Positions 1 to 38,710 of a stretch of 38,710 nt of DNA are shown here, one piece after another (the stretch's first letter is position 1; each line of letters starts with the position of its first letter). The notes beneath the pieces were generated by a model. That model was not told the origin of the DNA and ran no database searches. It saw only the letters and a list, made by a program, of their open reading frames with translations. Origin of the DNA: a virus. Location of the stretch: positions 1 to 38,710 of the IMG/VR virus record IMGVR_UViG_3300003885_000017; one strand, written 5' to 3'. Position numbers and translations under genes: made by a program.

Positions 1-579
1 CCAACGAGAACGCAGCATCGCCTTTTTCTTCACGTTCCATTGGGCTCGAGGCTTATCGACCTTGGCCGCCCAGTACTCGAAGATTCGGAGCCCGGCGTCC
101 TTCAGGGCGAGAGCCCCCGAAGGGGGCGTATCTGTCGTGGTGCTGGTGCTGGTGCTGGTGCTGGATTGCGGAGATCGTTTCTTTTCGTTACTGGGCGTTA
201 CTGTAACGGGTTCCGTTACTGGTCTGGCTCGGTGTTTCCTGACCCGGTCCCTGACCTTGATCCGTTCTTCTTCGGCGTCTTTGATGGCCCGGTGCTTCTC
301 ATAGTTCAGGAGGAGCCAGCCCCCATCCATCTCTGCGATTCTCCGGCCTTCGTAGTCTTTCGTGCGACTGTCGGGGTCTGGAGCCATGAGTCGTTCAAGG
401 GCCTCTTCGCATTGCTTGCGGGAGACTTTCGCGGCATCAGCCAGGCCTGGAAGTGAGGCCATGACCTCGCCGTTGCGGTTGGCGAGGGCGATCATGGTGA
501 TCCAGACGATCTTGACGTGCATGGCCTCACGCCAAACGGTGGAGTGAACGATGGACGAGAACAGTTTGGCGTAGCTCAT
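1..579 (-). CDS. Phage replication initiator / replisome organiser, winged-helix N-terminal part (3' end beyond the window)
   Basis: The frame is open from ATG at 579 to the left edge (193 codons), preceded by AAGGA. The first 110 residues resemble the N-terminal winged-helix domain of phage replication proteins (lambda O / DnaD type): SYAKLF, HSTVW, WITMIALANRNGEVM, VSRKQCEEALERLMAPD and GGWLLLNYEKHR. A basic stretch (RVRKHRARP) and a Ser-Thr linker follow, then a second region ending KKKAMLRSRW at the edge. In this family the N-terminus binds origin DNA and the C-terminus recruits helicase. It is the last visible gene of the leftward operon with SSB, exonuclease and NinB-like genes. Origin-like repeats lie inside and just upstream of it. 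The fold is inferred from residue pattern. Confidence 0.75.
   Translation of the reverse strand, partial: MSYAKLFSSIVHSTVWREAMHVKIVWITMIALANRNGEVMASLPGLADAAKVSRKQCEEALERLMAPDPDSRTKDYEGRRIAEMDGGWLLLNYEKHRAIKDAEEERIKVRDRVRKHRARPVTEPVTVTPSNEKKRSPQSSTSTSTSTTTDTPPSGALALKDAGLRIFEYWAAKVDKPRAQWNVKKKAMLRSRW
139..164. repeat. Hexanucleotide simple repeat inside the replication gene
   Basis: About four tandem copies of GGTGCT. On the minus strand they encode the alternating Ser-Thr linker of the replication protein. The repeat could expand or contract in frame without breaking the gene. It lies 20 bases from the origin-like repeats. Confidence 0.8.
186..221. repeat. Iteron-like CGTTACTG repeats, candidate replication origin
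   Basis: CGTTACTG occurs at 186-193, 196-203 and 214-221. The first two are exactly 10 bp apart. Bases 203-219 form a perfect inverted repeat, GTAACGG-GTT-CCGTTAC. The cluster sits inside the replication-initiator gene, as the lambda origin sits inside O. Initiator binding is inferred. Confidence 0.5.
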
Positions 580-591
580 AGGGTTGTCCTT

Positions 592-611
592 GTAACGCAT
601 TCTCGTTACTG
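592..611. repeat. Inverted repeat GTAACG-n6-CGTTAC with a fourth CGTTACTG
   Basis: A perfect 6-6-6 inverted repeat (592-609) ending in CGTTACTG (604-611) lies between the NinB-like gene and the replication gene. It uses the same motif as the cluster at 186-221 and could be another initiator site or an mRNA hairpin upstream of the replication gene. Confidence 0.5.
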
Positions 612-635
612 GGTCAAGGGGTCCAAGTCGTGGGG

Positions 636-1067
636 CTATCTCATCGAGACGTGGTCGATGTCGGGAACCTCGACTCCCCATTCGTGGAAGGCGTAGTCCT
701 TGCACCGGCTGATATAGGAGGACATCTCGTCCAGGCTGAACGTCGTGGTGGTGGGGCGGCCTTGTAGACGTTTCCCGTTGGGGAGGCCGACGTGGATCCT
801 GCGCTCGAGCATTGGGCGCATGACCTTTTCCTTGAACTCTTCGTGGAAGTCGTCCGGGTCTGCGCCAGACCAGCCGACGCACTCTGCGATGAGGACGCCC
901 CAGTAGAAGTGCAACTGCGGCATCGACCGGGAGCGAGGGACTGGACCCAGAGTCATCCTGGATCGCAGTCCCTCGCGTGAGCGCAGTGTCGTCTTGAAGC
1001 GGTCGGCGTCGTCTGGGATGAAGCGGCCCTTCTTTACCCGACCGTCGAAGACGAGGGAGCGACTCAC
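636..1067 (-). CDS. NinB-like / phage recombination-associated conserved protein
   Basis: 143 aa. The central pattern SMPQLHFYWGVLIAECVG (49-66), followed by an acidic helix, then TTTTFSLDEMSSYISRC (106-122) and a C-terminal HEWGVEVPDID, matches the layout of NinB-type phage proteins: an aromatic helix, a segment that aligns a substrate, then a helix ending in G-hydrophobic-x-hydrophobic-PD. These proteins are thought to bind single-stranded DNA during recombination; the assignment here rests on pattern only. Its start overlaps the exonuclease stop by 4 bases, so the two are translationally coupled. It sits with SSB and exonuclease in a recombination/replication operon. Confidence 0.6.
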   Translation of the reverse strand: MSRSLVFDGRVKKGRFIPDDADRFKTTLRSREGLRSRMTLGPVPRSRSMPQLHFYWGVLIAECVGWSGADPDDFHEEFKEKVMRPMLERRIHVGLPNGKRLQGRPTTTTFSLDEMSSYISRCKDYAFHEWGVEVPDIDHVSMR

Positions 1068-1930
1068 TTCTTCGGAACCGAGTCGAGATATGTCCAGAGC
1101 TTGAGCGTGGCGAGGAAGGCCTTGAAGATCTGCTTCGAGCTGGAGCTGGTGATGAAGCCGATCTCGACGTTGGGGTCACCGACCACCTTCGGCACGCGCA
1201 CGACCATTCCGTGGATGCCCTGGGGGGCGTGGCCCATCTCGATGAGCGCCTCCATGTAGGCGGCCGTCTGCATGCGGGCCTCGACGTAGATGCCCTTTCC
1301 AGACTTCCAGTCGGCCATGACCTTTCCGCGTCCGGTGAGGCCGGTGGGCGCGCCGTCGATGTCGAACTCAGGGAGGTCCATCTCGCAGAGGAGGTCGAGC
1401 GTGCCGGCGAAGCCGTGCTTGTCGGAGTAGACGATCTCCTCGATCAGGTACGGCACCAGGTTGGTTCTCTGTCGCCAGTCGTCCCAGGCCACGAAGCCGG
1501 ACTCCGCTTCTTCGCTGAGCTTCGGTTCGGGGCCGACCTCTTGCTTGAGCTCGCGGCGTAGCACCCACTCGGCCATCGCGTGGATCTCGGTCCCGATGTC
1601 GCCGGCTTTCTTGAGGATCTTGGAGTGAGCCTTCTGCTCTCCGATGGCGTCGTCAAGCAGCGCCATGAACTGGAGACGTGAGGTCTTCCTGTCCGTGGGC
1701 AGGGAGTCCATCAGCCCGCGCAATGCGGACAGGACCAGCTTCCGTTCCTCCCTGGCGGCCCACGGAACGAGGGCGGGCTTGTTCACTGCGCTGAGGATGG
1801 TGGTGACCGAGGGGTACTTGGCTCCCTCTGGGGTGACGTAGAAGCGGGAGTAACGGCCCCAGCCGTCACTCCTGCTCGTCTGCTTGGCTTTCTTCTTGGC
1901 CTTCTTGGCCTTCGCCTTGAAGTCGACCAT
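1064..1930 (-). CDS. PD-(D/E)XK exonuclease (RecB/Cas4-like)
   Basis: 288 aa. Nuclease motifs are in order: GTEIHAMAEW (113-122), EEIVYSD (164-170), GFAGTLDLLCE (173-183, metal-binding D179), MADWKSGKG (205-213, catalytic D207 and K209) and QTAAYMEA (221-228). This is the core of the PD-(D/E)XK superfamily, used by phages for 5'-end resection in recombination or replication. The N-terminus is very Lys-rich (5-17). The start ATG at 1930 overlaps the stop of the SSB-like gene by one base, and the stop overlaps the NinB-like start. Together with its neighbours it forms a typical phage recombination set. The nuclease call is firm; polarity and partner are inferred. Confidence 0.88.
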   Translation of the reverse strand: MVDFKAKAKKAKKKAKQTSRSDGWGRYSRFYVTPEGAKYPSVTTILSAVNKPALVPWAAREERKLVLSALRGLMDSLPTDRKTSRLQFMALLDDAIGEQKAHSKILKKAGDIGTEIHAMAEWVLRRELKQEVGPEPKLSEEAESGFVAWDDWRQRTNLVPYLIEEIVYSDKHGFAGTLDLLCEMDLPEFDIDGAPTGLTGRGKVMADWKSGKGIYVEARMQTAAYMEALIEMGHAPQGIHGMVVRVPKVVGDPNVEIGFITSSSSKQIFKAFLATLKLWTYLDSVPKK

Positions 1931-2481
1931 CAGAAGGGCACATCGTCGTCGGTGGCGACGAACTCTTCCTGAACGTCGGAGGGGGCGTCTTCGTCCTTCT
2001 GCTTCCGGTCGCGCTTCCGGATGAAGTCCAAGGCGAGGAGCTTCTCGTCGTTCTTGCGTGACGGGACGATGGTGGACACCTTGGCGTAGGTCTTGCCCTT
2101 GCGGCTGATGTGGTGCAGCACCTGCAGCTGGCAGTTGACGCTGACGATGTTCTCGAGGTCGAAGTTCTTGAGTTCCTCCTCGGTGAAGTCGCGACCGCGC
2201 CAGGACTTCAGGTGTCCTCGGAGCTTGGCCTTTTCGTGGAGGCTCGCCGTGTAGGTCATCATGACCTCGTAGCGGACCTCTTCGCCCGTCTTCTCGTCCT
2301 TGTAGGTCTGGTCGATCTGCCAGATGATGCGGGTCTTGTCCACCAGGCCGCCGCCGAACTCCTCAGCCTGGTTCTCTGTCCAGATCTCCCAGACATCGAC
2401 GCAGACGGCGGGGTGAAGGCCCTCGGGGGCCTGCGGGAAATCCTTGCCTTCAGGCTCCCTGACTGTCGTTCCTCTTCCCAT
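1930..2481 (-). CDS. Phage single-stranded DNA-binding protein (SSB-like)
   Basis: 183 aa from ATG at 2481, chosen because GAAGGAG stands just before it; an upstream in-frame TTG at 2496 would place that motif inside the gene. The protein has a beta-rich central region, then a charged linker, and ends in an acidic tail TDDDVPF (177-183). A D-x-(I/V)PF C-terminus is the hallmark by which SSB proteins bind partner enzymes. The core is not bacterial SSB by sequence; it looks like the phage SSB-type proteins that accompany PD-(D/E)XK exonucleases. It is the first gene of the leftward operon read from the promoter at 2520-2525. Confidence 0.72.
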   Translation of the reverse strand: MGRGTTVREPEGKDFPQAPEGLHPAVCVDVWEIWTENQAEEFGGGLVDKTRIIWQIDQTYKDEKTGEEVRYEVMMTYTASLHEKAKLRGHLKSWRGRDFTEEELKNFDLENIVSVNCQLQVLHHISRKGKTYAKVSTIVPSRKNDEKLLALDFIRKRDRKQKDEDAPSDVQEEFVATDDDVPF

Positions 2482-2519
2482 GATTCTCCTTCTCAAATGG
2501 TTTCAAAAACAGACACGGC

Positions 2520-2548
2520 ATTATACCATGCGGTGCCAGCCCGTCTCC
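2520..2548 (-). promoter_or_regulatory. Leftward promoter for the SSB/exonuclease/replication operon
   Basis: On the minus strand a perfect -10 hexamer TATAAT lies at 2525-2520, about 40 bases before the SSB start. A weak -35 (TGGAGA or GGAGAC) lies 17-18 bp upstream and overlaps the palindrome at 2545-2558. It faces away from the HTH promoter, so both could share one operator. Confidence 0.6.
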
Positions 2549-2558
2549 ACCGTTGGAG
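2545..2558. promoter_or_regulatory. Palindromic operator candidate between divergent promoters
   Basis: CTCCACCGTTGGAG is an inverted repeat with 5-bp arms. It covers the -35 box of the rightward HTH promoter (TTGGAG, 2553-2558) and lies about 20 bp from the leftward -10. It is a natural site for self-regulation by the HTH protein. Confidence 0.45.
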
Positions 2559-2580
2559 CCTTCTTGTCACCTGCTATAAT
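2553..2580 (+). promoter_or_regulatory. Promoter of the HTH regulator, apparently leaderless
   Basis: TTGGAG (2553-2558), a 16-bp spacer, then TATAAT (2575-2580) with the extended TG at 2572-2573. Transcription would start at about 2587, on the ATG at 2588. No Shine-Dalgarno sequence precedes that ATG, which supports a leaderless mRNA. Confidence 0.65.
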
Positions 2581-2587
2581 GCCCTTG

Positions 2588-2797
2588 ATGGCAAAGCGAA
2601 ACTTTCCGTGGCTTCTTCAGCGGGCGGGGCATACGCATCGCTCCCTGGGGGAGAAGACCGGATTCCACTACACCTACTTTTCCAAGATGGCTCGCGGCCA
2701 GCGGTCGCCGTCGCTCGACCGGGCGCGAATCATCGCAAAGGCGCTGGGCGTCTCGATGGACACTCTCCAGAAGGCGTGCGCCAAAGGGATCGAATGA
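2588..2797 (+). CDS. Small XRE/Cro-type HTH regulator
   Basis: 69 aa. Residues 17-62 form a Cro/CI-type helix-turn-helix: HRSLGEKTGFHYTYFSKMARG, then SLDRARIIAKALGVSMDTL. There is no oligomerisation domain, so it is Cro-sized rather than CI-sized. ATG 2588 was chosen because the promoter puts the +1 there and no ribosome-binding site exists; ATG 2579 overlaps the -10 box and is unlikely. It is the only obvious transcription regulator in the window, reads opposite to the replication operon, and has a palindrome over its own -35. It probably represses its own promoter and perhaps the divergent one. The stop overlaps the next start (ATGA). Confidence 0.82.
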   Translation: MAKRNFPWLLQRAGHTHRSLGEKTGFHYTYFSKMARGQRSPSLDRARIIAKALGVSMDTLQKACAKGIE

Positions 2798-3108
2798 ACG
2801 ACGACAACAATCCCAAGGGGTCGCCTCCACCTGAGTCGTCGCTTGATCCTGGGCACGGAGCTCAGCATGCGCCCGGCGTGTCTGGCGTGGTCGATCAGGA
2901 GATCTCGATCGTGATCACCGTGAAGGGCAATCAGCTTGAGGTGAACGGCCCGCTCCACGACACCATCTTCTGCTACGGCGTGCTCATGCGGGCGATGGAC
3001 GTGATCAGGACGATGCGTGACCAGCAGCAAAAAAAAGGCCCCCCAGGCGTCACGCCCGGAGGGCTGGTGATTCCGAGGGACGGGTTCAAGGTTCCGCGTC
3101 AGTCCTGA
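2794..3108 (+). CDS. Hypothetical protein co-transcribed with the HTH regulator
   Basis: 104 aa, starting in an ATGA overlap with the HTH gene. The first 38 residues are polar and Pro/Gly-rich; the central part (QEISIVITVKGNQLEVNGP, then a helix with MRAMDVIRTMRDQQQKKG) looks like a small alpha/beta domain. The family is not recognised. Its 3' third carries, on the opposite strand, the terminator of the leftward small-gene operon (3029-3064), so the KKGPPGVTPGG stretch is partly dictated by the terminator. Its last 23 bases overlap the 3' end of the convergent gene at 3086-3283. Confidence 0.7.
   Translation: MNDDNNPKGSPPPESSLDPGHGAQHAPGVSGVVDQEISIVITVKGNQLEVNGPLHDTIFCYGVLMRAMDVIRTMRDQQQKKGPPGVTPGGLVIPRDGFKVPRQS
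3029..3064 (-). terminator. Rho-independent terminator of the leftward early operon
   Basis: On the minus strand an 11-bp GC-rich stem (two G-U pairs) with loop GTGAC is followed directly by eight T. It lies just past the last leftward gene (ends at 3086) and inside the coding sequence of the opposing gene 2794-3108. Confidence 0.85.
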
Positions 3109-3283
3109 GCATCCCTCGCGAGGGCGAGACCAGCACAGGCTCATCGCGCGGCTCTCTTTGTGGGGTTCGGAGCGCGCCCGACCTTTCCAGCGCCCGGACG
3201 AGATCTGAGTTCGAGGCGTAGGTCTCGCGGGTGTGCTCGAGCTCTTCGTGGGGTCGCTCGTCGTTCTCTGTGATGAGCCTCAT
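3086..3283 (-). CDS. Small hypothetical protein
   Basis: 65 aa, polar and charged (MRLITENDERPHEELEH at the N-terminus). ATG 3283 follows GGAG at a good distance and overlaps the stop of the previous leftward gene (ATGA). It is the last gene before the terminator at 3029-3064. No family is recognised. It is supported by ribosome-binding site, coupling and orientation rather than homology. Confidence 0.6.
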   Translation of the reverse strand: MRLITENDERPHEELEHTRETYASNSDLVRALERSGALRTPQREPRDEPVLVSPSRGMLRTDAEP

Positions 3284-3432
3284 TCTTTTTCTCCACCCAA
3301 GACGTTCTTGACGTAGGCCTGAAGTGCGTCCCAGACTTGTGGCTCCAGGAAGATGGTGTCGTTTTCGGTGGTGAGCTTCACCATAAAGCCGTCGAAGTCT
3401 GCGTAGACGCCATCCCCGAGGTACGTCTTCAT
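3280..3432 (-). CDS. Small conserved phage protein (YLGDGVYADFDGF type)
   Basis: 50 aa: KTYLGDGVYADFDGF, then MVKLTTEND and IFLEPQVWDALQAYVKN. I recognise this as a small protein common in many phages, with pattern YLGDGVYA-x-(F/W)DG-n-LTTENG-n-I-x-LEP-x-V. Its function is unknown; the two-strand plus C-terminal helix layout suggests a compact single domain. It overlaps both neighbours by 4 bases (ATGA at each junction). It is too short for usual ORF-length cutoffs. Confidence 0.85.
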   Translation of the reverse strand: MKTYLGDGVYADFDGFMVKLTTENDTIFLEPQVWDALQAYVKNVLGGEKE

Positions 3433-3671
3433 CGCTCGACCTCTTTCTCCGGCCAACTGGAGTCGATCTCTGTGGCCTGTGCGTGGAGCACGTCGATCTG
3501 TGCGACGAGTCGGATGACGACTCCGTCCAACGCGACTCGAACCTGTCCGTCGGGCATCGACTTCACCAGGTGCTTCAGGCGCTCGCTCGTCGCCCGGACA
3601 TCGTGTGCGACGGCGAGGAGGGCTTCGTCCAGCAGGATCTTGAGCCCTTGCGTCGTGTCGTTCGGCTTCAT
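3429..3671 (-). CDS. Hypothetical helical protein
   Basis: 80 aa from ATG 3671, which follows GGGAGGAAGAG. The sequence is almost wholly helix-forming (LKILLDEALLAVAHDVRATS and DGVVIRLVAQIDVLHAQA) with no Cys or membrane segment. Family unknown. It overlaps the lipobox gene upstream and the YLGDGVYA gene downstream, as part of the ten-gene leftward operon. Confidence 0.7.
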   Translation of the reverse strand: MKPNDTTQGLKILLDEALLAVAHDVRATSERLKHLVKSMPDGQVRVALDGVVIRLVAQIDVLHAQATEIDSSWPEKEVER

Positions 3672-3991
3672 TTCTCTTCCTCCCAGCATGGCGGGCAGGC
3701 GCGCCCGTCGTTCGCGCAGCACACGTCGCCGCAGGGGGTGGTGTGGCAGGGGCCGACCCTCGTCACGGGGGTCGACGCGCAGCCCGTGAGCAGTACGAAG
3801 GCGAGCAGGACTGCTCCAAGCTGGGCGACACGCGCCTCCCAGAGGTTCCCTTCGTCGATGCCCTCGTAGGCGTCTTCGCATCCACGGTGCAGGCCGAAGG
3901 GTTTGTCGCCCGGCTTCCAGAAGATGATCTCGACCTCGCGAGCGCGGATGACCTTGAGGCAGTGGGCGCAGCGGATGACGTAGTCACGCAT
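3668..3991 (-). CDS. Zinc-ribbon / internal lipobox protein
   Basis: 107 aa from ATG 3991 (GAGGAGG upstream). Residues 1-45 look like a small zinc ribbon: CAHC, later H-x-x-C in LHRGCEDAYEG. A hydrophobic segment follows, ending in a lipobox (LGAVLLAFVLLTGC, about residues 62-75), then a Cys-rich tail with CHTTPC, CCANDGRACPPC. A lipobox normally sits at the N-terminus; here it follows about 60 residues of likely cytoplasmic domain. Either it is a type II membrane protein cut at the lipobox, or a lipoprotein is made from an internal start (no in-frame ATG or GTG was found). The gene at 8280-8930 has the same architecture. Confidence 0.7.
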   Translation of the reverse strand: MRDYVIRCAHCLKVIRAREVEIIFWKPGDKPFGLHRGCEDAYEGIDEGNLWEARVAQLGAVLLAFVLLTGCASTPVTRVGPCHTTPCGDVCCANDGRACPPCWEEEK

Positions 3992-4155
3992 CAGTGCCCC
4001 CTCCTCTCTGGTTCGCCGTAGCGGTCGAGGGCCTCGCGACACTTCGTGCAGAGGTTCGCGCCACGGCACTTAGGGTCGTGGCAGACGAGATTGTCCTCGG
4101 TGGACTCGTCCACGCGGCGGTGGTACCCCAGGATCGAGTCGTAGTAGCGGGTCAT
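3991..4155 (-). CDS. Small zinc-finger-like protein
   Basis: 54 aa: MTRYYDSILGYHRRVDES, then a Cys cluster CHDPKCRGANLCTKC (25-39) that could bind one zinc ion, and a polar tail. Start and stop both overlap neighbours as TGATG. Function unknown; such minimal Cys clusters are common among early phage genes that target host machinery. Confidence 0.72.
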   Translation of the reverse strand: MTRYYDSILGYHRRVDESTEDNLVCHDPKCRGANLCTKCREALDRYGEPERRGH

Positions 4156-4367
4156 CAGCGGTTCTCCCCATACTCGGCCTTGCGAGAGAGCGGGCCGGGC
4201 TTGTGGCTCGCGTTGTACTCGCGGCAGATTTGCTGAGCGTCTTCTTCGGTGGGGACGTACCGGCAGAGGGTGTGCTTGCGTGCCGTTGGGTCTGGCGTGA
4301 GAGCGTCGTTCTCCCAACGCCACCAGTTGCGGACGAAGACGGTGAAGCCTTGCTTTGCTTTCCTCAC
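4155..4367 (-). CDS. Small hypothetical protein
   Basis: 70 aa with a GTG start at 4367 placed 6 bases after AGGAGGT; no ATG fits. The sequence RNWWRWENDALTPDPTARKH, then YVPTEEDAQQICREYNASH, suggests a small alpha/beta domain whose C-terminal helix (EEDAQQICREYNAS) resembles the sequence-processing helices of many small phage proteins. Not assigned to a named family. It is coupled to the next gene by TGATG. Confidence 0.75.
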   Translation of the reverse strand: MRKAKQGFTVFVRNWWRWENDALTPDPTARKHTLCRYVPTEEDAQQICREYNASHKPGPLSRKAEYGENR

Positions 4368-4379
4368 AGTTAGACCTCC

Positions 4380-4559
4380 TCAGCTGTTGGGCTCGTCGTT
4401 CGACGCGACGACCCGAGTGTCGGTGACGGCGGTCCAGCGGGCGGCGAGATCTTGGACCCAGGCCTCGGCCTTCTCCTTCTTCGCGAAGGCGAGACCGTTG
4501 GGGGTCCACGCATCGCCGTCTCCGGCGGTCTGTACTTCAGGCTTCCAGCTGTTCGGCAT
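4380..4559 (-). CDS. Small conserved phage protein (WKPEVQ...RWTAVTDTRV type)
   Basis: 59 aa from ATG 4559, with AGGAGG 8 bases upstream. I recognise the pattern WKPEVQ-n-G-n-W-n-NGLAFAKKEKAEAWVQDL, then RWTAVTDTRVVASNDEPN, from many phage and prophage genomes, where it is a small protein of unknown function. The open frame on this strand in another register (4370-4642) is a shadow. It belongs to the ten-gene leftward operon. Confidence 0.87.
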   Translation of the reverse strand: MPNSWKPEVQTAGDGDAWTPNGLAFAKKEKAEAWVQDLAARWTAVTDTRVVASNDEPNS

Positions 4560-4571
4560 TTCGATTGCCTC

Positions 4572-4904
4572 CTATGCGTCGTCGAGCTCGAGTCCGTCCC
4601 GGACGATGCCGAGGCCCAGGGGCCTGGCGTAGCGGTGCTCAACGATCAGAGAGTTGCCCCACCAGTTCGGCTCTGCGACGTTCTCGTTGATCCAGTCGCG
4701 GGCGGCCGGAGTGAGCGGGTTGAAGATGAAGAGCGTCCCTTCGTTCGAGACGGTGAAGTCGGGGCCGGGGCTGTTTGGCGCGTCTGGCGGGTCAGCGTCA
4801 CAGATGACCTCGTCGTCGCACTCGCGATGGTCGAGGCTCTCGCATGTTGGGCACCGTCGCTCTGGGGCGAAGTCGGCACCTTGAATCCAAGGGTCGTTGG
4901 TCAT
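4572..4904 (-). CDS. Conserved hypothetical protein with N-terminal Cys cluster
   Basis: 110 aa. Residues 17-35 hold a zinc-type cluster (CPTC, C29, C35), and the C-terminal part (GTLFIFNPLTPAARDWINE, then NWWGNSLIVEHRYARPLGLG) matches a widespread small domain with pattern hydrophobic-x-PLTPAA-n-W-n-G-n-LVVEHRY. The domain is common in phages and integrated elements; its function is not known. Coupled upstream by TAATG. Confidence 0.8.
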   Translation of the reverse strand: MTNDPWIQGADFAPERRCPTCESLDHRECDDEVICDADPPDAPNSPGPDFTVSNEGTLFIFNPLTPAARDWINENVAEPNWWGNSLIVEHRYARPLGLGIVRDGLELDDA

Positions 4905-5143
4905 TAGAGAGCCTCCTGAATGGAAGTGACGCGAGCCACGATCTGCTGCAGTCCGTCAGCGGAGAGTTCGTGGCCGTCTCCCGCGAGGGCGCTGACCATG
5001 ATGGCGAGGTCTTCGATGTCGGAAGACTTCGACTCGCGAGCGAGGTCGAAAAGGATGTCGGCGATCTGAACGGTGGTCGCGCACTTGATGTGGTTCTCCC
5101 TGATCCGCTGGGCGTGCTGCTTATCGAATGGATCCTTCGCCAT
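4904..5143 (-). CDS. Hypothetical helical protein
   Basis: 79 aa from ATG 5143, which overlaps the previous stop (TAATG). Mostly helical: KDPFDKQHAQRIRENHIKCA, then IADILFDLARE and LSADGLQQIVARVTSIQ. No catalytic or metal motif. It is the second gene of the leftward operon. Function unknown. Confidence 0.75.
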   Translation of the reverse strand: MAKDPFDKQHAQRIRENHIKCATTVQIADILFDLARESKSSDIEDLAIMVSALAGDGHELSADGLQQIVARVTSIQEAL

Positions 5144-5361
5144 TACTTGACCTCTGGCACGATGACGACCGCGACCTTGGTGAGGTGGTCGAAGCGCAGC
5201 TGCACGCGGGAGCCGGCCGTCAACTGCTCGGCGTTCGCCGGCTTTCCGCAGTAGACGTTGTCGAAGTTCTCGATGATGAAGTCCTTGTTGGACTCGAAGT
5301 CCGTGACGGCGGCCTTCTTGGTCTTGTAGTCTCGCCCGTAGGCTGGAGTGAGTATCAACAT
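5143..5361 (-). CDS. First gene of the leftward early operon, small hypothetical protein, leaderless
   Basis: 72 aa. The start at 5361 (MLILTPAYGRDYKTKKAAV) coincides with the expected transcription start of a consensus promoter, and no Shine-Dalgarno sequence precedes it. Residues 8-35 (YGRDYKTKKAAVTDFESNKD) with the later GSRVQLRFDHLTKVAVV resemble a small beta-barrel family frequent in phages; function unknown. Being first in an operon controlled by two operators, it is probably an immediate-early product. Confidence 0.78.
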   Translation of the reverse strand: MLILTPAYGRDYKTKKAAVTDFESNKDFIIENFDNVYCGKPANAEQLTAGSRVQLRFDHLTKVAVVIVPEVK

Positions 5362-5367
5362 ACAAAG

Positions 5368-5396
5368 ATCATACGCTTCTGTAGACACCCTGTCAA
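5368..5396 (-). promoter_or_regulatory. Consensus leftward early promoter, leaderless
   Basis: On the minus strand: TTGACA (5396-5391), a 17-bp spacer, TATGAT (5373-5368). This is the best sigma70-type promoter in the window. The predicted +1 falls on the A of the ATG at 5361, so the mRNA would have no leader. The -35 lies inside operator O1. Confidence 0.85.
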
Positions 5397-5397
5397 C
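5381..5397. promoter_or_regulatory. Operator O1 (GTAGAC-n5-GTCAAC)
   Basis: 17 bp with one mismatch from the perfect palindrome GTAGAC-n5-GTCTAC. It covers the -35 box of the leftward promoter, so bound repressor would block RNA polymerase. Confidence 0.65.
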
Positions 5398-5403
5398 ATC
5401 TTT

Positions 5404-5420
5404 GTAGACGCCCCGTCTAC
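5404..5420. promoter_or_regulatory. Operator O2 (GTAGAC-GCCCC-GTCTAC)
   Basis: Perfect 6-5-6 inverted repeat, 17 bp long, 23 bp from O1 centre to centre. That size and spacing are close to those of lambda operator pairs, where neighbouring dimers contact each other. Confidence 0.7.
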
Positions 5421-5536
5421 GGGGAGATAGGGGGTATGCGGGCGAGAACATTTAATGGACAATGGGGGTGGCCGCGCAAGTCAGACAATAGAAGAACCCC
5501 ACCTTGTCTCAGCGTGGCTGTAGCCGAGGAGGCACA

Positions 5537-6667
5537 ATGCGATTTGCTGTTGTTGTCCTTGCCGGACTCCTTCTGTCCTGCGGCTCCTGGCCGCCTGGTG
5601 GAGGCGGGCCGCCGACGGAACCCACGCCACCGCCCCCGGATGAGAATCCCATCCCGTCGGAGTCGGAGCAGTGTCATCTCACGGGCGCGTCCTTCTCCTG
5701 TTACGACAATCCGCCAGACGGAGAGAGCTTCGAGATGTGGTTGCCAAACTGGGGGTATGTCTGCCCCCCCATCGATGGAGTGACGACCAGGGTCGGCGTG
5801 CCGGAGAACTGTCCGGCGATACCCGAGCTTCCGCAACCTCAGTGCGACAGCTTCACAGATCGCGGTGGCACCGTGCGTGTGCTCGATGATGTCTGCAACT
5901 GCTACCTCCAAGAGGAATGGATTGAGTGCCCCGTTGAGCCTTCGCCTGGGCCTGGGGTGTGTCGAGACGTGGAAGCCACCCTTGTGCCGTCTCAGGGTTG
6001 CTCTCAGACGTTTCGCGCCAACGTCAAGGCAGCGACACTCACGCTGGGCGACCTCACGGGCAACCATCCCCAGGAGAACCTGAAGACTCTGGCTGCCACG
6101 CTCATCGAGCAGAACGAAGGCATGTGCGCCTTCGGTGGAATCGAGGCGGTGTTCATCCTGCGGAACGACGGTAGGTGGGAGGAGAACCACGCGGTCTTCT
6201 TCGGCGATGGCGGATGGACGAACAACGGCTTCGGCGTTTACAAGGGGTGTCACGAAGACACGGACCCTACTGAGCCCCCGGAGCCTCCAGATCCGGGGCC
6301 GGTTGTTTGCGCGGACCCGAACCCTCGCGGTCGCCCCGCTCGTTTCAACATGAAGCGCGTGGGCAACCTCAACAAGATCGAGACGAACTACCAGATCTCG
6401 GAACGAGCGTATTGTCTGGAGACGTGTTCACCTATCGAGCCGGACGTGTGCTTCGAGCGGGACAATTGTCCGGTGCGCTTCGAGGGTGATCCCGAGCGCG
6501 TTCCGTGCGAGCGCGACCCCGATGTCATTGGCGTGCAGAAGTGGTGGTGCGACGGGACGCCTATCGAGCCTTCCAACGAGACTGGCTCGCAGGCGATCTG
6601 CTCGGGCCAGGCGAAGACTTGCACTGAAGACGGCGACACTTGTGGAGAGATAGATGCCCGACCATAG
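5537..6667 (+). CDS. Secreted Cys-rich lipoprotein
   Basis: 376 aa from ATG 5537, with AGGAGG at a good distance; the upstream in-frame TTG is not preferred. The N-terminus is a classical lipoprotein signal: RFAVVVLAGLLLSC with lipobox LLSC, then a Pro/Gly-rich tether. At least 20 Cys follow in three blocks. A middle block includes GMCAFGGIEAVFILRNDGRW and FFGDGGWTNNGFGVYKG; the last block is CETC-like and Cys/Glu-rich. The protein should sit outside the cytoplasmic membrane, anchored by lipid. It is the first gene of the rightward operon. Phage-encoded lipoproteins often block superinfection or serve in lysis; which applies here is not visible. Family not recognised. Confidence 0.82.
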   Translation: MRFAVVVLAGLLLSCGSWPPGGGGPPTEPTPPPPDENPIPSESEQCHLTGASFSCYDNPPDGESFEMWLPNWGYVCPPIDGVTTRVGVPENCPAIPELPQPQCDSFTDRGGTVRVLDDVCNCYLQEEWIECPVEPSPGPGVCRDVEATLVPSQGCSQTFRANVKAATLTLGDLTGNHPQENLKTLAATLIEQNEGMCAFGGIEAVFILRNDGRWEENHAVFFGDGGWTNNGFGVYKGCHEDTDPTEPPEPPDPGPVVCADPNPRGRPARFNMKRVGNLNKIETNYQISERAYCLETCSPIEPDVCFERDNCPVRFEGDPERVPCERDPDVIGVQKWWCDGTPIEPSNETGSQAICSGQAKTCTEDGDTCGEIDARP

Positions 6668-6926
6668 ATTCGATCTGACGAGAGTGGACGGGAAGAACCT
6701 GTTCTCTGATTCCAAGCTGCAGGAGGCCATCGAGTCGGCGGTGAGACGCCAATCCAAAGACGGTCTCATTGTCGTCGGCCATGCGGACAGTGACGATGGA
6801 GGCAGGGCGTACCTCTCCGTGGCGTACAGGTTCGGGGACGAGGTCACCATCGTGGCTGCAGCCTACAAGGAGCGTAGCAAGCCCATGAGCTACGGTGCCG
6901 AGGTCGTCTGGACGCCGGACTTTTGA
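6654..6926 (+). CDS. Small hypothetical protein
   Basis: 90 aa; ATG 6654 follows GGAGAG and overlaps the lipoprotein gene by 14 bases. The sequence LFSDSKLQEAIESAVRRQSK, then GLIVVGHADSDDGG and YLSVAYRFGDEVTIVAAAYKE, suggests one helix packed on an antiparallel sheet. Not recognised. It probably acts in the cytoplasm, as no signal or membrane segment is present. Confidence 0.78.
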   Translation: MPDHRFDLTRVDGKNLFSDSKLQEAIESAVRRQSKDGLIVVGHADSDDGGRAYLSVAYRFGDEVTIVAAAYKERSKPMSYGAEVVWTPDF

Positions 6927-6936
6927 AGGAGGTCTG

Positions 6937-7266
6937 ATGAAGCTTCCGGCCGGTCCGACCAAGTACGTCGTTCTTGGTCTCGCTACGCTCGCCGGCATCG
7001 CGCTCGCGTACAGCCTCGGCGGCCCGCTCGTCGGGACGTTGCTCTCGGTGATCTTGATCTACGAGGGGTGGACCCTTAGGAACAAGTACGAGAGCGACAC
7101 GATCAGTGAGGTGCTCTGGGCTCTCGCGGAGAGGCCACTCGTTCCGTGGGTTGCAGGGCTGGCGACAGCTTGGGCAATCGAGAGTGGGGTGCTCGTTGAT
7201 CCTTGGGCGGTCCTCGTCGTGGGATTCCTCCAAGGACACTTTTGGTTTCAGAGGAGCAAGACATGA
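6937..7266 (+). CDS. Small multi-pass membrane protein
   Basis: 109 aa from ATG 6937 (GGAGG 5 bases upstream). Three to four membrane segments: KYVVLGLATLAGIALAYSL, then LVGTLLSVILIYEGW, then WVAGLATAWAIESGV with WAVLVVGFLQG. Size and topology would fit a holin, but the pairing with another membrane gene and the distance from the endolysin leave this open. Coupled by ATGA to the next gene. Confidence 0.75.
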   Translation: MKLPAGPTKYVVLGLATLAGIALAYSLGGPLVGTLLSVILIYEGWTLRNKYESDTISEVLWALAERPLVPWVAGLATAWAIESGVLVDPWAVLVVGFLQGHFWFQRSKT

Positions 7267-7781
7267 CGCGAAAAGAATGGGACGCAGTCTATGACCGCCA
7301 CTTCAGGGATCTCTTCGATCGCTATTCGGCGAAGGACCCGAAGTGGCGTCAGGTGAAAGCCCGCGAGCGAACTCGAATTGAAACCGGCACCACGCGGCCT
7401 GGTTCGGGTCTGTTCGGTGGGCTGAAGGAGAAGCTCGGCATGAAGCTGCTCTCGTCGTTCCTTCCGGGGATCGTGAAGGGAGTCGGTGACGGTCAGTACG
7501 GTGAAGGCGTGCAGAAGGTTTACTGGTGGTTTGCGGGCAAGAAGACGTGGATCTCGATAGGCCTCTTCGCAGCCTATACCTTTGTGACCTACGTCCTTGT
7601 GCCGGTTTTGCTGATGTCGGGCGTGGCTCAGCCCGAGACGGTCCCGGCTCTCCAAGCTTGGGTGAGTTGGATTCCACCCGCCGTACCGTTCCTGATTGGG
7701 ATCGGCGTCTTCGATGCTGCGGTCAGGATCGAGCCTCCCCAGGATGGCGTTTTCGTCACTCCCCCTGGACCCTCTAAGTAG
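7263..7781 (+). CDS. Membrane protein with N-terminal cytoplasmic domain
   Basis: 172 aa, ATG 7263 overlapping the previous stop. About 100 soluble, basic residues (TRKEWDAVYDRHFRDLF, later KLGMKLLSSFLPGIVKGV) precede two membrane segments: WISIGLFAAYTFVTYVLVP and PPAVPFLIGIGVF. The tail is short and Pro-rich. No known family. It is the last gene before operator O3 and the structured leader, so it may end a transcription unit. Confidence 0.75.
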   Translation: MTRKEWDAVYDRHFRDLFDRYSAKDPKWRQVKARERTRIETGTTRPGSGLFGGLKEKLGMKLLSSFLPGIVKGVGDGQYGEGVQKVYWWFAGKKTWISIGLFAAYTFVTYVLVPVLLMSGVAQPETVPALQAWVSWIPPAVPFLIGIGVFDAAVRIEPPQDGVFVTPPGPSK

Positions 7782-7797
7782 TAGACAGGCGGTCTAC
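7781..7797. promoter_or_regulatory. Operator O3 (GTAGAC-AGGCG-GTCTAC)
   Basis: A perfect 6-5-6 inverted repeat identical in arms to O2, 2.4 kb away and in one of the few real intergenic gaps. It overlaps a possible -35 (TAGACA). This makes a phage-wide regulon with O1 and O2 likely. Confidence 0.65.
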
Positions 7798-7810
7798 GGT
7801 GTGGTAGTCT
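7782..7810 (+). promoter_or_regulatory. Candidate rightward promoter overlapping O3
   Basis: TAGACA (7782-7787), 17 bp, TAGTCT (7805-7810). The match to consensus is weak, but the layout (17-bp operator, 7 bp, -10 hexamer) is the same as at the strong leftward promoter with O1. Confidence 0.4.
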
Positions 7811-7818
7811 CCGGACGT

Positions 7819-7911
7819 GGCTGAGCCCCAGCCATGGGAGGGGTCACCCGGCACGTCGCTTGCTCCCTGAGCTCGCGGTGGCCGAGGCCTTTGAGTGTCG
7901 GGCCCCCTCCC
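7819..7911 (+). ncRNA. Highly structured 5' leader RNA (possible riboregulator)
   Basis: This gap folds into stacked long-range helices. GGGAGGGG (7836-7843) pairs perfectly with CCCCTCCC (7904-7911); CCCGGCAC (7847-7854) pairs with GTGTCGGG (7895-7902) with one G-U pair. Only TCA and one C separate the two helices, giving a nearly continuous 16-bp stem closing a 40-nt apical region. A separate hairpin GGCTG-n5-CAGCC lies at 7819-7833. The AAGGAG of the next gene begins 4 bases after the stem. There is no U-tract, so it is not a simple terminator. No known riboswitch class was recognised. Confidence 0.55.
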
Positions 7912-7929
7912 GGAAAGGAGTCACACCAC

Positions 7930-8283
7930 ATGGTTGAGACCCTGCAGCACGACGTACCATCGCACACCGCAGCGATGAAGGGTGGCGACTGGAAGATGGT
8001 TGTCCAGACCCTCCAGGCCGGCCAGGCCGGCAGCTACGCCGACACTGTTCACGTCTACCGCGTTTTCTTTCATCGGATCCCCTACAACAACAAGTCGACC
8101 AAAGTCTGGGAGCCGGCACCGTGGGCTGACAGCCTGGACATGGTGCGTCCGAAGCTCAGGGCTATTCGCAACTGGTCGGTGGGTGACGACGTGAAGAATC
8201 CATTTGCTCCTCAGCTCGACTACGTCCAGAACGTCGGGCCGGGCGTCTGGGAGTTCTCCGTGCGGAAGAGGTACACGGGATGA
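7930..8283 (+). CDS. Hypothetical protein behind the structured leader
   Basis: 117 aa from ATG 7930 (AAGGAG 9 bases upstream). The N-terminal third is Ala/Gly-rich (LQAGQAGSYADTVHVY); then RVFFHRIPYNNKSTKVWEP and VWEFSVRKRYTG. No family, signal or membrane segment recognised. It is the only gene in the window with a long structured leader plus operator, so its expression is probably regulated separately. Its stop overlaps the next start. Confidence 0.72.
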   Translation: MVETLQHDVPSHTAAMKGGDWKMVVQTLQAGQAGSYADTVHVYRVFFHRIPYNNKSTKVWEPAPWADSLDMVRPKLRAIRNWSVGDDVKNPFAPQLDYVQNVGPGVWEFSVRKRYTG

Positions 8284-8930
8284 GCATCTGCAAGGGGCCG
8301 CGCTGCGGCGAGGAGATCCGCTGGGTGAAGGGCCGCAAGGGCGGGAGCATTCCCATCGACGTGGAGCCCAACCCTGAGGGCAACGTTCTCATCGAGGGAG
8401 ACGGCCTCGCGGTCGTGTTGCCCAAGGAGGCAGCGGCCCGGTATACGGGCGAGAAGTTCATGGTTCATTGGAAGACGTGTCCTGACGCAGAGTCCTTCCG
8501 GCACAAGAAGCGGAAGCCTCCGGTGGTTGCGGTCCTCTTGGGGCTGCTGCTCCTGGCCGGCTGCGCCACGCTGGCGAAGATGGGCGTCGTGGACTCCGAG
8601 CAGGACAAGTACACCTATTGGACGCGCTACTACGAGACGCGCATGGGCTTGCCGCCCTCGAGGATCGTCTTCGAGGAGCACTCGGAGAATCCTTGGTGTT
8701 CCTGGGTGGACGCTGAGCTCGAGCTCACGGGTGAGGGCCTCGTACCCGTTTATTCGGTCGTCCACTACGACATTGGGCGTGTTGGGTGCAAGAGGCCCTG
8801 GGACGCAGCGAGGCATGAGGTCTGCCACCTTCGCTACCAGCACCCCTACTTCCGTTACTCGACGGATGAGGAAGCGGACGCGGCGTTCAAGGAAACTGAG
8901 GTCGCCAAGTGCGAGAGGGAGTACAGATGA
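8280..8930 (+). CDS. Zinc-ribbon / lipobox / HExxH metalloprotease-like fusion
   Basis: 216 aa. Residues 1-75 are a zinc-ribbon type found alone in other phages: CKGPRCGEEIRW, GSIPIDVEPNPEGN, HWKTCPDAESFR. A basic stretch (HKKRKPP) and a hydrophobic segment with a perfect lipobox (VVAVLLGLLLLAGC) follow. The C-terminal part carries HEVCH in ARHEVCHLRYQHPYF, an HExxH zinc-protease motif, with acidic EEAD downstream that could supply the third ligand. The peptidase part should lie outside the membrane, the ribbon inside, unless a GTG just before the hydrophobic segment is used as an internal start. A similar zinc-ribbon/lipobox protein is at 3668-3991. Confidence 0.75.
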   Translation: MSICKGPRCGEEIRWVKGRKGGSIPIDVEPNPEGNVLIEGDGLAVVLPKEAAARYTGEKFMVHWKTCPDAESFRHKKRKPPVVAVLLGLLLLAGCATLAKMGVVDSEQDKYTYWTRYYETRMGLPPSRIVFEEHSENPWCSWVDAELELTGEGLVPVYSVVHYDIGRVGCKRPWDAARHEVCHLRYQHPYFRYSTDEEADAAFKETEVAKCEREYR

Positions 8931-9250
8931 CACGAAGGGGATTCACTGCGGCGGTGTTTGCGATCATCGCAGCGCCAGCTGTTGTTCTTGCCGGCCCTCG
9001 TCGGCCGCGCTTTCCATATCTCCCTCATCGGTCACAGGCGCGGCGCTGGGAGTTCGAGCGGCGTGGAAACCACTACTACCGTCGTCGCATCAGCTTTGCC
9101 CACGGTCCGCGAGTGGGGCTCTATCGATGGCAACGGTGTCCGTGGGGATTGGAGCAGAGCCTTCTCCGGAAGAGCTACCTTCCGCGCAATTACAAGACCC
9201 CGGTGCAATCTTGGTGGGAGTCCTATCTCAGAAGGCGGGAGGAGCGATGA
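8927..9250 (+). CDS. Small exported basic protein with Tat-like signal
   Basis: 107 aa, ATG 8927 in an ATGA overlap. The N-terminus TRRGFTAAVFAIIAAPAVVLA matches the twin-arginine consensus (S/T-R-R-x-F) and ends in a plausible signal-peptidase site, split here as TRRGF and AAVFAIIAAPAVVLA. The mature part is rich in Arg, Tyr and Trp (FERRGNHYYRRRISF, WWESYLRRREER). Tat export would imply folding or cofactor binding before export. Function unknown; it directly follows the HExxH lipoprotein-like gene. Confidence 0.68.
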   Translation: MTRRGFTAAVFAIIAAPAVVLAGPRRPRFPYLPHRSQARRWEFERRGNHYYRRRISFAHGPRVGLYRWQRCPWGLEQSLLRKSYLPRNYKTPVQSWWESYLRRREER

Positions 9251-9642
9251 CTTCCGAGGGGAAGGACTCTCTCTTGGTCGGAATAGTTGTGGTGTTCTTC
9301 ACCATCGTTGTGGCCTTCGCGGTCTACGGGCGAATCCGTGAGGATGCGGAGGAGCGGCGACACCAGGACATCGTCTGTTTCTCCGGGTCGGTGGTGCTCT
9401 TCGTCGCTGAAGACGTGGCCGTCTACCCGGACAGCAGGAGCATTCGCGTCGTCTGGCCTGACGGTCGTCAGCGTGTGTTGTTGGAGGGAAACTGCGAGTG
9501 GGCTCCGACTAATCCCGAGAGCGAATACGACTCTGGAGAGACGCAGTCCTGGAGGGGGCCGGATCCAGACAGGGGGGTGCGATGGGCATGGCGGAATACG
9601 AGGAGTACTTCGACGGCGGGCCGGAGCCTCCGGGCATCATGA
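9247..9642 (+). CDS. Small single-pass membrane protein
   Basis: 131 aa, starting in ATGA overlap. One membrane segment, DSLLVGIVVVFFTIVVAFAV (8-27), then a soluble domain CFSGSVVLFVAEDVAVY, IRVVWPDGRQRVLLEGNC with two Cys. This soluble part resembles small beta domains with a DGR turn seen in phage proteins. The last 61 bases overlap the next gene, and the end is basic and Ser-rich, so the true end is accepted only because no earlier stop exists. Confidence 0.68.
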   Translation: MTSEGKDSLLVGIVVVFFTIVVAFAVYGRIREDAEERRHQDIVCFSGSVVLFVAEDVAVYPDSRSIRVVWPDGRQRVLLEGNCEWAPTNPESEYDSGETQSWRGPDPDRGVRWAWRNTRSTSTAGRSLRAS

Positions 9643-9899
9643 GCGGCAAGAACCCATCGGAGATGAGCGACGAGGAGCTCAGGAAGGCAAAGGCGAGGGA
9701 CGGCCTCGGGGAGTCACCGGACATGGTGTGTGTGGAGACGATGCTGGACGTGCTCGTCGCGGCGATCCTGCTTTCGCGGACGTATCTGAGCACGATCCCA
9801 ACGGTCCAGAACGGCGAGGATGCTCTCGTCTATGCTCGTCAGCTGCGCTTCAAAGCGGAGGAGATGGAACGGTACGCAAGGGAGAACAAGAAGGCATGA
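9582..9899 (+). CDS. Hypothetical helical protein
   Basis: 105 aa; ATG 9582 or 9588 (GGGGGGTG upstream fits either). Acidic N-terminus (AEYEEYFDGGPEPPG), then helices including MLDVLVAAILLSRTYLSTI and LVYARQLRFKAEEMERYARE. Not recognised. Overlaps the next gene by ATGA. Confidence 0.72.
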   Translation: MGMAEYEEYFDGGPEPPGIMSGKNPSEMSDEELRKAKARDGLGESPDMVCVETMLDVLVAAILLSRTYLSTIPTVQNGEDALVYARQLRFKAEEMERYARENKKA

Positions 9900-10132
9900 A
9901 CAAGCCACGGAAGCGAGCGTTGAACGCCATTGGGCTCCTCGTCTACGGGGTCGTCCCTCACCAGGGTGCCGTGGACGGCGGGCGCGGGTCTATCAAGGGC
10001 TGGGTCGGGGGCCGCTACTCTCCGAACAAGCAGCGCCAGTTGCGGAAGTCGTTTCTGCGGGCGCGTCGGCATGGCGTTCCGGTTCGCCGGGCCATGACGG
10101 ATGCCGTCCTGGAGGTTGGAGAATATGCTTGA
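9896..10132 (+). CDS. Small basic protein
   Basis: 78 aa, rich in Arg/Lys: NKPRKRALNAIGLLVYG, then KGWVGGRYSPNKQRQLRKSF and RRHGVPVRRAM. The charge suggests nucleic-acid binding. Family not recognised. Starts by ATGA overlap. Confidence 0.65.
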   Translation: MNKPRKRALNAIGLLVYGVVPHQGAVDGGRGSIKGWVGGRYSPNKQRQLRKSFLRARRHGVPVRRAMTDAVLEVGEYA

Positions 10133-10559
10133 GATCCGCGATCCGTTCATTCCCGGCAACGTGTTCCGTGTCGATCCGGCGAAGATGATTGCCAAGTGCA
10201 AGGCGATCTATGAGAGGCGTGGGAGGGATCACGCGCGGTGTGTCCATTGTCCGGAGTTGCGTGAAGTGACGGCGAGGGCCCTCGAGGCTGAGATTCTGCT
10301 TGGGGCGCTTGAGCCGGTGGTGGATCCGGAGACGATCCACAACGCGATCTCCTTCGAGGAGTCCGTGAAGCCTTGGGGAAACTCCTGCGCTGGGCCGACG
10401 GACACGCAGCCCATCAAGGTCCAAGCCCCGGCGGGCTGGTGGCGAGGTCGTGGGTCCAAGAAGGTGGACCTGTCGAAGGTGGATCCGGACGAATCCGTCA
10501 CGGGCTTTGAGGTCGTGGACGTGGACGAGGCTGGGTTCGAGGTTGTGGAGCCCTCCTGA
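10125..10559 (+). CDS. Hypothetical protein with Cys pair
   Basis: 144 aa from ATG 10125 (GGAGGTTGGAG upstream). EIRDPFIPGNVFRVDPAKMI begins the protein; a CVHC pair sits in HARCVHCPELREVTARALEA; the tail is acidic with a repeated VTGFEVVDVDEAGFEVVEP (FEVV twice). Function unknown. The tail repeat looks like a flexible interaction peptide. Confidence 0.72.
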   Translation: MLEIRDPFIPGNVFRVDPAKMIAKCKAIYERRGRDHARCVHCPELREVTARALEAEILLGALEPVVDPETIHNAISFEESVKPWGNSCAGPTDTQPIKVQAPAGWWRGRGSKKVDLSKVDPDESVTGFEVVDVDEAGFEVVEPS

Positions 10560-10693
10560 TGTGGACTGATCGCCTGCCGGCGCACCGCTGGGAGTGGGGA
10601 GGCTTCCTTCACTGGCGGTGCGAGCGGTGCCGCTGGGTGTCGCGGGCACCTCGACGCGGCAGGTGCGTGGGCCCTGCAGGGAGGGTGAAGTGA
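10559..10693 (+). CDS. Tiny Cys/Arg/Trp-rich protein
   Basis: 44 aa, too short for usual cutoffs. MWTDRLPAHRWEWGGFLHW is followed by RCERCRW and C37. Start overlaps the previous stop (TGATG) and its own stop overlaps the next start (GTGA). CERC plus one further Cys could bind zinc. Accepted for its coupling on both sides. Confidence 0.6.
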   Translation: MWTDRLPAHRWEWGGFLHWRCERCRWVSRAPRRGRCVGPAGRVK

Positions 10694-10884
10694 GAAGCGA
10701 CCGAGACTTGCAGATCATGCTCGCGATGCGGACGCACGGTGGGTCTTTCGTCGTGGCTCTGGGCGAGGCCTGGATGCACGCCGACGATTTCAACAGCGCG
10801 AGGCTTCGAGTGGCGTTCCCTGAGTACTGGGACCAGTACGCTGCCGTGGTGGACCTGGAGGAGAAGCGCGATGCCAAAACTTAA
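10690..10884 (+). CDS. Small conserved phage protein
   Basis: 64 aa, GTG start at 10690 just after GGGAGGG and overlapping the prior stop. Sequence RSDRDLQIMLAMRTHGGSF, then ALGEAWMHADDFNSARLRVA and FPEYWDQYAAV. I have a recollection of this pattern (L-x-x-HGGSFV-n-LA-x-A-n-AD-x-x-N-n-F-n-YW-x-Y) in other phage genomes as a small protein of unknown function. Confidence 0.8.
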   Translation: MRSDRDLQIMLAMRTHGGSFVVALGEAWMHADDFNSARLRVAFPEYWDQYAAVVDLEEKRDAKT

Positions 10885-11086
10885 ATGCATGACCACGCCC
10901 AGGTTCCAGTACTGGCTCGAGGTTGATGGCTTCTGCAGCGAGCACAAGGAACACATCGTAGGCCGGATCGACAAGGCCATCGAGATCGAGGTCAAGAAGA
11001 TCGCCGCAGACTACGAGCTCGAGGAGCTCGGGTCCATTGAAGAAACTGAGCCTCCGCAGGAGGATTCCGGGGAGACGGTTCATTGA
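10871..11086 (+). CDS. Small hypothetical protein
   Basis: 71 aa, ATG 10871 with GGAGGAGAAG upstream. Two Cys (KLKCMTTPRFQYWLEVDGF; FCSEH) and a helical middle (IDKAIEIEVKKIAADYELEE), acidic tail. Not recognised. Confidence 0.72.
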   Translation: MPKLKCMTTPRFQYWLEVDGFCSEHKEHIVGRIDKAIEIEVKKIAADYELEELGSIEETEPPQEDSGETVH

Positions 11087-11310
11087 TCAGCGACTGGACG
11101 AAGCGAACATGGGAGAAGCTCCAGAACATGGGCTCCAACGAGCAGGCTTGGGAGATCCTTGAGAAAGCTGGAGCTGAGCTTGTGACCAGTGTCATCGAGC
11201 CGATTCAAGGCAGGCGCTTTAGGAACGAGGAGGCTCAAGGTGTTCCTGAGCGAGAGGCCGGCCCAGCTCCTAGCGAGAGCGGGCGTCGTTCATCGAGGGG
11301 GGTGGAGTGA
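11083..11310 (+). CDS. Small hypothetical protein, TTG start
   Basis: 75 aa. The TTG at 11083 overlaps the previous stop (TTGA) and follows GGGGAGA, so a TTG start fits better than any ATG. Helical N-terminus (DWTKRTWEKLQNMGS, EQAWEILEKAGAELV), charged disordered C-terminus. Function unknown. Overlaps the methyltransferase start (GTGA). Confidence 0.68.
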   Translation: MISDWTKRTWEKLQNMGSNEQAWEILEKAGAELVTSVIEPIQGRRFRNEEAQGVPEREAGPAPSESGRRSSRGVE

Positions 11311-12392
11311 TTGAAGTCCTCGACCTCTTCTCCGGCATCGGCGGTTTCAGTCTCGGGCTCGAAAGCACCGGAGGCTTCCGCACCATCGGGTTCTGCGAAA
11401 TCGAGCCCTTCCCTCGAGAAGTCCTCCGAAAGCATTGGCCCGGAGTTCCCATCTGGGAAGACATCCGAGAGCTCACAGCCGAGTCTCTGGGGGGATTGCA
11501 ACCCGACGCTATTGTCGGAGGATTCCCCTGCCAAGACATCAGCGTCGCCGGTAAAGGCGCAGGGCTCGACGGTGCGCGCTCCGGGCTTTGGTCCGAGTTC
11601 GCCCGGCTTGTGGTCGAGCTTAGACCCCGTTGGGTCATCGTTGAGAACGTCGGTGCTCTCAGAACTCGAGGGGTTGACCGGGTTTGCTCTGACCTGGAGG
11701 CCCAAGGCTACTCCGTCTGGCCGCTTCTGGTGGGTGCTTGGGCGGTCGGAGCCCCGCACAAACGGGACCGAGTCTGGATCGTGGCCCACCGCGACGGCGA
11801 AGGACGAAGCGAGCAGCGGAGCGGCAGCCTACTCGACGGAGAGCGGGCAGCATCCGGGCACGACCCTGACCGACGCGGCGAACGGCCTGTGGGCGACGGC
11901 CAGCGCAACGGACTACAAGGGCAGCGTTCAGGGCGAGACGTTGGAGGGTCGTCGCGGAATGGCTCGGGGAGTAAGGCTCCCCGAGCAGATCGCCAGGTTT
12001 GGCCCGCCCGCCCTGGAGAAGCGCAGTACGAGTGGGAAGAGCCCCGATTGGCCTACGCTGGACGTGGGAGCGGTGACGGGCGGCAGATCAGCGCGGGGCC
12101 AGAGCAAGCCGGGGCGTCAGTCAACGCTCGCGGCAACGGGGCAGAGGGGGACGCTCAACTCCCGGTGGGTGGCGCAGCTCATGGGCTACCCGAGCGACTG
12201 GCTCGACGTTGGAACCGAGAGGCTCTCAAAGCTCTGGGCAACAGCGTGGTCCCGCAAGTCGTCGCGACCATCGGGCGGGCGATCTTGAGCGTGGAGAACT
12301 GTGTGGAAGCAGGGAGTGCCGGTCCCCTGTCTGAAGCGAGGTCCGAATTAGAGAGCGGGCCTCGCAGCCGGCGTCGTGGAGGGAAGCCTTGA
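11307..12392 (+). CDS. DNA cytosine-C5 methyltransferase
   Basis: 361 aa, GTG start. All core motifs of C5-cytosine methylases are present: I DLFSGIGGFSLGLE (6-19), IV GGFPCQDIS (71-79, catalytic C75), VI VIVENVGALR (110-119), VIII APHKRDRVWIVAH (149-161), and X NREALKALGNSVVPQVVA near the C-terminus. Between VIII and X lies a very Gly/Arg/Ser-rich target-recognition region of about 150 residues. The enzyme probably methylates phage DNA against host restriction; no partner nuclease is adjacent. The same DNA also reads as a second recognisable protein (11512-12288) in another frame, which would explain the odd composition of the recognition region. Confidence 0.92.
   Translation: MIEVLDLFSGIGGFSLGLESTGGFRTIGFCEIEPFPREVLRKHWPGVPIWEDIRELTAESLGGLQPDAIVGGFPCQDISVAGKGAGLDGARSGLWSEFARLVVELRPRWVIVENVGALRTRGVDRVCSDLEAQGYSVWPLLVGAWAVGAPHKRDRVWIVAHRDGEGRSEQRSGSLLDGERAASGHDPDRRGERPVGDGQRNGLQGQRSGRDVGGSSRNGSGSKAPRADRQVWPARPGEAQYEWEEPRLAYAGRGSGDGRQISAGPEQAGASVNARGNGAEGDAQLPVGGAAHGLPERLARRWNREALKALGNSVVPQVVATIGRAILSVENCVEAGSAGPLSEARSELESGPRSRRRGGKP
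11512..12288 (+). CDS. Overlapping-frame protein of the WPT(A/P)-repeat family inside the methyltransferase gene
   Basis: 258 aa if TTG 11512 is the start; the frame is open from 11311. Its pattern is one I recognise from phages and prophages near or over C5 methylase genes: EDSPAKTSAS, then SLRTSVLS, LTWRPKATPSGRFW, PRTNGTESGSWPTATAKDE, a second LWATASATDYKG, LPEQIARFG, and a C-terminal LNSRWVAQLMGYPSDWLDV. It lies completely within the methyltransferase gene. No ATG and only a poor ribosome-binding site (GGGGGGA about 15 bases upstream) are visible, so translation could be by TTG start, coupling or frameshift. It could also be a conserved shadow of the methylase motifs. Function unknown. 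Confidence 0.5.
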   Translation: MSEDSPAKTSASPVKAQGSTVRAPGFGPSSPGLWSSLDPVGSSLRTSVLSELEGLTGFALTWRPKATPSGRFWWVLGRSEPRTNGTESGSWPTATAKDEASSGAAAYSTESGQHPGTTLTDAANGLWATASATDYKGSVQGETLEGRRGMARGVRLPEQIARFGPPALEKRSTSGKSPDWPTLDVGAVTGGRSARGQSKPGRQSTLAATGQRGTLNSRWVAQLMGYPSDWLDVGTERLSKLWATAWSRKSSRPSGGRS

Positions 12393-12595
12393 TCAAGATG
12401 CTCTTCGGGGTTGAAACCAGGCATCGGCGTCCAGGTCGGCTTCGGTGGCAGCCGTGGCGGATCAACGTCTACGACAACGTCACCGACTGCATCAAGTGGG
12501 CGCGTCTGAAGGCGAAGCGGGAGCAGGAGGGTCCGGGGTCTGCCGGGTGGGAGTTTCAGGCTCGCGTGGTGGCCTTTGACCGGAGGAAGCGATGA
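12389..12595 (+). CDS. Small hypothetical protein
   Basis: 68 aa with TTG start at 12389, 5 bases after GGAGGGAAG; ATG 12398 is the alternative. The sequence is basic: FGVETRHRRPGRLRWQPWRI, then DCIKWARLKAKREQEG and RVVAFDRRKR. Not recognised. Coupled to the next gene by ATGA. Confidence 0.65.
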   Translation: MIKMLFGVETRHRRPGRLRWQPWRINVYDNVTDCIKWARLKAKREQEGPGSAGWEFQARVVAFDRRKR

Positions 12596-13074
12596 GTGAG
12601 TTCAGCTGGTTGGAGCAGATGCTGGGGATGCACGGCGGGAGCAGCGAGGATGTCCGGCGACAGCGGGATCTGTGGGCGCGTCAGCAGCAGCAGTCGATGC
12701 CGATGCCCTTCGCGTATGACCAAGCTCGAGCTCAGCGGAACTACGCTGACGCCTTGCGGGGGGTGGGCGGCTTTGCCGGCTCGTTCGGACTGCCCGTCCC
12801 CGACGGCTACGCGGAGTACCTTCGGCAGGGGGCCAAGGGCCTGGTCCCTGATCCTGAGCCTGCAGCTGTCCCTGAGACGCACGGCGAGATAGAGGTCGCG
12901 CAGAGCCTGATGGACGACGGGGGGCAGCCTCTCCTTGAGGAGTGGGAGCTCGTCTTCCTTCCGGTGAAGCCTGAGCGCCGGGCCACCCTCTCTGGCGGGT
13001 TCTCTGGGTGGGACGTTGTCTTCCTTCTGGCCCTCGGTGCTGCATGGATGATCGCGGGACTCTTGTGGCTGTGA
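12592..13074 (+). CDS. Hypothetical protein with C-terminal membrane anchor
   Basis: 160 aa. A soluble Gln/Arg-rich part (SEDVRRQRDLWARQQQQSM) and an acidic Pro-rich middle precede a C-terminal membrane segment (WDVVFLLALGAAWMIAGLLWL) with no residues after it. This is a tail-anchored topology: the body stays in the cytoplasm. Function unknown. Confidence 0.74.
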   Translation: MSEFSWLEQMLGMHGGSSEDVRRQRDLWARQQQQSMPMPFAYDQARAQRNYADALRGVGGFAGSFGLPVPDGYAEYLRQGAKGLVPDPEPAAVPETHGEIEVAQSLMDDGGQPLLEEWELVFLPVKPERRATLSGGFSGWDVVFLLALGAAWMIAGLLWL

Positions 13075-13247
13075 AGCCTCTACGGGCTCATGATTGCATC
13101 GATTTGAAGAGGGCCCCTTGCCTCTGCTTCGATCTCTACAAGGACCGCATCGAGGCAGCGGAGGCCTTGGTTGAGAGTATTTCGGTAGGAACCCCAGGCT
13201 TTTCTTTGGCTCGGCATGTGAGCAGTCTTCTCCGGGGGGAAGAATGA
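13071..13247 (+). CDS. Small Cys-containing protein
   Basis: 58 aa, GTG start overlapping the previous stop (GTGA). Three Cys in HDCIDLKRAPCLCFDLYKD, then a helix AAEALVESISVG. Ribosome-binding site is weak, so it relies on coupling. Not recognised. Confidence 0.62.
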   Translation: MKPLRAHDCIDLKRAPCLCFDLYKDRIEAAEALVESISVGTPGFSLARHVSSLLRGEE

Positions 13248-13732
13248 GCGACAACGCGAAGTTGCGGAGGCGCTTTGCTGCCCAGACCGCCATCGGGGCC
13301 GATAGGTCCAAGGCGGAGATCGAGCGCCTTCTCGAGCGGTACGGGGCTAGCAAGTTCATGTCCGGGTGGGGCGATGGGCAGGCCTTTCTGGGTTTCCAGT
13401 GCCACGGGAAGATGGTGAAGTTTGTCCTTCCGCTACCGGACTCGAATGACGAGGAGTTCAACCTCACCCCGACCGGTCGGCGGCGGCGAAGCGGGCCAAA
13501 CCAGGCCTTCGAGCAGGAGGTTCGGCGTCGCTGGCGGGCGCTCGCCCTCGTCATCAAGGCCAAACTTGAGGCCGTCTCCACCGACATCACGTCTTTCGAG
13601 TCGGAGTTCCTGGCGCACATCGTCATGCCCGACGGGAAGACGGTGGGGGAGCACGTCGTCCCCGGCATCGAGCAGGCCTACCAGGGCAAGAAGGTCGTGC
13701 TCCTTCCTGCGTTTTCTGGGGCTGGACGATGA
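13244..13732 (+). CDS. Conserved phage protein (KLRRRFAA...VIKAKLEAV type)
   Basis: 162 aa. I recognise this as a protein found in many metagenomic and bacterial phages: KLRRRFAAQTAIGADRSKAE, IERLLERYGASKFMSGW, VKFVLPLPD, then RWRALALVIKAKLEAV, FESEFLAHIVMPDGKTVGEH and a short tail. The domain is alpha/beta with an invariant LPLPD turn and FLAHIV helix. Its role is unknown, though it often sits with DNA-metabolism genes. Start ATG 13244 overlaps the previous stop. Confidence 0.85.
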   Translation: MSDNAKLRRRFAAQTAIGADRSKAEIERLLERYGASKFMSGWGDGQAFLGFQCHGKMVKFVLPLPDSNDEEFNLTPTGRRRRSGPNQAFEQEVRRRWRALALVIKAKLEAVSTDITSFESEFLAHIVMPDGKTVGEHVVPGIEQAYQGKKVVLLPAFSGAGR

Positions 13733-13742
13733 GGGATCGCGA

Positions 13743-14117
13743 ATGAGCCTGACAGTGAACCAGAAGGAGAGCCTGAAGTGGCTCTCCCAGATTGCGGGTG
13801 CTGACTCCTCCATCGCGGCGGTCGCGGAAGAGATCGAGCATCTCGAGGGGCACCTCGAGGCTTCACGCAAGCGAGCCGATGTTGAGCGGGATCAGTGTCG
13901 GACACTCGAGGCGCAGTGCCAGCGGCTCGAGGTCGAGCTCGAGGGGGCGGAAGAGCGAGCCCGCCTGTTGCTCGAGGCGAAGGACCGTTGGGCTGACCGG
14001 GCGCAGAAGGCCGAGGAGGATGCTCTTGTTCAGCTGGCCCGCATTAAGGCTCTGGAGGCTGATCTGTCGGCGCTTGAGCTCGAGGTCGAAGCCATAGGGG
14101 AGAAGCCTGATGCCTGA
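13743..14117 (+). CDS. Coiled-coil protein
   Basis: 124 aa from ATG 13743 (GAGGGA upstream). After SLTVNQKESLKWLSQIAG, residues from about 20 to 118 are a continuous heptad-rich coiled coil (EEIEHLEGHLEASRKRADVE, LEAQCQRLEVELEGAEERAR). No globular domain. It may bridge or oligomerise partner proteins; which ones is not visible. Confidence 0.78.
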   Translation: MSLTVNQKESLKWLSQIAGADSSIAAVAEEIEHLEGHLEASRKRADVERDQCRTLEAQCQRLEVELEGAEERARLLLEAKDRWADRAQKAEEDALVQLARIKALEADLSALELEVEAIGEKPDA

Positions 14118-14520
14118 GAAGACCGAGAAAGAGTACGGCACCTCGTACAACCTCGCTGAGGCCAAGATGGTCCTCGATATGTTCGGTGACGAGTTCAGCC
14201 AGTACGAGCGGAAGCTTTTCGCCTGGCTGATTGTGGAGGTCGAGACACTCACGGCGGCGAACGCCGACTGGGAGAAGCGGGACGCTGAGCGAGACAAGGG
14301 CCTCAGCGTGGCCGATGTGCATCGTTCGAGTGAGCCTCTGCTCAGACCCCAGTCCATCGAGGATCGTCTGCCCCAGGGGGACGGCACCGTCTTTGGGAAG
14401 CCGATCATGGGGCGGTCCAGCCTGGACGATCCCGAGCTCATGGCCGCCGTGGACGAGGAGAACGCCAAGGACGCTGCCAAGCAGGCCACCCGCGATGCTG
14501 AGGAGGTAGCCGGTGAGTGA
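14110..14520 (+). CDS. Hypothetical protein
   Basis: 136 aa. An N-terminal helical block (YNLAEAKMVLDMFGDEFSQY, LFAWLIVEVETLTAANADWE) is followed by a loop (VFGKPIMGRSSLDDPEL) and an acidic helix. Not recognised. Its end EEVAGE and the GTGAGT junction with the next gene recur in the following small-gene island. Confidence 0.72.
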   Translation: MPEKTEKEYGTSYNLAEAKMVLDMFGDEFSQYERKLFAWLIVEVETLTAANADWEKRDAERDKGLSVADVHRSSEPLLRPQSIEDRLPQGDGTVFGKPIMGRSSLDDPELMAAVDEENAKDAAKQATRDAEEVAGE

Positions 14521-14743
14521 GAAGTTCAAGGATCTACTGAGCGTAGATCCCGCCGTGGCAGATGTCGAAGAGGTCGCCGAGATGATCCGTTGCATCAAGG
14601 CGGCGCTGGCGCTGCACGTCCCCTTTGAGAAGCGGGCCAAGAGGCGTGGCAAGCGGTATTGCCATCACTGTGACCCCGACTACGACGTGGGAATGATTGA
14701 GTACCCCTGTCCCACAGTCAAGGCGCTTCGAGGTGAGAAGTGA
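14513..14743 (+). CDS. Small zinc-binding protein (C-x2-C ... PCPT type), paralogue A1
   Basis: 76 aa, GTG start. C-terminal half: ALALHVPFEKRAKRRGKRYC, HHC, YPCPTVKALRGEK. The pattern ALxLH-n-YCxxC-n-(Y/W)PC-(P/A)T-n-AL is a one-zinc motif common in phages. The gene at 15790-16146 ends with the same module, including the TVKALRGE end. Function unknown; probably nucleic-acid or protein binding. Confidence 0.82.
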   Translation: MSEKFKDLLSVDPAVADVEEVAEMIRCIKAALALHVPFEKRAKRRGKRYCHHCDPDYDVGMIEYPCPTVKALRGEK

Positions 14744-14883
14744 GAAAGTGGCTAGTCAGCTTCTTGGCCGACGTGTTCGCAGAGTTTTTCCAGCGCACGG
14801 CACCTCATCACATCCCGTACTGCGATCATGGATTTATCGCCATTACCTGTGAGTGGTGTCGAATCCAGCGAGGTGAGAAGTGA
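14740..14883 (+). CDS. Tiny Cys/His protein
   Basis: 47 aa, GTG start with GAGGTGA inside the upstream stop region. RKWLVSFLADVFAEFFQRTA, then HHIPYCDHGFIAITCEWC: a C-H-n-CxxC set that could bind zinc. Ends QRGEK, and the stop/start junction repeats GAGGTGAGAAGTGA exactly as at the preceding junction, suggesting duplication of a gene cassette. Confidence 0.66.
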   Translation: MRKWLVSFLADVFAEFFQRTAPHHIPYCDHGFIAITCEWCRIQRGEK

Positions 14884-15152
14884 GCAACGAGAAGCTGGCG
14901 AGTGAGATTGCGGACCAGACTCATGAGCTTGGAGATGGCTGCCCTGAGAGCGGCCATGTCTGCCCACTCTACAAAAAGGCTCTCTCCCTCCTCGATCGCG
15001 TTGCCGAAGACGTGGAATTGGACGCCGCGCTACAGGACAATACCGCCGAGTGGGAGCGCGTCGTGCGGGAGGTGCGGAAGTGGGCCGAGGGCGGAGTACC
15101 GGGAACCTCAGCTTGTGACGAGATCCTGGAGCGCATGGGGGTGAAGAAGTGA
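14880..15152 (+). CDS. Small helical protein
   Basis: 90 aa, GTG start. SNEKLASEIADQTHELGDGC and CPLYKKALSLLDRVAEDVEL, then AEWERVVREVRKWAEGG and a C-terminal EILERMGVKK. Two Cys near the start, another near the end. Not recognised; part of the small paralogue island. Confidence 0.72.
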   Translation: MSNEKLASEIADQTHELGDGCPESGHVCPLYKKALSLLDRVAEDVELDAALQDNTAEWERVVREVRKWAEGGVPGTSACDEILERMGVKK

Positions 15153-15388
15153 GCGCCCTGAAGCGGATCGAGGAGAGGCATGAGGATTGGGTGACCAAGT
15201 ACGGGATCACTCACCGTCACGAAGATTTGGTTGCGAAGGCGCTATCAGGAGATGTGTTGAAGTTGGCGCGGGCGCTGAACGAGATACTCGAAACCTTTAT
15301 GTCCTGCATCTGCGAAGATTGTGTGCGGTGTGACGGTAAGCGCACGCTGGAGGAAGTGGCCGGGAAGCCGGTGGGGAAGGTGGAGTGA
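15149..15388 (+). CDS. Small Cys protein, ALKRIEE paralogue 1
   Basis: 79 aa, GTG start. N-terminal SALKRIEERHEDW, middle VLKLARALNEILE, then a Cys set CICEDCVRC, and end KRTLEEVAGK. The next gene shares the N-terminus, the VKLARAL helix, the Cys set and the end, so the two are tandem paralogues. The Cys set could hold one zinc. Function unknown. Confidence 0.76.
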   Translation: MSALKRIEERHEDWVTKYGITHRHEDLVAKALSGDVLKLARALNEILETFMSCICEDCVRCDGKRTLEEVAGKPVGKVE

Positions 15389-15630
15389 CGGACGCCCTGA
15401 AGCGGATCGAGGAGAAGCTGGCGGACCTTCGGAGGGACATAGACCGCGATCCCTATGATCCCGGACTTCCAGCAGTCGAGGGTGCCCTCGAAGACGTGGT
15501 GAAGTTGGCGCGGGCGCTAGACCACGCGCTTGAATGGTTGCGCGAGGAGGGCTGCGACTGCGGAGATGAGCCTGGGACGTGTGCTCTATGCGAGGCCGAG
15601 CGCACGCTGAAGGAGGTGGCCGGTGAGTAG
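15385..15630 (+). CDS. Small Cys protein, ALKRIEE paralogue 2
   Basis: 81 aa. TDALKRIEEKLADLRRDIDR, then VVKLARALDHALEWLREEGC, CDCGDEPGTCALCEAERTLK and EVAGE. Aligned with its upstream neighbour over the whole length, with the Cys cluster expanded (C-D-C, C-x2-C). A product of local duplication followed by divergence. Confidence 0.76.
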   Translation: MTDALKRIEEKLADLRRDIDRDPYDPGLPAVEGALEDVVKLARALDHALEWLREEGCDCGDEPGTCALCEAERTLKEVAGE

Positions 15631-15793
15631 CGACCACGTCGCCGTCGCAACCAGCGGAAAGACCGTCCCGCGCGATGATGAGTGCCACCAGTGCGGCGAG
15701 CCCCTGGTCTACCGGATGGAGGGCGAAGAGGTTGCCGCGTCGTTCTGCCGCAACGCGAAGTGCTCAATGTGGCTCACGGAGATTGCGGAATGA
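15623..15793 (+). CDS. Tiny zinc-ribbon protein
   Basis: 56 aa, GTG start in the same GGTGAGTAG type of junction. A clear C4 ribbon: DECHQCGEPLVYRM, then FCRNAKCSMW. The remaining residues are polar. Such ribbons usually bind nucleic acid or a protein partner; nothing more specific can be said. Confidence 0.74.
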   Translation: MSSDHVAVATSGKTVPRDDECHQCGEPLVYRMEGEEVAASFCRNAKCSMWLTEIAE

Positions 15794-16146
15794 ACGACCA
15801 CGCCGAGACGCTGAAGAGTCTGGTGAGGGCGGTGAAGGTTTACCCGAGCGGGTTCGCCATGCCTCAGGTGAATGTTCAACTGATGCAGCGTGAGGTGGAC
15901 GCCATCCGCGCCGTGCTGGAAGAGAACGAGCGGCTGCGGGATCGAGGCGAAGACTGTGATTTGTGCGGAGAGGTTCTCGGTGACGCGACTTGCGAGAAAT
16001 GCGTTGGCAGGCTGGAGGCCCGTATCGAGGCGGCGCTGGCTTTGCATGCGGGGATGATGAATCCGCAAGGGCAGCGGTATTGCACGGAGTGTCAGCGTAT
16101 CGGCTTTCCCTGCTCCACCGTCAAGGCCCTCCGAGGTGAGGGATGA
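15790..16146 (+). CDS. Zinc-binding protein, paralogue A2
   Basis: 118 aa, ATG 15790 overlapping the previous stop. N-terminal helical part (NDHAETLKSLVRAVKVYPSG, VDAIRAVLEENERLRDRGE), a first Cys cluster CDLCGEVLGDATCEKC, then the same C-terminal module as 14513-14743: RIEAALALH, YCTECQRIGFPCSTVKALRG. It looks like two zinc modules joined, one of them shared with paralogue A1. Confidence 0.8.
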   Translation: MNDHAETLKSLVRAVKVYPSGFAMPQVNVQLMQREVDAIRAVLEENERLRDRGEDCDLCGEVLGDATCEKCVGRLEARIEAALALHAGMMNPQGQRYCTECQRIGFPCSTVKALRGEG

Positions 16147-16397
16147 GCGGCTCTGTCGTGAAGCCGAAGCGCAAAAGAAAGAAGGGATGGAGCAAGCGTG
16201 TCCTGCTCGAGCGGGTGGACTTCGGAGACGGGAAGCCTGTCCGTGCGTGGCTGACGATGACCGATACGGGCGTCGAGATCCAGAGGTGGCACTCATGGAA
16301 GCGATGGTGGGTGCCCCTGGACGATGCGGCCGAGGTGCTGTGTCGGAGAGCACAGGTGCGGATGTGCCAGACCTTAACGGGACGAGTGAGTCGGTGA
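16143..16397 (+). CDS. Small basic protein
   Basis: 84 aa. Strongly basic N-terminus (KPKRKRKKGWSKR), then RVLLERVDFGDGKPVRAWL and RWHSWKRWWVPLDDAAEVL. It reads like a one-domain nucleic-acid-binding protein with many Trp residues. Not recognised. Confidence 0.7.
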   Translation: MSGSVVKPKRKRKKGWSKRVLLERVDFGDGKPVRAWLTMTDTGVEIQRWHSWKRWWVPLDDAAEVLCRRAQVRMCQTLTGRVSR

Positions 16398-16412
16398 AGA
16401 AAGGAGACGCAT

Positions 16413-16682
16413 ATGAGCGAAAGGCTGTTTACGGGCGATGGGCCGGGAGAAGCAGATGGAGCGTTGCCTGGGCAGGCTCTGAACAAACTTGGTCGTGGCT
16501 ACCTGGGGGCGCAGGTCGCCAGGTCGGTGGAGGCCCCGAGCTATGTCGAGCGTCTGTACCAGCGGAAGCTCGAGATGGAGCATGAGCTCGGGAAGGTGAA
16601 CGAGGCCATCAAGGCCCTCGAGGCCAACCCCGAGATCGAGAAGGTGATCCACGCGATCACCAAGGTGCAGGGGCTCTACTGA
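16413..16682 (+). CDS. Hypothetical protein with C-terminal coiled coil
   Basis: 89 aa, AAGGAG upstream of ATG 16413. Polar N-terminal 40 residues, then a helix YVERLYQRKLEMEHELGKVN, EAIKALEANPEIEKVIHAI. This end (KLxMExELxKVNEAIKALExNPE) resembles short coiled-coil phage proteins of unknown function. Confidence 0.76.
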   Translation: MSERLFTGDGPGEADGALPGQALNKLGRGYLGAQVARSVEAPSYVERLYQRKLEMEHELGKVNEAIKALEANPEIEKVIHAITKVQGLY

Positions 16683-16888
16683 TGATGGGGGCGAAGACGG
16701 ACATGGAGAACCGGATCTGTCGGGCGGCCATCGAGTGGGAGAGGGCCCACGCTGAGGAGTCGACCACGGAGGTGACACCGAGGAGCCAGGACGCGGACAA
16801 GGAGCTTCTGGCGGAGGTCCACAGGTACAACGTCTACCTCGTCCAGGAGGCTCTGCCGCTGGACCCTCCCGCTGAGGAGGGAGAGTAG
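16682..16888 (+). CDS. Small hypothetical protein
   Basis: 68 aa, ATG overlapping the previous stop (TGATG). ENRICRAAIEWERAHAEEST, then ELLAEVHRYNVYLVQEA and an acidic end. Helical, no motif. Last gene before the tas gene leader. Confidence 0.7.
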   Translation: MMGAKTDMENRICRAAIEWERAHAEESTTEVTPRSQDADKELLAEVHRYNVYLVQEALPLDPPAEEGE

Positions 16889-16899
16889 GCTGATCGTCC

Positions 16900-16967
16900 G
16901 GTGGAGGCTTCAGCCCCACCCTTGCGGGCCACGGGGTCAAGGCAGGTCGGGCGCGGACACGCCGCGC
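16900..16967 (+). promoter_or_regulatory. Two hairpins in the leader of the tas-like gene
   Basis: GGTGG-A-GGC-TTCA-GCC-CCACC (16900-16920) and GCGCGG-ACACG-CCGCGC (16951-16967) are perfect stems, the first with one bulged A. There is no T-run, so they are not standard terminators. They fill most of the 119-base gap before the gene; no good promoter hexamers were seen. They may end the upstream transcript or shape the tas mRNA. Confidence 0.5.
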
Positions 16968-17007
16968 GGGGACACAGGTGGCGTTGAAAAGGAGAGAGGC
17001 AGAACTT

Positions 17008-18081
17008 ATGGGAAAGCGTGAGATGAAGAGGCGGTTGGCGGCAGAGCAGGGTGGCGAGTGCGCTCTCACGGGAGAGTCGTTGGCGACGGACCAGTCCCTG
17101 AACGATACGGACAGGGAGCTCCCGAAGGTGGAGGGCGGCATCTACACCGACGAGAACACCAGGGTCGTTGAGCCGGTTGCTCACCAGAAGCGGCACGGTC
17201 ACTACCGGCCCCGTGACCCGGAGTTTGAGTCCCTGAAGACGCTCTTCGATGATCGAGCGCAGACGATGAAGCTGGCGCTGAAGATTGGCAACCAACTGAA
17301 GGCCTACGATCGCCGGGTGGATCACAAGGAGCCGGAGGTGGAGGCCTTTCTCCAGGAGACGCTGGTCCCGGTGGAAAAGCGCCTGGGCAAGATCACTCGA
17401 GTCATCGAGAAGGCGGTCAAGGCGATGGACGATCCGCTCATCAACGCGGCCTTCAAGGTGTTGGGCCTTGGCCCGGTCACGATCGGAGCCCTGACGGTCT
17501 ACGTCGACCTCGAGCGGCGCGCGTGCCTGTTGTGCAAGCGGGACATCTATCGCTGCGAGGCGATCCGTGCGATGCCAGCCAAGGACAGGCGGAAGGACGA
17601 GAAGGTCTGCGCCGGCAATGGGGAGACCATCGACGGGTGCTCTTCCCCCTCAGCTCTCTGGGCCTACGTCGGACTCGACAAGCCCTCCTATGAGCGGCAC
17701 GTCAAGGGCAAGGAGGGTGGGGGGAACAAGACCCTCAGGACCATCCTCTGGAACGCTGCGAACGTGATGATGAAGCTCCGGGTGAGCGGCTACCGGCCGA
17801 TCTACGATCGGATCAAGGGCAGGCTCGAGATCTCCGAGAAGATCGTCGTCTCGCGCAACACCCAGGGCAACAAGGTCGAGGTCGCGTGGAAGGACACCAA
17901 GCCTTCTCACCGCCACGGCGCGGCGCTTCGGGTGGTGATGAAACACATCTTGGTGGACTACTGGCTCGTTGGGCGTGAGCTCAAGGGTCTGCCGACCCGG
18001 ACGATTTACGCCGAGGCGATGCTGGGCCACACCCATATTGAAACGCCCGCAGATCACGGCTGGCCGGCCATCAACAAGTAG
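17008..18081 (+). CDS. tasH: TasH-like RNA-guided nuclease (HNH-like N-terminus, Nop/IS110-type C-terminus)
   Basis: 357 aa from ATG 17008, placed 8 bases after GGAGAGAGG; an upstream GTG would contain that site. Residues 18-65 resemble an HNH/His-Me-finger fold: ECALTG, TDRELPKVEGGIYTDENTRV, AHQKRHGHYR (N50, H59, H63); the first HNH histidine is replaced by D35-R36. Residues 75-140 are helical. From 148 the sequence matches the C-terminal domain of IS110-family transposases: helix-hairpin-helix VLGLGPVTIGALTVYV, ALWAYVGLDK, GGGNKTLRTILWNAANVM, RHGAALRVVMKHILVDYW. A Cys cluster (C173, C176, C183, C201, C211) is inserted. There is no RuvC DEDD domain and there are no transposon ends. This domain is shared by Tas proteins, which bind guide RNAs from TIGR arrays; such an array starts 17 bases downstream. 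Cleavage activity is inferred. Confidence 0.85.
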   Translation: MGKREMKRRLAAEQGGECALTGESLATDQSLNDTDRELPKVEGGIYTDENTRVVEPVAHQKRHGHYRPRDPEFESLKTLFDDRAQTMKLALKIGNQLKAYDRRVDHKEPEVEAFLQETLVPVEKRLGKITRVIEKAVKAMDDPLINAAFKVLGLGPVTIGALTVYVDLERRACLLCKRDIYRCEAIRAMPAKDRRKDEKVCAGNGETIDGCSSPSALWAYVGLDKPSYERHVKGKEGGGNKTLRTILWNAANVMMKLRVSGYRPIYDRIKGRLEISEKIVVSRNTQGNKVEVAWKDTKPSHRHGAALRVVMKHILVDYWLVGRELKGLPTRTIYAEAMLGHTHIETPADHGWPAINK

Positions 18082-18097
18082 AAGCTCAAGCACCGCT

Positions 18098-18757
18098 AGC
18101 GAGTCAAAGGAACAAAGAGCACCAGATGCGTCGAGCGAGCCAAGATTGACCAGAGTCCTAAAAGACAGGAGCGAGCTAAAAAAGGGAAGAGCCTCAACCA
18201 CTCGAAGCGAGTCAATAGCGAGAAAAGTCTCGTTGCCGAGAAGCGAGTCACGGTCGGTGAGAACCCCAGTCCAGTCAAGCGAGCCAGCGTCACGGAGAGT
18301 CTCAATCCCAGGTAGCGAGCCAAGAGTGAGAAGAGTCCTCAAAGGCGGAAAGCGAGCCAAAGGCCGGAAGAGTCCCAAGTCCAGCCAAGCGAGCCACCAA
18401 TGCCGAGAACTCCACGCGACGTGAGCGAGTCACCGAAGCTAAGTGTCCCAAAAACTGAGAGCGAGCCAGTGAGTATGAGAGTCTCAGTGATCGCGAGCGA
18501 GTCAACCACGACAAGAGCCCCCATCGCCCGCAAGCGAGCCACACTGAAGCAGCGTCCCATCGCTTGGAAGCGAGTCATTTCGGTTAAGAACTCCTTCAAG
18601 GCAAAACGAGCCACAAGGCTGCAGAATCCCAGCGCGGTCCAGCGAGTCAACTGCTACAAGAGCCCCAGCGGCCTCAAGCGAGCCACCCGAAGCGAGAACC
18701 CCATTGCCTGCCAGCGAGTCAGACACCCAGAGAGTCCCATGACCTCGTAGCGTGGTA
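18098..18757 (+). repeat. TIGR array: 18 dual-spacer units of 36-37 nt plus terminal repeat
   Basis: AGCGAGYCA starts at 18098, 18134, 18170, 18206, 18242, 18278, 18314, 18351, 18388, 18424, 18460, 18496, 18533, 18569, 18605 (AACGAGCCA), 18641, 18677 and 18713, and in degenerate form (AGCGTGGTA) at 18749. Between them each unit has 9 variable nt, a second conserved block (consensus AGAGYCCC; variants AGAACCCC, AGAGTCTC, AGAACTCC) and 10 variable nt. Three units (7, 8, 12) are 37 nt by one extra base in the second spacer. No two spacers look alike. The 36-nt unit with two repeat types and two about 9-10-nt spacers is the layout reported for TIGR arrays, which are processed to 36-nt guide RNAs. 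The array lies downstream of the tas-like gene on the same strand, so both are probably co-transcribed. The three 37-nt units break any reading frame through the array. Confidence 0.93.
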
Positions 18758-18769
18758 GGCTGAAGGTAG

Positions 18770-18784
18770 ATCGGAGCCCCCGAT
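18770..18784 (+). promoter_or_regulatory. Hairpin at the terS ribosome-binding site
   Basis: ATCGG-AGCCC-CCGAT is a perfect 5-bp hairpin directly before the terS ATG. It includes the only Shine-Dalgarno-like GGAG (18773-18776), so it could limit terS translation. Confidence 0.4.
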
Positions 18785-19378
18785 ATGCCTGCCAAGAGAC
18801 CCCGCCCAAAGAAGCCCACCGCCCGAAAGGGTAAAGCCCCAAAGAAGGGGCTCCTTCCCTCTCATGACCGGTTCGTCCGCGAGTACCTTGTCGATCTGAA
18901 CGGGCAGAGAGCCGCAGAGAGGGCCGGGTTCGCCCCCAGGACGGCACGGATCACGGCCTCGAAGCTTCTAACATTGCCTAACGTGAAGGTAGCGGTGGAG
19001 GCCGGCAAGGCCAAACGTGCGGCCAAGACCGACATCACTCAGGAGAAGGTGCTGGGGGAGCTCACCATCCTGGCCCACTCGAACGTGGACGACTACGCGA
19101 TGGATGAGAGCGGTCGCCTGGTGCCTGCTGAGGGTCGGGGCCCGGAGGTCATGCGGGCGGTGAGCTCGGTCAAGTACCGGACCAGGACCGTCGGAGCTGG
19201 CGAGAGCGCCCAGGTCGTCCGCGAGGTCGAGTTCAGGCTCTGGGACAAGCCGGGCACCCTGAAGCTCGAGGGTCGGCATGTCGGTCTCTTCCCGAACGAG
19301 GTGAAGCTCAGTGCCGGGCAGGAGACTCTCGCGGAGATCCTGAAGATGGCCCATGAGCTCAACTCCGCTCAGGGTTAG
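18785..19378 (+). CDS. terS: Terminase small subunit
   Basis: 197 aa. A Lys/Pro-rich N-terminal tail (PAKRPRPKKPTARKGKAPKK) precedes a Terminase_2-type domain: HDRFVREYLVDLNGQRAAER, AGFAPRTARITASKLLTLPN, VKVAVEAGKAKRAAKTDI, then VLGELTILAHSNVDDY. This part binds the packaging site by helix-turn-helix. The C-terminal half has the beta segments seen in longer members (EVEFRLWDKPGTLKLEGRHV). It recognises phage DNA and recruits the large subunit, whose gene overlaps by 26 bases. First gene of the late/virion region, directly after the TIGR array. Confidence 0.9.
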   Translation: MPAKRPRPKKPTARKGKAPKKGLLPSHDRFVREYLVDLNGQRAAERAGFAPRTARITASKLLTLPNVKVAVEAGKAKRAAKTDITQEKVLGELTILAHSNVDDYAMDESGRLVPAEGRGPEVMRAVSSVKYRTRTVGAGESAQVVREVEFRLWDKPGTLKLEGRHVGLFPNEVKLSAGQETLAEILKMAHELNSAQG

Positions 19379-20927
19379 CCCGGCGGCCAGAGCTCTCCAA
19401 GGCTTGGTCAAAGCCTGGAGATCGGATCCTGTCGGTTGCGTCGAGCAGTCCTTCGGGTCAGATCCCTGGGGCAACCCTGTCCATGTCGATCCTGCCCAGC
19501 GGGAGATCCTCGAAGCCGTCAGGGACAACGACGCCACGGTGGTCAGGACGGGCCGTGGCGTGGGGAAGACGGCTTCGGCTGCCATGCTCACTCACTGGTG
19601 GCTGGCCGCCTTCTGGCCTGCCCTGGTGGTGACCTCGGCCGGATCCTGGGCCCACCTCACGGACAAGCTCTGGCCTGAGATCAGGGCCTGGGGCAAGAAG
19701 TGGAAGTTCCGCGACGCCTTCGAGTACCAGCAGCTGGGGGTGTACAGCAATGCCGACCCTGAGATCTGGAAGGCGGTCGGCGTCTCGAGCGACAAGCCGG
19801 TGAACGTCGAGGGGTTCCACAACCCGAACTTCTTGTTGCTCATCGATGAGGCCAAGGGTATGCCCGACGAGATCTTCGCGGCGCTCCTGGCCTCGCTCTC
19901 AGGCGATGAGAAGTCGGGATCCCAGAAGGTCGTGGCGCTCTCGACGCCGCCGGCAGCTGATGCCGGCTGGTACGCCAAGGCTTGCTCGAGCGATCGATGG
20001 CACACGGTCCACGTCTCCGGTCTCGACAGTCCTCGCGTCTCGAAGGAGTACGTCGAGGACATTGCGGACACGTTTGGGGAGCAGAGCGCTGAGTACCAGG
20101 CCTACGTCCTGGGCAACATCCCTGAGGGGATCACCGGCCAACTGATCCGGGCGTCCTGGGTGAAGAAGGCCCAGACGTGGAAGAAGAAGGACCGACGCTA
20201 CCCGGTTGTGACGTGCGACGTGGCTCGGGGTGGTGAAGACCTCTGCGTGATCGGAGTCATCGAGCATGGGCTCTTCAACCTGGCCTTCGATGAGGATCGC
20301 GGGAAGTGGAGCTGGTGGGCCACGTCGGATCTCATGGAGGTGGTCAAGAACATTGGTCGAGCGGTGCTGAAGCACAAGGCTCGGGCGGTCTGCGTCGATG
20401 ACACTGGGCTCGGTGGTGGTGTCACCGACAGGTTGCGCGAGCTCCAGAGCGAGGGAGGCTTCCCGGCCAACTGCACGATCTGGCCGGTCAACTTCGGTGC
20501 GGCCCCCAGGAGGCCTGATCGGTTCTTCCTCCGCAAGGACGAGATCTGGTGGAGTGCGCGCGAGGCTCTTCGTGCTGACAAGATCGGCCTTCCCACCGAT
20601 GAGACGATTCAGTCGTGGCGTCTTCCTCGAGGCTCAGACTTCAAGGCGCAGCTGCTGGCGGTCATCTTCGAGAGCGACATGCGCGAGCGGGTTCGGGTCT
20701 TCGACAAGCGAGTGACGGGCAAGGAGGTCACGAAGGCGCTGCCTATCAAGAGTCCTGACTTGGCACACGCTCTCATTTTGGGGATAGACTATTACCAGAG
20801 GCAGGAGGAGCTTCCGGTGCCGACTGAGCCGCCCAAGACGCAGGAGGAGGCCCTTGCGAGGGTCTTGCAGCAGAGCGTTGCGGATCTCATGAAGACTAAG
20901 GTCGCTCGCACCCCATTCCAGAGGTGA
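19353..20927 (+). CDS. terL: Terminase large subunit
   Basis: 524 aa. ATPase: Walker A RTGRGVGKT (65-73), Walker B LLLIDEAKG (161-169), coupling motif VVALSTPP. Nuclease: TCDVARGGED (287-296, D289), CVDDTGLGGG (347-356) and the late acidic SPDLAHALILG. This is the motor that pumps DNA through the portal and cuts concatemers. Length and motif spacing are normal. Start ATG 19353 overlaps the small-subunit gene, so the two are coupled. Confidence 0.96.
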   Translation: MSSTPLRVSPAARALQGLVKAWRSDPVGCVEQSFGSDPWGNPVHVDPAQREILEAVRDNDATVVRTGRGVGKTASAAMLTHWWLAAFWPALVVTSAGSWAHLTDKLWPEIRAWGKKWKFRDAFEYQQLGVYSNADPEIWKAVGVSSDKPVNVEGFHNPNFLLLIDEAKGMPDEIFAALLASLSGDEKSGSQKVVALSTPPAADAGWYAKACSSDRWHTVHVSGLDSPRVSKEYVEDIADTFGEQSAEYQAYVLGNIPEGITGQLIRASWVKKAQTWKKKDRRYPVVTCDVARGGEDLCVIGVIEHGLFNLAFDEDRGKWSWWATSDLMEVVKNIGRAVLKHKARAVCVDDTGLGGGVTDRLRELQSEGGFPANCTIWPVNFGAAPRRPDRFFLRKDEIWWSAREALRADKIGLPTDETIQSWRLPRGSDFKAQLLAVIFESDMRERVRVFDKRVTGKEVTKALPIKSPDLAHALILGIDYYQRQEELPVPTEPPKTQEEALARVLQQSVADLMKTKVARTPFQR

Positions 20928-20931
20928 CCGT

Positions 20932-21183
20932 GTGAAACCAGAGCAGTTGGTTCAGGCGCAGTTCGACGCGGCCAGGGTCGAATGGGGCAAGGAGAAGGCG
21001 GTCTTTCAGGCGGAGATCCTCTCGTTGACAGAGAGGGTGGTCGGCAAGGCCATCAAGGCCACGCTGCCCGTGCTGAGGAAGGCCACGGAGGTGGTGAAGG
21101 CTGTGGCCCCTGCCCCTTCGCCGGATCCGTCAAAGTCCAAGGCTGCGAAGAAGACGGCGAAGAAGGCCCCGAGAAAGCGATGA
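20932..21183 (+). CDS. Small Lys/Ala-rich protein
   Basis: 83 aa, GTG start with GAGGTGA upstream. A helix (PEQLVQAQFDAARVEWGKEK) leads to a Pro/Lys-rich basic tail (SKSKAAKKTAKKAPRKR). The tail resembles histone H1-like DNA-binding ends. Between terL and portal, so possibly linked to packaging. Not recognised. Confidence 0.7.
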   Translation: MKPEQLVQAQFDAARVEWGKEKAVFQAEILSLTERVVGKAIKATLPVLRKATEVVKAVAPAPSPDPSKSKAAKKTAKKAPRKR

Positions 21184-21365
21184 AGCATCTGCCGCTCAAG
21201 GAGATGCGTTTCTGGTCGCAGTGGATCGATGCTGCCAAAAGGAGAGGCACTTCCCTGAAGGACATCGAGGGCATGGTTCAGATGTTCTTGGATCAGGAGT
21301 ACAAGCACTTTCCCTACGGCAGCACGACTCGTTCGTGCGTCCTCGCCACGGCGTGGGGGTTCTGA
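21180..21365 (+). CDS. Small hypothetical protein
   Basis: 61 aa, ATG overlapping the previous stop (ATGA). KHLPLKEMRFWSQWIDAAKR, GTSLKDIEGMVQMFLDQEYK. Mostly helical, no motif. Coupled to the following tiny membrane gene by TGATG. Confidence 0.68.
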   Translation: MKHLPLKEMRFWSQWIDAAKRRGTSLKDIEGMVQMFLDQEYKHFPYGSTTRSCVLATAWGF

Positions 21366-21457
21366 TGGGCAAGGCTGCGACTGACAAGGAGATCACCTGG
21401 ATGGTGCTGGGGGCGTGCGTTGCAACGATCGCCCTTCTTCTTCTGGCGGGGCTCTGA
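21365..21457 (+). CDS. Tiny single-pass membrane protein
   Basis: 30 aa: MGKAATDKEITWMVLGACVA followed by TIALLLLAGL. One membrane segment occupies most of it. Overlaps both neighbours by TGATG. Could be a pinholin-size or accessory membrane peptide; support is coupling only. Confidence 0.55.
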   Translation: MGKAATDKEITWMVLGACVATIALLLLAGL

Positions 21458-21726
21458 TGGGACTTTTCAGTAGCGGCGAAGACCCCAGGGACACGCTGAT
21501 CTCCACCCTGTTGAGCGAGCGCGACTACCTTCGGGCCAAGGTGGATGAGCTTCAGAAGGAGCTCCTGGCGATGACCTCCTCGAGTGCGTATCGGCTGGTG
21601 CATCGTGACCAGGCCGAGCCTGAGCCAGTCGAACCGGTTCTCAGTCCGATGCAGCTCCGAGACGCAGATCCTGTGAAGCCTGAGCAGACTGCGGACGAGA
21701 TCAAGGCTTCGTGGGGTGATTCGTGA
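21457..21726 (+). CDS. Small hypothetical protein upstream of portal
   Basis: 89 aa, ATG 21457. FSSGEDPRDTLISTLLSERD then YLRAKVDELQKELLAM (coiled-coil-like), and a Pro/Glu-rich tail with SPMQLRDADP. Not recognised. Overlaps the portal start (GTGA). Confidence 0.72.
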   Translation: MGLFSSGEDPRDTLISTLLSERDYLRAKVDELQKELLAMTSSSAYRLVHRDQAEPEPVEPVLSPMQLRDADPVKPEQTADEIKASWGDS

Positions 21727-24485
21727 GTACCTCGATCGCAACGTTCGGCGGTCGTCAGACTGACGGCCTGAAGCCTCCAGGGCAGGAGAAGGACGAGACG
21801 AAGCTGGTCGAGTACGTCAAGCAGAGGGCGTATCGATCGAGTCCTCTCTACGCCGAGGATTTCTCGGTGGCCCGCAAGGCAGAGCTCTACGATCAGAACG
21901 AGCAGTGGCTGCGTCGGGCTCACACCACCCGCGACTCGAGGTATCCCACGCAGTGGGTGCGGATCGATACGAACACGAACGATCCGAACTCGATCCCCCT
22001 GCCGGTCTACAACGAGATGGTGCGGCTCAGGGAGAACGAGAGCGCCCGTCTGGGCCGGCCCGAGTACAAGCCGAAGGTCAACCCGAAGGGCGAGAACCCC
22101 GGCATCACTGAGAAGGAAGGCGCGAAGGGCGCGGAGCGAGCCTTGCAGAGCCGGATGAAGGCGATGCCCTGGGACCAGGTGCAGGAGCAGCTGGTCTATA
22201 ACATGCCGTTGTACGGCGGAGCCTGGGTCGAGAGTCGTTGGGAACAGACTTGGATGGACACCATCCGGGTGCCGGCGAAGTCGGTCGCCTGCTCGAGGAA
22301 CCCTGCGGCTCAGCAGCAACCCGGTGAGCAGGGCACCATCAAGGGGATCGATCCCAAGGAGCCGATTCCTCCGCATCAGGCCCCACCGACTGCTCAGCCG
22401 GTGGAGCCTGGGCAGGCCCAGGTCGGCGCGGATGCTCCGAACATGCCGCCGTCCACAGGGGCCCTCGACGCCGGCCTTCCAGGTCCGGACAGCAGTGGCG
22501 GCATCGAGCAGGCGATGATGCAGGCCGGCGGTGGCGTGCCGGGCATGGGCCAGGAGTCGATGGGGATGGCCGGCATCATGCCGCAGGGTCAGCCTCCTTG
22601 CCCCTACGTTGACACCGAGGAGAACGCGAAGAAGTCGGGTGCGTTCCAGGACGGGACGTGTCCTCTCTGTGGCTCTCCGACCGTTCCGTACCAGCCCACG
22701 CAGCAGGAGGCGATCGGCCCACTCGGGAAGGACTGGCCGAAGGGCGACTGGATAGTCAGCATCGTTTGGCCCTACGGCGTCTTCCCCAGGGACGCCGGCA
22801 TCGGCGTGGATCGCTCCGACGTGGACGAGTGGGTGAAGGTCGAGATCAAGACCATCGATTGGGTGGCTGAGCGATACCCCGACAAGGTTCGAGATCTGGA
22901 GACGGGAGACCTGAAGATCTATCCGCAGCATCCGACGACGCTCATGGTCGAGAACCCCACCTTCGGTGCTCCGGTTGTCTTCCAGGCGGGGCAGCATACG
23001 GGTGCGTTCAAGAACCACGTCCTCGTCTACGAGTACAACCGGAAGCCCTGGCTGGAGTGGAACCACGAACTCAAGAAGTACACACGGAACCGTGGACGCC
23101 ACACCGTCGTGGTGCAGGATCGCGTGTGTGTCGATTCGGACTACGAGATCGAGAGCATCAACCAGCCTGGTCGTTGGATCCCTCGGGTGCGATTGGAGTT
23201 CATCCACTGGGAGCCGATGGAGGGCGGTCGGCGCTCGACGGTCGGGCAGAGTCTTTGGGGGCGTCTCTTCGACGCGCAGGACGGCATCAACGAGCGCATG
23301 GCCCAGATTCGCGCGGTCAACCAGCGCGGGGCCTTGCCCTGGTACATCCAGGCTCGAGGGCGCAACTTCGAGACGCGAACAGCGGACGCGGCCATACCGT
23401 TTCGCCGAGTGCTGTGTGACATCGACCCGACGGACAAGAATCCTCCGCTCACGCTCATGCAGAACACCACGATCGACTCCGGAGTGTACGCGGAGCTCGA
23501 GGTGGGGCGTGACTTCGCTCAGCGGGTGTCCGGCCAAGTCGAGGTGGAGCGAGGGCAGGTTCCTCCGGGTGTGGCAGCTGCGACCGCGATCGCGTACCTG
23601 AAGACCGAGTCGGGCGAGACGCGCCGGCCTCGCATCTTGCGGATCCGGGCTGGCCTGGTGCGAGCCTGGCAGCACGGTGTCGACCTCATGGCTGGGCTCT
23701 ACATCGAGCCTCGCGAGTACTCCTACGAGGACGAGTTCTCGGAGGAGCGGTGGGCGTTCATCCACGGCGAGATCATTGCTTCGTCCAAGCCGAAGGTGGA
23801 CATCTACCCGACTCCCGACTACGACGAGACGGATCGTCAGCGCGAGTCGATCAGGGACATGGTGCAGCTCGGGATCCTCAACCCGACCCAGACGCCACAG
23901 ATCAACCGGAAGATCGTGAAGACGCTCGATGCAACGCTCGACTTCTTCGTGGACGACGACTACCAGGAGGAGCAGGCGCAGCGAGAGTGGCGCGACTTCA
24001 AGGACTACGGTCGAGTGCCGGTCATCGATCCGTCGCTGGACGATCCGATGACGCACTTCCAGGAGCACGGTCGAGAGTGCTTCGGGGCATGGTTCCGTGG
24101 CGAGGAGTCCAACGCCGGCTGGGACGAGGTTCTCGGGTTCCTCGGAGCGGACTGGGACGACGCCCTGACGCAACTGTCCTGGGCTCGCCCGCCGGGGACA
24201 TCGCTCCAGAACCTGGTGCTGAACTTCTGGCAGCTACGGATCCAGACGGCGATGCAGTCGGGGATGTACCGGGGTCCGCAGGATCCCAAGGCTCTCCAGA
24301 ACGTGCTGCAGTGGCGAGCTCACATGGAGTCGCACAAGCTGCTCTTCCTGCTCCAGGCCGCGAAGCAGCAGGCTCCTCCCACCGCTCCGGGTCAGGGCTC
24401 GAGCCCTGATGCTGTGTCGGAGGAGGGTGGCGGTGCGCCGGCTGACGGTGGTGCTATGCCGCTGGGCGCGGGGGCTCCGGTATGA
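21723..24485 (+). CDS. Portal protein (P22-like)
   Basis: 920 aa, GTG start, longer than the P22 portal (725 aa). N-terminal: KAELYDQNEQWLRRAHTTRD, WVRIDTNTNDPNS, YNEMVRLRENESARLGRPEY, LQSRMKAMPWDQVQEQLVYN, MPLYGGAWV. A Pro/Gly-rich insert (about 205-295) ends in a CPLCG pair. Then WPYGVFPRDAGIGVDRSDVD, LWGRLFDAQDGINERMAQIR, the helix GVAAATAIAYLKTESGETRR and a clip/barrel-like C-terminus. It forms the dodecameric ring for DNA passage and tail attachment. The C-terminal tail is Gly/Ala-rich. Family assignment from residue pattern and gene order. Confidence 0.88.
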   Translation: MSTSIATFGGRQTDGLKPPGQEKDETKLVEYVKQRAYRSSPLYAEDFSVARKAELYDQNEQWLRRAHTTRDSRYPTQWVRIDTNTNDPNSIPLPVYNEMVRLRENESARLGRPEYKPKVNPKGENPGITEKEGAKGAERALQSRMKAMPWDQVQEQLVYNMPLYGGAWVESRWEQTWMDTIRVPAKSVACSRNPAAQQQPGEQGTIKGIDPKEPIPPHQAPPTAQPVEPGQAQVGADAPNMPPSTGALDAGLPGPDSSGGIEQAMMQAGGGVPGMGQESMGMAGIMPQGQPPCPYVDTEENAKKSGAFQDGTCPLCGSPTVPYQPTQQEAIGPLGKDWPKGDWIVSIVWPYGVFPRDAGIGVDRSDVDEWVKVEIKTIDWVAERYPDKVRDLETGDLKIYPQHPTTLMVENPTFGAPVVFQAGQHTGAFKNHVLVYEYNRKPWLEWNHELKKYTRNRGRHTVVVQDRVCVDSDYEIESINQPGRWIPRVRLEFIHWEPMEGGRRSTVGQSLWGRLFDAQDGINERMAQIRAVNQRGALPWYIQARGRNFETRTADAAIPFRRVLCDIDPTDKNPPLTLMQNTTIDSGVYAELEVGRDFAQRVSGQVEVERGQVPPGVAAATAIAYLKTESGETRRPRILRIRAGLVRAWQHGVDLMAGLYIEPREYSYEDEFSEERWAFIHGEIIASSKPKVDIYPTPDYDETDRQRESIRDMVQLGILNPTQTPQINRKIVKTLDATLDFFVDDDYQEEQAQREWRDFKDYGRVPVIDPSLDDPMTHFQEHGRECFGAWFRGEESNAGWDEVLGFLGADWDDALTQLSWARPPGTSLQNLVLNFWQLRIQTAMQSGMYRGPQDPKALQNVLQWRAHMESHKLLFLLQAAKQQAPPTAPGQGSSPDAVSEEGGGAPADGGAMPLGAGAPV

Positions 24486-24796
24486 GCGCCCAGGCCCATG
24501 GAAGGATGTGCGAGCACAACACAGTGGGGTTCTGCCCCCAGTGTGCGGAGTGGATGATGGCTCCGAACCCCATCCCCTTAGCGGGCCCGAGGGTCGTGTT
24601 CCACGGTCCGCAGTTCAGCCCAGGGTTCGAGATCAGCACGCCGACGCCGGTCCAGAAGGGCTGGCTCTGCCCTCGATGCGAGACAGTGAACGCGCCGTGG
24701 ATGCCGAAGTGCGACTGCAAGGAGGCGACGAGTGGCGGCGACCTCAACAAGCAACTTCAGCGGCAGTCTGACGCCGACGTTCTCGAGGGGAAGTAG
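24482..24796 (+). CDS. Zinc-ribbon protein
   Basis: 104 aa. Two Cys/His groups: CEHNTVGFCPQC (10-21) and CPRCETVNAPWMPKCDC near the end, with PRVVFHGPQFSPGFEISTP between. Two zinc sites are likely. Such proteins beside portal genes may be minor virion or assembly factors. The last 65 bases overlap the next gene in another frame. Confidence 0.76.
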   Translation: MSAQAHGRMCEHNTVGFCPQCAEWMMAPNPIPLAGPRVVFHGPQFSPGFEISTPTPVQKGWLCPRCETVNAPWMPKCDCKEATSGGDLNKQLQRQSDADVLEGK

Positions 24797-24989
24797 GGTG
24801 CCCTATGCTCCTGCGTTCGAGCGGGCCCTCAGGGGTCGAGCTCACGGCTGGAGTCCGAGGAAGGGAAGCATCGCCAGGATTTCCCCGACGAAGGCGAAGC
24901 GGATGCTGGGCGAAGCTGATCGCACCAGGCAAGCGAAGCACCGTGGTCAGTCGCGAGCGTTGCGCCGGATGAGTGGGGCGAATGGATGA
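24732..24989 (+). CDS. Small basic protein sharing the coat-protein N-terminal peptide
   Basis: 85 aa, GTG start 6 bases after GGAGG. Residues 1-19 (MAATSTSNFSGSLTPTFSR) match the first 19 residues of the coat protein (MAATSTSNFAGLLVETFSR) at 15 positions, with AP-x-FER soon after in both. Codons differ, so the match is kept at protein level. The rest is basic: RGRAHGWSPRKGSIARI, RTRQAKHRGQSRALRR. It may be a capsid-targeted internal or minor head protein. Confidence 0.68.
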   Translation: MAATSTSNFSGSLTPTFSRGSRVPYAPAFERALRGRAHGWSPRKGSIARISPTKAKRMLGEADRTRQAKHRGQSRALRRMSGANG

Positions 24990-25489
24990 TCCTCGGCAAC
25001 ACGTTCTTGTACCTCGAGCCGAAGGGTATTGTCCCCGCGAAGGACCATGCCCAGTGTCGCGGGTGCATGATGTGGACCGGTCCGGAGCACGAAACCTGCA
25101 CGGCCCACGATCCGAAGACTCAGGGGAAGTTTGTGGGAGACGGATCCTGCGGCGGGTACGCCGAAGGTCATCCGATGCCGAAGATGGCCGGCAAAGAGAT
25201 GGGCTCCTGGACGAAGGAGGAGTCTGGCTACGTCGTCCGCGAGGTGCGTTGCGAGAACTGCAAGCACTTCGAGAAGAAGGACGACCACTGTCACTTCTTC
25301 ATGATGCTGAACAAGCTCAACGGATTCGATATCAGGGAGAAGGTCAAGCCCAAGGCGTGCTGCAATGCCCAGGAGACGGGCACGCGCGACCCGAAGGTGG
25401 CGACTCCGAAGGCCGTGAAGGAGCCTCAGCCACCGATGGCTGCTCGGCGTCGAGGTCAAAAGCAGGCCGCAAAGGCCTTGGGAGGGTAG
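24986..25489 (+). CDS. Cys-rich virion-region protein
   Basis: 167 aa. Two Cys groups: CRGCMMWTGPEHETC, later GSCGGY; and CENCKHFEKKDDHC, later ACCN. The first resembles the Cys/Trp spacing of high-potential iron-sulfur-like folds (C-x2-C-x-W-n-C-n-G-x-C), but zinc binding is equally possible. The tail is Lys/Ala-rich. Function unknown; located between portal and scaffold. Confidence 0.72.
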   Translation: MILGNTFLYLEPKGIVPAKDHAQCRGCMMWTGPEHETCTAHDPKTQGKFVGDGSCGGYAEGHPMPKMAGKEMGSWTKEESGYVVREVRCENCKHFEKKDDHCHFFMMLNKLNGFDIREKVKPKACCNAQETGTRDPKVATPKAVKEPQPPMAARRRGQKQAAKALGG

Positions 25490-25490
25490 T

Positions 25491-25760
25491 ATGGCGATGC
25501 ATGAGGCGAAGCACCGAGGTCGGAAGCGAGCTGCGGCTAAGGTCAAGATCGAGACAGAGGTCGAGGGTGTCGGTGGCCCTTCGATGGGCAACTGGAAGGC
25601 TGAGCAGAAGAAGCGTCTCATCGGACACATCGCAGCTCTCGAGAAGGAGCTCAAGGGTTTCGATCCGCAGGCTGCGGCCGAGAAGGTGCGATCGAGTCTG
25701 GACTTGGAGCTTCGGCGCAAGAAGCTTGATCTCGAGCGGAACGCGCTCGAGGATCTGTAG
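25491..25760 (+). CDS. Small charged helical protein
   Basis: 89 aa, GGGAGGG before ATG 25491. HEAKHRGRKRAAAKVKIETE, then long helices KAEQKKRLIGHIAALEKELK and LDLELRRKKLDLERNALEDL. Coiled-coil character; no known family. Confidence 0.73.
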   Translation: MAMHEAKHRGRKRAAAKVKIETEVEGVGGPSMGNWKAEQKKRLIGHIAALEKELKGFDPQAAAEKVRSSLDLELRRKKLDLERNALEDL

Positions 25761-25771
25761 GAGAAAGAGCG

Positions 25772-26194
25772 ATGGCTGACGACTTCAGGACCATAGGAAC
25801 GGGCAGGGCGGGCGAGGTCAAGTCCGTGACTGGCTCCGAGGCCGGCAAGACGGCGAAGTACGATCGGATGGCCGCCAGGACTGAGGAGCAGCGGTTCAAG
25901 CAAGCCCAGGGCGTCGGCGGTCTCGGCAATGCGGGCAAGGCCTCCGGGTCGGCGTTCCAGCAGCGGCTCAAGGCGCACATGAAGAAGTGGCGTGCTGCGC
26001 GCAAGAAGGCCGCAGCGGCGAAGGCCGCGAAGAAGTCGGGACAGAAGTCGGCGGCGAGCAAGCTGCCGAAACCGACTGCTGCCCTCGGTGCGAAGAACAT
26101 GGGCAGCCAGGCAGCGGGTACGCGGGTTCCTCATCCGGTGCGGACCGGAGCGGAAGCGGCGGCTCTCAATCAACGAGCGGGCGAGGTCAACTAG
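25772..26194 (+). CDS. Basic Ala/Lys-rich protein
   Basis: 140 aa. RTIGTGRAGEVKSVTGSEAG, then RLKAHMKKWRAARKKAAAAK and KSGQKSAASKLPKPTAALG. Histone-like composition in the middle. Could be a DNA-binding internal protein of the head; not recognised by family. Confidence 0.73.
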   Translation: MADDFRTIGTGRAGEVKSVTGSEAGKTAKYDRMAARTEEQRFKQAQGVGGLGNAGKASGSAFQQRLKAHMKKWRAARKKAAAAKAAKKSGQKSAASKLPKPTAALGAKNMGSQAAGTRVPHPVRTGAEAAALNQRAGEVN

Positions 26195-26234
26195 GAACCC
26201 TCTAAGAACCTAGAACATACCGGAGGACAGGAAC

Positions 26235-27050
26235 ATGCCAGGACAGACAGGTAGCACCATCAATCGTCACATCGCAGACGGTGGGGTCGGGGCTCGCAAG
26301 AAGAGCACCTCTCGGCGCGACCTCGTCTACCAGTACGAGTCGTGTCAGCAAAACGTCCCGATCCTGAACGCCCTCAACTCGGGGTTCCCGACTGGGGCGA
26401 CCGGCACCACGGGGCGGGTCATGTTCCCTGGCGGTGGGGTCTTGATGACCTACGCGGGTGCGGGGCAGACGTTGCTCGGTCCGACCCTCGACGTGGCCCA
26501 GGGGGCGCTCGATGTGGCCCTCGACGGTGTGGACAACGAGGGCGTGGACTACGTCTTCTCCGACGGCTACGGAGCGGGCGCTCGGCACACCAACGTCATC
26601 GGGACCAGCGCGGCGATGTTCTTCAAGATCAGCGTCACCATCGAGGACGTGAGCGGGGTGGACCAGGTGCTGTGTGGCTGGCGCAAGGCCGAGGCCTCGC
26701 AGGCCGACTTCAACGACTTCGATGAGATGGCGGCGTTCAACATCATCTCGGGCGACGTGTTCGTGGACACCATCCTGAACGGTGGAGCCACGGGGTCGGT
26801 GGACTCGGGGCTCAACTGGGCCGACGGGGAGACGAAGGTGTTCACGACCATCGTCAACGAGGTCGGTCCTCCCACGGGGACGCAGCGGTTCCTGCTCGAC
26901 GGCGACAACGTCGGCGTGAATCCGTTCGTCTGGGACGCAGCCGAGGTCATCGTCCCGTTCTTCTACCCGCTTCAGGATGCGGACATCAGCCGGGTCTGGT
27001 GGAACTGGTTCGAGATCGGAGAGATCCGCAACGTCGAACGAGCCGTCTAG
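26235..27050 (+). CDS. Virion structural protein (beta-rich)
   Basis: 271 aa, GGAGGACAGG before ATG 26235. Beta-rich, Gly/Asp/Val-rich sequence (GTTGRVMFPGGGVLMTYAG, TNVIGTSAAMFFKISVTIED, VFVDTILNGGATGSVDSG, WWNWFEIGEIRNVE). It resembles the beta-sandwich domains of decoration or fibre proteins, but the family is not recognised. Position before the scaffold and coat genes supports a head role. Confidence 0.72.
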   Translation: MPGQTGSTINRHIADGGVGARKKSTSRRDLVYQYESCQQNVPILNALNSGFPTGATGTTGRVMFPGGGVLMTYAGAGQTLLGPTLDVAQGALDVALDGVDNEGVDYVFSDGYGAGARHTNVIGTSAAMFFKISVTIEDVSGVDQVLCGWRKAEASQADFNDFDEMAAFNIISGDVFVDTILNGGATGSVDSGLNWADGETKVFTTIVNEVGPPTGTQRFLLDGDNVGVNPFVWDAAEVIVPFFYPLQDADISRVWWNWFEIGEIRNVERAV

Positions 27051-27060
27051 GGAGTGACTC

Positions 27061-27390
27061 ATGAAAATGGCTGGACCTCCAGGAGCCAGGTACAAGGCTC
27101 ACTGGAGTCAGACATCGAAGGGAGAGGAGGCGCAGATGCCAGGAAGGATGGGCGGTTACGGCCGCAGGAGCGGTCGCAGGCGTGGAGGCGGTGTAGTCGC
27201 GCCTGGTGGTCGTGGTGGTCGAAGGGCTATGGGCGGCAGAGGAGAGGTCAGCAGCCACAATCGTCCGGCGCGAAGAGGTGGTGTCGTTGCCACCGATGCT
27301 TCGGTTGCTAGCCCGAGAGTCGCTGGAAGGCGTCGCGCTCGAGGACGTGGTCAGCGTCGCGCCGCACGAAGGATGCGTGGCCGGCTCTAG
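27061..27390 (+). CDS. Arg/Gly-rich basic protein
   Basis: 109 aa from ATG 27061; ATG 27136, preceded by GGAGAGGAGG, is an equally good start (84 aa). The body is protamine-like: GRMGGYGRRSGRRRGGGVV, RRAMGGRGEV, SPRVAGRRRARGRGQRRAAR. Strong DNA or RNA binding is expected. Possibly packed with the genome. Confidence 0.64.
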   Translation: MKMAGPPGARYKAHWSQTSKGEEAQMPGRMGGYGRRSGRRRGGGVVAPGGRGGRRAMGGRGEVSSHNRPARRGGVVATDASVASPRVAGRRRARGRGQRRAARRMRGRL

Positions 27391-27595
27391 CTCATTTCGC
27401 AGTCCTTTTCCGTCGGTGTCGGTCACAGCATCGTCACCGCCGGAGAGGTCGCCACTCGAGCCTGTGTCGAAGTACGGTAGACGCAAGCGGAAGTGGAGGA
27501 CCGATAACGCCAAGTGGGCCGGGCAGAGGCGAGCGGTGAGGAAGTTGTCACCTCCGAAGCCGACGCCGATTCCGAAACGCTTGGACGAGAAGTAG
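27377..27595 (+). CDS. Small basic protein upstream of scaffold
   Basis: 72 aa, GTG start overlapping the previous gene by 14 bases. Ser/Pro-rich N-terminus, then KYGRRKRKWRTDNAKWAGQR and RKLSPPKPTPIPKRLDEK. Not recognised; may continue the basic-protein cluster. Confidence 0.58.
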   Translation: MAGSSSFRSPFPSVSVTASSPPERSPLEPVSKYGRRKRKWRTDNAKWAGQRRAVRKLSPPKPTPIPKRLDEK

Positions 27596-27624
27596 GATCA
27601 GGAGCCCCCTGAAAGAGAGAGATC

Positions 27625-28974
27625 ATGACTGACACGAATCACACTCCGTCGTCGGGTCTGGCTGAGGCAACGTCTGCCTTGTCGGCCGCGATGTCCGGAA
27701 ATCCTCCAGCGAGCCCCGCTGGAGCTCCAACGCCGGCACCGTTGCCGCCGGCTGCACCTCCATCTGCGCCGGAACCACAGCCTGCGCCGGCACCGCCGCC
27801 GGCAGCTCCTGAGCCCGAACCCGCGCCTGTCGTCGCGTTTCCGCCGGAACCCCCGGCCGCGACTCCGGCACCTGGCAGCACACCATCCCCTGCGCCTGCT
27901 CTTCCGGTTCCCCCGGATGAGCCGGCAGGGGTCCAAGACCCGCAAGCACGACGCTACCTCGAGATGCATGGAGGCGATGTCGATGCGGCCCTGGCAAAGG
28001 CCCTGAAGGACAACAACCGGCTGGCTGAGCTCTATCGGGTGAATCCCGACGCCTTCCAGTCCGGAGGTCCGGCAGATCCTTCCCAGCTACCGCCTGACGA
28101 CCCTTCTCTTTTCCAGGAACCGGATGCTCTTCCGCCTGAGTTCGATCAGGCCGAGATCGATCCGGCTGCAGTGCAGGCTGCCGTGAACGAGCGGGTGTAC
28201 GCGGACCCCAATGCCTATGGTCTCATCCAGGCCTACATGGCGAACAAGGTTCAACTCGAAGGGAATGCCCAGACGGGACAGCAAGGGCTCGTCCACAAGA
28301 TCCAGGAACTCGACAATCAGGTCGTCTACGAGACGCAGAAGATCGCGGATCCTGACCTGGCTGGAGACGAACTGAGGACCGGTGAGAGCGAGCAGAAGCT
28401 ACTCCGGATGCAGACCCAGTTGGGACTGCTCAAGCAAGAGCAGTCTCGAATCCTCCTCGAGAATCGCGACTGGGACAATCAGTTCCGGGCGTACCGAGCG
28501 AACGTCGAGGCGGATGTGATGGGCCAGTTCGATGAGCAGGCTGAAGACGAGGCCTACACCAACTACGAGCAACAGGTCGAGGACGACGAAGAGCGGAGAG
28601 TTCTCGCTGAGTGGCCGGGTGCCCTTCAGCGAGTCATCCAGGAGCACAACATCCCCCCCCAGCAGATCGAGGACTTCTCGAACGACGCGGTGAGGGCGTA
28701 CCAGGCGGCGCTCAACGACGACGAAACAGTCATTGACGACCTGTACGTTTTTCTCCAGCAAGTCGGGAGAGATCAGGCCGCACGTCTCGACCGCTACCAT
28801 CGGATCCGTGCTGGACAGTACGGGACCGATGCGGCGGCTCGAGCAGCGACACCCTCGCCTCCGACGGGGCCGCCCGGAGCCGCGCCTCCTCCTGAAGCAC
28901 AGTCGCCGTCTCCCGAGGAAGCAATGGCCTCTGCCACTCACTACTTGAGGCAGAGGATGCGTCCTGGAGGGTAG
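27625..28974 (+). CDS. Scaffolding protein
   Basis: 449 aa. Residues 24-105 are a Pro/Ala-rich disordered segment (PAPLPPAAPPSAPEPQPAPA); then YLEMHGGDVDAALAKALKDN, an acidic Pro region, and long helices (LVHKIQELDNQVVYETQKI, LLRMQTQLGLLKQEQSRILL, NVEADVMGQFDEQAEDEAY). The end (THYLRQRMRPGG) is basic and would contact the coat. Acidic, helical, directly upstream of the coat gene: the classic scaffold position and composition. Identified by context, not by sequence family. Confidence 0.8.
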   Translation: MTDTNHTPSSGLAEATSALSAAMSGNPPASPAGAPTPAPLPPAAPPSAPEPQPAPAPPPAAPEPEPAPVVAFPPEPPAATPAPGSTPSPAPALPVPPDEPAGVQDPQARRYLEMHGGDVDAALAKALKDNNRLAELYRVNPDAFQSGGPADPSQLPPDDPSLFQEPDALPPEFDQAEIDPAAVQAAVNERVYADPNAYGLIQAYMANKVQLEGNAQTGQQGLVHKIQELDNQVVYETQKIADPDLAGDELRTGESEQKLLRMQTQLGLLKQEQSRILLENRDWDNQFRAYRANVEADVMGQFDEQAEDEAYTNYEQQVEDDEERRVLAEWPGALQRVIQEHNIPPQQIEDFSNDAVRAYQAALNDDETVIDDLYVFLQQVGRDQAARLDRYHRIRAGQYGTDAAARAATPSPPTGPPGAAPPPEAQSPSPEEAMASATHYLRQRMRPGG

Positions 28975-28990
28975 ACGCAGAGGAAGGTAA

Positions 28991-30301
28991 ATGGCTGCAA
29001 CAAGCACTAGCAATTTCGCGGGGCTCCTGGTCGAGACGTTCTCTCGCGACCGGGTGTTCGCTCCGTTCGAGCGATCGCTCGCGAAGTTCCATTCGGGAAC
29101 GCAGGATTGGGAAGACGAACCGCCGCTCGGTCGTGGCCGGACGTTTGGGATCCGCACAAAGGATGCCCACTCGACCGGTACGGTTTCCGAGGCTAGCGGG
29201 TCCACTCCCACCCTGCGACAGCCGGAAATCCTCCAGGCGAACGTCGATGCGATTCAGTGCGTCGGCGTGGCTGGTTGGACCGAACTGATGATGTCGGCAG
29301 GCCGGGGGCTCGGAAGCCTCGGTCCCGACGTGATCAGCGACCACATCGAGATGACCACCCGCAACGTGATGCAGCTGCTCAACCGCATGAGCCTGGGCCA
29401 CGGCACGGCGCGTATCGCTGCTGTCCAGGACACCACGGTGGCGAGCACCACGTTCATCGCTCGGAACCCCGAGCACGTTCTTCAGTTGCGCGACAACATG
29501 ACGCTCGACTTCTACAATCTGGACACCGGAGGCGCGAAGCAGGGCGCAACCGAGACCATCCAGGAGATCGACTTCGAGACGCGCACCGTGACGATCGGCA
29601 ACGCGCGGTCGCTGAACGCTGGCTGGGGAGTCTACCAGGCTCTCACGTCCGCGATCTCGACCTACGGCATCGCACCGTTCGGACTCCGTGCCTGGGCCGA
29701 CAACGGCGAGCTCACCTCGAGCATCGGCGGGATCACCAGGTCGGGGAACCCCGGCGTGAATGCCAACGTGCTGACGACCGCGACCGGCACCCAGCCGTAC
29801 TCCGAGAAGCTCATGCGGAAGGGCATCAACCGCATCTTCTTCGCGTGTGGCATGGAGCCGGACGAGGCGTGGACGAACAAGGGGATCATCTCCGAGCACC
29901 TCAACCACCTGGTCGGTGACCGTCGATTCACCCTCAACCCCGGCGAGAACGTTCCGAAGTACCGGATCGGCTACCGGGAAGAGGAGATCGGTTTCCAAAC
30001 GGGGGGCAGCTTCATCCCCTTCAAGTGTGAGGGTGACTTCGTGGACCGCGAGCTCATCTTCATCCGGAAGCCGATGTTCCGTCGGCATCAGCTCCGGGCC
30101 GTCAACTGGATCGGAGACGATTCCGGTGTGGACGGCACGGCTCGGGCAGTGCTGCTCCAGCTTCCCGCCAGTGGCGGAGGCTACGAGCTTTCCAAGATCG
30201 CGATCCTGCTCGGCATGACGAACTACGGCAACCGTATGCCGAAGTCGATCTGCCGGATCAGCAACATCGCGGACGAGGAGCTCGCGGGCGACACCGTCTA
30301 A
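28991..30301 (+). CDS. Major capsid (coat) protein
   Basis: 436 aa, strong GAGGAAGG before ATG 28991. Gene order (portal, scaffold, coat) and the sequence identify it: N-terminal arm MAATSTSNFAGLLVETFSR, a strand-helix region GWTELMMSAGRGLGSLGPDV, spine-like helix HIEMTTRNVMQLLNRMSLG, a beta-rich insert, and C-terminal GNRMPKSICRISNIAD. Compatible with an HK97-fold coat protein related in length to P22 gp5 (430 aa). The first 19 residues recur in the small gene at 24732-24989. A strong hairpin follows. Confidence 0.87.
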   Translation: MAATSTSNFAGLLVETFSRDRVFAPFERSLAKFHSGTQDWEDEPPLGRGRTFGIRTKDAHSTGTVSEASGSTPTLRQPEILQANVDAIQCVGVAGWTELMMSAGRGLGSLGPDVISDHIEMTTRNVMQLLNRMSLGHGTARIAAVQDTTVASTTFIARNPEHVLQLRDNMTLDFYNLDTGGAKQGATETIQEIDFETRTVTIGNARSLNAGWGVYQALTSAISTYGIAPFGLRAWADNGELTSSIGGITRSGNPGVNANVLTTATGTQPYSEKLMRKGINRIFFACGMEPDEAWTNKGIISEHLNHLVGDRRFTLNPGENVPKYRIGYREEEIGFQTGGSFIPFKCEGDFVDRELIFIRKPMFRRHQLRAVNWIGDDSGVDGTARAVLLQLPASGGGYELSKIAILLGMTNYGNRMPKSICRISNIADEELAGDTV

Positions 30302-30310
30302 GTACCTTTC

Positions 30311-30342
30311 CCCCTGAGGGGGCCTCCGGGTCTCCTCAGGGG
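30311..30342 (+). terminator. Strong hairpin after the coat gene
   Basis: CCCCTGAGG and CCTCAGGGG form a perfect 9-bp stem with a 14-base loop, 10 bases past the coat stop. Only CATTCTGG follows, with no T-run. It may be a partial terminator or a 3'-end stabiliser that raises coat mRNA over downstream genes. Confidence 0.6.
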
Positions 30343-30379
30343 CATTCTGGCTCGTTATAAGGCCAGGTCTGGAGCGGTC

Positions 30380-31144
30380 GTGGACGACGTTTTCGTCGGC
30401 AGGGCGGATGCCCCACCGATGCAACTGGATATCGAGCAGAAGGCCAGCGCCTCGGGGAGCTACGAGTACCTCGGAGAGGCTTTCTTTGTGGACGACATCA
30501 TTGACCCTGGGATCGTGCGCCGGATCCGAGAGTTCGTTCCGGAGTACGTTCCGTTGCTGGTCAAGCGGCGCTATCGCACGCCAGCCGGGACGGAGATCGA
30601 GGCCATCTACCACGTCATCGGTCGCTACATCGAGAACCCGACCGAGTACTTCCAGGACAGCACGGTGAAGCTCGAGCATGTGCCGGTGGGCTTTTCGTTC
30701 GATCCGGGGAAGATTCATCCGCTTCGGACCCTATGGGCTCCGTGGGCGGGACCGAACGAGAACGGCGAGGGGAGTCCACCCGACCTCGAGTGGACGATCT
30801 CTGCGCCTCCCGGCTACGTCAAGCCGGAGGGCTGGCTGGTGGACTCGATGAGGGCGTTGCAGAAGGCCCTCGAGATGCAGATCGCCGTCGCGACGAACGA
30901 AGATGGCGAGCTCCACCAAACGAGTGCCGGGCAGCAAGACTTCACCATCGACAAGCTCAACGAGATCATCGATGCAGAGGACAGACGAGACGAGGACATC
31001 CGGAAGAAGGCGCTCGATGAGGCTCGCTATCGGATGAAGCACAATTGGAAGCAGTTCAAAGCGGCGGCCGACAAGGAAGAGTGGGGTCCAGCGCCCCTGG
31101 ATGACCGCCCGCAACCATTTATGGACCTTGGAGGTAAGTCATGA
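30380..31144 (+). CDS. Virion-region hypothetical protein
   Basis: 254 aa, GTG start with GGAG upstream. DDVFVGRADAPPMQLD, SYEYLGEAFFVDDIIDPGIV, RRYRTPAGTEIEAIYHVIGR, then LEWTISAPPGYVKPEGWLV and a helical C-terminus (DFTIDKLNEIIDAEDRRDED, IRKKALDEARYRMKHNWKQF). Not a recognised family. Its position after the coat suggests a head-tail or tail accessory protein. Confidence 0.72.
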   Translation: MDDVFVGRADAPPMQLDIEQKASASGSYEYLGEAFFVDDIIDPGIVRRIREFVPEYVPLLVKRRYRTPAGTEIEAIYHVIGRYIENPTEYFQDSTVKLEHVPVGFSFDPGKIHPLRTLWAPWAGPNENGEGSPPDLEWTISAPPGYVKPEGWLVDSMRALQKALEMQIAVATNEDGELHQTSAGQQDFTIDKLNEIIDAEDRRDEDIRKKALDEARYRMKHNWKQFKAAADKEEWGPAPLDDRPQPFMDLGGKS

Positions 31145-32034
31145 GCACCGCTGCAACCATGCCGGCCATTGGGCCGGCCCTGAAGCCACCGACTCAGAAC
31201 GAGATCATGAAGCTCCTTCGGGAGCGCATGCCTGGTCTCGCCATCTACAACCCGTCCGACCAGTGGGTCCGGATGCAGGTTCACGGGATCGAGCACTTCC
31301 TCCCGCCGGATCTCGGCGGGGCTGTCGTTCCTCATCCGACCTCGGGCGCGGCGACGGAGTGCGATGGCGTCTACCTGATCCGTGGACGCTTCCTCACCCA
31401 GAAGGACTCGAGCGGGAAGCTCATCGAGGGCCAGGACGCTCAGTCGGTCGTGGCCTTCGTCATCCATCGCGAGCGGTACGGGGAGATGGGCGTTGTCTGG
31501 CTCCCTGGCCGGAGCGACGAAGAGGACGAGGCGATGAAGAGCTTGGGCCGCGACAAGTGGCTCGAGTACCAGCAACTGTCCGACGACAGGGTCATCGCTC
31601 GTCGTCGCGAGTTCAAGGCCAACTGGGAGCGGAACCCTGCTCGCCAGGGCGTGCCCGTCCCGCCCCCGACGCCTGTCGAGAACTCGGCGATGGAGCGCCT
31701 GCAGGAGCGCGAGCACAAGCGCGCCTACGGGTTCGAGTGCGGCGTGGACGAGTGCCCCGGCTACGCGACCGACGACTGGACGAAGTACGCCCAGCACATG
31801 GCGGTGGCGCACAAGGTCGCCGCTCGTCGCACCACGAAGGGCATCGTGACCCTGACCAACGCGGCTGGTGACACCACCACCCTGGCTCCGATGTCGGGGA
31901 CCGACGGCAAGCCTATGGACATCAAGGACGAGATCAGCGTGGATGCAGCGGGCGGTATCGCGGAAGCTCGCGATGCGTTCGAGGCCAAGGCCCCGAAGGC
32001 GGCCGTGAAGCGCGGCAAGAAGAAGGGCGGATGA
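31141..32034 (+). CDS. Virion-region protein with a C2H2-like zinc finger
   Basis: 297 aa, GGAGGTAAG upstream. Residues 200-224 read FECGVDECPG then DDWTKYAQHMAVAHK: a Cys-Cys-His-His set with the aromatic and hydrophobic spacing of a classical C2H2 finger (F-x-C-x4-C-n-H-x4-H). The tail is Lys-rich. The N-terminal part (MVRERMPGLAIYN-like region, GIEHFLPPDLGG, GVYLIRGRFLTQKDSSGKLI) is unassigned. Finger-like domains are rare in phage virion regions; it may bind DNA at the portal or act in assembly. Confidence 0.76.
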   Translation: MSTAATMPAIGPALKPPTQNEIMKLLRERMPGLAIYNPSDQWVRMQVHGIEHFLPPDLGGAVVPHPTSGAATECDGVYLIRGRFLTQKDSSGKLIEGQDAQSVVAFVIHRERYGEMGVVWLPGRSDEEDEAMKSLGRDKWLEYQQLSDDRVIARRREFKANWERNPARQGVPVPPPTPVENSAMERLQEREHKRAYGFECGVDECPGYATDDWTKYAQHMAVAHKVAARRTTKGIVTLTNAAGDTTTLAPMSGTDGKPMDIKDEISVDAAGGIAEARDAFEAKAPKAAVKRGKKKGG

Positions 32035-32035
32035 C

Positions 32036-33079
32036 ATGACTGAGGGCGAGCTCGTTGACGCAGGGCTCCAGTACTACCTGAATCAGGGCTCGTCCTCGGT
32101 GGTCAGGGATACCGACCAGCGAAGGAAGGCGTGGTTCTACACCACGAAGGTCGCGAAGCGTCTCTGGGATTCGGCTCCGTACTGGTTCCGCAAGGGAGAC
32201 GGAGTCATCACGTTGTCGAGCGGCATCGGCACCATGCCGGGCGACTTCTCGAGGATGGGGACCACCGGTCAGGTCTACCTGAAGGACCAACTCTACCGGC
32301 CCCTGTCGTACAAGGCTCCGGACTGGATGAAGTTCCAGATCTCGCAGTCTCCTCAGCTGGGGACTCCCTGGGCCTACACCCTCTACTCCTCGACTCCGTC
32401 GATCGCCGCTCAGGGACTCCAGGAGATCATCTGCTGGCCCCAGGACAACTCTCCGCTCGACGTGTTTGCCTACGACAAGAAGTCAACCGAGCTCATCGAT
32501 CATCCGCTGGCTCCGTTCGCGACGTTGAATGCGGTCGCCGGCAACCTGGTCGGGACCTACACCTACCTGGTGACCTTCGTCACGGCGCGAGGGGAGACTG
32601 AGGGCGGGTTCATCTCGAATGCGGTGACTGCGGCCTCGCAGAGGATTGCCCTCTCCGCGATCCCGACGTTCTTCGGTCGGACGGTCACCTCGAGGAACCT
32701 CTACAGGACTACCGGAGCTGACCCGACGCAGCACCTTCTGCTTGGGGCCCTGGCCGACAACTTCACCACCACCTTCGCCGACAACGTTGTGGACGGGTCT
32801 CTCGGGGCAGCCTCTCCGGGTGTAGTCGGTGCGGTGTCGGGCCTCGAGCTCTTCCCCGAGCAGTTCCATGAGTCGGCCCTCTTCGATGGTCTCCAGTACC
32901 TTCTGGCCCAGGGTCAGGGGGACAACCGCGACGATCAGTTTTACCTGCAGTGGAACCGAGCTGTGCAGCGGCAATGGGAGGAGATCCAGCAGGGTCAGAA
33001 CCAGATCAACGCATTCCCGCCGTTCCCAGGGAACGCGGGCGGTCATTCCGTCTGGAGTCGTTGGTCGCCACCCGCGTAG
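32036..33079 (+). CDS. Tail connector-like protein with a beta-sandwich domain
   Basis: 347 aa. N-terminal helical region (EGELVDAGLQYYLNQGSSSV, KAWFYTTKVAKRLWDSAPYW) and SGIGTMPGDFSRMGTTGQVY resemble head-tail connector proteins (P22 gp4 / gp10 neighbourhood). Residues 160-265 contain a fibronectin III-like fold pattern: GTYTYLVTFVTARGETEGGF, TSRNLYRTTGADPTQHLLLG, NFTTTFADNVVDG. The C-terminus returns to a helix (DQFYLQWNRAVQRQWEEIQQ). It probably joins the portal to the tail. Confidence 0.76.
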   Translation: MTEGELVDAGLQYYLNQGSSSVVRDTDQRRKAWFYTTKVAKRLWDSAPYWFRKGDGVITLSSGIGTMPGDFSRMGTTGQVYLKDQLYRPLSYKAPDWMKFQISQSPQLGTPWAYTLYSSTPSIAAQGLQEIICWPQDNSPLDVFAYDKKSTELIDHPLAPFATLNAVAGNLVGTYTYLVTFVTARGETEGGFISNAVTAASQRIALSAIPTFFGRTVTSRNLYRTTGADPTQHLLLGALADNFTTTFADNVVDGSLGAASPGVVGAVSGLELFPEQFHESALFDGLQYLLAQGQGDNRDDQFYLQWNRAVQRQWEEIQQGQNQINAFPPFPGNAGGHSVWSRWSPPA

Positions 33080-33088
33080 GAGAAAGCC

Positions 33089-33727
33089 ATGTTTCAAGAG
33101 AGCAAGCAGTACTACCGAAGCTACGACGTGGGAACCGTTGGTGCGAACTATTCCTACGGTCGTCTCGGGTCGCCCTCGGGGCATCCCGTCCAGGGGCGGA
33201 ACTTCATCGACAGCACAGGTGCCGTGACCCAGATCGATGCAGTGGATGGGACGCCGTTCGACCCGGTCAACGTCGGGGACATCCTCACTGTCTTCTTCCC
33301 TCGGCCGGATGGGAAGGTCGAGCGCATGGTCACGGTGAAGACCTCGGGGATCGACATCGACGTGGACAGCGCCTTGGACCTGAGCTCGCCAGCCGGCGGG
33401 TTTGCGTTCATGTTCATGCCGTTCAAGAACGGGACCGGGGTGGGCAACGGCTGGCACCACGTCGAGGCCTGGTCTGCGATCACGGTCCATGCGCGACTCG
33501 AGACTCTCGCTTCGGCCAGTGTCGACCTGATCGTTGAGGGCAACGGCGGGCAGTTCTCCGGCCCGACGGTACTGGTCGCGGCGACGAACATCGCTGCGGT
33601 CGGGACTGTCTCCATCAACGTGGACAAGGTCGCCACCTACATGCGCGTGGGCCTCAAGGCGAACACGCCGGCAGCTGGCGACGTGATCAACGTCTGGGCC
33701 ACGGGCGAGATGCTCCAGGCCAAGTAG
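33089..33727 (+). CDS. Virion structural protein
   Basis: 212 aa. QESKQYYRSYDVGTVGANYS, GDILTVFFPRPDGKVERMVT, DVDSALDLSSPAGGFAFMF, then VDKVATYMRVGLKANTPAAG. All-beta pattern throughout, with no Cys. Likely a tail or decoration protein; family not recognised. Confidence 0.74.
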   Translation: MFQESKQYYRSYDVGTVGANYSYGRLGSPSGHPVQGRNFIDSTGAVTQIDAVDGTPFDPVNVGDILTVFFPRPDGKVERMVTVKTSGIDIDVDSALDLSSPAGGFAFMFMPFKNGTGVGNGWHHVEAWSAITVHARLETLASASVDLIVEGNGGQFSGPTVLVAATNIAAVGTVSINVDKVATYMRVGLKANTPAAGDVINVWATGEMLQAK

Positions 33728-33737
33728 GGGAAATCCG

Positions 33738-34487
33738 ATGCCCGTTCTCAGGAGTCGGACCCCGACAGGAGGCGCGCTCTTCGGGTCGAATCTCAGGAAG
33801 CGTGTCTCTGGGTCGGAGGTGTCTGCGTATCTGCCGATCACTCCGTTCGATCCGCTTGCCAGCCTCGAGCACTACTGGACGATGTCCGAGGCGACTGGGG
33901 CTACGCGAGTGGATTCGGTTGGCTCGAACGATGTCCTGGTCAGCACTGGACCTGCGACACAGGTTGCGGGCCACTTGGGCAACGCATCCCAGGACTTCAT
34001 CTTCGACATGACCTCAGGGCTCACGGTGGGCGCGGCAGGTTACACGTTCGGGTGGTGGGAGGAGGCGCAGAATGCTGGCGCGCCTACTGTCGTTGGAATC
34101 TGGTCTCTCGGAGGAGAGGGCTTCGGCTTGATCTCCGCCAGTCCTGGCATGAGCAACATCCAAGTGAGCATCACGGGGCGACCGAGCGGAGGCGGCAATT
34201 CGGTCATTCAGAACCTTCCGGTTGCTCCCGAGGCGTGGCACTTCATATGCATCGTCGTGGACTCTGCTGGAGTGACGAGCTACGGGGGGGATGACACGGG
34301 GGCGGCGCTCACGGTCGTTACGAACGCCTTTGCCGGAGGAGACAGCTTCGTTGCTCCTGGAGCATTCAACATGGATCACTCCCAGCCGGGAGTGATCCTG
34401 GACGACATGTTCCAGTACTCGGTCCCCCTGAGTGCTGCGAACGTGGCGGCCCTCTACAACGGTGGGGCCGGGGTGGCGATCTTCTAG
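33738..34487 (+). CDS. LamG-like (concanavalin-type) virion protein
   Basis: 249 aa. SLEHYWTMSEATGATRVDSV and SNDVLVSTGPATQVAGHLGN, then AGYTFGWWEEAQNAG, AWHFICIVVDSAGVTSYGGD and the closing signature VILDDMFQYSVPLSAANVAA followed by LYNGG. That is the jelly-roll LamG/laminin-G-like pattern (W-hydrophobic ... G-x-LD-(D/E) ... LS-x-x-E-n-LYN). Such domains bind surface glycans and often sit in phage fibres. Basic N-terminal tail (RSRTPTGGALFGSNLRKR). Confidence 0.84.
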   Translation: MPVLRSRTPTGGALFGSNLRKRVSGSEVSAYLPITPFDPLASLEHYWTMSEATGATRVDSVGSNDVLVSTGPATQVAGHLGNASQDFIFDMTSGLTVGAAGYTFGWWEEAQNAGAPTVVGIWSLGGEGFGLISASPGMSNIQVSITGRPSGGGNSVIQNLPVAPEAWHFICIVVDSAGVTSYGGDDTGAALTVVTNAFAGGDSFVAPGAFNMDHSQPGVILDDMFQYSVPLSAANVAALYNGGAGVAIF

Positions 34488-34496
34488 GAGGCATCG

Positions 34497-34907
34497 ATGA
34501 GAGAACTGCGGGAAGCGCCGCCGTCACCACCGAGGTATCGAGCAGGGGAGTCGGGAGACTACTCCAGTGCGCGGATCAACGGACGGTCTAGGCCAGCGGA
34601 TTCGCTCACGAAGTGGGCGGTCAAGATCGGCCTGGGGCTCATGGTCCTTGCATTCACGGGGCTCGTCGGCTGGGCCTTTACCGCCATCGACGAGAAGGCC
34701 ACCAAGGGCGTCGAGGCCAAGAGCGAGAACGTGGTCCTGAGGCTGGAGCAGGGCCACATCAAAGAGGACGTGAAGGATCTGAAGGACGGCCAGAAGACCA
34801 TCACGAAGGGAATGCAGACGATCCTCCGGACGCTCTATACGTTGCCGTCCGACAGGCGGCAGAACCCGATGCCGGTCCTGGAAGTGCCGGGTGAGGAAGA
34901 CGACTGA
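34497..34907 (+). CDS. Single-pass membrane protein next to the endolysin (holin/spanin candidate)
   Basis: 136 aa. After 38 polar residues comes one membrane segment, WAVKIGLGLMVLAFTGLVGW (40-59), then a coiled-coil part ENVVLRLEQGHIKEDVKDLK, DGQKTITKGMQTILRTLYTL and an acidic tail. One membrane segment with an exported or cytoplasmic coiled coil would suit an inner-membrane spanin or a class III holin. No outer spanin lipoprotein was found beside it. TGATG-type coupling to the M15 gene supports a lysis role. Confidence 0.7.
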   Translation: MRELREAPPSPPRYRAGESGDYSSARINGRSRPADSLTKWAVKIGLGLMVLAFTGLVGWAFTAIDEKATKGVEAKSENVVLRLEQGHIKEDVKDLKDGQKTITKGMQTILRTLYTLPSDRRQNPMPVLEVPGEEDD

Positions 34908-35236
34908 TGCCCAGGAACTTTACTGCCACCGAGGTCTACGGTCTCGACAAAAAACTCGTCCTCATGTTGGACGACGCTCGCGACCTGGCGAAGACCTCGT
35001 TCGTGATCACCTCCGGATATCGGAACGGAGATCCGAAGGCGCACGGGCTCGGGAAAGCGGTGGACCTTCGGTGCAAGACCTCGAACAAGCGGATGCGGAT
35101 GGTGAAGGCGCTACTCGAGGTGGGGTTCAAGCGGATCGGCGTGTACAACTCCCATCTTCACGCCGACATCGCGAAAGCGCTCGAGGGCGAGAAGCGTTAC
35201 CCGCAGCGCGTCATGTGGTGGGGCAAGAGCAAGTAG
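34907..35236 (+). CDS. M15-family peptidase endolysin
   Basis: 109 aa. Zinc peptidase M15 signature: SFVITSGYRN (31-40), AHGLGKAVDLRC (45-56, ligands H46 and D53) and YNSHLHADI (80-88, ligand H85). This is the L-Ala-D-Glu / D-Ala-D-Ala type cutting the peptide bridges of peptidoglycan. There is no signal peptide and no binding domain, so release through the membrane needs a holin. The upstream membrane gene overlaps it. It sits within the tail-gene block rather than at the end. Confidence 0.9.
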   Translation: MPRNFTATEVYGLDKKLVLMLDDARDLAKTSFVITSGYRNGDPKAHGLGKAVDLRCKTSNKRMRMVKALLEVGFKRIGVYNSHLHADIAKALEGEKRYPQRVMWWGKSK

Positions 35237-36613
35237 ATGCCAGGCGCGAAGCAGGCCGAGCGTGGGATAAAGAGTCCATACTCTGCTCGCTACCGAGTGG
35301 ACATCGGGCCGTGCTCTGGGCTCGACCTGAGCCACGACTCGGCAACCCTCACCGAGACGGCGCTTCGCCAGGCGATCAACGTGCGTGTCCATGACGGGAT
35401 CGTCGTGTCCAGGGGAGGGCAGAGCGCCCCGACGACCACTGCCGGCGACGGATGCATCCAGGGGCTCATCGACATCGACGTAGCTGGGACACGGGCGGTG
35501 CTGGCGACGAATGAGAGCCTCGTAGGCGGCAACACCAGATCTCAGGTGGAGTTCTTCGATGAGAACCTGGCATCCGGAAGCCGGATCATCAAGATCAATC
35601 AGGCCACCGAGGTTCAGGCCCATCCCAACGAAGGCTCGAGGCAGGGGCAGGACTACGAGATCACCTTCCCCAGGCATGCCTACCTCTGGTGGAACGGCGA
35701 CATCGTCTTCCAGAACGAGGTGGACGACACGCTCCACAGGATCATCCTCCCAGAGCCGGGAGAGGACATCGACGCAGAGGAGCTCCAGACCGAAGAACTC
35801 CTCACGCTTCAAGTGGAGGGCGAGCTCGCGGCGTTCGAGGTGTCCTCGATGATCACGATGCCCCAGGCGGGGAACGTGAACGCTGCCGAGCCCATCTACT
35901 TCGGGACGATGGCTGGCGGCGTCGTCGGATACGCGAACGGTCAGATGGCTCGGCTCCAGGCCGACGGCACCTTCTCGAGCAGGGTGATCCTCTTCCAGTA
36001 CAACAACCAGCTGTTCGCCTGCGGCACGCATGAACTTCGGTATCAGTCGGGCGGGTGGACGCAGGGCGGGAGCGTCCTGAGCACGGCCTGGACCGACATT
36101 CCGTTCCCTGTCGCCGGATCCAGACCGACAGCATTCAACCCGCAGGCCGGAATCGAATGGCGCGGGTTCGGCTACATCGGCGGCTTCGACGGAGATGGGT
36201 CCGGGGTTGACTCAGGCTGGATCATGAGGCTCTCTGGAAACGGCTCTGGGACACCTGTTCTGACGGCTCATCTCAACGCTTTCGGTGGGGCCCTTGATCA
36301 CCTGAAGTCGGTAGATACCTTCGGCATCGGTCGAAGCGACACCCTCTATGTTGGTTTCCGGTACGACTCCGTTGCCTCGGACTTCGGCGTCTTCGGCACT
36401 TTCAATGGAACGTCTCTCACGCAACTTGTCTCTCTCGGTGAGACGGAGGGCACCGTTCCGGCGATCCAGGGCACGCAGGACAAGGTCTACTTCTCTGGCT
36501 GGAGCTCAGACGATGAGAGTGGGATCTACGCCTGGGACGGGTCCACCGAAACGGTGGTTGCCAGTCTCGGGTTCGGCGGTACGCCATCCTGGTGGGACAT
36601 GGTGCTCTTCTAA
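35237..36613 (+). CDS. Beta-propeller-like tail protein 1
   Basis: 458 aa, starting immediately after the endolysin stop. GLDLSHDSATLTETALRQAI, NVRVHDGIVVSRGGQSAP, CIQGLIDIDVAGTRAVLATN, then repeated blade-like units (GFGYIGGFDGDGSGVDSGW, SDTLYVGFRYDSVASDF, DKVYFSGWSSDDESGIYAWD). All-beta, propeller-type. Virion protein, likely part of the tail hub; coupled to tail protein 2 (TAATG). Confidence 0.76.
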   Translation: MPGAKQAERGIKSPYSARYRVDIGPCSGLDLSHDSATLTETALRQAINVRVHDGIVVSRGGQSAPTTTAGDGCIQGLIDIDVAGTRAVLATNESLVGGNTRSQVEFFDENLASGSRIIKINQATEVQAHPNEGSRQGQDYEITFPRHAYLWWNGDIVFQNEVDDTLHRIILPEPGEDIDAEELQTEELLTLQVEGELAAFEVSSMITMPQAGNVNAAEPIYFGTMAGGVVGYANGQMARLQADGTFSSRVILFQYNNQLFACGTHELRYQSGGWTQGGSVLSTAWTDIPFPVAGSRPTAFNPQAGIEWRGFGYIGGFDGDGSGVDSGWIMRLSGNGSGTPVLTAHLNAFGGALDHLKSVDTFGIGRSDTLYVGFRYDSVASDFGVFGTFNGTSLTQLVSLGETEGTVPAIQGTQDKVYFSGWSSDDESGIYAWDGSTETVVASLGFGGTPSWWDMVLF

Positions 36614-38379
36614 TGGCCCAGCTCTACACGGCCTACCAGAGCACGACCGGCAAGGCCAACGTCTACGAGAAGGACGACGCGGGTGTGCGAACGAATCCCG
36701 TCCTCAACTCCGTGGCAATGGATCGACGTACGGTCCCCCTTCCGTACCGGAGGAGCGTATATCTCATCGGTACGTTCTCTCGTCCGTTGGTGCGGGATCG
36801 GTTCGGGGCCTACCACAAGGCCGGTATCCGTGCGCCGCTCACGAAGCCGACCATCGTGGACGGGAGCGGGACAGGAGGGTCCGAGGGCATCGCCATCGCC
36901 TACCAGACGTTCGTCATGAAGACCAACAACGTCTGGATCGCGGAGTCGAATCCGGGTCCGGCGAGTGCTTCCCTCAATATGGCTGCGACGGGACGGCTCT
37001 GGGACAGTCTCGACTGGACTCCCGCCGACCCGCACGTCACTCACGCTCGAGGGTACGTCTCTGTGGACGGGTCGTTTCCGGCCCTGGCCTGGGAGAAGCC
37101 GATCGCAGCGTCGGGGGACACGGTCGAAGAGAACGTGAGCACCTCGGCGCTCGGGGTCACGCTTCCCGTGCGGAAGGGTCTCGACCAGCAGTTCAGCCTG
37201 GACCCGTTCGCTCGAGGCATCCCTCCCTACACGAAATACGCGGAGGAGTACAAGGACACTTTCTTCTACGCGGGCGACCCGATCCATCCAGAGCGGATCT
37301 ATTACTCGAAGGTCTTTGAGCCGGAGTCGGTGAACTCCACACCGGTCACGACGAACGGACGCACTGACAAGCCCTGGCTCGAGACGGTGGACGGCACTCC
37401 TGTCACCGGGATCCAGAGAGTCGGGGACGAGCTCATCGTTGGGACCTTCCGAAGCATCGAGCGCATCCAGGGCTACTCCTACGGCGACTACGCCATTCAC
37501 CAGATCTCGAACTACTGGGGTGTCGTCTCGCACTTCTCGATGCGGCGCTGCGGCGCGCAGGACTCGCTCTTCTTCCTTGCGCCGCAGGGGCCGACCATCT
37601 ACAACGCTGGGAGCTTCCAGTTCATCGGGAGACCGCTTCAGTCCTGGTGGCATGACTGGTTCCGGGCGAACCCTGTGCTGGCGCAAGATGCGTTCGGCGT
37701 CGAGGACAGGTACTGGGAGACGTACAACCTACTGCTCCCCCAGGCCGACGGGTCGAGCCTTTGGCTGGTGGTGGACTTCAACTCGGCAGAGGCTGGGCGT
37801 GCGATCTGGGTCTTCGACTACCGGACACGGAAGGACTGGGTGAGCGCCGAGATGGCGGTGGACTCGAGCGCCTCCTACTACGAGCGGTACACGGGCTCCT
37901 GCGACGGCAACGTGCGGCAGGAGAACGTGCTGACGGACGCCGATGACGACGGCGACACCTACCAGAAGAAGCTCACCGTCCAGACCCCTCATCGCTACAT
38001 GGGCGACCAGGGGGGAGACGAGGCGCATGGGTACACGTTTCATCCGCTCGACGTGTTCCTCAGGCATGAGACGAACGTGGCGACCATCTCGCTGTGGGCC
38101 GGGGAGGACAACGCTCCTCCTGAGGCCAGTACGGTGAACGGGATCAGCCAGCAGCGAGCGGCGGAACCTCACTGGACGTACGCGGCTCCAGCGACTCAGG
38201 TTGCGAGCGACCAGAGGCCGCGCGTGCCGAGAACCTCGGAGCACTTCTCCCAGGTTGAGGTGTCGGGCAAGGGCATCACTGCGACGATAGAGATCACTGC
38301 TCCTCTTTTGGTAGAGTATCGAGGGTGGAGAGTCGAGTACAGGGAAGGGCCTGCTTCAAAGCAGCCCTTTAAGGTGTAG
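36613..38379 (+). CDS. P22 gp10-like beta-propeller tail protein 2
   Basis: 588 aa from ATG 36613 (TAATG overlap). LPVRKGLDQQFSLDPFARGI, AGDPIHPERIYYSKVFEPES, TGIQRVGDELIVGTFRSIER, AIHQISNYWGVVSHFSM and LFFLAPQGPTIYNAG follow the pattern of podovirus tail proteins of the P22 gp10 type: an IYYSK-n-PES blade, an IGL-n-D-x-L-n-F-n-S-I blade and a V(V/G)-n-S blade. The C-terminus is a beta domain. It helps close the tail and hold the DNA. Match is by pattern; confidence in the exact family is moderate. Confidence 0.8.
   Translation: MAQLYTAYQSTTGKANVYEKDDAGVRTNPVLNSVAMDRRTVPLPYRRSVYLIGTFSRPLVRDRFGAYHKAGIRAPLTKPTIVDGSGTGGSEGIAIAYQTFVMKTNNVWIAESNPGPASASLNMAATGRLWDSLDWTPADPHVTHARGYVSVDGSFPALAWEKPIAASGDTVEENVSTSALGVTLPVRKGLDQQFSLDPFARGIPPYTKYAEEYKDTFFYAGDPIHPERIYYSKVFEPESVNSTPVTTNGRTDKPWLETVDGTPVTGIQRVGDELIVGTFRSIERIQGYSYGDYAIHQISNYWGVVSHFSMRRCGAQDSLFFLAPQGPTIYNAGSFQFIGRPLQSWWHDWFRANPVLAQDAFGVEDRYWETYNLLLPQADGSSLWLVVDFNSAEAGRAIWVFDYRTRKDWVSAEMAVDSSASYYERYTGSCDGNVRQENVLTDADDDGDTYQKKLTVQTPHRYMGDQGGDEAHGYTFHPLDVFLRHETNVATISLWAGEDNAPPEASTVNGISQQRAAEPHWTYAAPATQVASDQRPRVPRTSEHFSQVEVSGKGITATIEITAPLLVEYRGWRVEYREGPASKQPFKV
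38345..38369 (+). terminator. Weak hairpin at the end of tail protein 2
   Basis: AAGGGC-(C)-TGCT-TCAA-AGCA-GCCCTT forms a stem with one bulge that ends 8 bases before the stop codon. Only TTT follows. Possible attenuator or chance structure. Confidence 0.35.
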
Positions 38380-38381
38380 CT

Positions 38382-38710
38382 ATGGGAATGGGCGGAATGA
38401 TCACGGGCGGCGGCGCTTTCCGAGGTGGTGGAGGCGGGCGACGAGGACGACGTTCCCGAAGGACTCCTCCGGTCTCACGGGATCCACGTTTCGAGAAGAA
38501 TCCTGCTGCATCGAACGGGAAGACCTACACGACCGCCTCGGGCAAGCAGGCGACCGTCAATCCCTACAGGCGCGCTCCGGGCTACCAACAGGTCCCCAGC
38601 AGAATGGGCTCCCAGCTCGGCTCCCCTGGTCGCGGATCAGGCTTCGGGGGCGGCGGCTTCGGGGGCGGCTTCGGCGGAGGTGGCTTCGGCGGCGGCGGTC
38701 GCGGAGGAGT
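38382..38710 (+). CDS. Gly/Phe-rich low-complexity protein (3' end beyond the window)
   Basis: At least 109 codons; ATG 38382 or 38388. GMGGMITGGGAFRGGGGGRR, SRRTPPVSRDPRFEKNPAAS, NGKTYTTASGKQATVNPY, then repeated FGGGGFGGGFGGGG. The FG-repeat end resembles intrinsically disordered, phase-separating sequences. Downstream of the tail proteins, so perhaps a virion tip or internal protein. Open at the right edge. Confidence 0.7.
   Translation, partial: MGMGGMITGGGAFRGGGGGRRGRRSRRTPPVSRDPRFEKNPAASNGKTYTTASGKQATVNPYRRAPGYQQVPSRMGSQLGSPGRGSGFGGGGFGGGFGGGGFGGGGRGG

What the first reader, a model, noticed from the sequence alone, without database searches (positions are those of the whole stretch)
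17008..18757. A phage-encoded TIGR-Tas system: TasH-like protein with an 18-unit dual-spacer array
Seen: a protein with an HNH-like N-terminus and an IS110/Nop-type C-terminal domain, then an array of 18 units of 36-37 nt. Each unit has two different conserved blocks (AGCGAGYCA and about AGAGYCCC) and two unrelated variable segments (9 and 10-11 nt). Known from the TIGR-Tas family reported in 2025: 36-nt guide RNAs with two short spacers used by Tas proteins of Nop/IS110 ancestry, with or without RuvC (TasR) or HNH (TasH). Inference: this locus is a complete, co-transcribed system between early genes and packaging genes, aimed at competing phages, plasmids or host loci.
Basis: partly seen in the sequence, partly recalled or inferred. 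Interest (0 to 1): 0.97.

Follow-up and report, generated by a model that had tools for sequence, protein, structure and literature searches.

The report
Phage RNA-guided DNA cutter with guide array
This virus of microbes carries a complete TIGR-TasH unit, a DNA-cutting protein plus a bank of 18 two-part guide RNAs. This is a family first described in 2025, so the unit is a genuine but known kind of RNA-guided system, whose natural targets remain unknown.

Summary
Window 17008-18081 (+) encodes a 357-aa protein 48% identical by tblastn to TasH of Salicola phage CGphi29 (phmmer E 2.5e-102 against the solved TasH). Its AlphaFold model matches TasH-tigRNA-dsDNA 9w04 at Z 29.6, then TasR, then IS110/IS621. 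Sixteen bases after the stop codon lie 18 units of 36-37 nt: edge AGCGAGYCA, 9-nt spacer A, loop ~AGAGYCYCA, 9-nt spacer B, closed by a truncated edge just before the terminase genes.

I found 27 further homologues, all in viral contigs, and every one has a 36-nt array beside it. Only gene and array are shared, so it is a self-contained module. Verdict: a bona fide TIGR-TasH member. The window protein alone carries a ~41-aa cysteine-rich insertion.

The proposed aim (competing phages, plasmids, host) is not supported so far. No spacer pair matches its own phage, and exact viral-contig matches for three guides are no more frequent than for a mispaired control.

By-product: arrays in this clade grow by internal duplication (identical half-spacers in 13 of 1943 within-array unit pairs against 1 of 45095 between loci), which bears on an open question of the discovery paper.

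The parts
17008..18081 (+). tasH: 357-aa RNA-guided endonuclease (HNH + Nop/IS110-type domain)
   Evidence: phmmer vs SpTasH E 2.5e-102 and TaTasR E 1.2e-7; tblastn 47.7% over 99%; NCBIfam TIGR_Tas_endo NF052498 E 1.5e-23, 83.9 bits, below its cut-off of 100; fold Z 29.6 to 9w04
17008..17205 (+). HNH nuclease domain (aa 1-66); D33, R36, G44, N50 invariant and H59, H63 nearly invariant in 25 homologues
   Evidence: family alignment; region aligns with T4 EndoVII and Cas9 HNH domains, Z 7.8-8.7
17218..17424 (+). coiled-coil helices (aa 71-139), equivalent to the TasR/Nop dimerisation region
   Evidence: AlphaFold secondary structure and alignment to TasH/TasR structures
17515..17643 (+). ~41-aa Cys-rich insertion (CLLC...C...C...C) present only in this member; low-confidence in the model
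   Evidence: alignments; pLDDT under 50 at 172-184 and 197-210
17644..18078 (+). C-terminal Nop/IS110-type RNA-binding domain, with the conserved WKDTKPSHRHGAALR block
18080..18097 (+). degenerate first half unit (loop-like AGAAGCTCA + 9 nt) overlapping the tasH stop codon
   Evidence: reading; in other loci the array likewise begins at the tas stop codon
18098..18748 (+). TIGR array, 18 units; starts 18098, 18134, 18170, 18206, 18242, 18278, 18314, 18351, 18388, 18424, 18460, 18496, 18533, 18569, 18605, 18641, 18677, 18713; each = edge AGCGAGYCA, 9-nt spacer A, loop ~AGAGYCYCA, 9-nt spacer B
18749..18752 (+). 3' truncated edge repeat (AGCG)
18785..19378 (+). neighbour: terminase small subunit (context, not part of the system)
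   Evidence: Pfam Terminase_2 E 3.3e-21

Best explanation
This is a complete TIGR-TasH system carried by a tailed phage. The tasH gene and the array behind it are probably read as one transcript. The transcript is cut in the middle of each edge repeat into about 18 guide RNAs of 36-37 nt. A TasH dimer binds one guide through the matching AG...CA (box D/box C) ends of edge and loop. Spacer A then pairs with one DNA strand and spacer B with the adjacent stretch of the other, and the two HNH domains cut both strands. Biologically it most likely attacks DNA of other elements in the same cell, since none of its guides matches its own genome. Shown here: homology, fold, array anatomy, module behaviour, absence of self-targets. 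Inferred from the characterised relatives: transcription, processing, guided cleavage. Guess: the identity of the targets.
For: [quoted passage not shown]). The window protein keeps the conserved HNH positions. The AlphaFold model (mean pLDDT 87) matches TasH 9w04 at Z 29.6, TasR 9mty 18.6 and IS621 8wt6 15.9. The edge repeat AGCGAGYCA is nearly the same as in CGphi29 although the two phages share no other gene or DNA. All 27 further viral homologues have a 36-nt array beside the gene. No other protein family recurs in all neighbourhoods, so no accessory gene appears to be needed. Own genome: best spacer-pair score 15/18, the same as mispaired controls.
Against: No expression or activity data. 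No rho-independent terminator after the array and no consensus promoter before it, whereas CGphi29's array ends in one. The unique ~41-aa insertion could alter or abolish activity. In E. coli a TasR did not block phage infection or conjugation, only plasmid maintenance (PMC12045711). No natural target was found.
Confidence: 0.93

Rival explanations
1. A TIGR-Tas locus that binds DNA without cutting, or acts as a regulator or replication block, because the insertion or HNH changes have inactivated cleavage.
For: Unique low-confidence insertion; DTDR where many homologues have DTHR; TasA forms without any nuclease exist (PMC12045711).
Against: CGphi29 TasH, which cleaves, has the same D-x-D-R form, and all other conserved HNH positions are kept.
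Confidence: 0.1
2. An IS110-type RNA-guided transposase with a bridge RNA.
For: Same Nop-type C-terminal fold (IS621 Z 15.9); PHROGs calls its nearest families transposase.
Against: The N-terminus is HNH, not DEDD/RuvC; the IS110 NCBIfam model scores 15 bits against a cut-off of 140; the neighbouring RNA is an 18-unit array.
Confidence: 0.01
3. A mini-CRISPR array carried by a phage.
For: Regular repeats with variable spacers; phages do carry mini-arrays (own knowledge).
Against: Two different 9-nt repeats per 36-nt unit with two 9-nt spacers, not one 25-36-nt repeat; a Tas-type gene adjoins; no Rfam match and no PADLOC match for the protein.
Confidence: 0.01
4. A low-complexity or coding repeat without function, the Tas-like gene being a domesticated transposase.
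For: ORFs can be drawn through the array.
Against: A 36-nt array is kept next to the gene in every one of the 27 further homologues, and the spacers are random-like while the repeats are conserved.
Confidence: 0.02

Closest known systems
TIGR-TasH of Salicola phage CGphi29 (SpTasH; PDB 9w04, 9vzx, 21kl)
   Same: HNH + Nop protein at 48% identity, same edge repeat (AAGCGAGYCA there), 36-nt period, array directly behind the gene
   Different: Window protein has a ~41-aa Cys-rich insertion; 9-nt rather than 8-nt spacers; loop AGAGYCYCA rather than AAGACAACCA; 18 units rather than about 10; no terminator; different place in the phage genome and no other shared gene
TIGR-TasR (Thermoproteota archaeon, PDB 9mty)
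   Same: Nop fold and dual-spacer 36-nt arrays with box C/D ends (PMC12045711)
   Different: RuvC instead of HNH nuclease; different repeat sequences
IS110/IS621 bridge-RNA recombinases
   Same: Nop-type RNA-binding fold (Z 15.9)
   Different: DEDD recombinase and a single two-loop bridge RNA instead of an array
L008 homologue (IMGVR_UViG_3300020195_000103)
   Same: Nearest relative in the tree: 58% identity, 100/98 support; long array behind the gene starting at the stop codon
   Different: Has a different ~29-aa insertion at another loop and lacks the Cys-rich one

Membership tests
TIGR-TasH | Nop/IS110-type domain specifically related to Tas proteins | tested here: met
   phmmer E 2.5e-102 to TasH, 1.2e-7 to TasR; Z 29.6 / 18.6
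TIGR-TasH | N-terminal HNH nuclease domain | tested here: met
   aligned with SpTasH over aa 7-66 with conserved D33, R36, N50, H59, H63; region matches EndoVII and Cas9 HNH at Z 7.8-8.7
TIGR-TasH | Adjacent array with two alternating 8-12-nt repeats and two ~9-nt spacers | tested here: met
   18 units, 9+9+9+9 nt
TIGR-TasH | Edge and loop share box D/box C ends | tested here: met
   AG...CA ends in both, in the window and across 26 loci
TIGR-TasH | Array typically starts and ends with truncated edges | tested here: met
   3' truncated AGCG at 18749; degenerate half unit at the 5' end over the stop codon
TIGR-TasH | Rho-independent terminator after the array (typical, not defining) | tested here: inconclusive
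   none found by consensus scan on the + strand; present in CGphi29
TIGR-TasH | Array processed into 36-nt tigRNAs bound by Tas | not testable with these tools
   needs small-RNA sequencing
TIGR-TasH | tigRNA-guided cleavage of both DNA strands | not testable with these tools
   needs biochemistry
IS110 transposase | N-terminal DEDD/RuvC-like recombinase domain | tested here: not met
   N-terminus is HNH; IS110 model 15.3 bits against cut-off 140
CRISPR-Cas | Single direct repeat of about 25-36 nt with spacers of similar size | tested here: not met
   two 9-nt repeats per unit

The most novel reading that the evidence does not exclude
TIGR arrays in the TasH clade are not acquired memories. 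They are built and diversified inside the array by unequal recombination of unit and half-unit blocks followed by spacer mutation, so they act as a guide-diversifying cassette rather than a record of past encounters.
Probability: 0.3. Interest if true: 0.75.

Novelty: new member of a known kind. Interest (0 to 1): 0.45.

Why it matters
It adds a well-formed phage TasH locus to a family of which the discovery paper characterised only one TasH member. With 27 related loci it shows that gene plus array move as a self-contained module between unrelated phages. The comparison bears on two open points of that paper, how arrays expand and what they target: block duplication within arrays is directly visible, and self-targeting is excluded for these phages within the sequence examined. 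The unique Cys-rich insertion gives a structural variant to test.

Tried and rejected
Targets: the window's spacer pairs against its own genome, with mispaired controls, gave nothing. All 307 spacer pairs against 1.06 Mb of TasH phages gave 59 hits at 16/18 and 6 at 17/18, against 57 and 1 for mispairs, with none exact. The slight excess at 17/18 lies mostly in unrelated phages and is not interpreted. Exact scans of IMG/VR gave 5 hits (guide 9), 3 (guide 18) and 6 (guide 8; 3 distinct phages) against 4 for a mispaired control, so chance.

I followed an apparent portal-gene match of guide 18 (L085). A control hit also landed in a portal-like gene (L088), so I dropped it (both genes named by eye from the translation).

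Close relatives of the window phage by terminase gave none. TasH in GTDB genomes (two pattern scans) and plasmids gave none; that is absence at these sensitivities only. Rfam gave no match.

Full report
What is there. The window is one complete IMG/VR record of 38,710 bases, a tailed-phage genome or large part of one: terminase small and large subunits, portal and major head protein lie at 18785-30301, and recombination genes sit at the left end. Between a block of small genes and the terminase lies tasH (17008-18081, +). It is followed after 16 bases by an array of 18 units of 36-37 nt (18098-18748) and a truncated edge repeat, and the terminase small-subunit gene starts at 18785.

Array anatomy. 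Each unit is AGCGAGYCA (edge), 9 variable bases, about AGAGYCYCA (loop), 9 variable bases. Repeat columns carry 1.0-2.0 bits and spacer columns 0.07-0.48 bits; identity at lag 36 is 0.51 against 0.22-0.29 at the other lags tested. Edge and loop start with AG and end with CA, as expected if a symmetric protein dimer reads both as box D/box C (PMC12045711). Three units are 37 nt long. A degenerate half unit overlaps the tasH stop codon. In several other loci the first box C directly follows or overlaps the stop codon (TAGCCA, TAACCA, TAATCA and so on), so this is a recurrent layout.

The protein. It is a TasH. phmmer gives 2.5e-102 to the solved TasH and 1.2e-7 to TasR; tblastn gives 47.7% over 99% to Salicola phage CGphi29, the paper's type locus for TasH. 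The NCBIfam TIGR-Tas endonuclease model hits at 1.5e-23, 83.9 bits, below its curated cut-off of 100. The AlphaFold model from 24 family members (mean pLDDT 87, pTM 0.81) matches TasH-tigRNA-dsDNA 9w04 at Z 29.6 over 309 residues, TasR 9mty at 18.6 and IS621 at 15.9; the N-terminal 60 residues align with EndoVII and Cas9 HNH domains. D33, R36, G44 and N50 are invariant in 25 homologues, and H59 and H63 nearly so. A Cys-rich insertion of about 41 residues after VDLE is found only here; its sister L008 (100/98 support) has a different insertion elsewhere. The model gives the insertion low confidence, so nothing is claimed about its fold.

Relatives. A core alignment found 27 homologues in viral contigs and none in two scans of GTDB genomes or in plasmids. 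All 27 have a 36-nt array next to the gene, most with edge AGCGAGYCA or AGTGAAYCA. A comparison of gene neighbourhoods found nothing shared by all loci except tasH itself and ORFs antisense to it. The window and CGphi29 share no DNA or protein outside this locus, yet have nearly the same edge repeat. TasH plus array therefore moves as a self-contained module.

Mechanism. By homology to characterised SpTasH and TaTasR (PMC12045711), the array would be transcribed, cut in mid-edge into 36-nt guides, bound by a TasH dimer and used to cut both strands of DNA that reads spacer A, 0-2 bases, reverse complement of spacer B. Only homology, fold and anatomy are shown here.

Targets. There is no self-target: the best score in the own genome is 15/18 and the observed mean of 13.89 equals the mispaired mean of 13.87. 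Among 1.06 Mb of TasH phages there is no exact hit, and counts at 16/18 equal the mispaired null. Exact scans of 2.9 million viral contigs for three guides gave 5, 3 and 6 hits (the 6 collapse to 3 distinct phages) against 4 for a mispaired control. One oddity remains: in L084 guide 18 matches exactly and guide 8 at 16/18, side by side in one ORF. I put this at roughly 1% by my own post hoc estimate, and the follow-up scan with guide 8 did not back it.

Array growth. Across 26 loci and 308 units, 13 identical 8-nt half-spacers occur among 1943 within-array pairs, against 1 among 45,095 between-locus pairs. L008 shows three related units repeated in the same order. L023 units 8-10 (counting from 1) show a 36-nt duplication offset by half a unit. 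The near-identical phages L020 and L021 share about half of their units in order, some with one spacer changed and the other kept. Growth by block duplication followed by mutation fits these data; acquisition of foreign sequence is not excluded for the other units. The window's own array shows only one weak trace (spacer B of units 5 and 8 differ at one base).

Verdict. It is a new member of a known kind.

Noticed in passing
L084:2514-2549 (IMGVR_UViG_3300033148_010184): Guide 18 of the window matches exactly (18/18, 1-base gap) and guide 8 matches 16/18 immediately beside it, in one ORF that looks like a tail protein. Roughly 1% by my post hoc estimate; unexplained.
   Followed up: partly
L008, L010, L013, L019, L023, L025 arrays; L020 vs L021: Arrays contain identical or near-identical units and half-units, and related phages share some units while others are replaced: signs of array growth by internal duplication.
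   Followed up: partly
tas stop codon in L007, L008, L009, L010, L014, L016, L020, L028; window 18079-18088: The first box C of the downstream array directly follows or overlaps the tas stop codon (TAGCCA, TAACCA, TAATCA, TGAACCA).
   Followed up: partly
window 17515-17643: Cys-rich ~41-aa insertion in TasH, possibly a zinc site, unique among 25 homologues; the sister L008 has another insertion elsewhere.
   Followed up: partly
window 11307-12392: C5-cytosine DNA methylase gene (Pfam E 5.9e-43); no restriction partner was searched for. CGphi29 is also annotated with a DNA methylase.
   Followed up: no
window 38640-38707: GC-rich tandem repeat (GGCTTCGGCGGCGGC-like) at the right end of the contig.
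   Followed up: no
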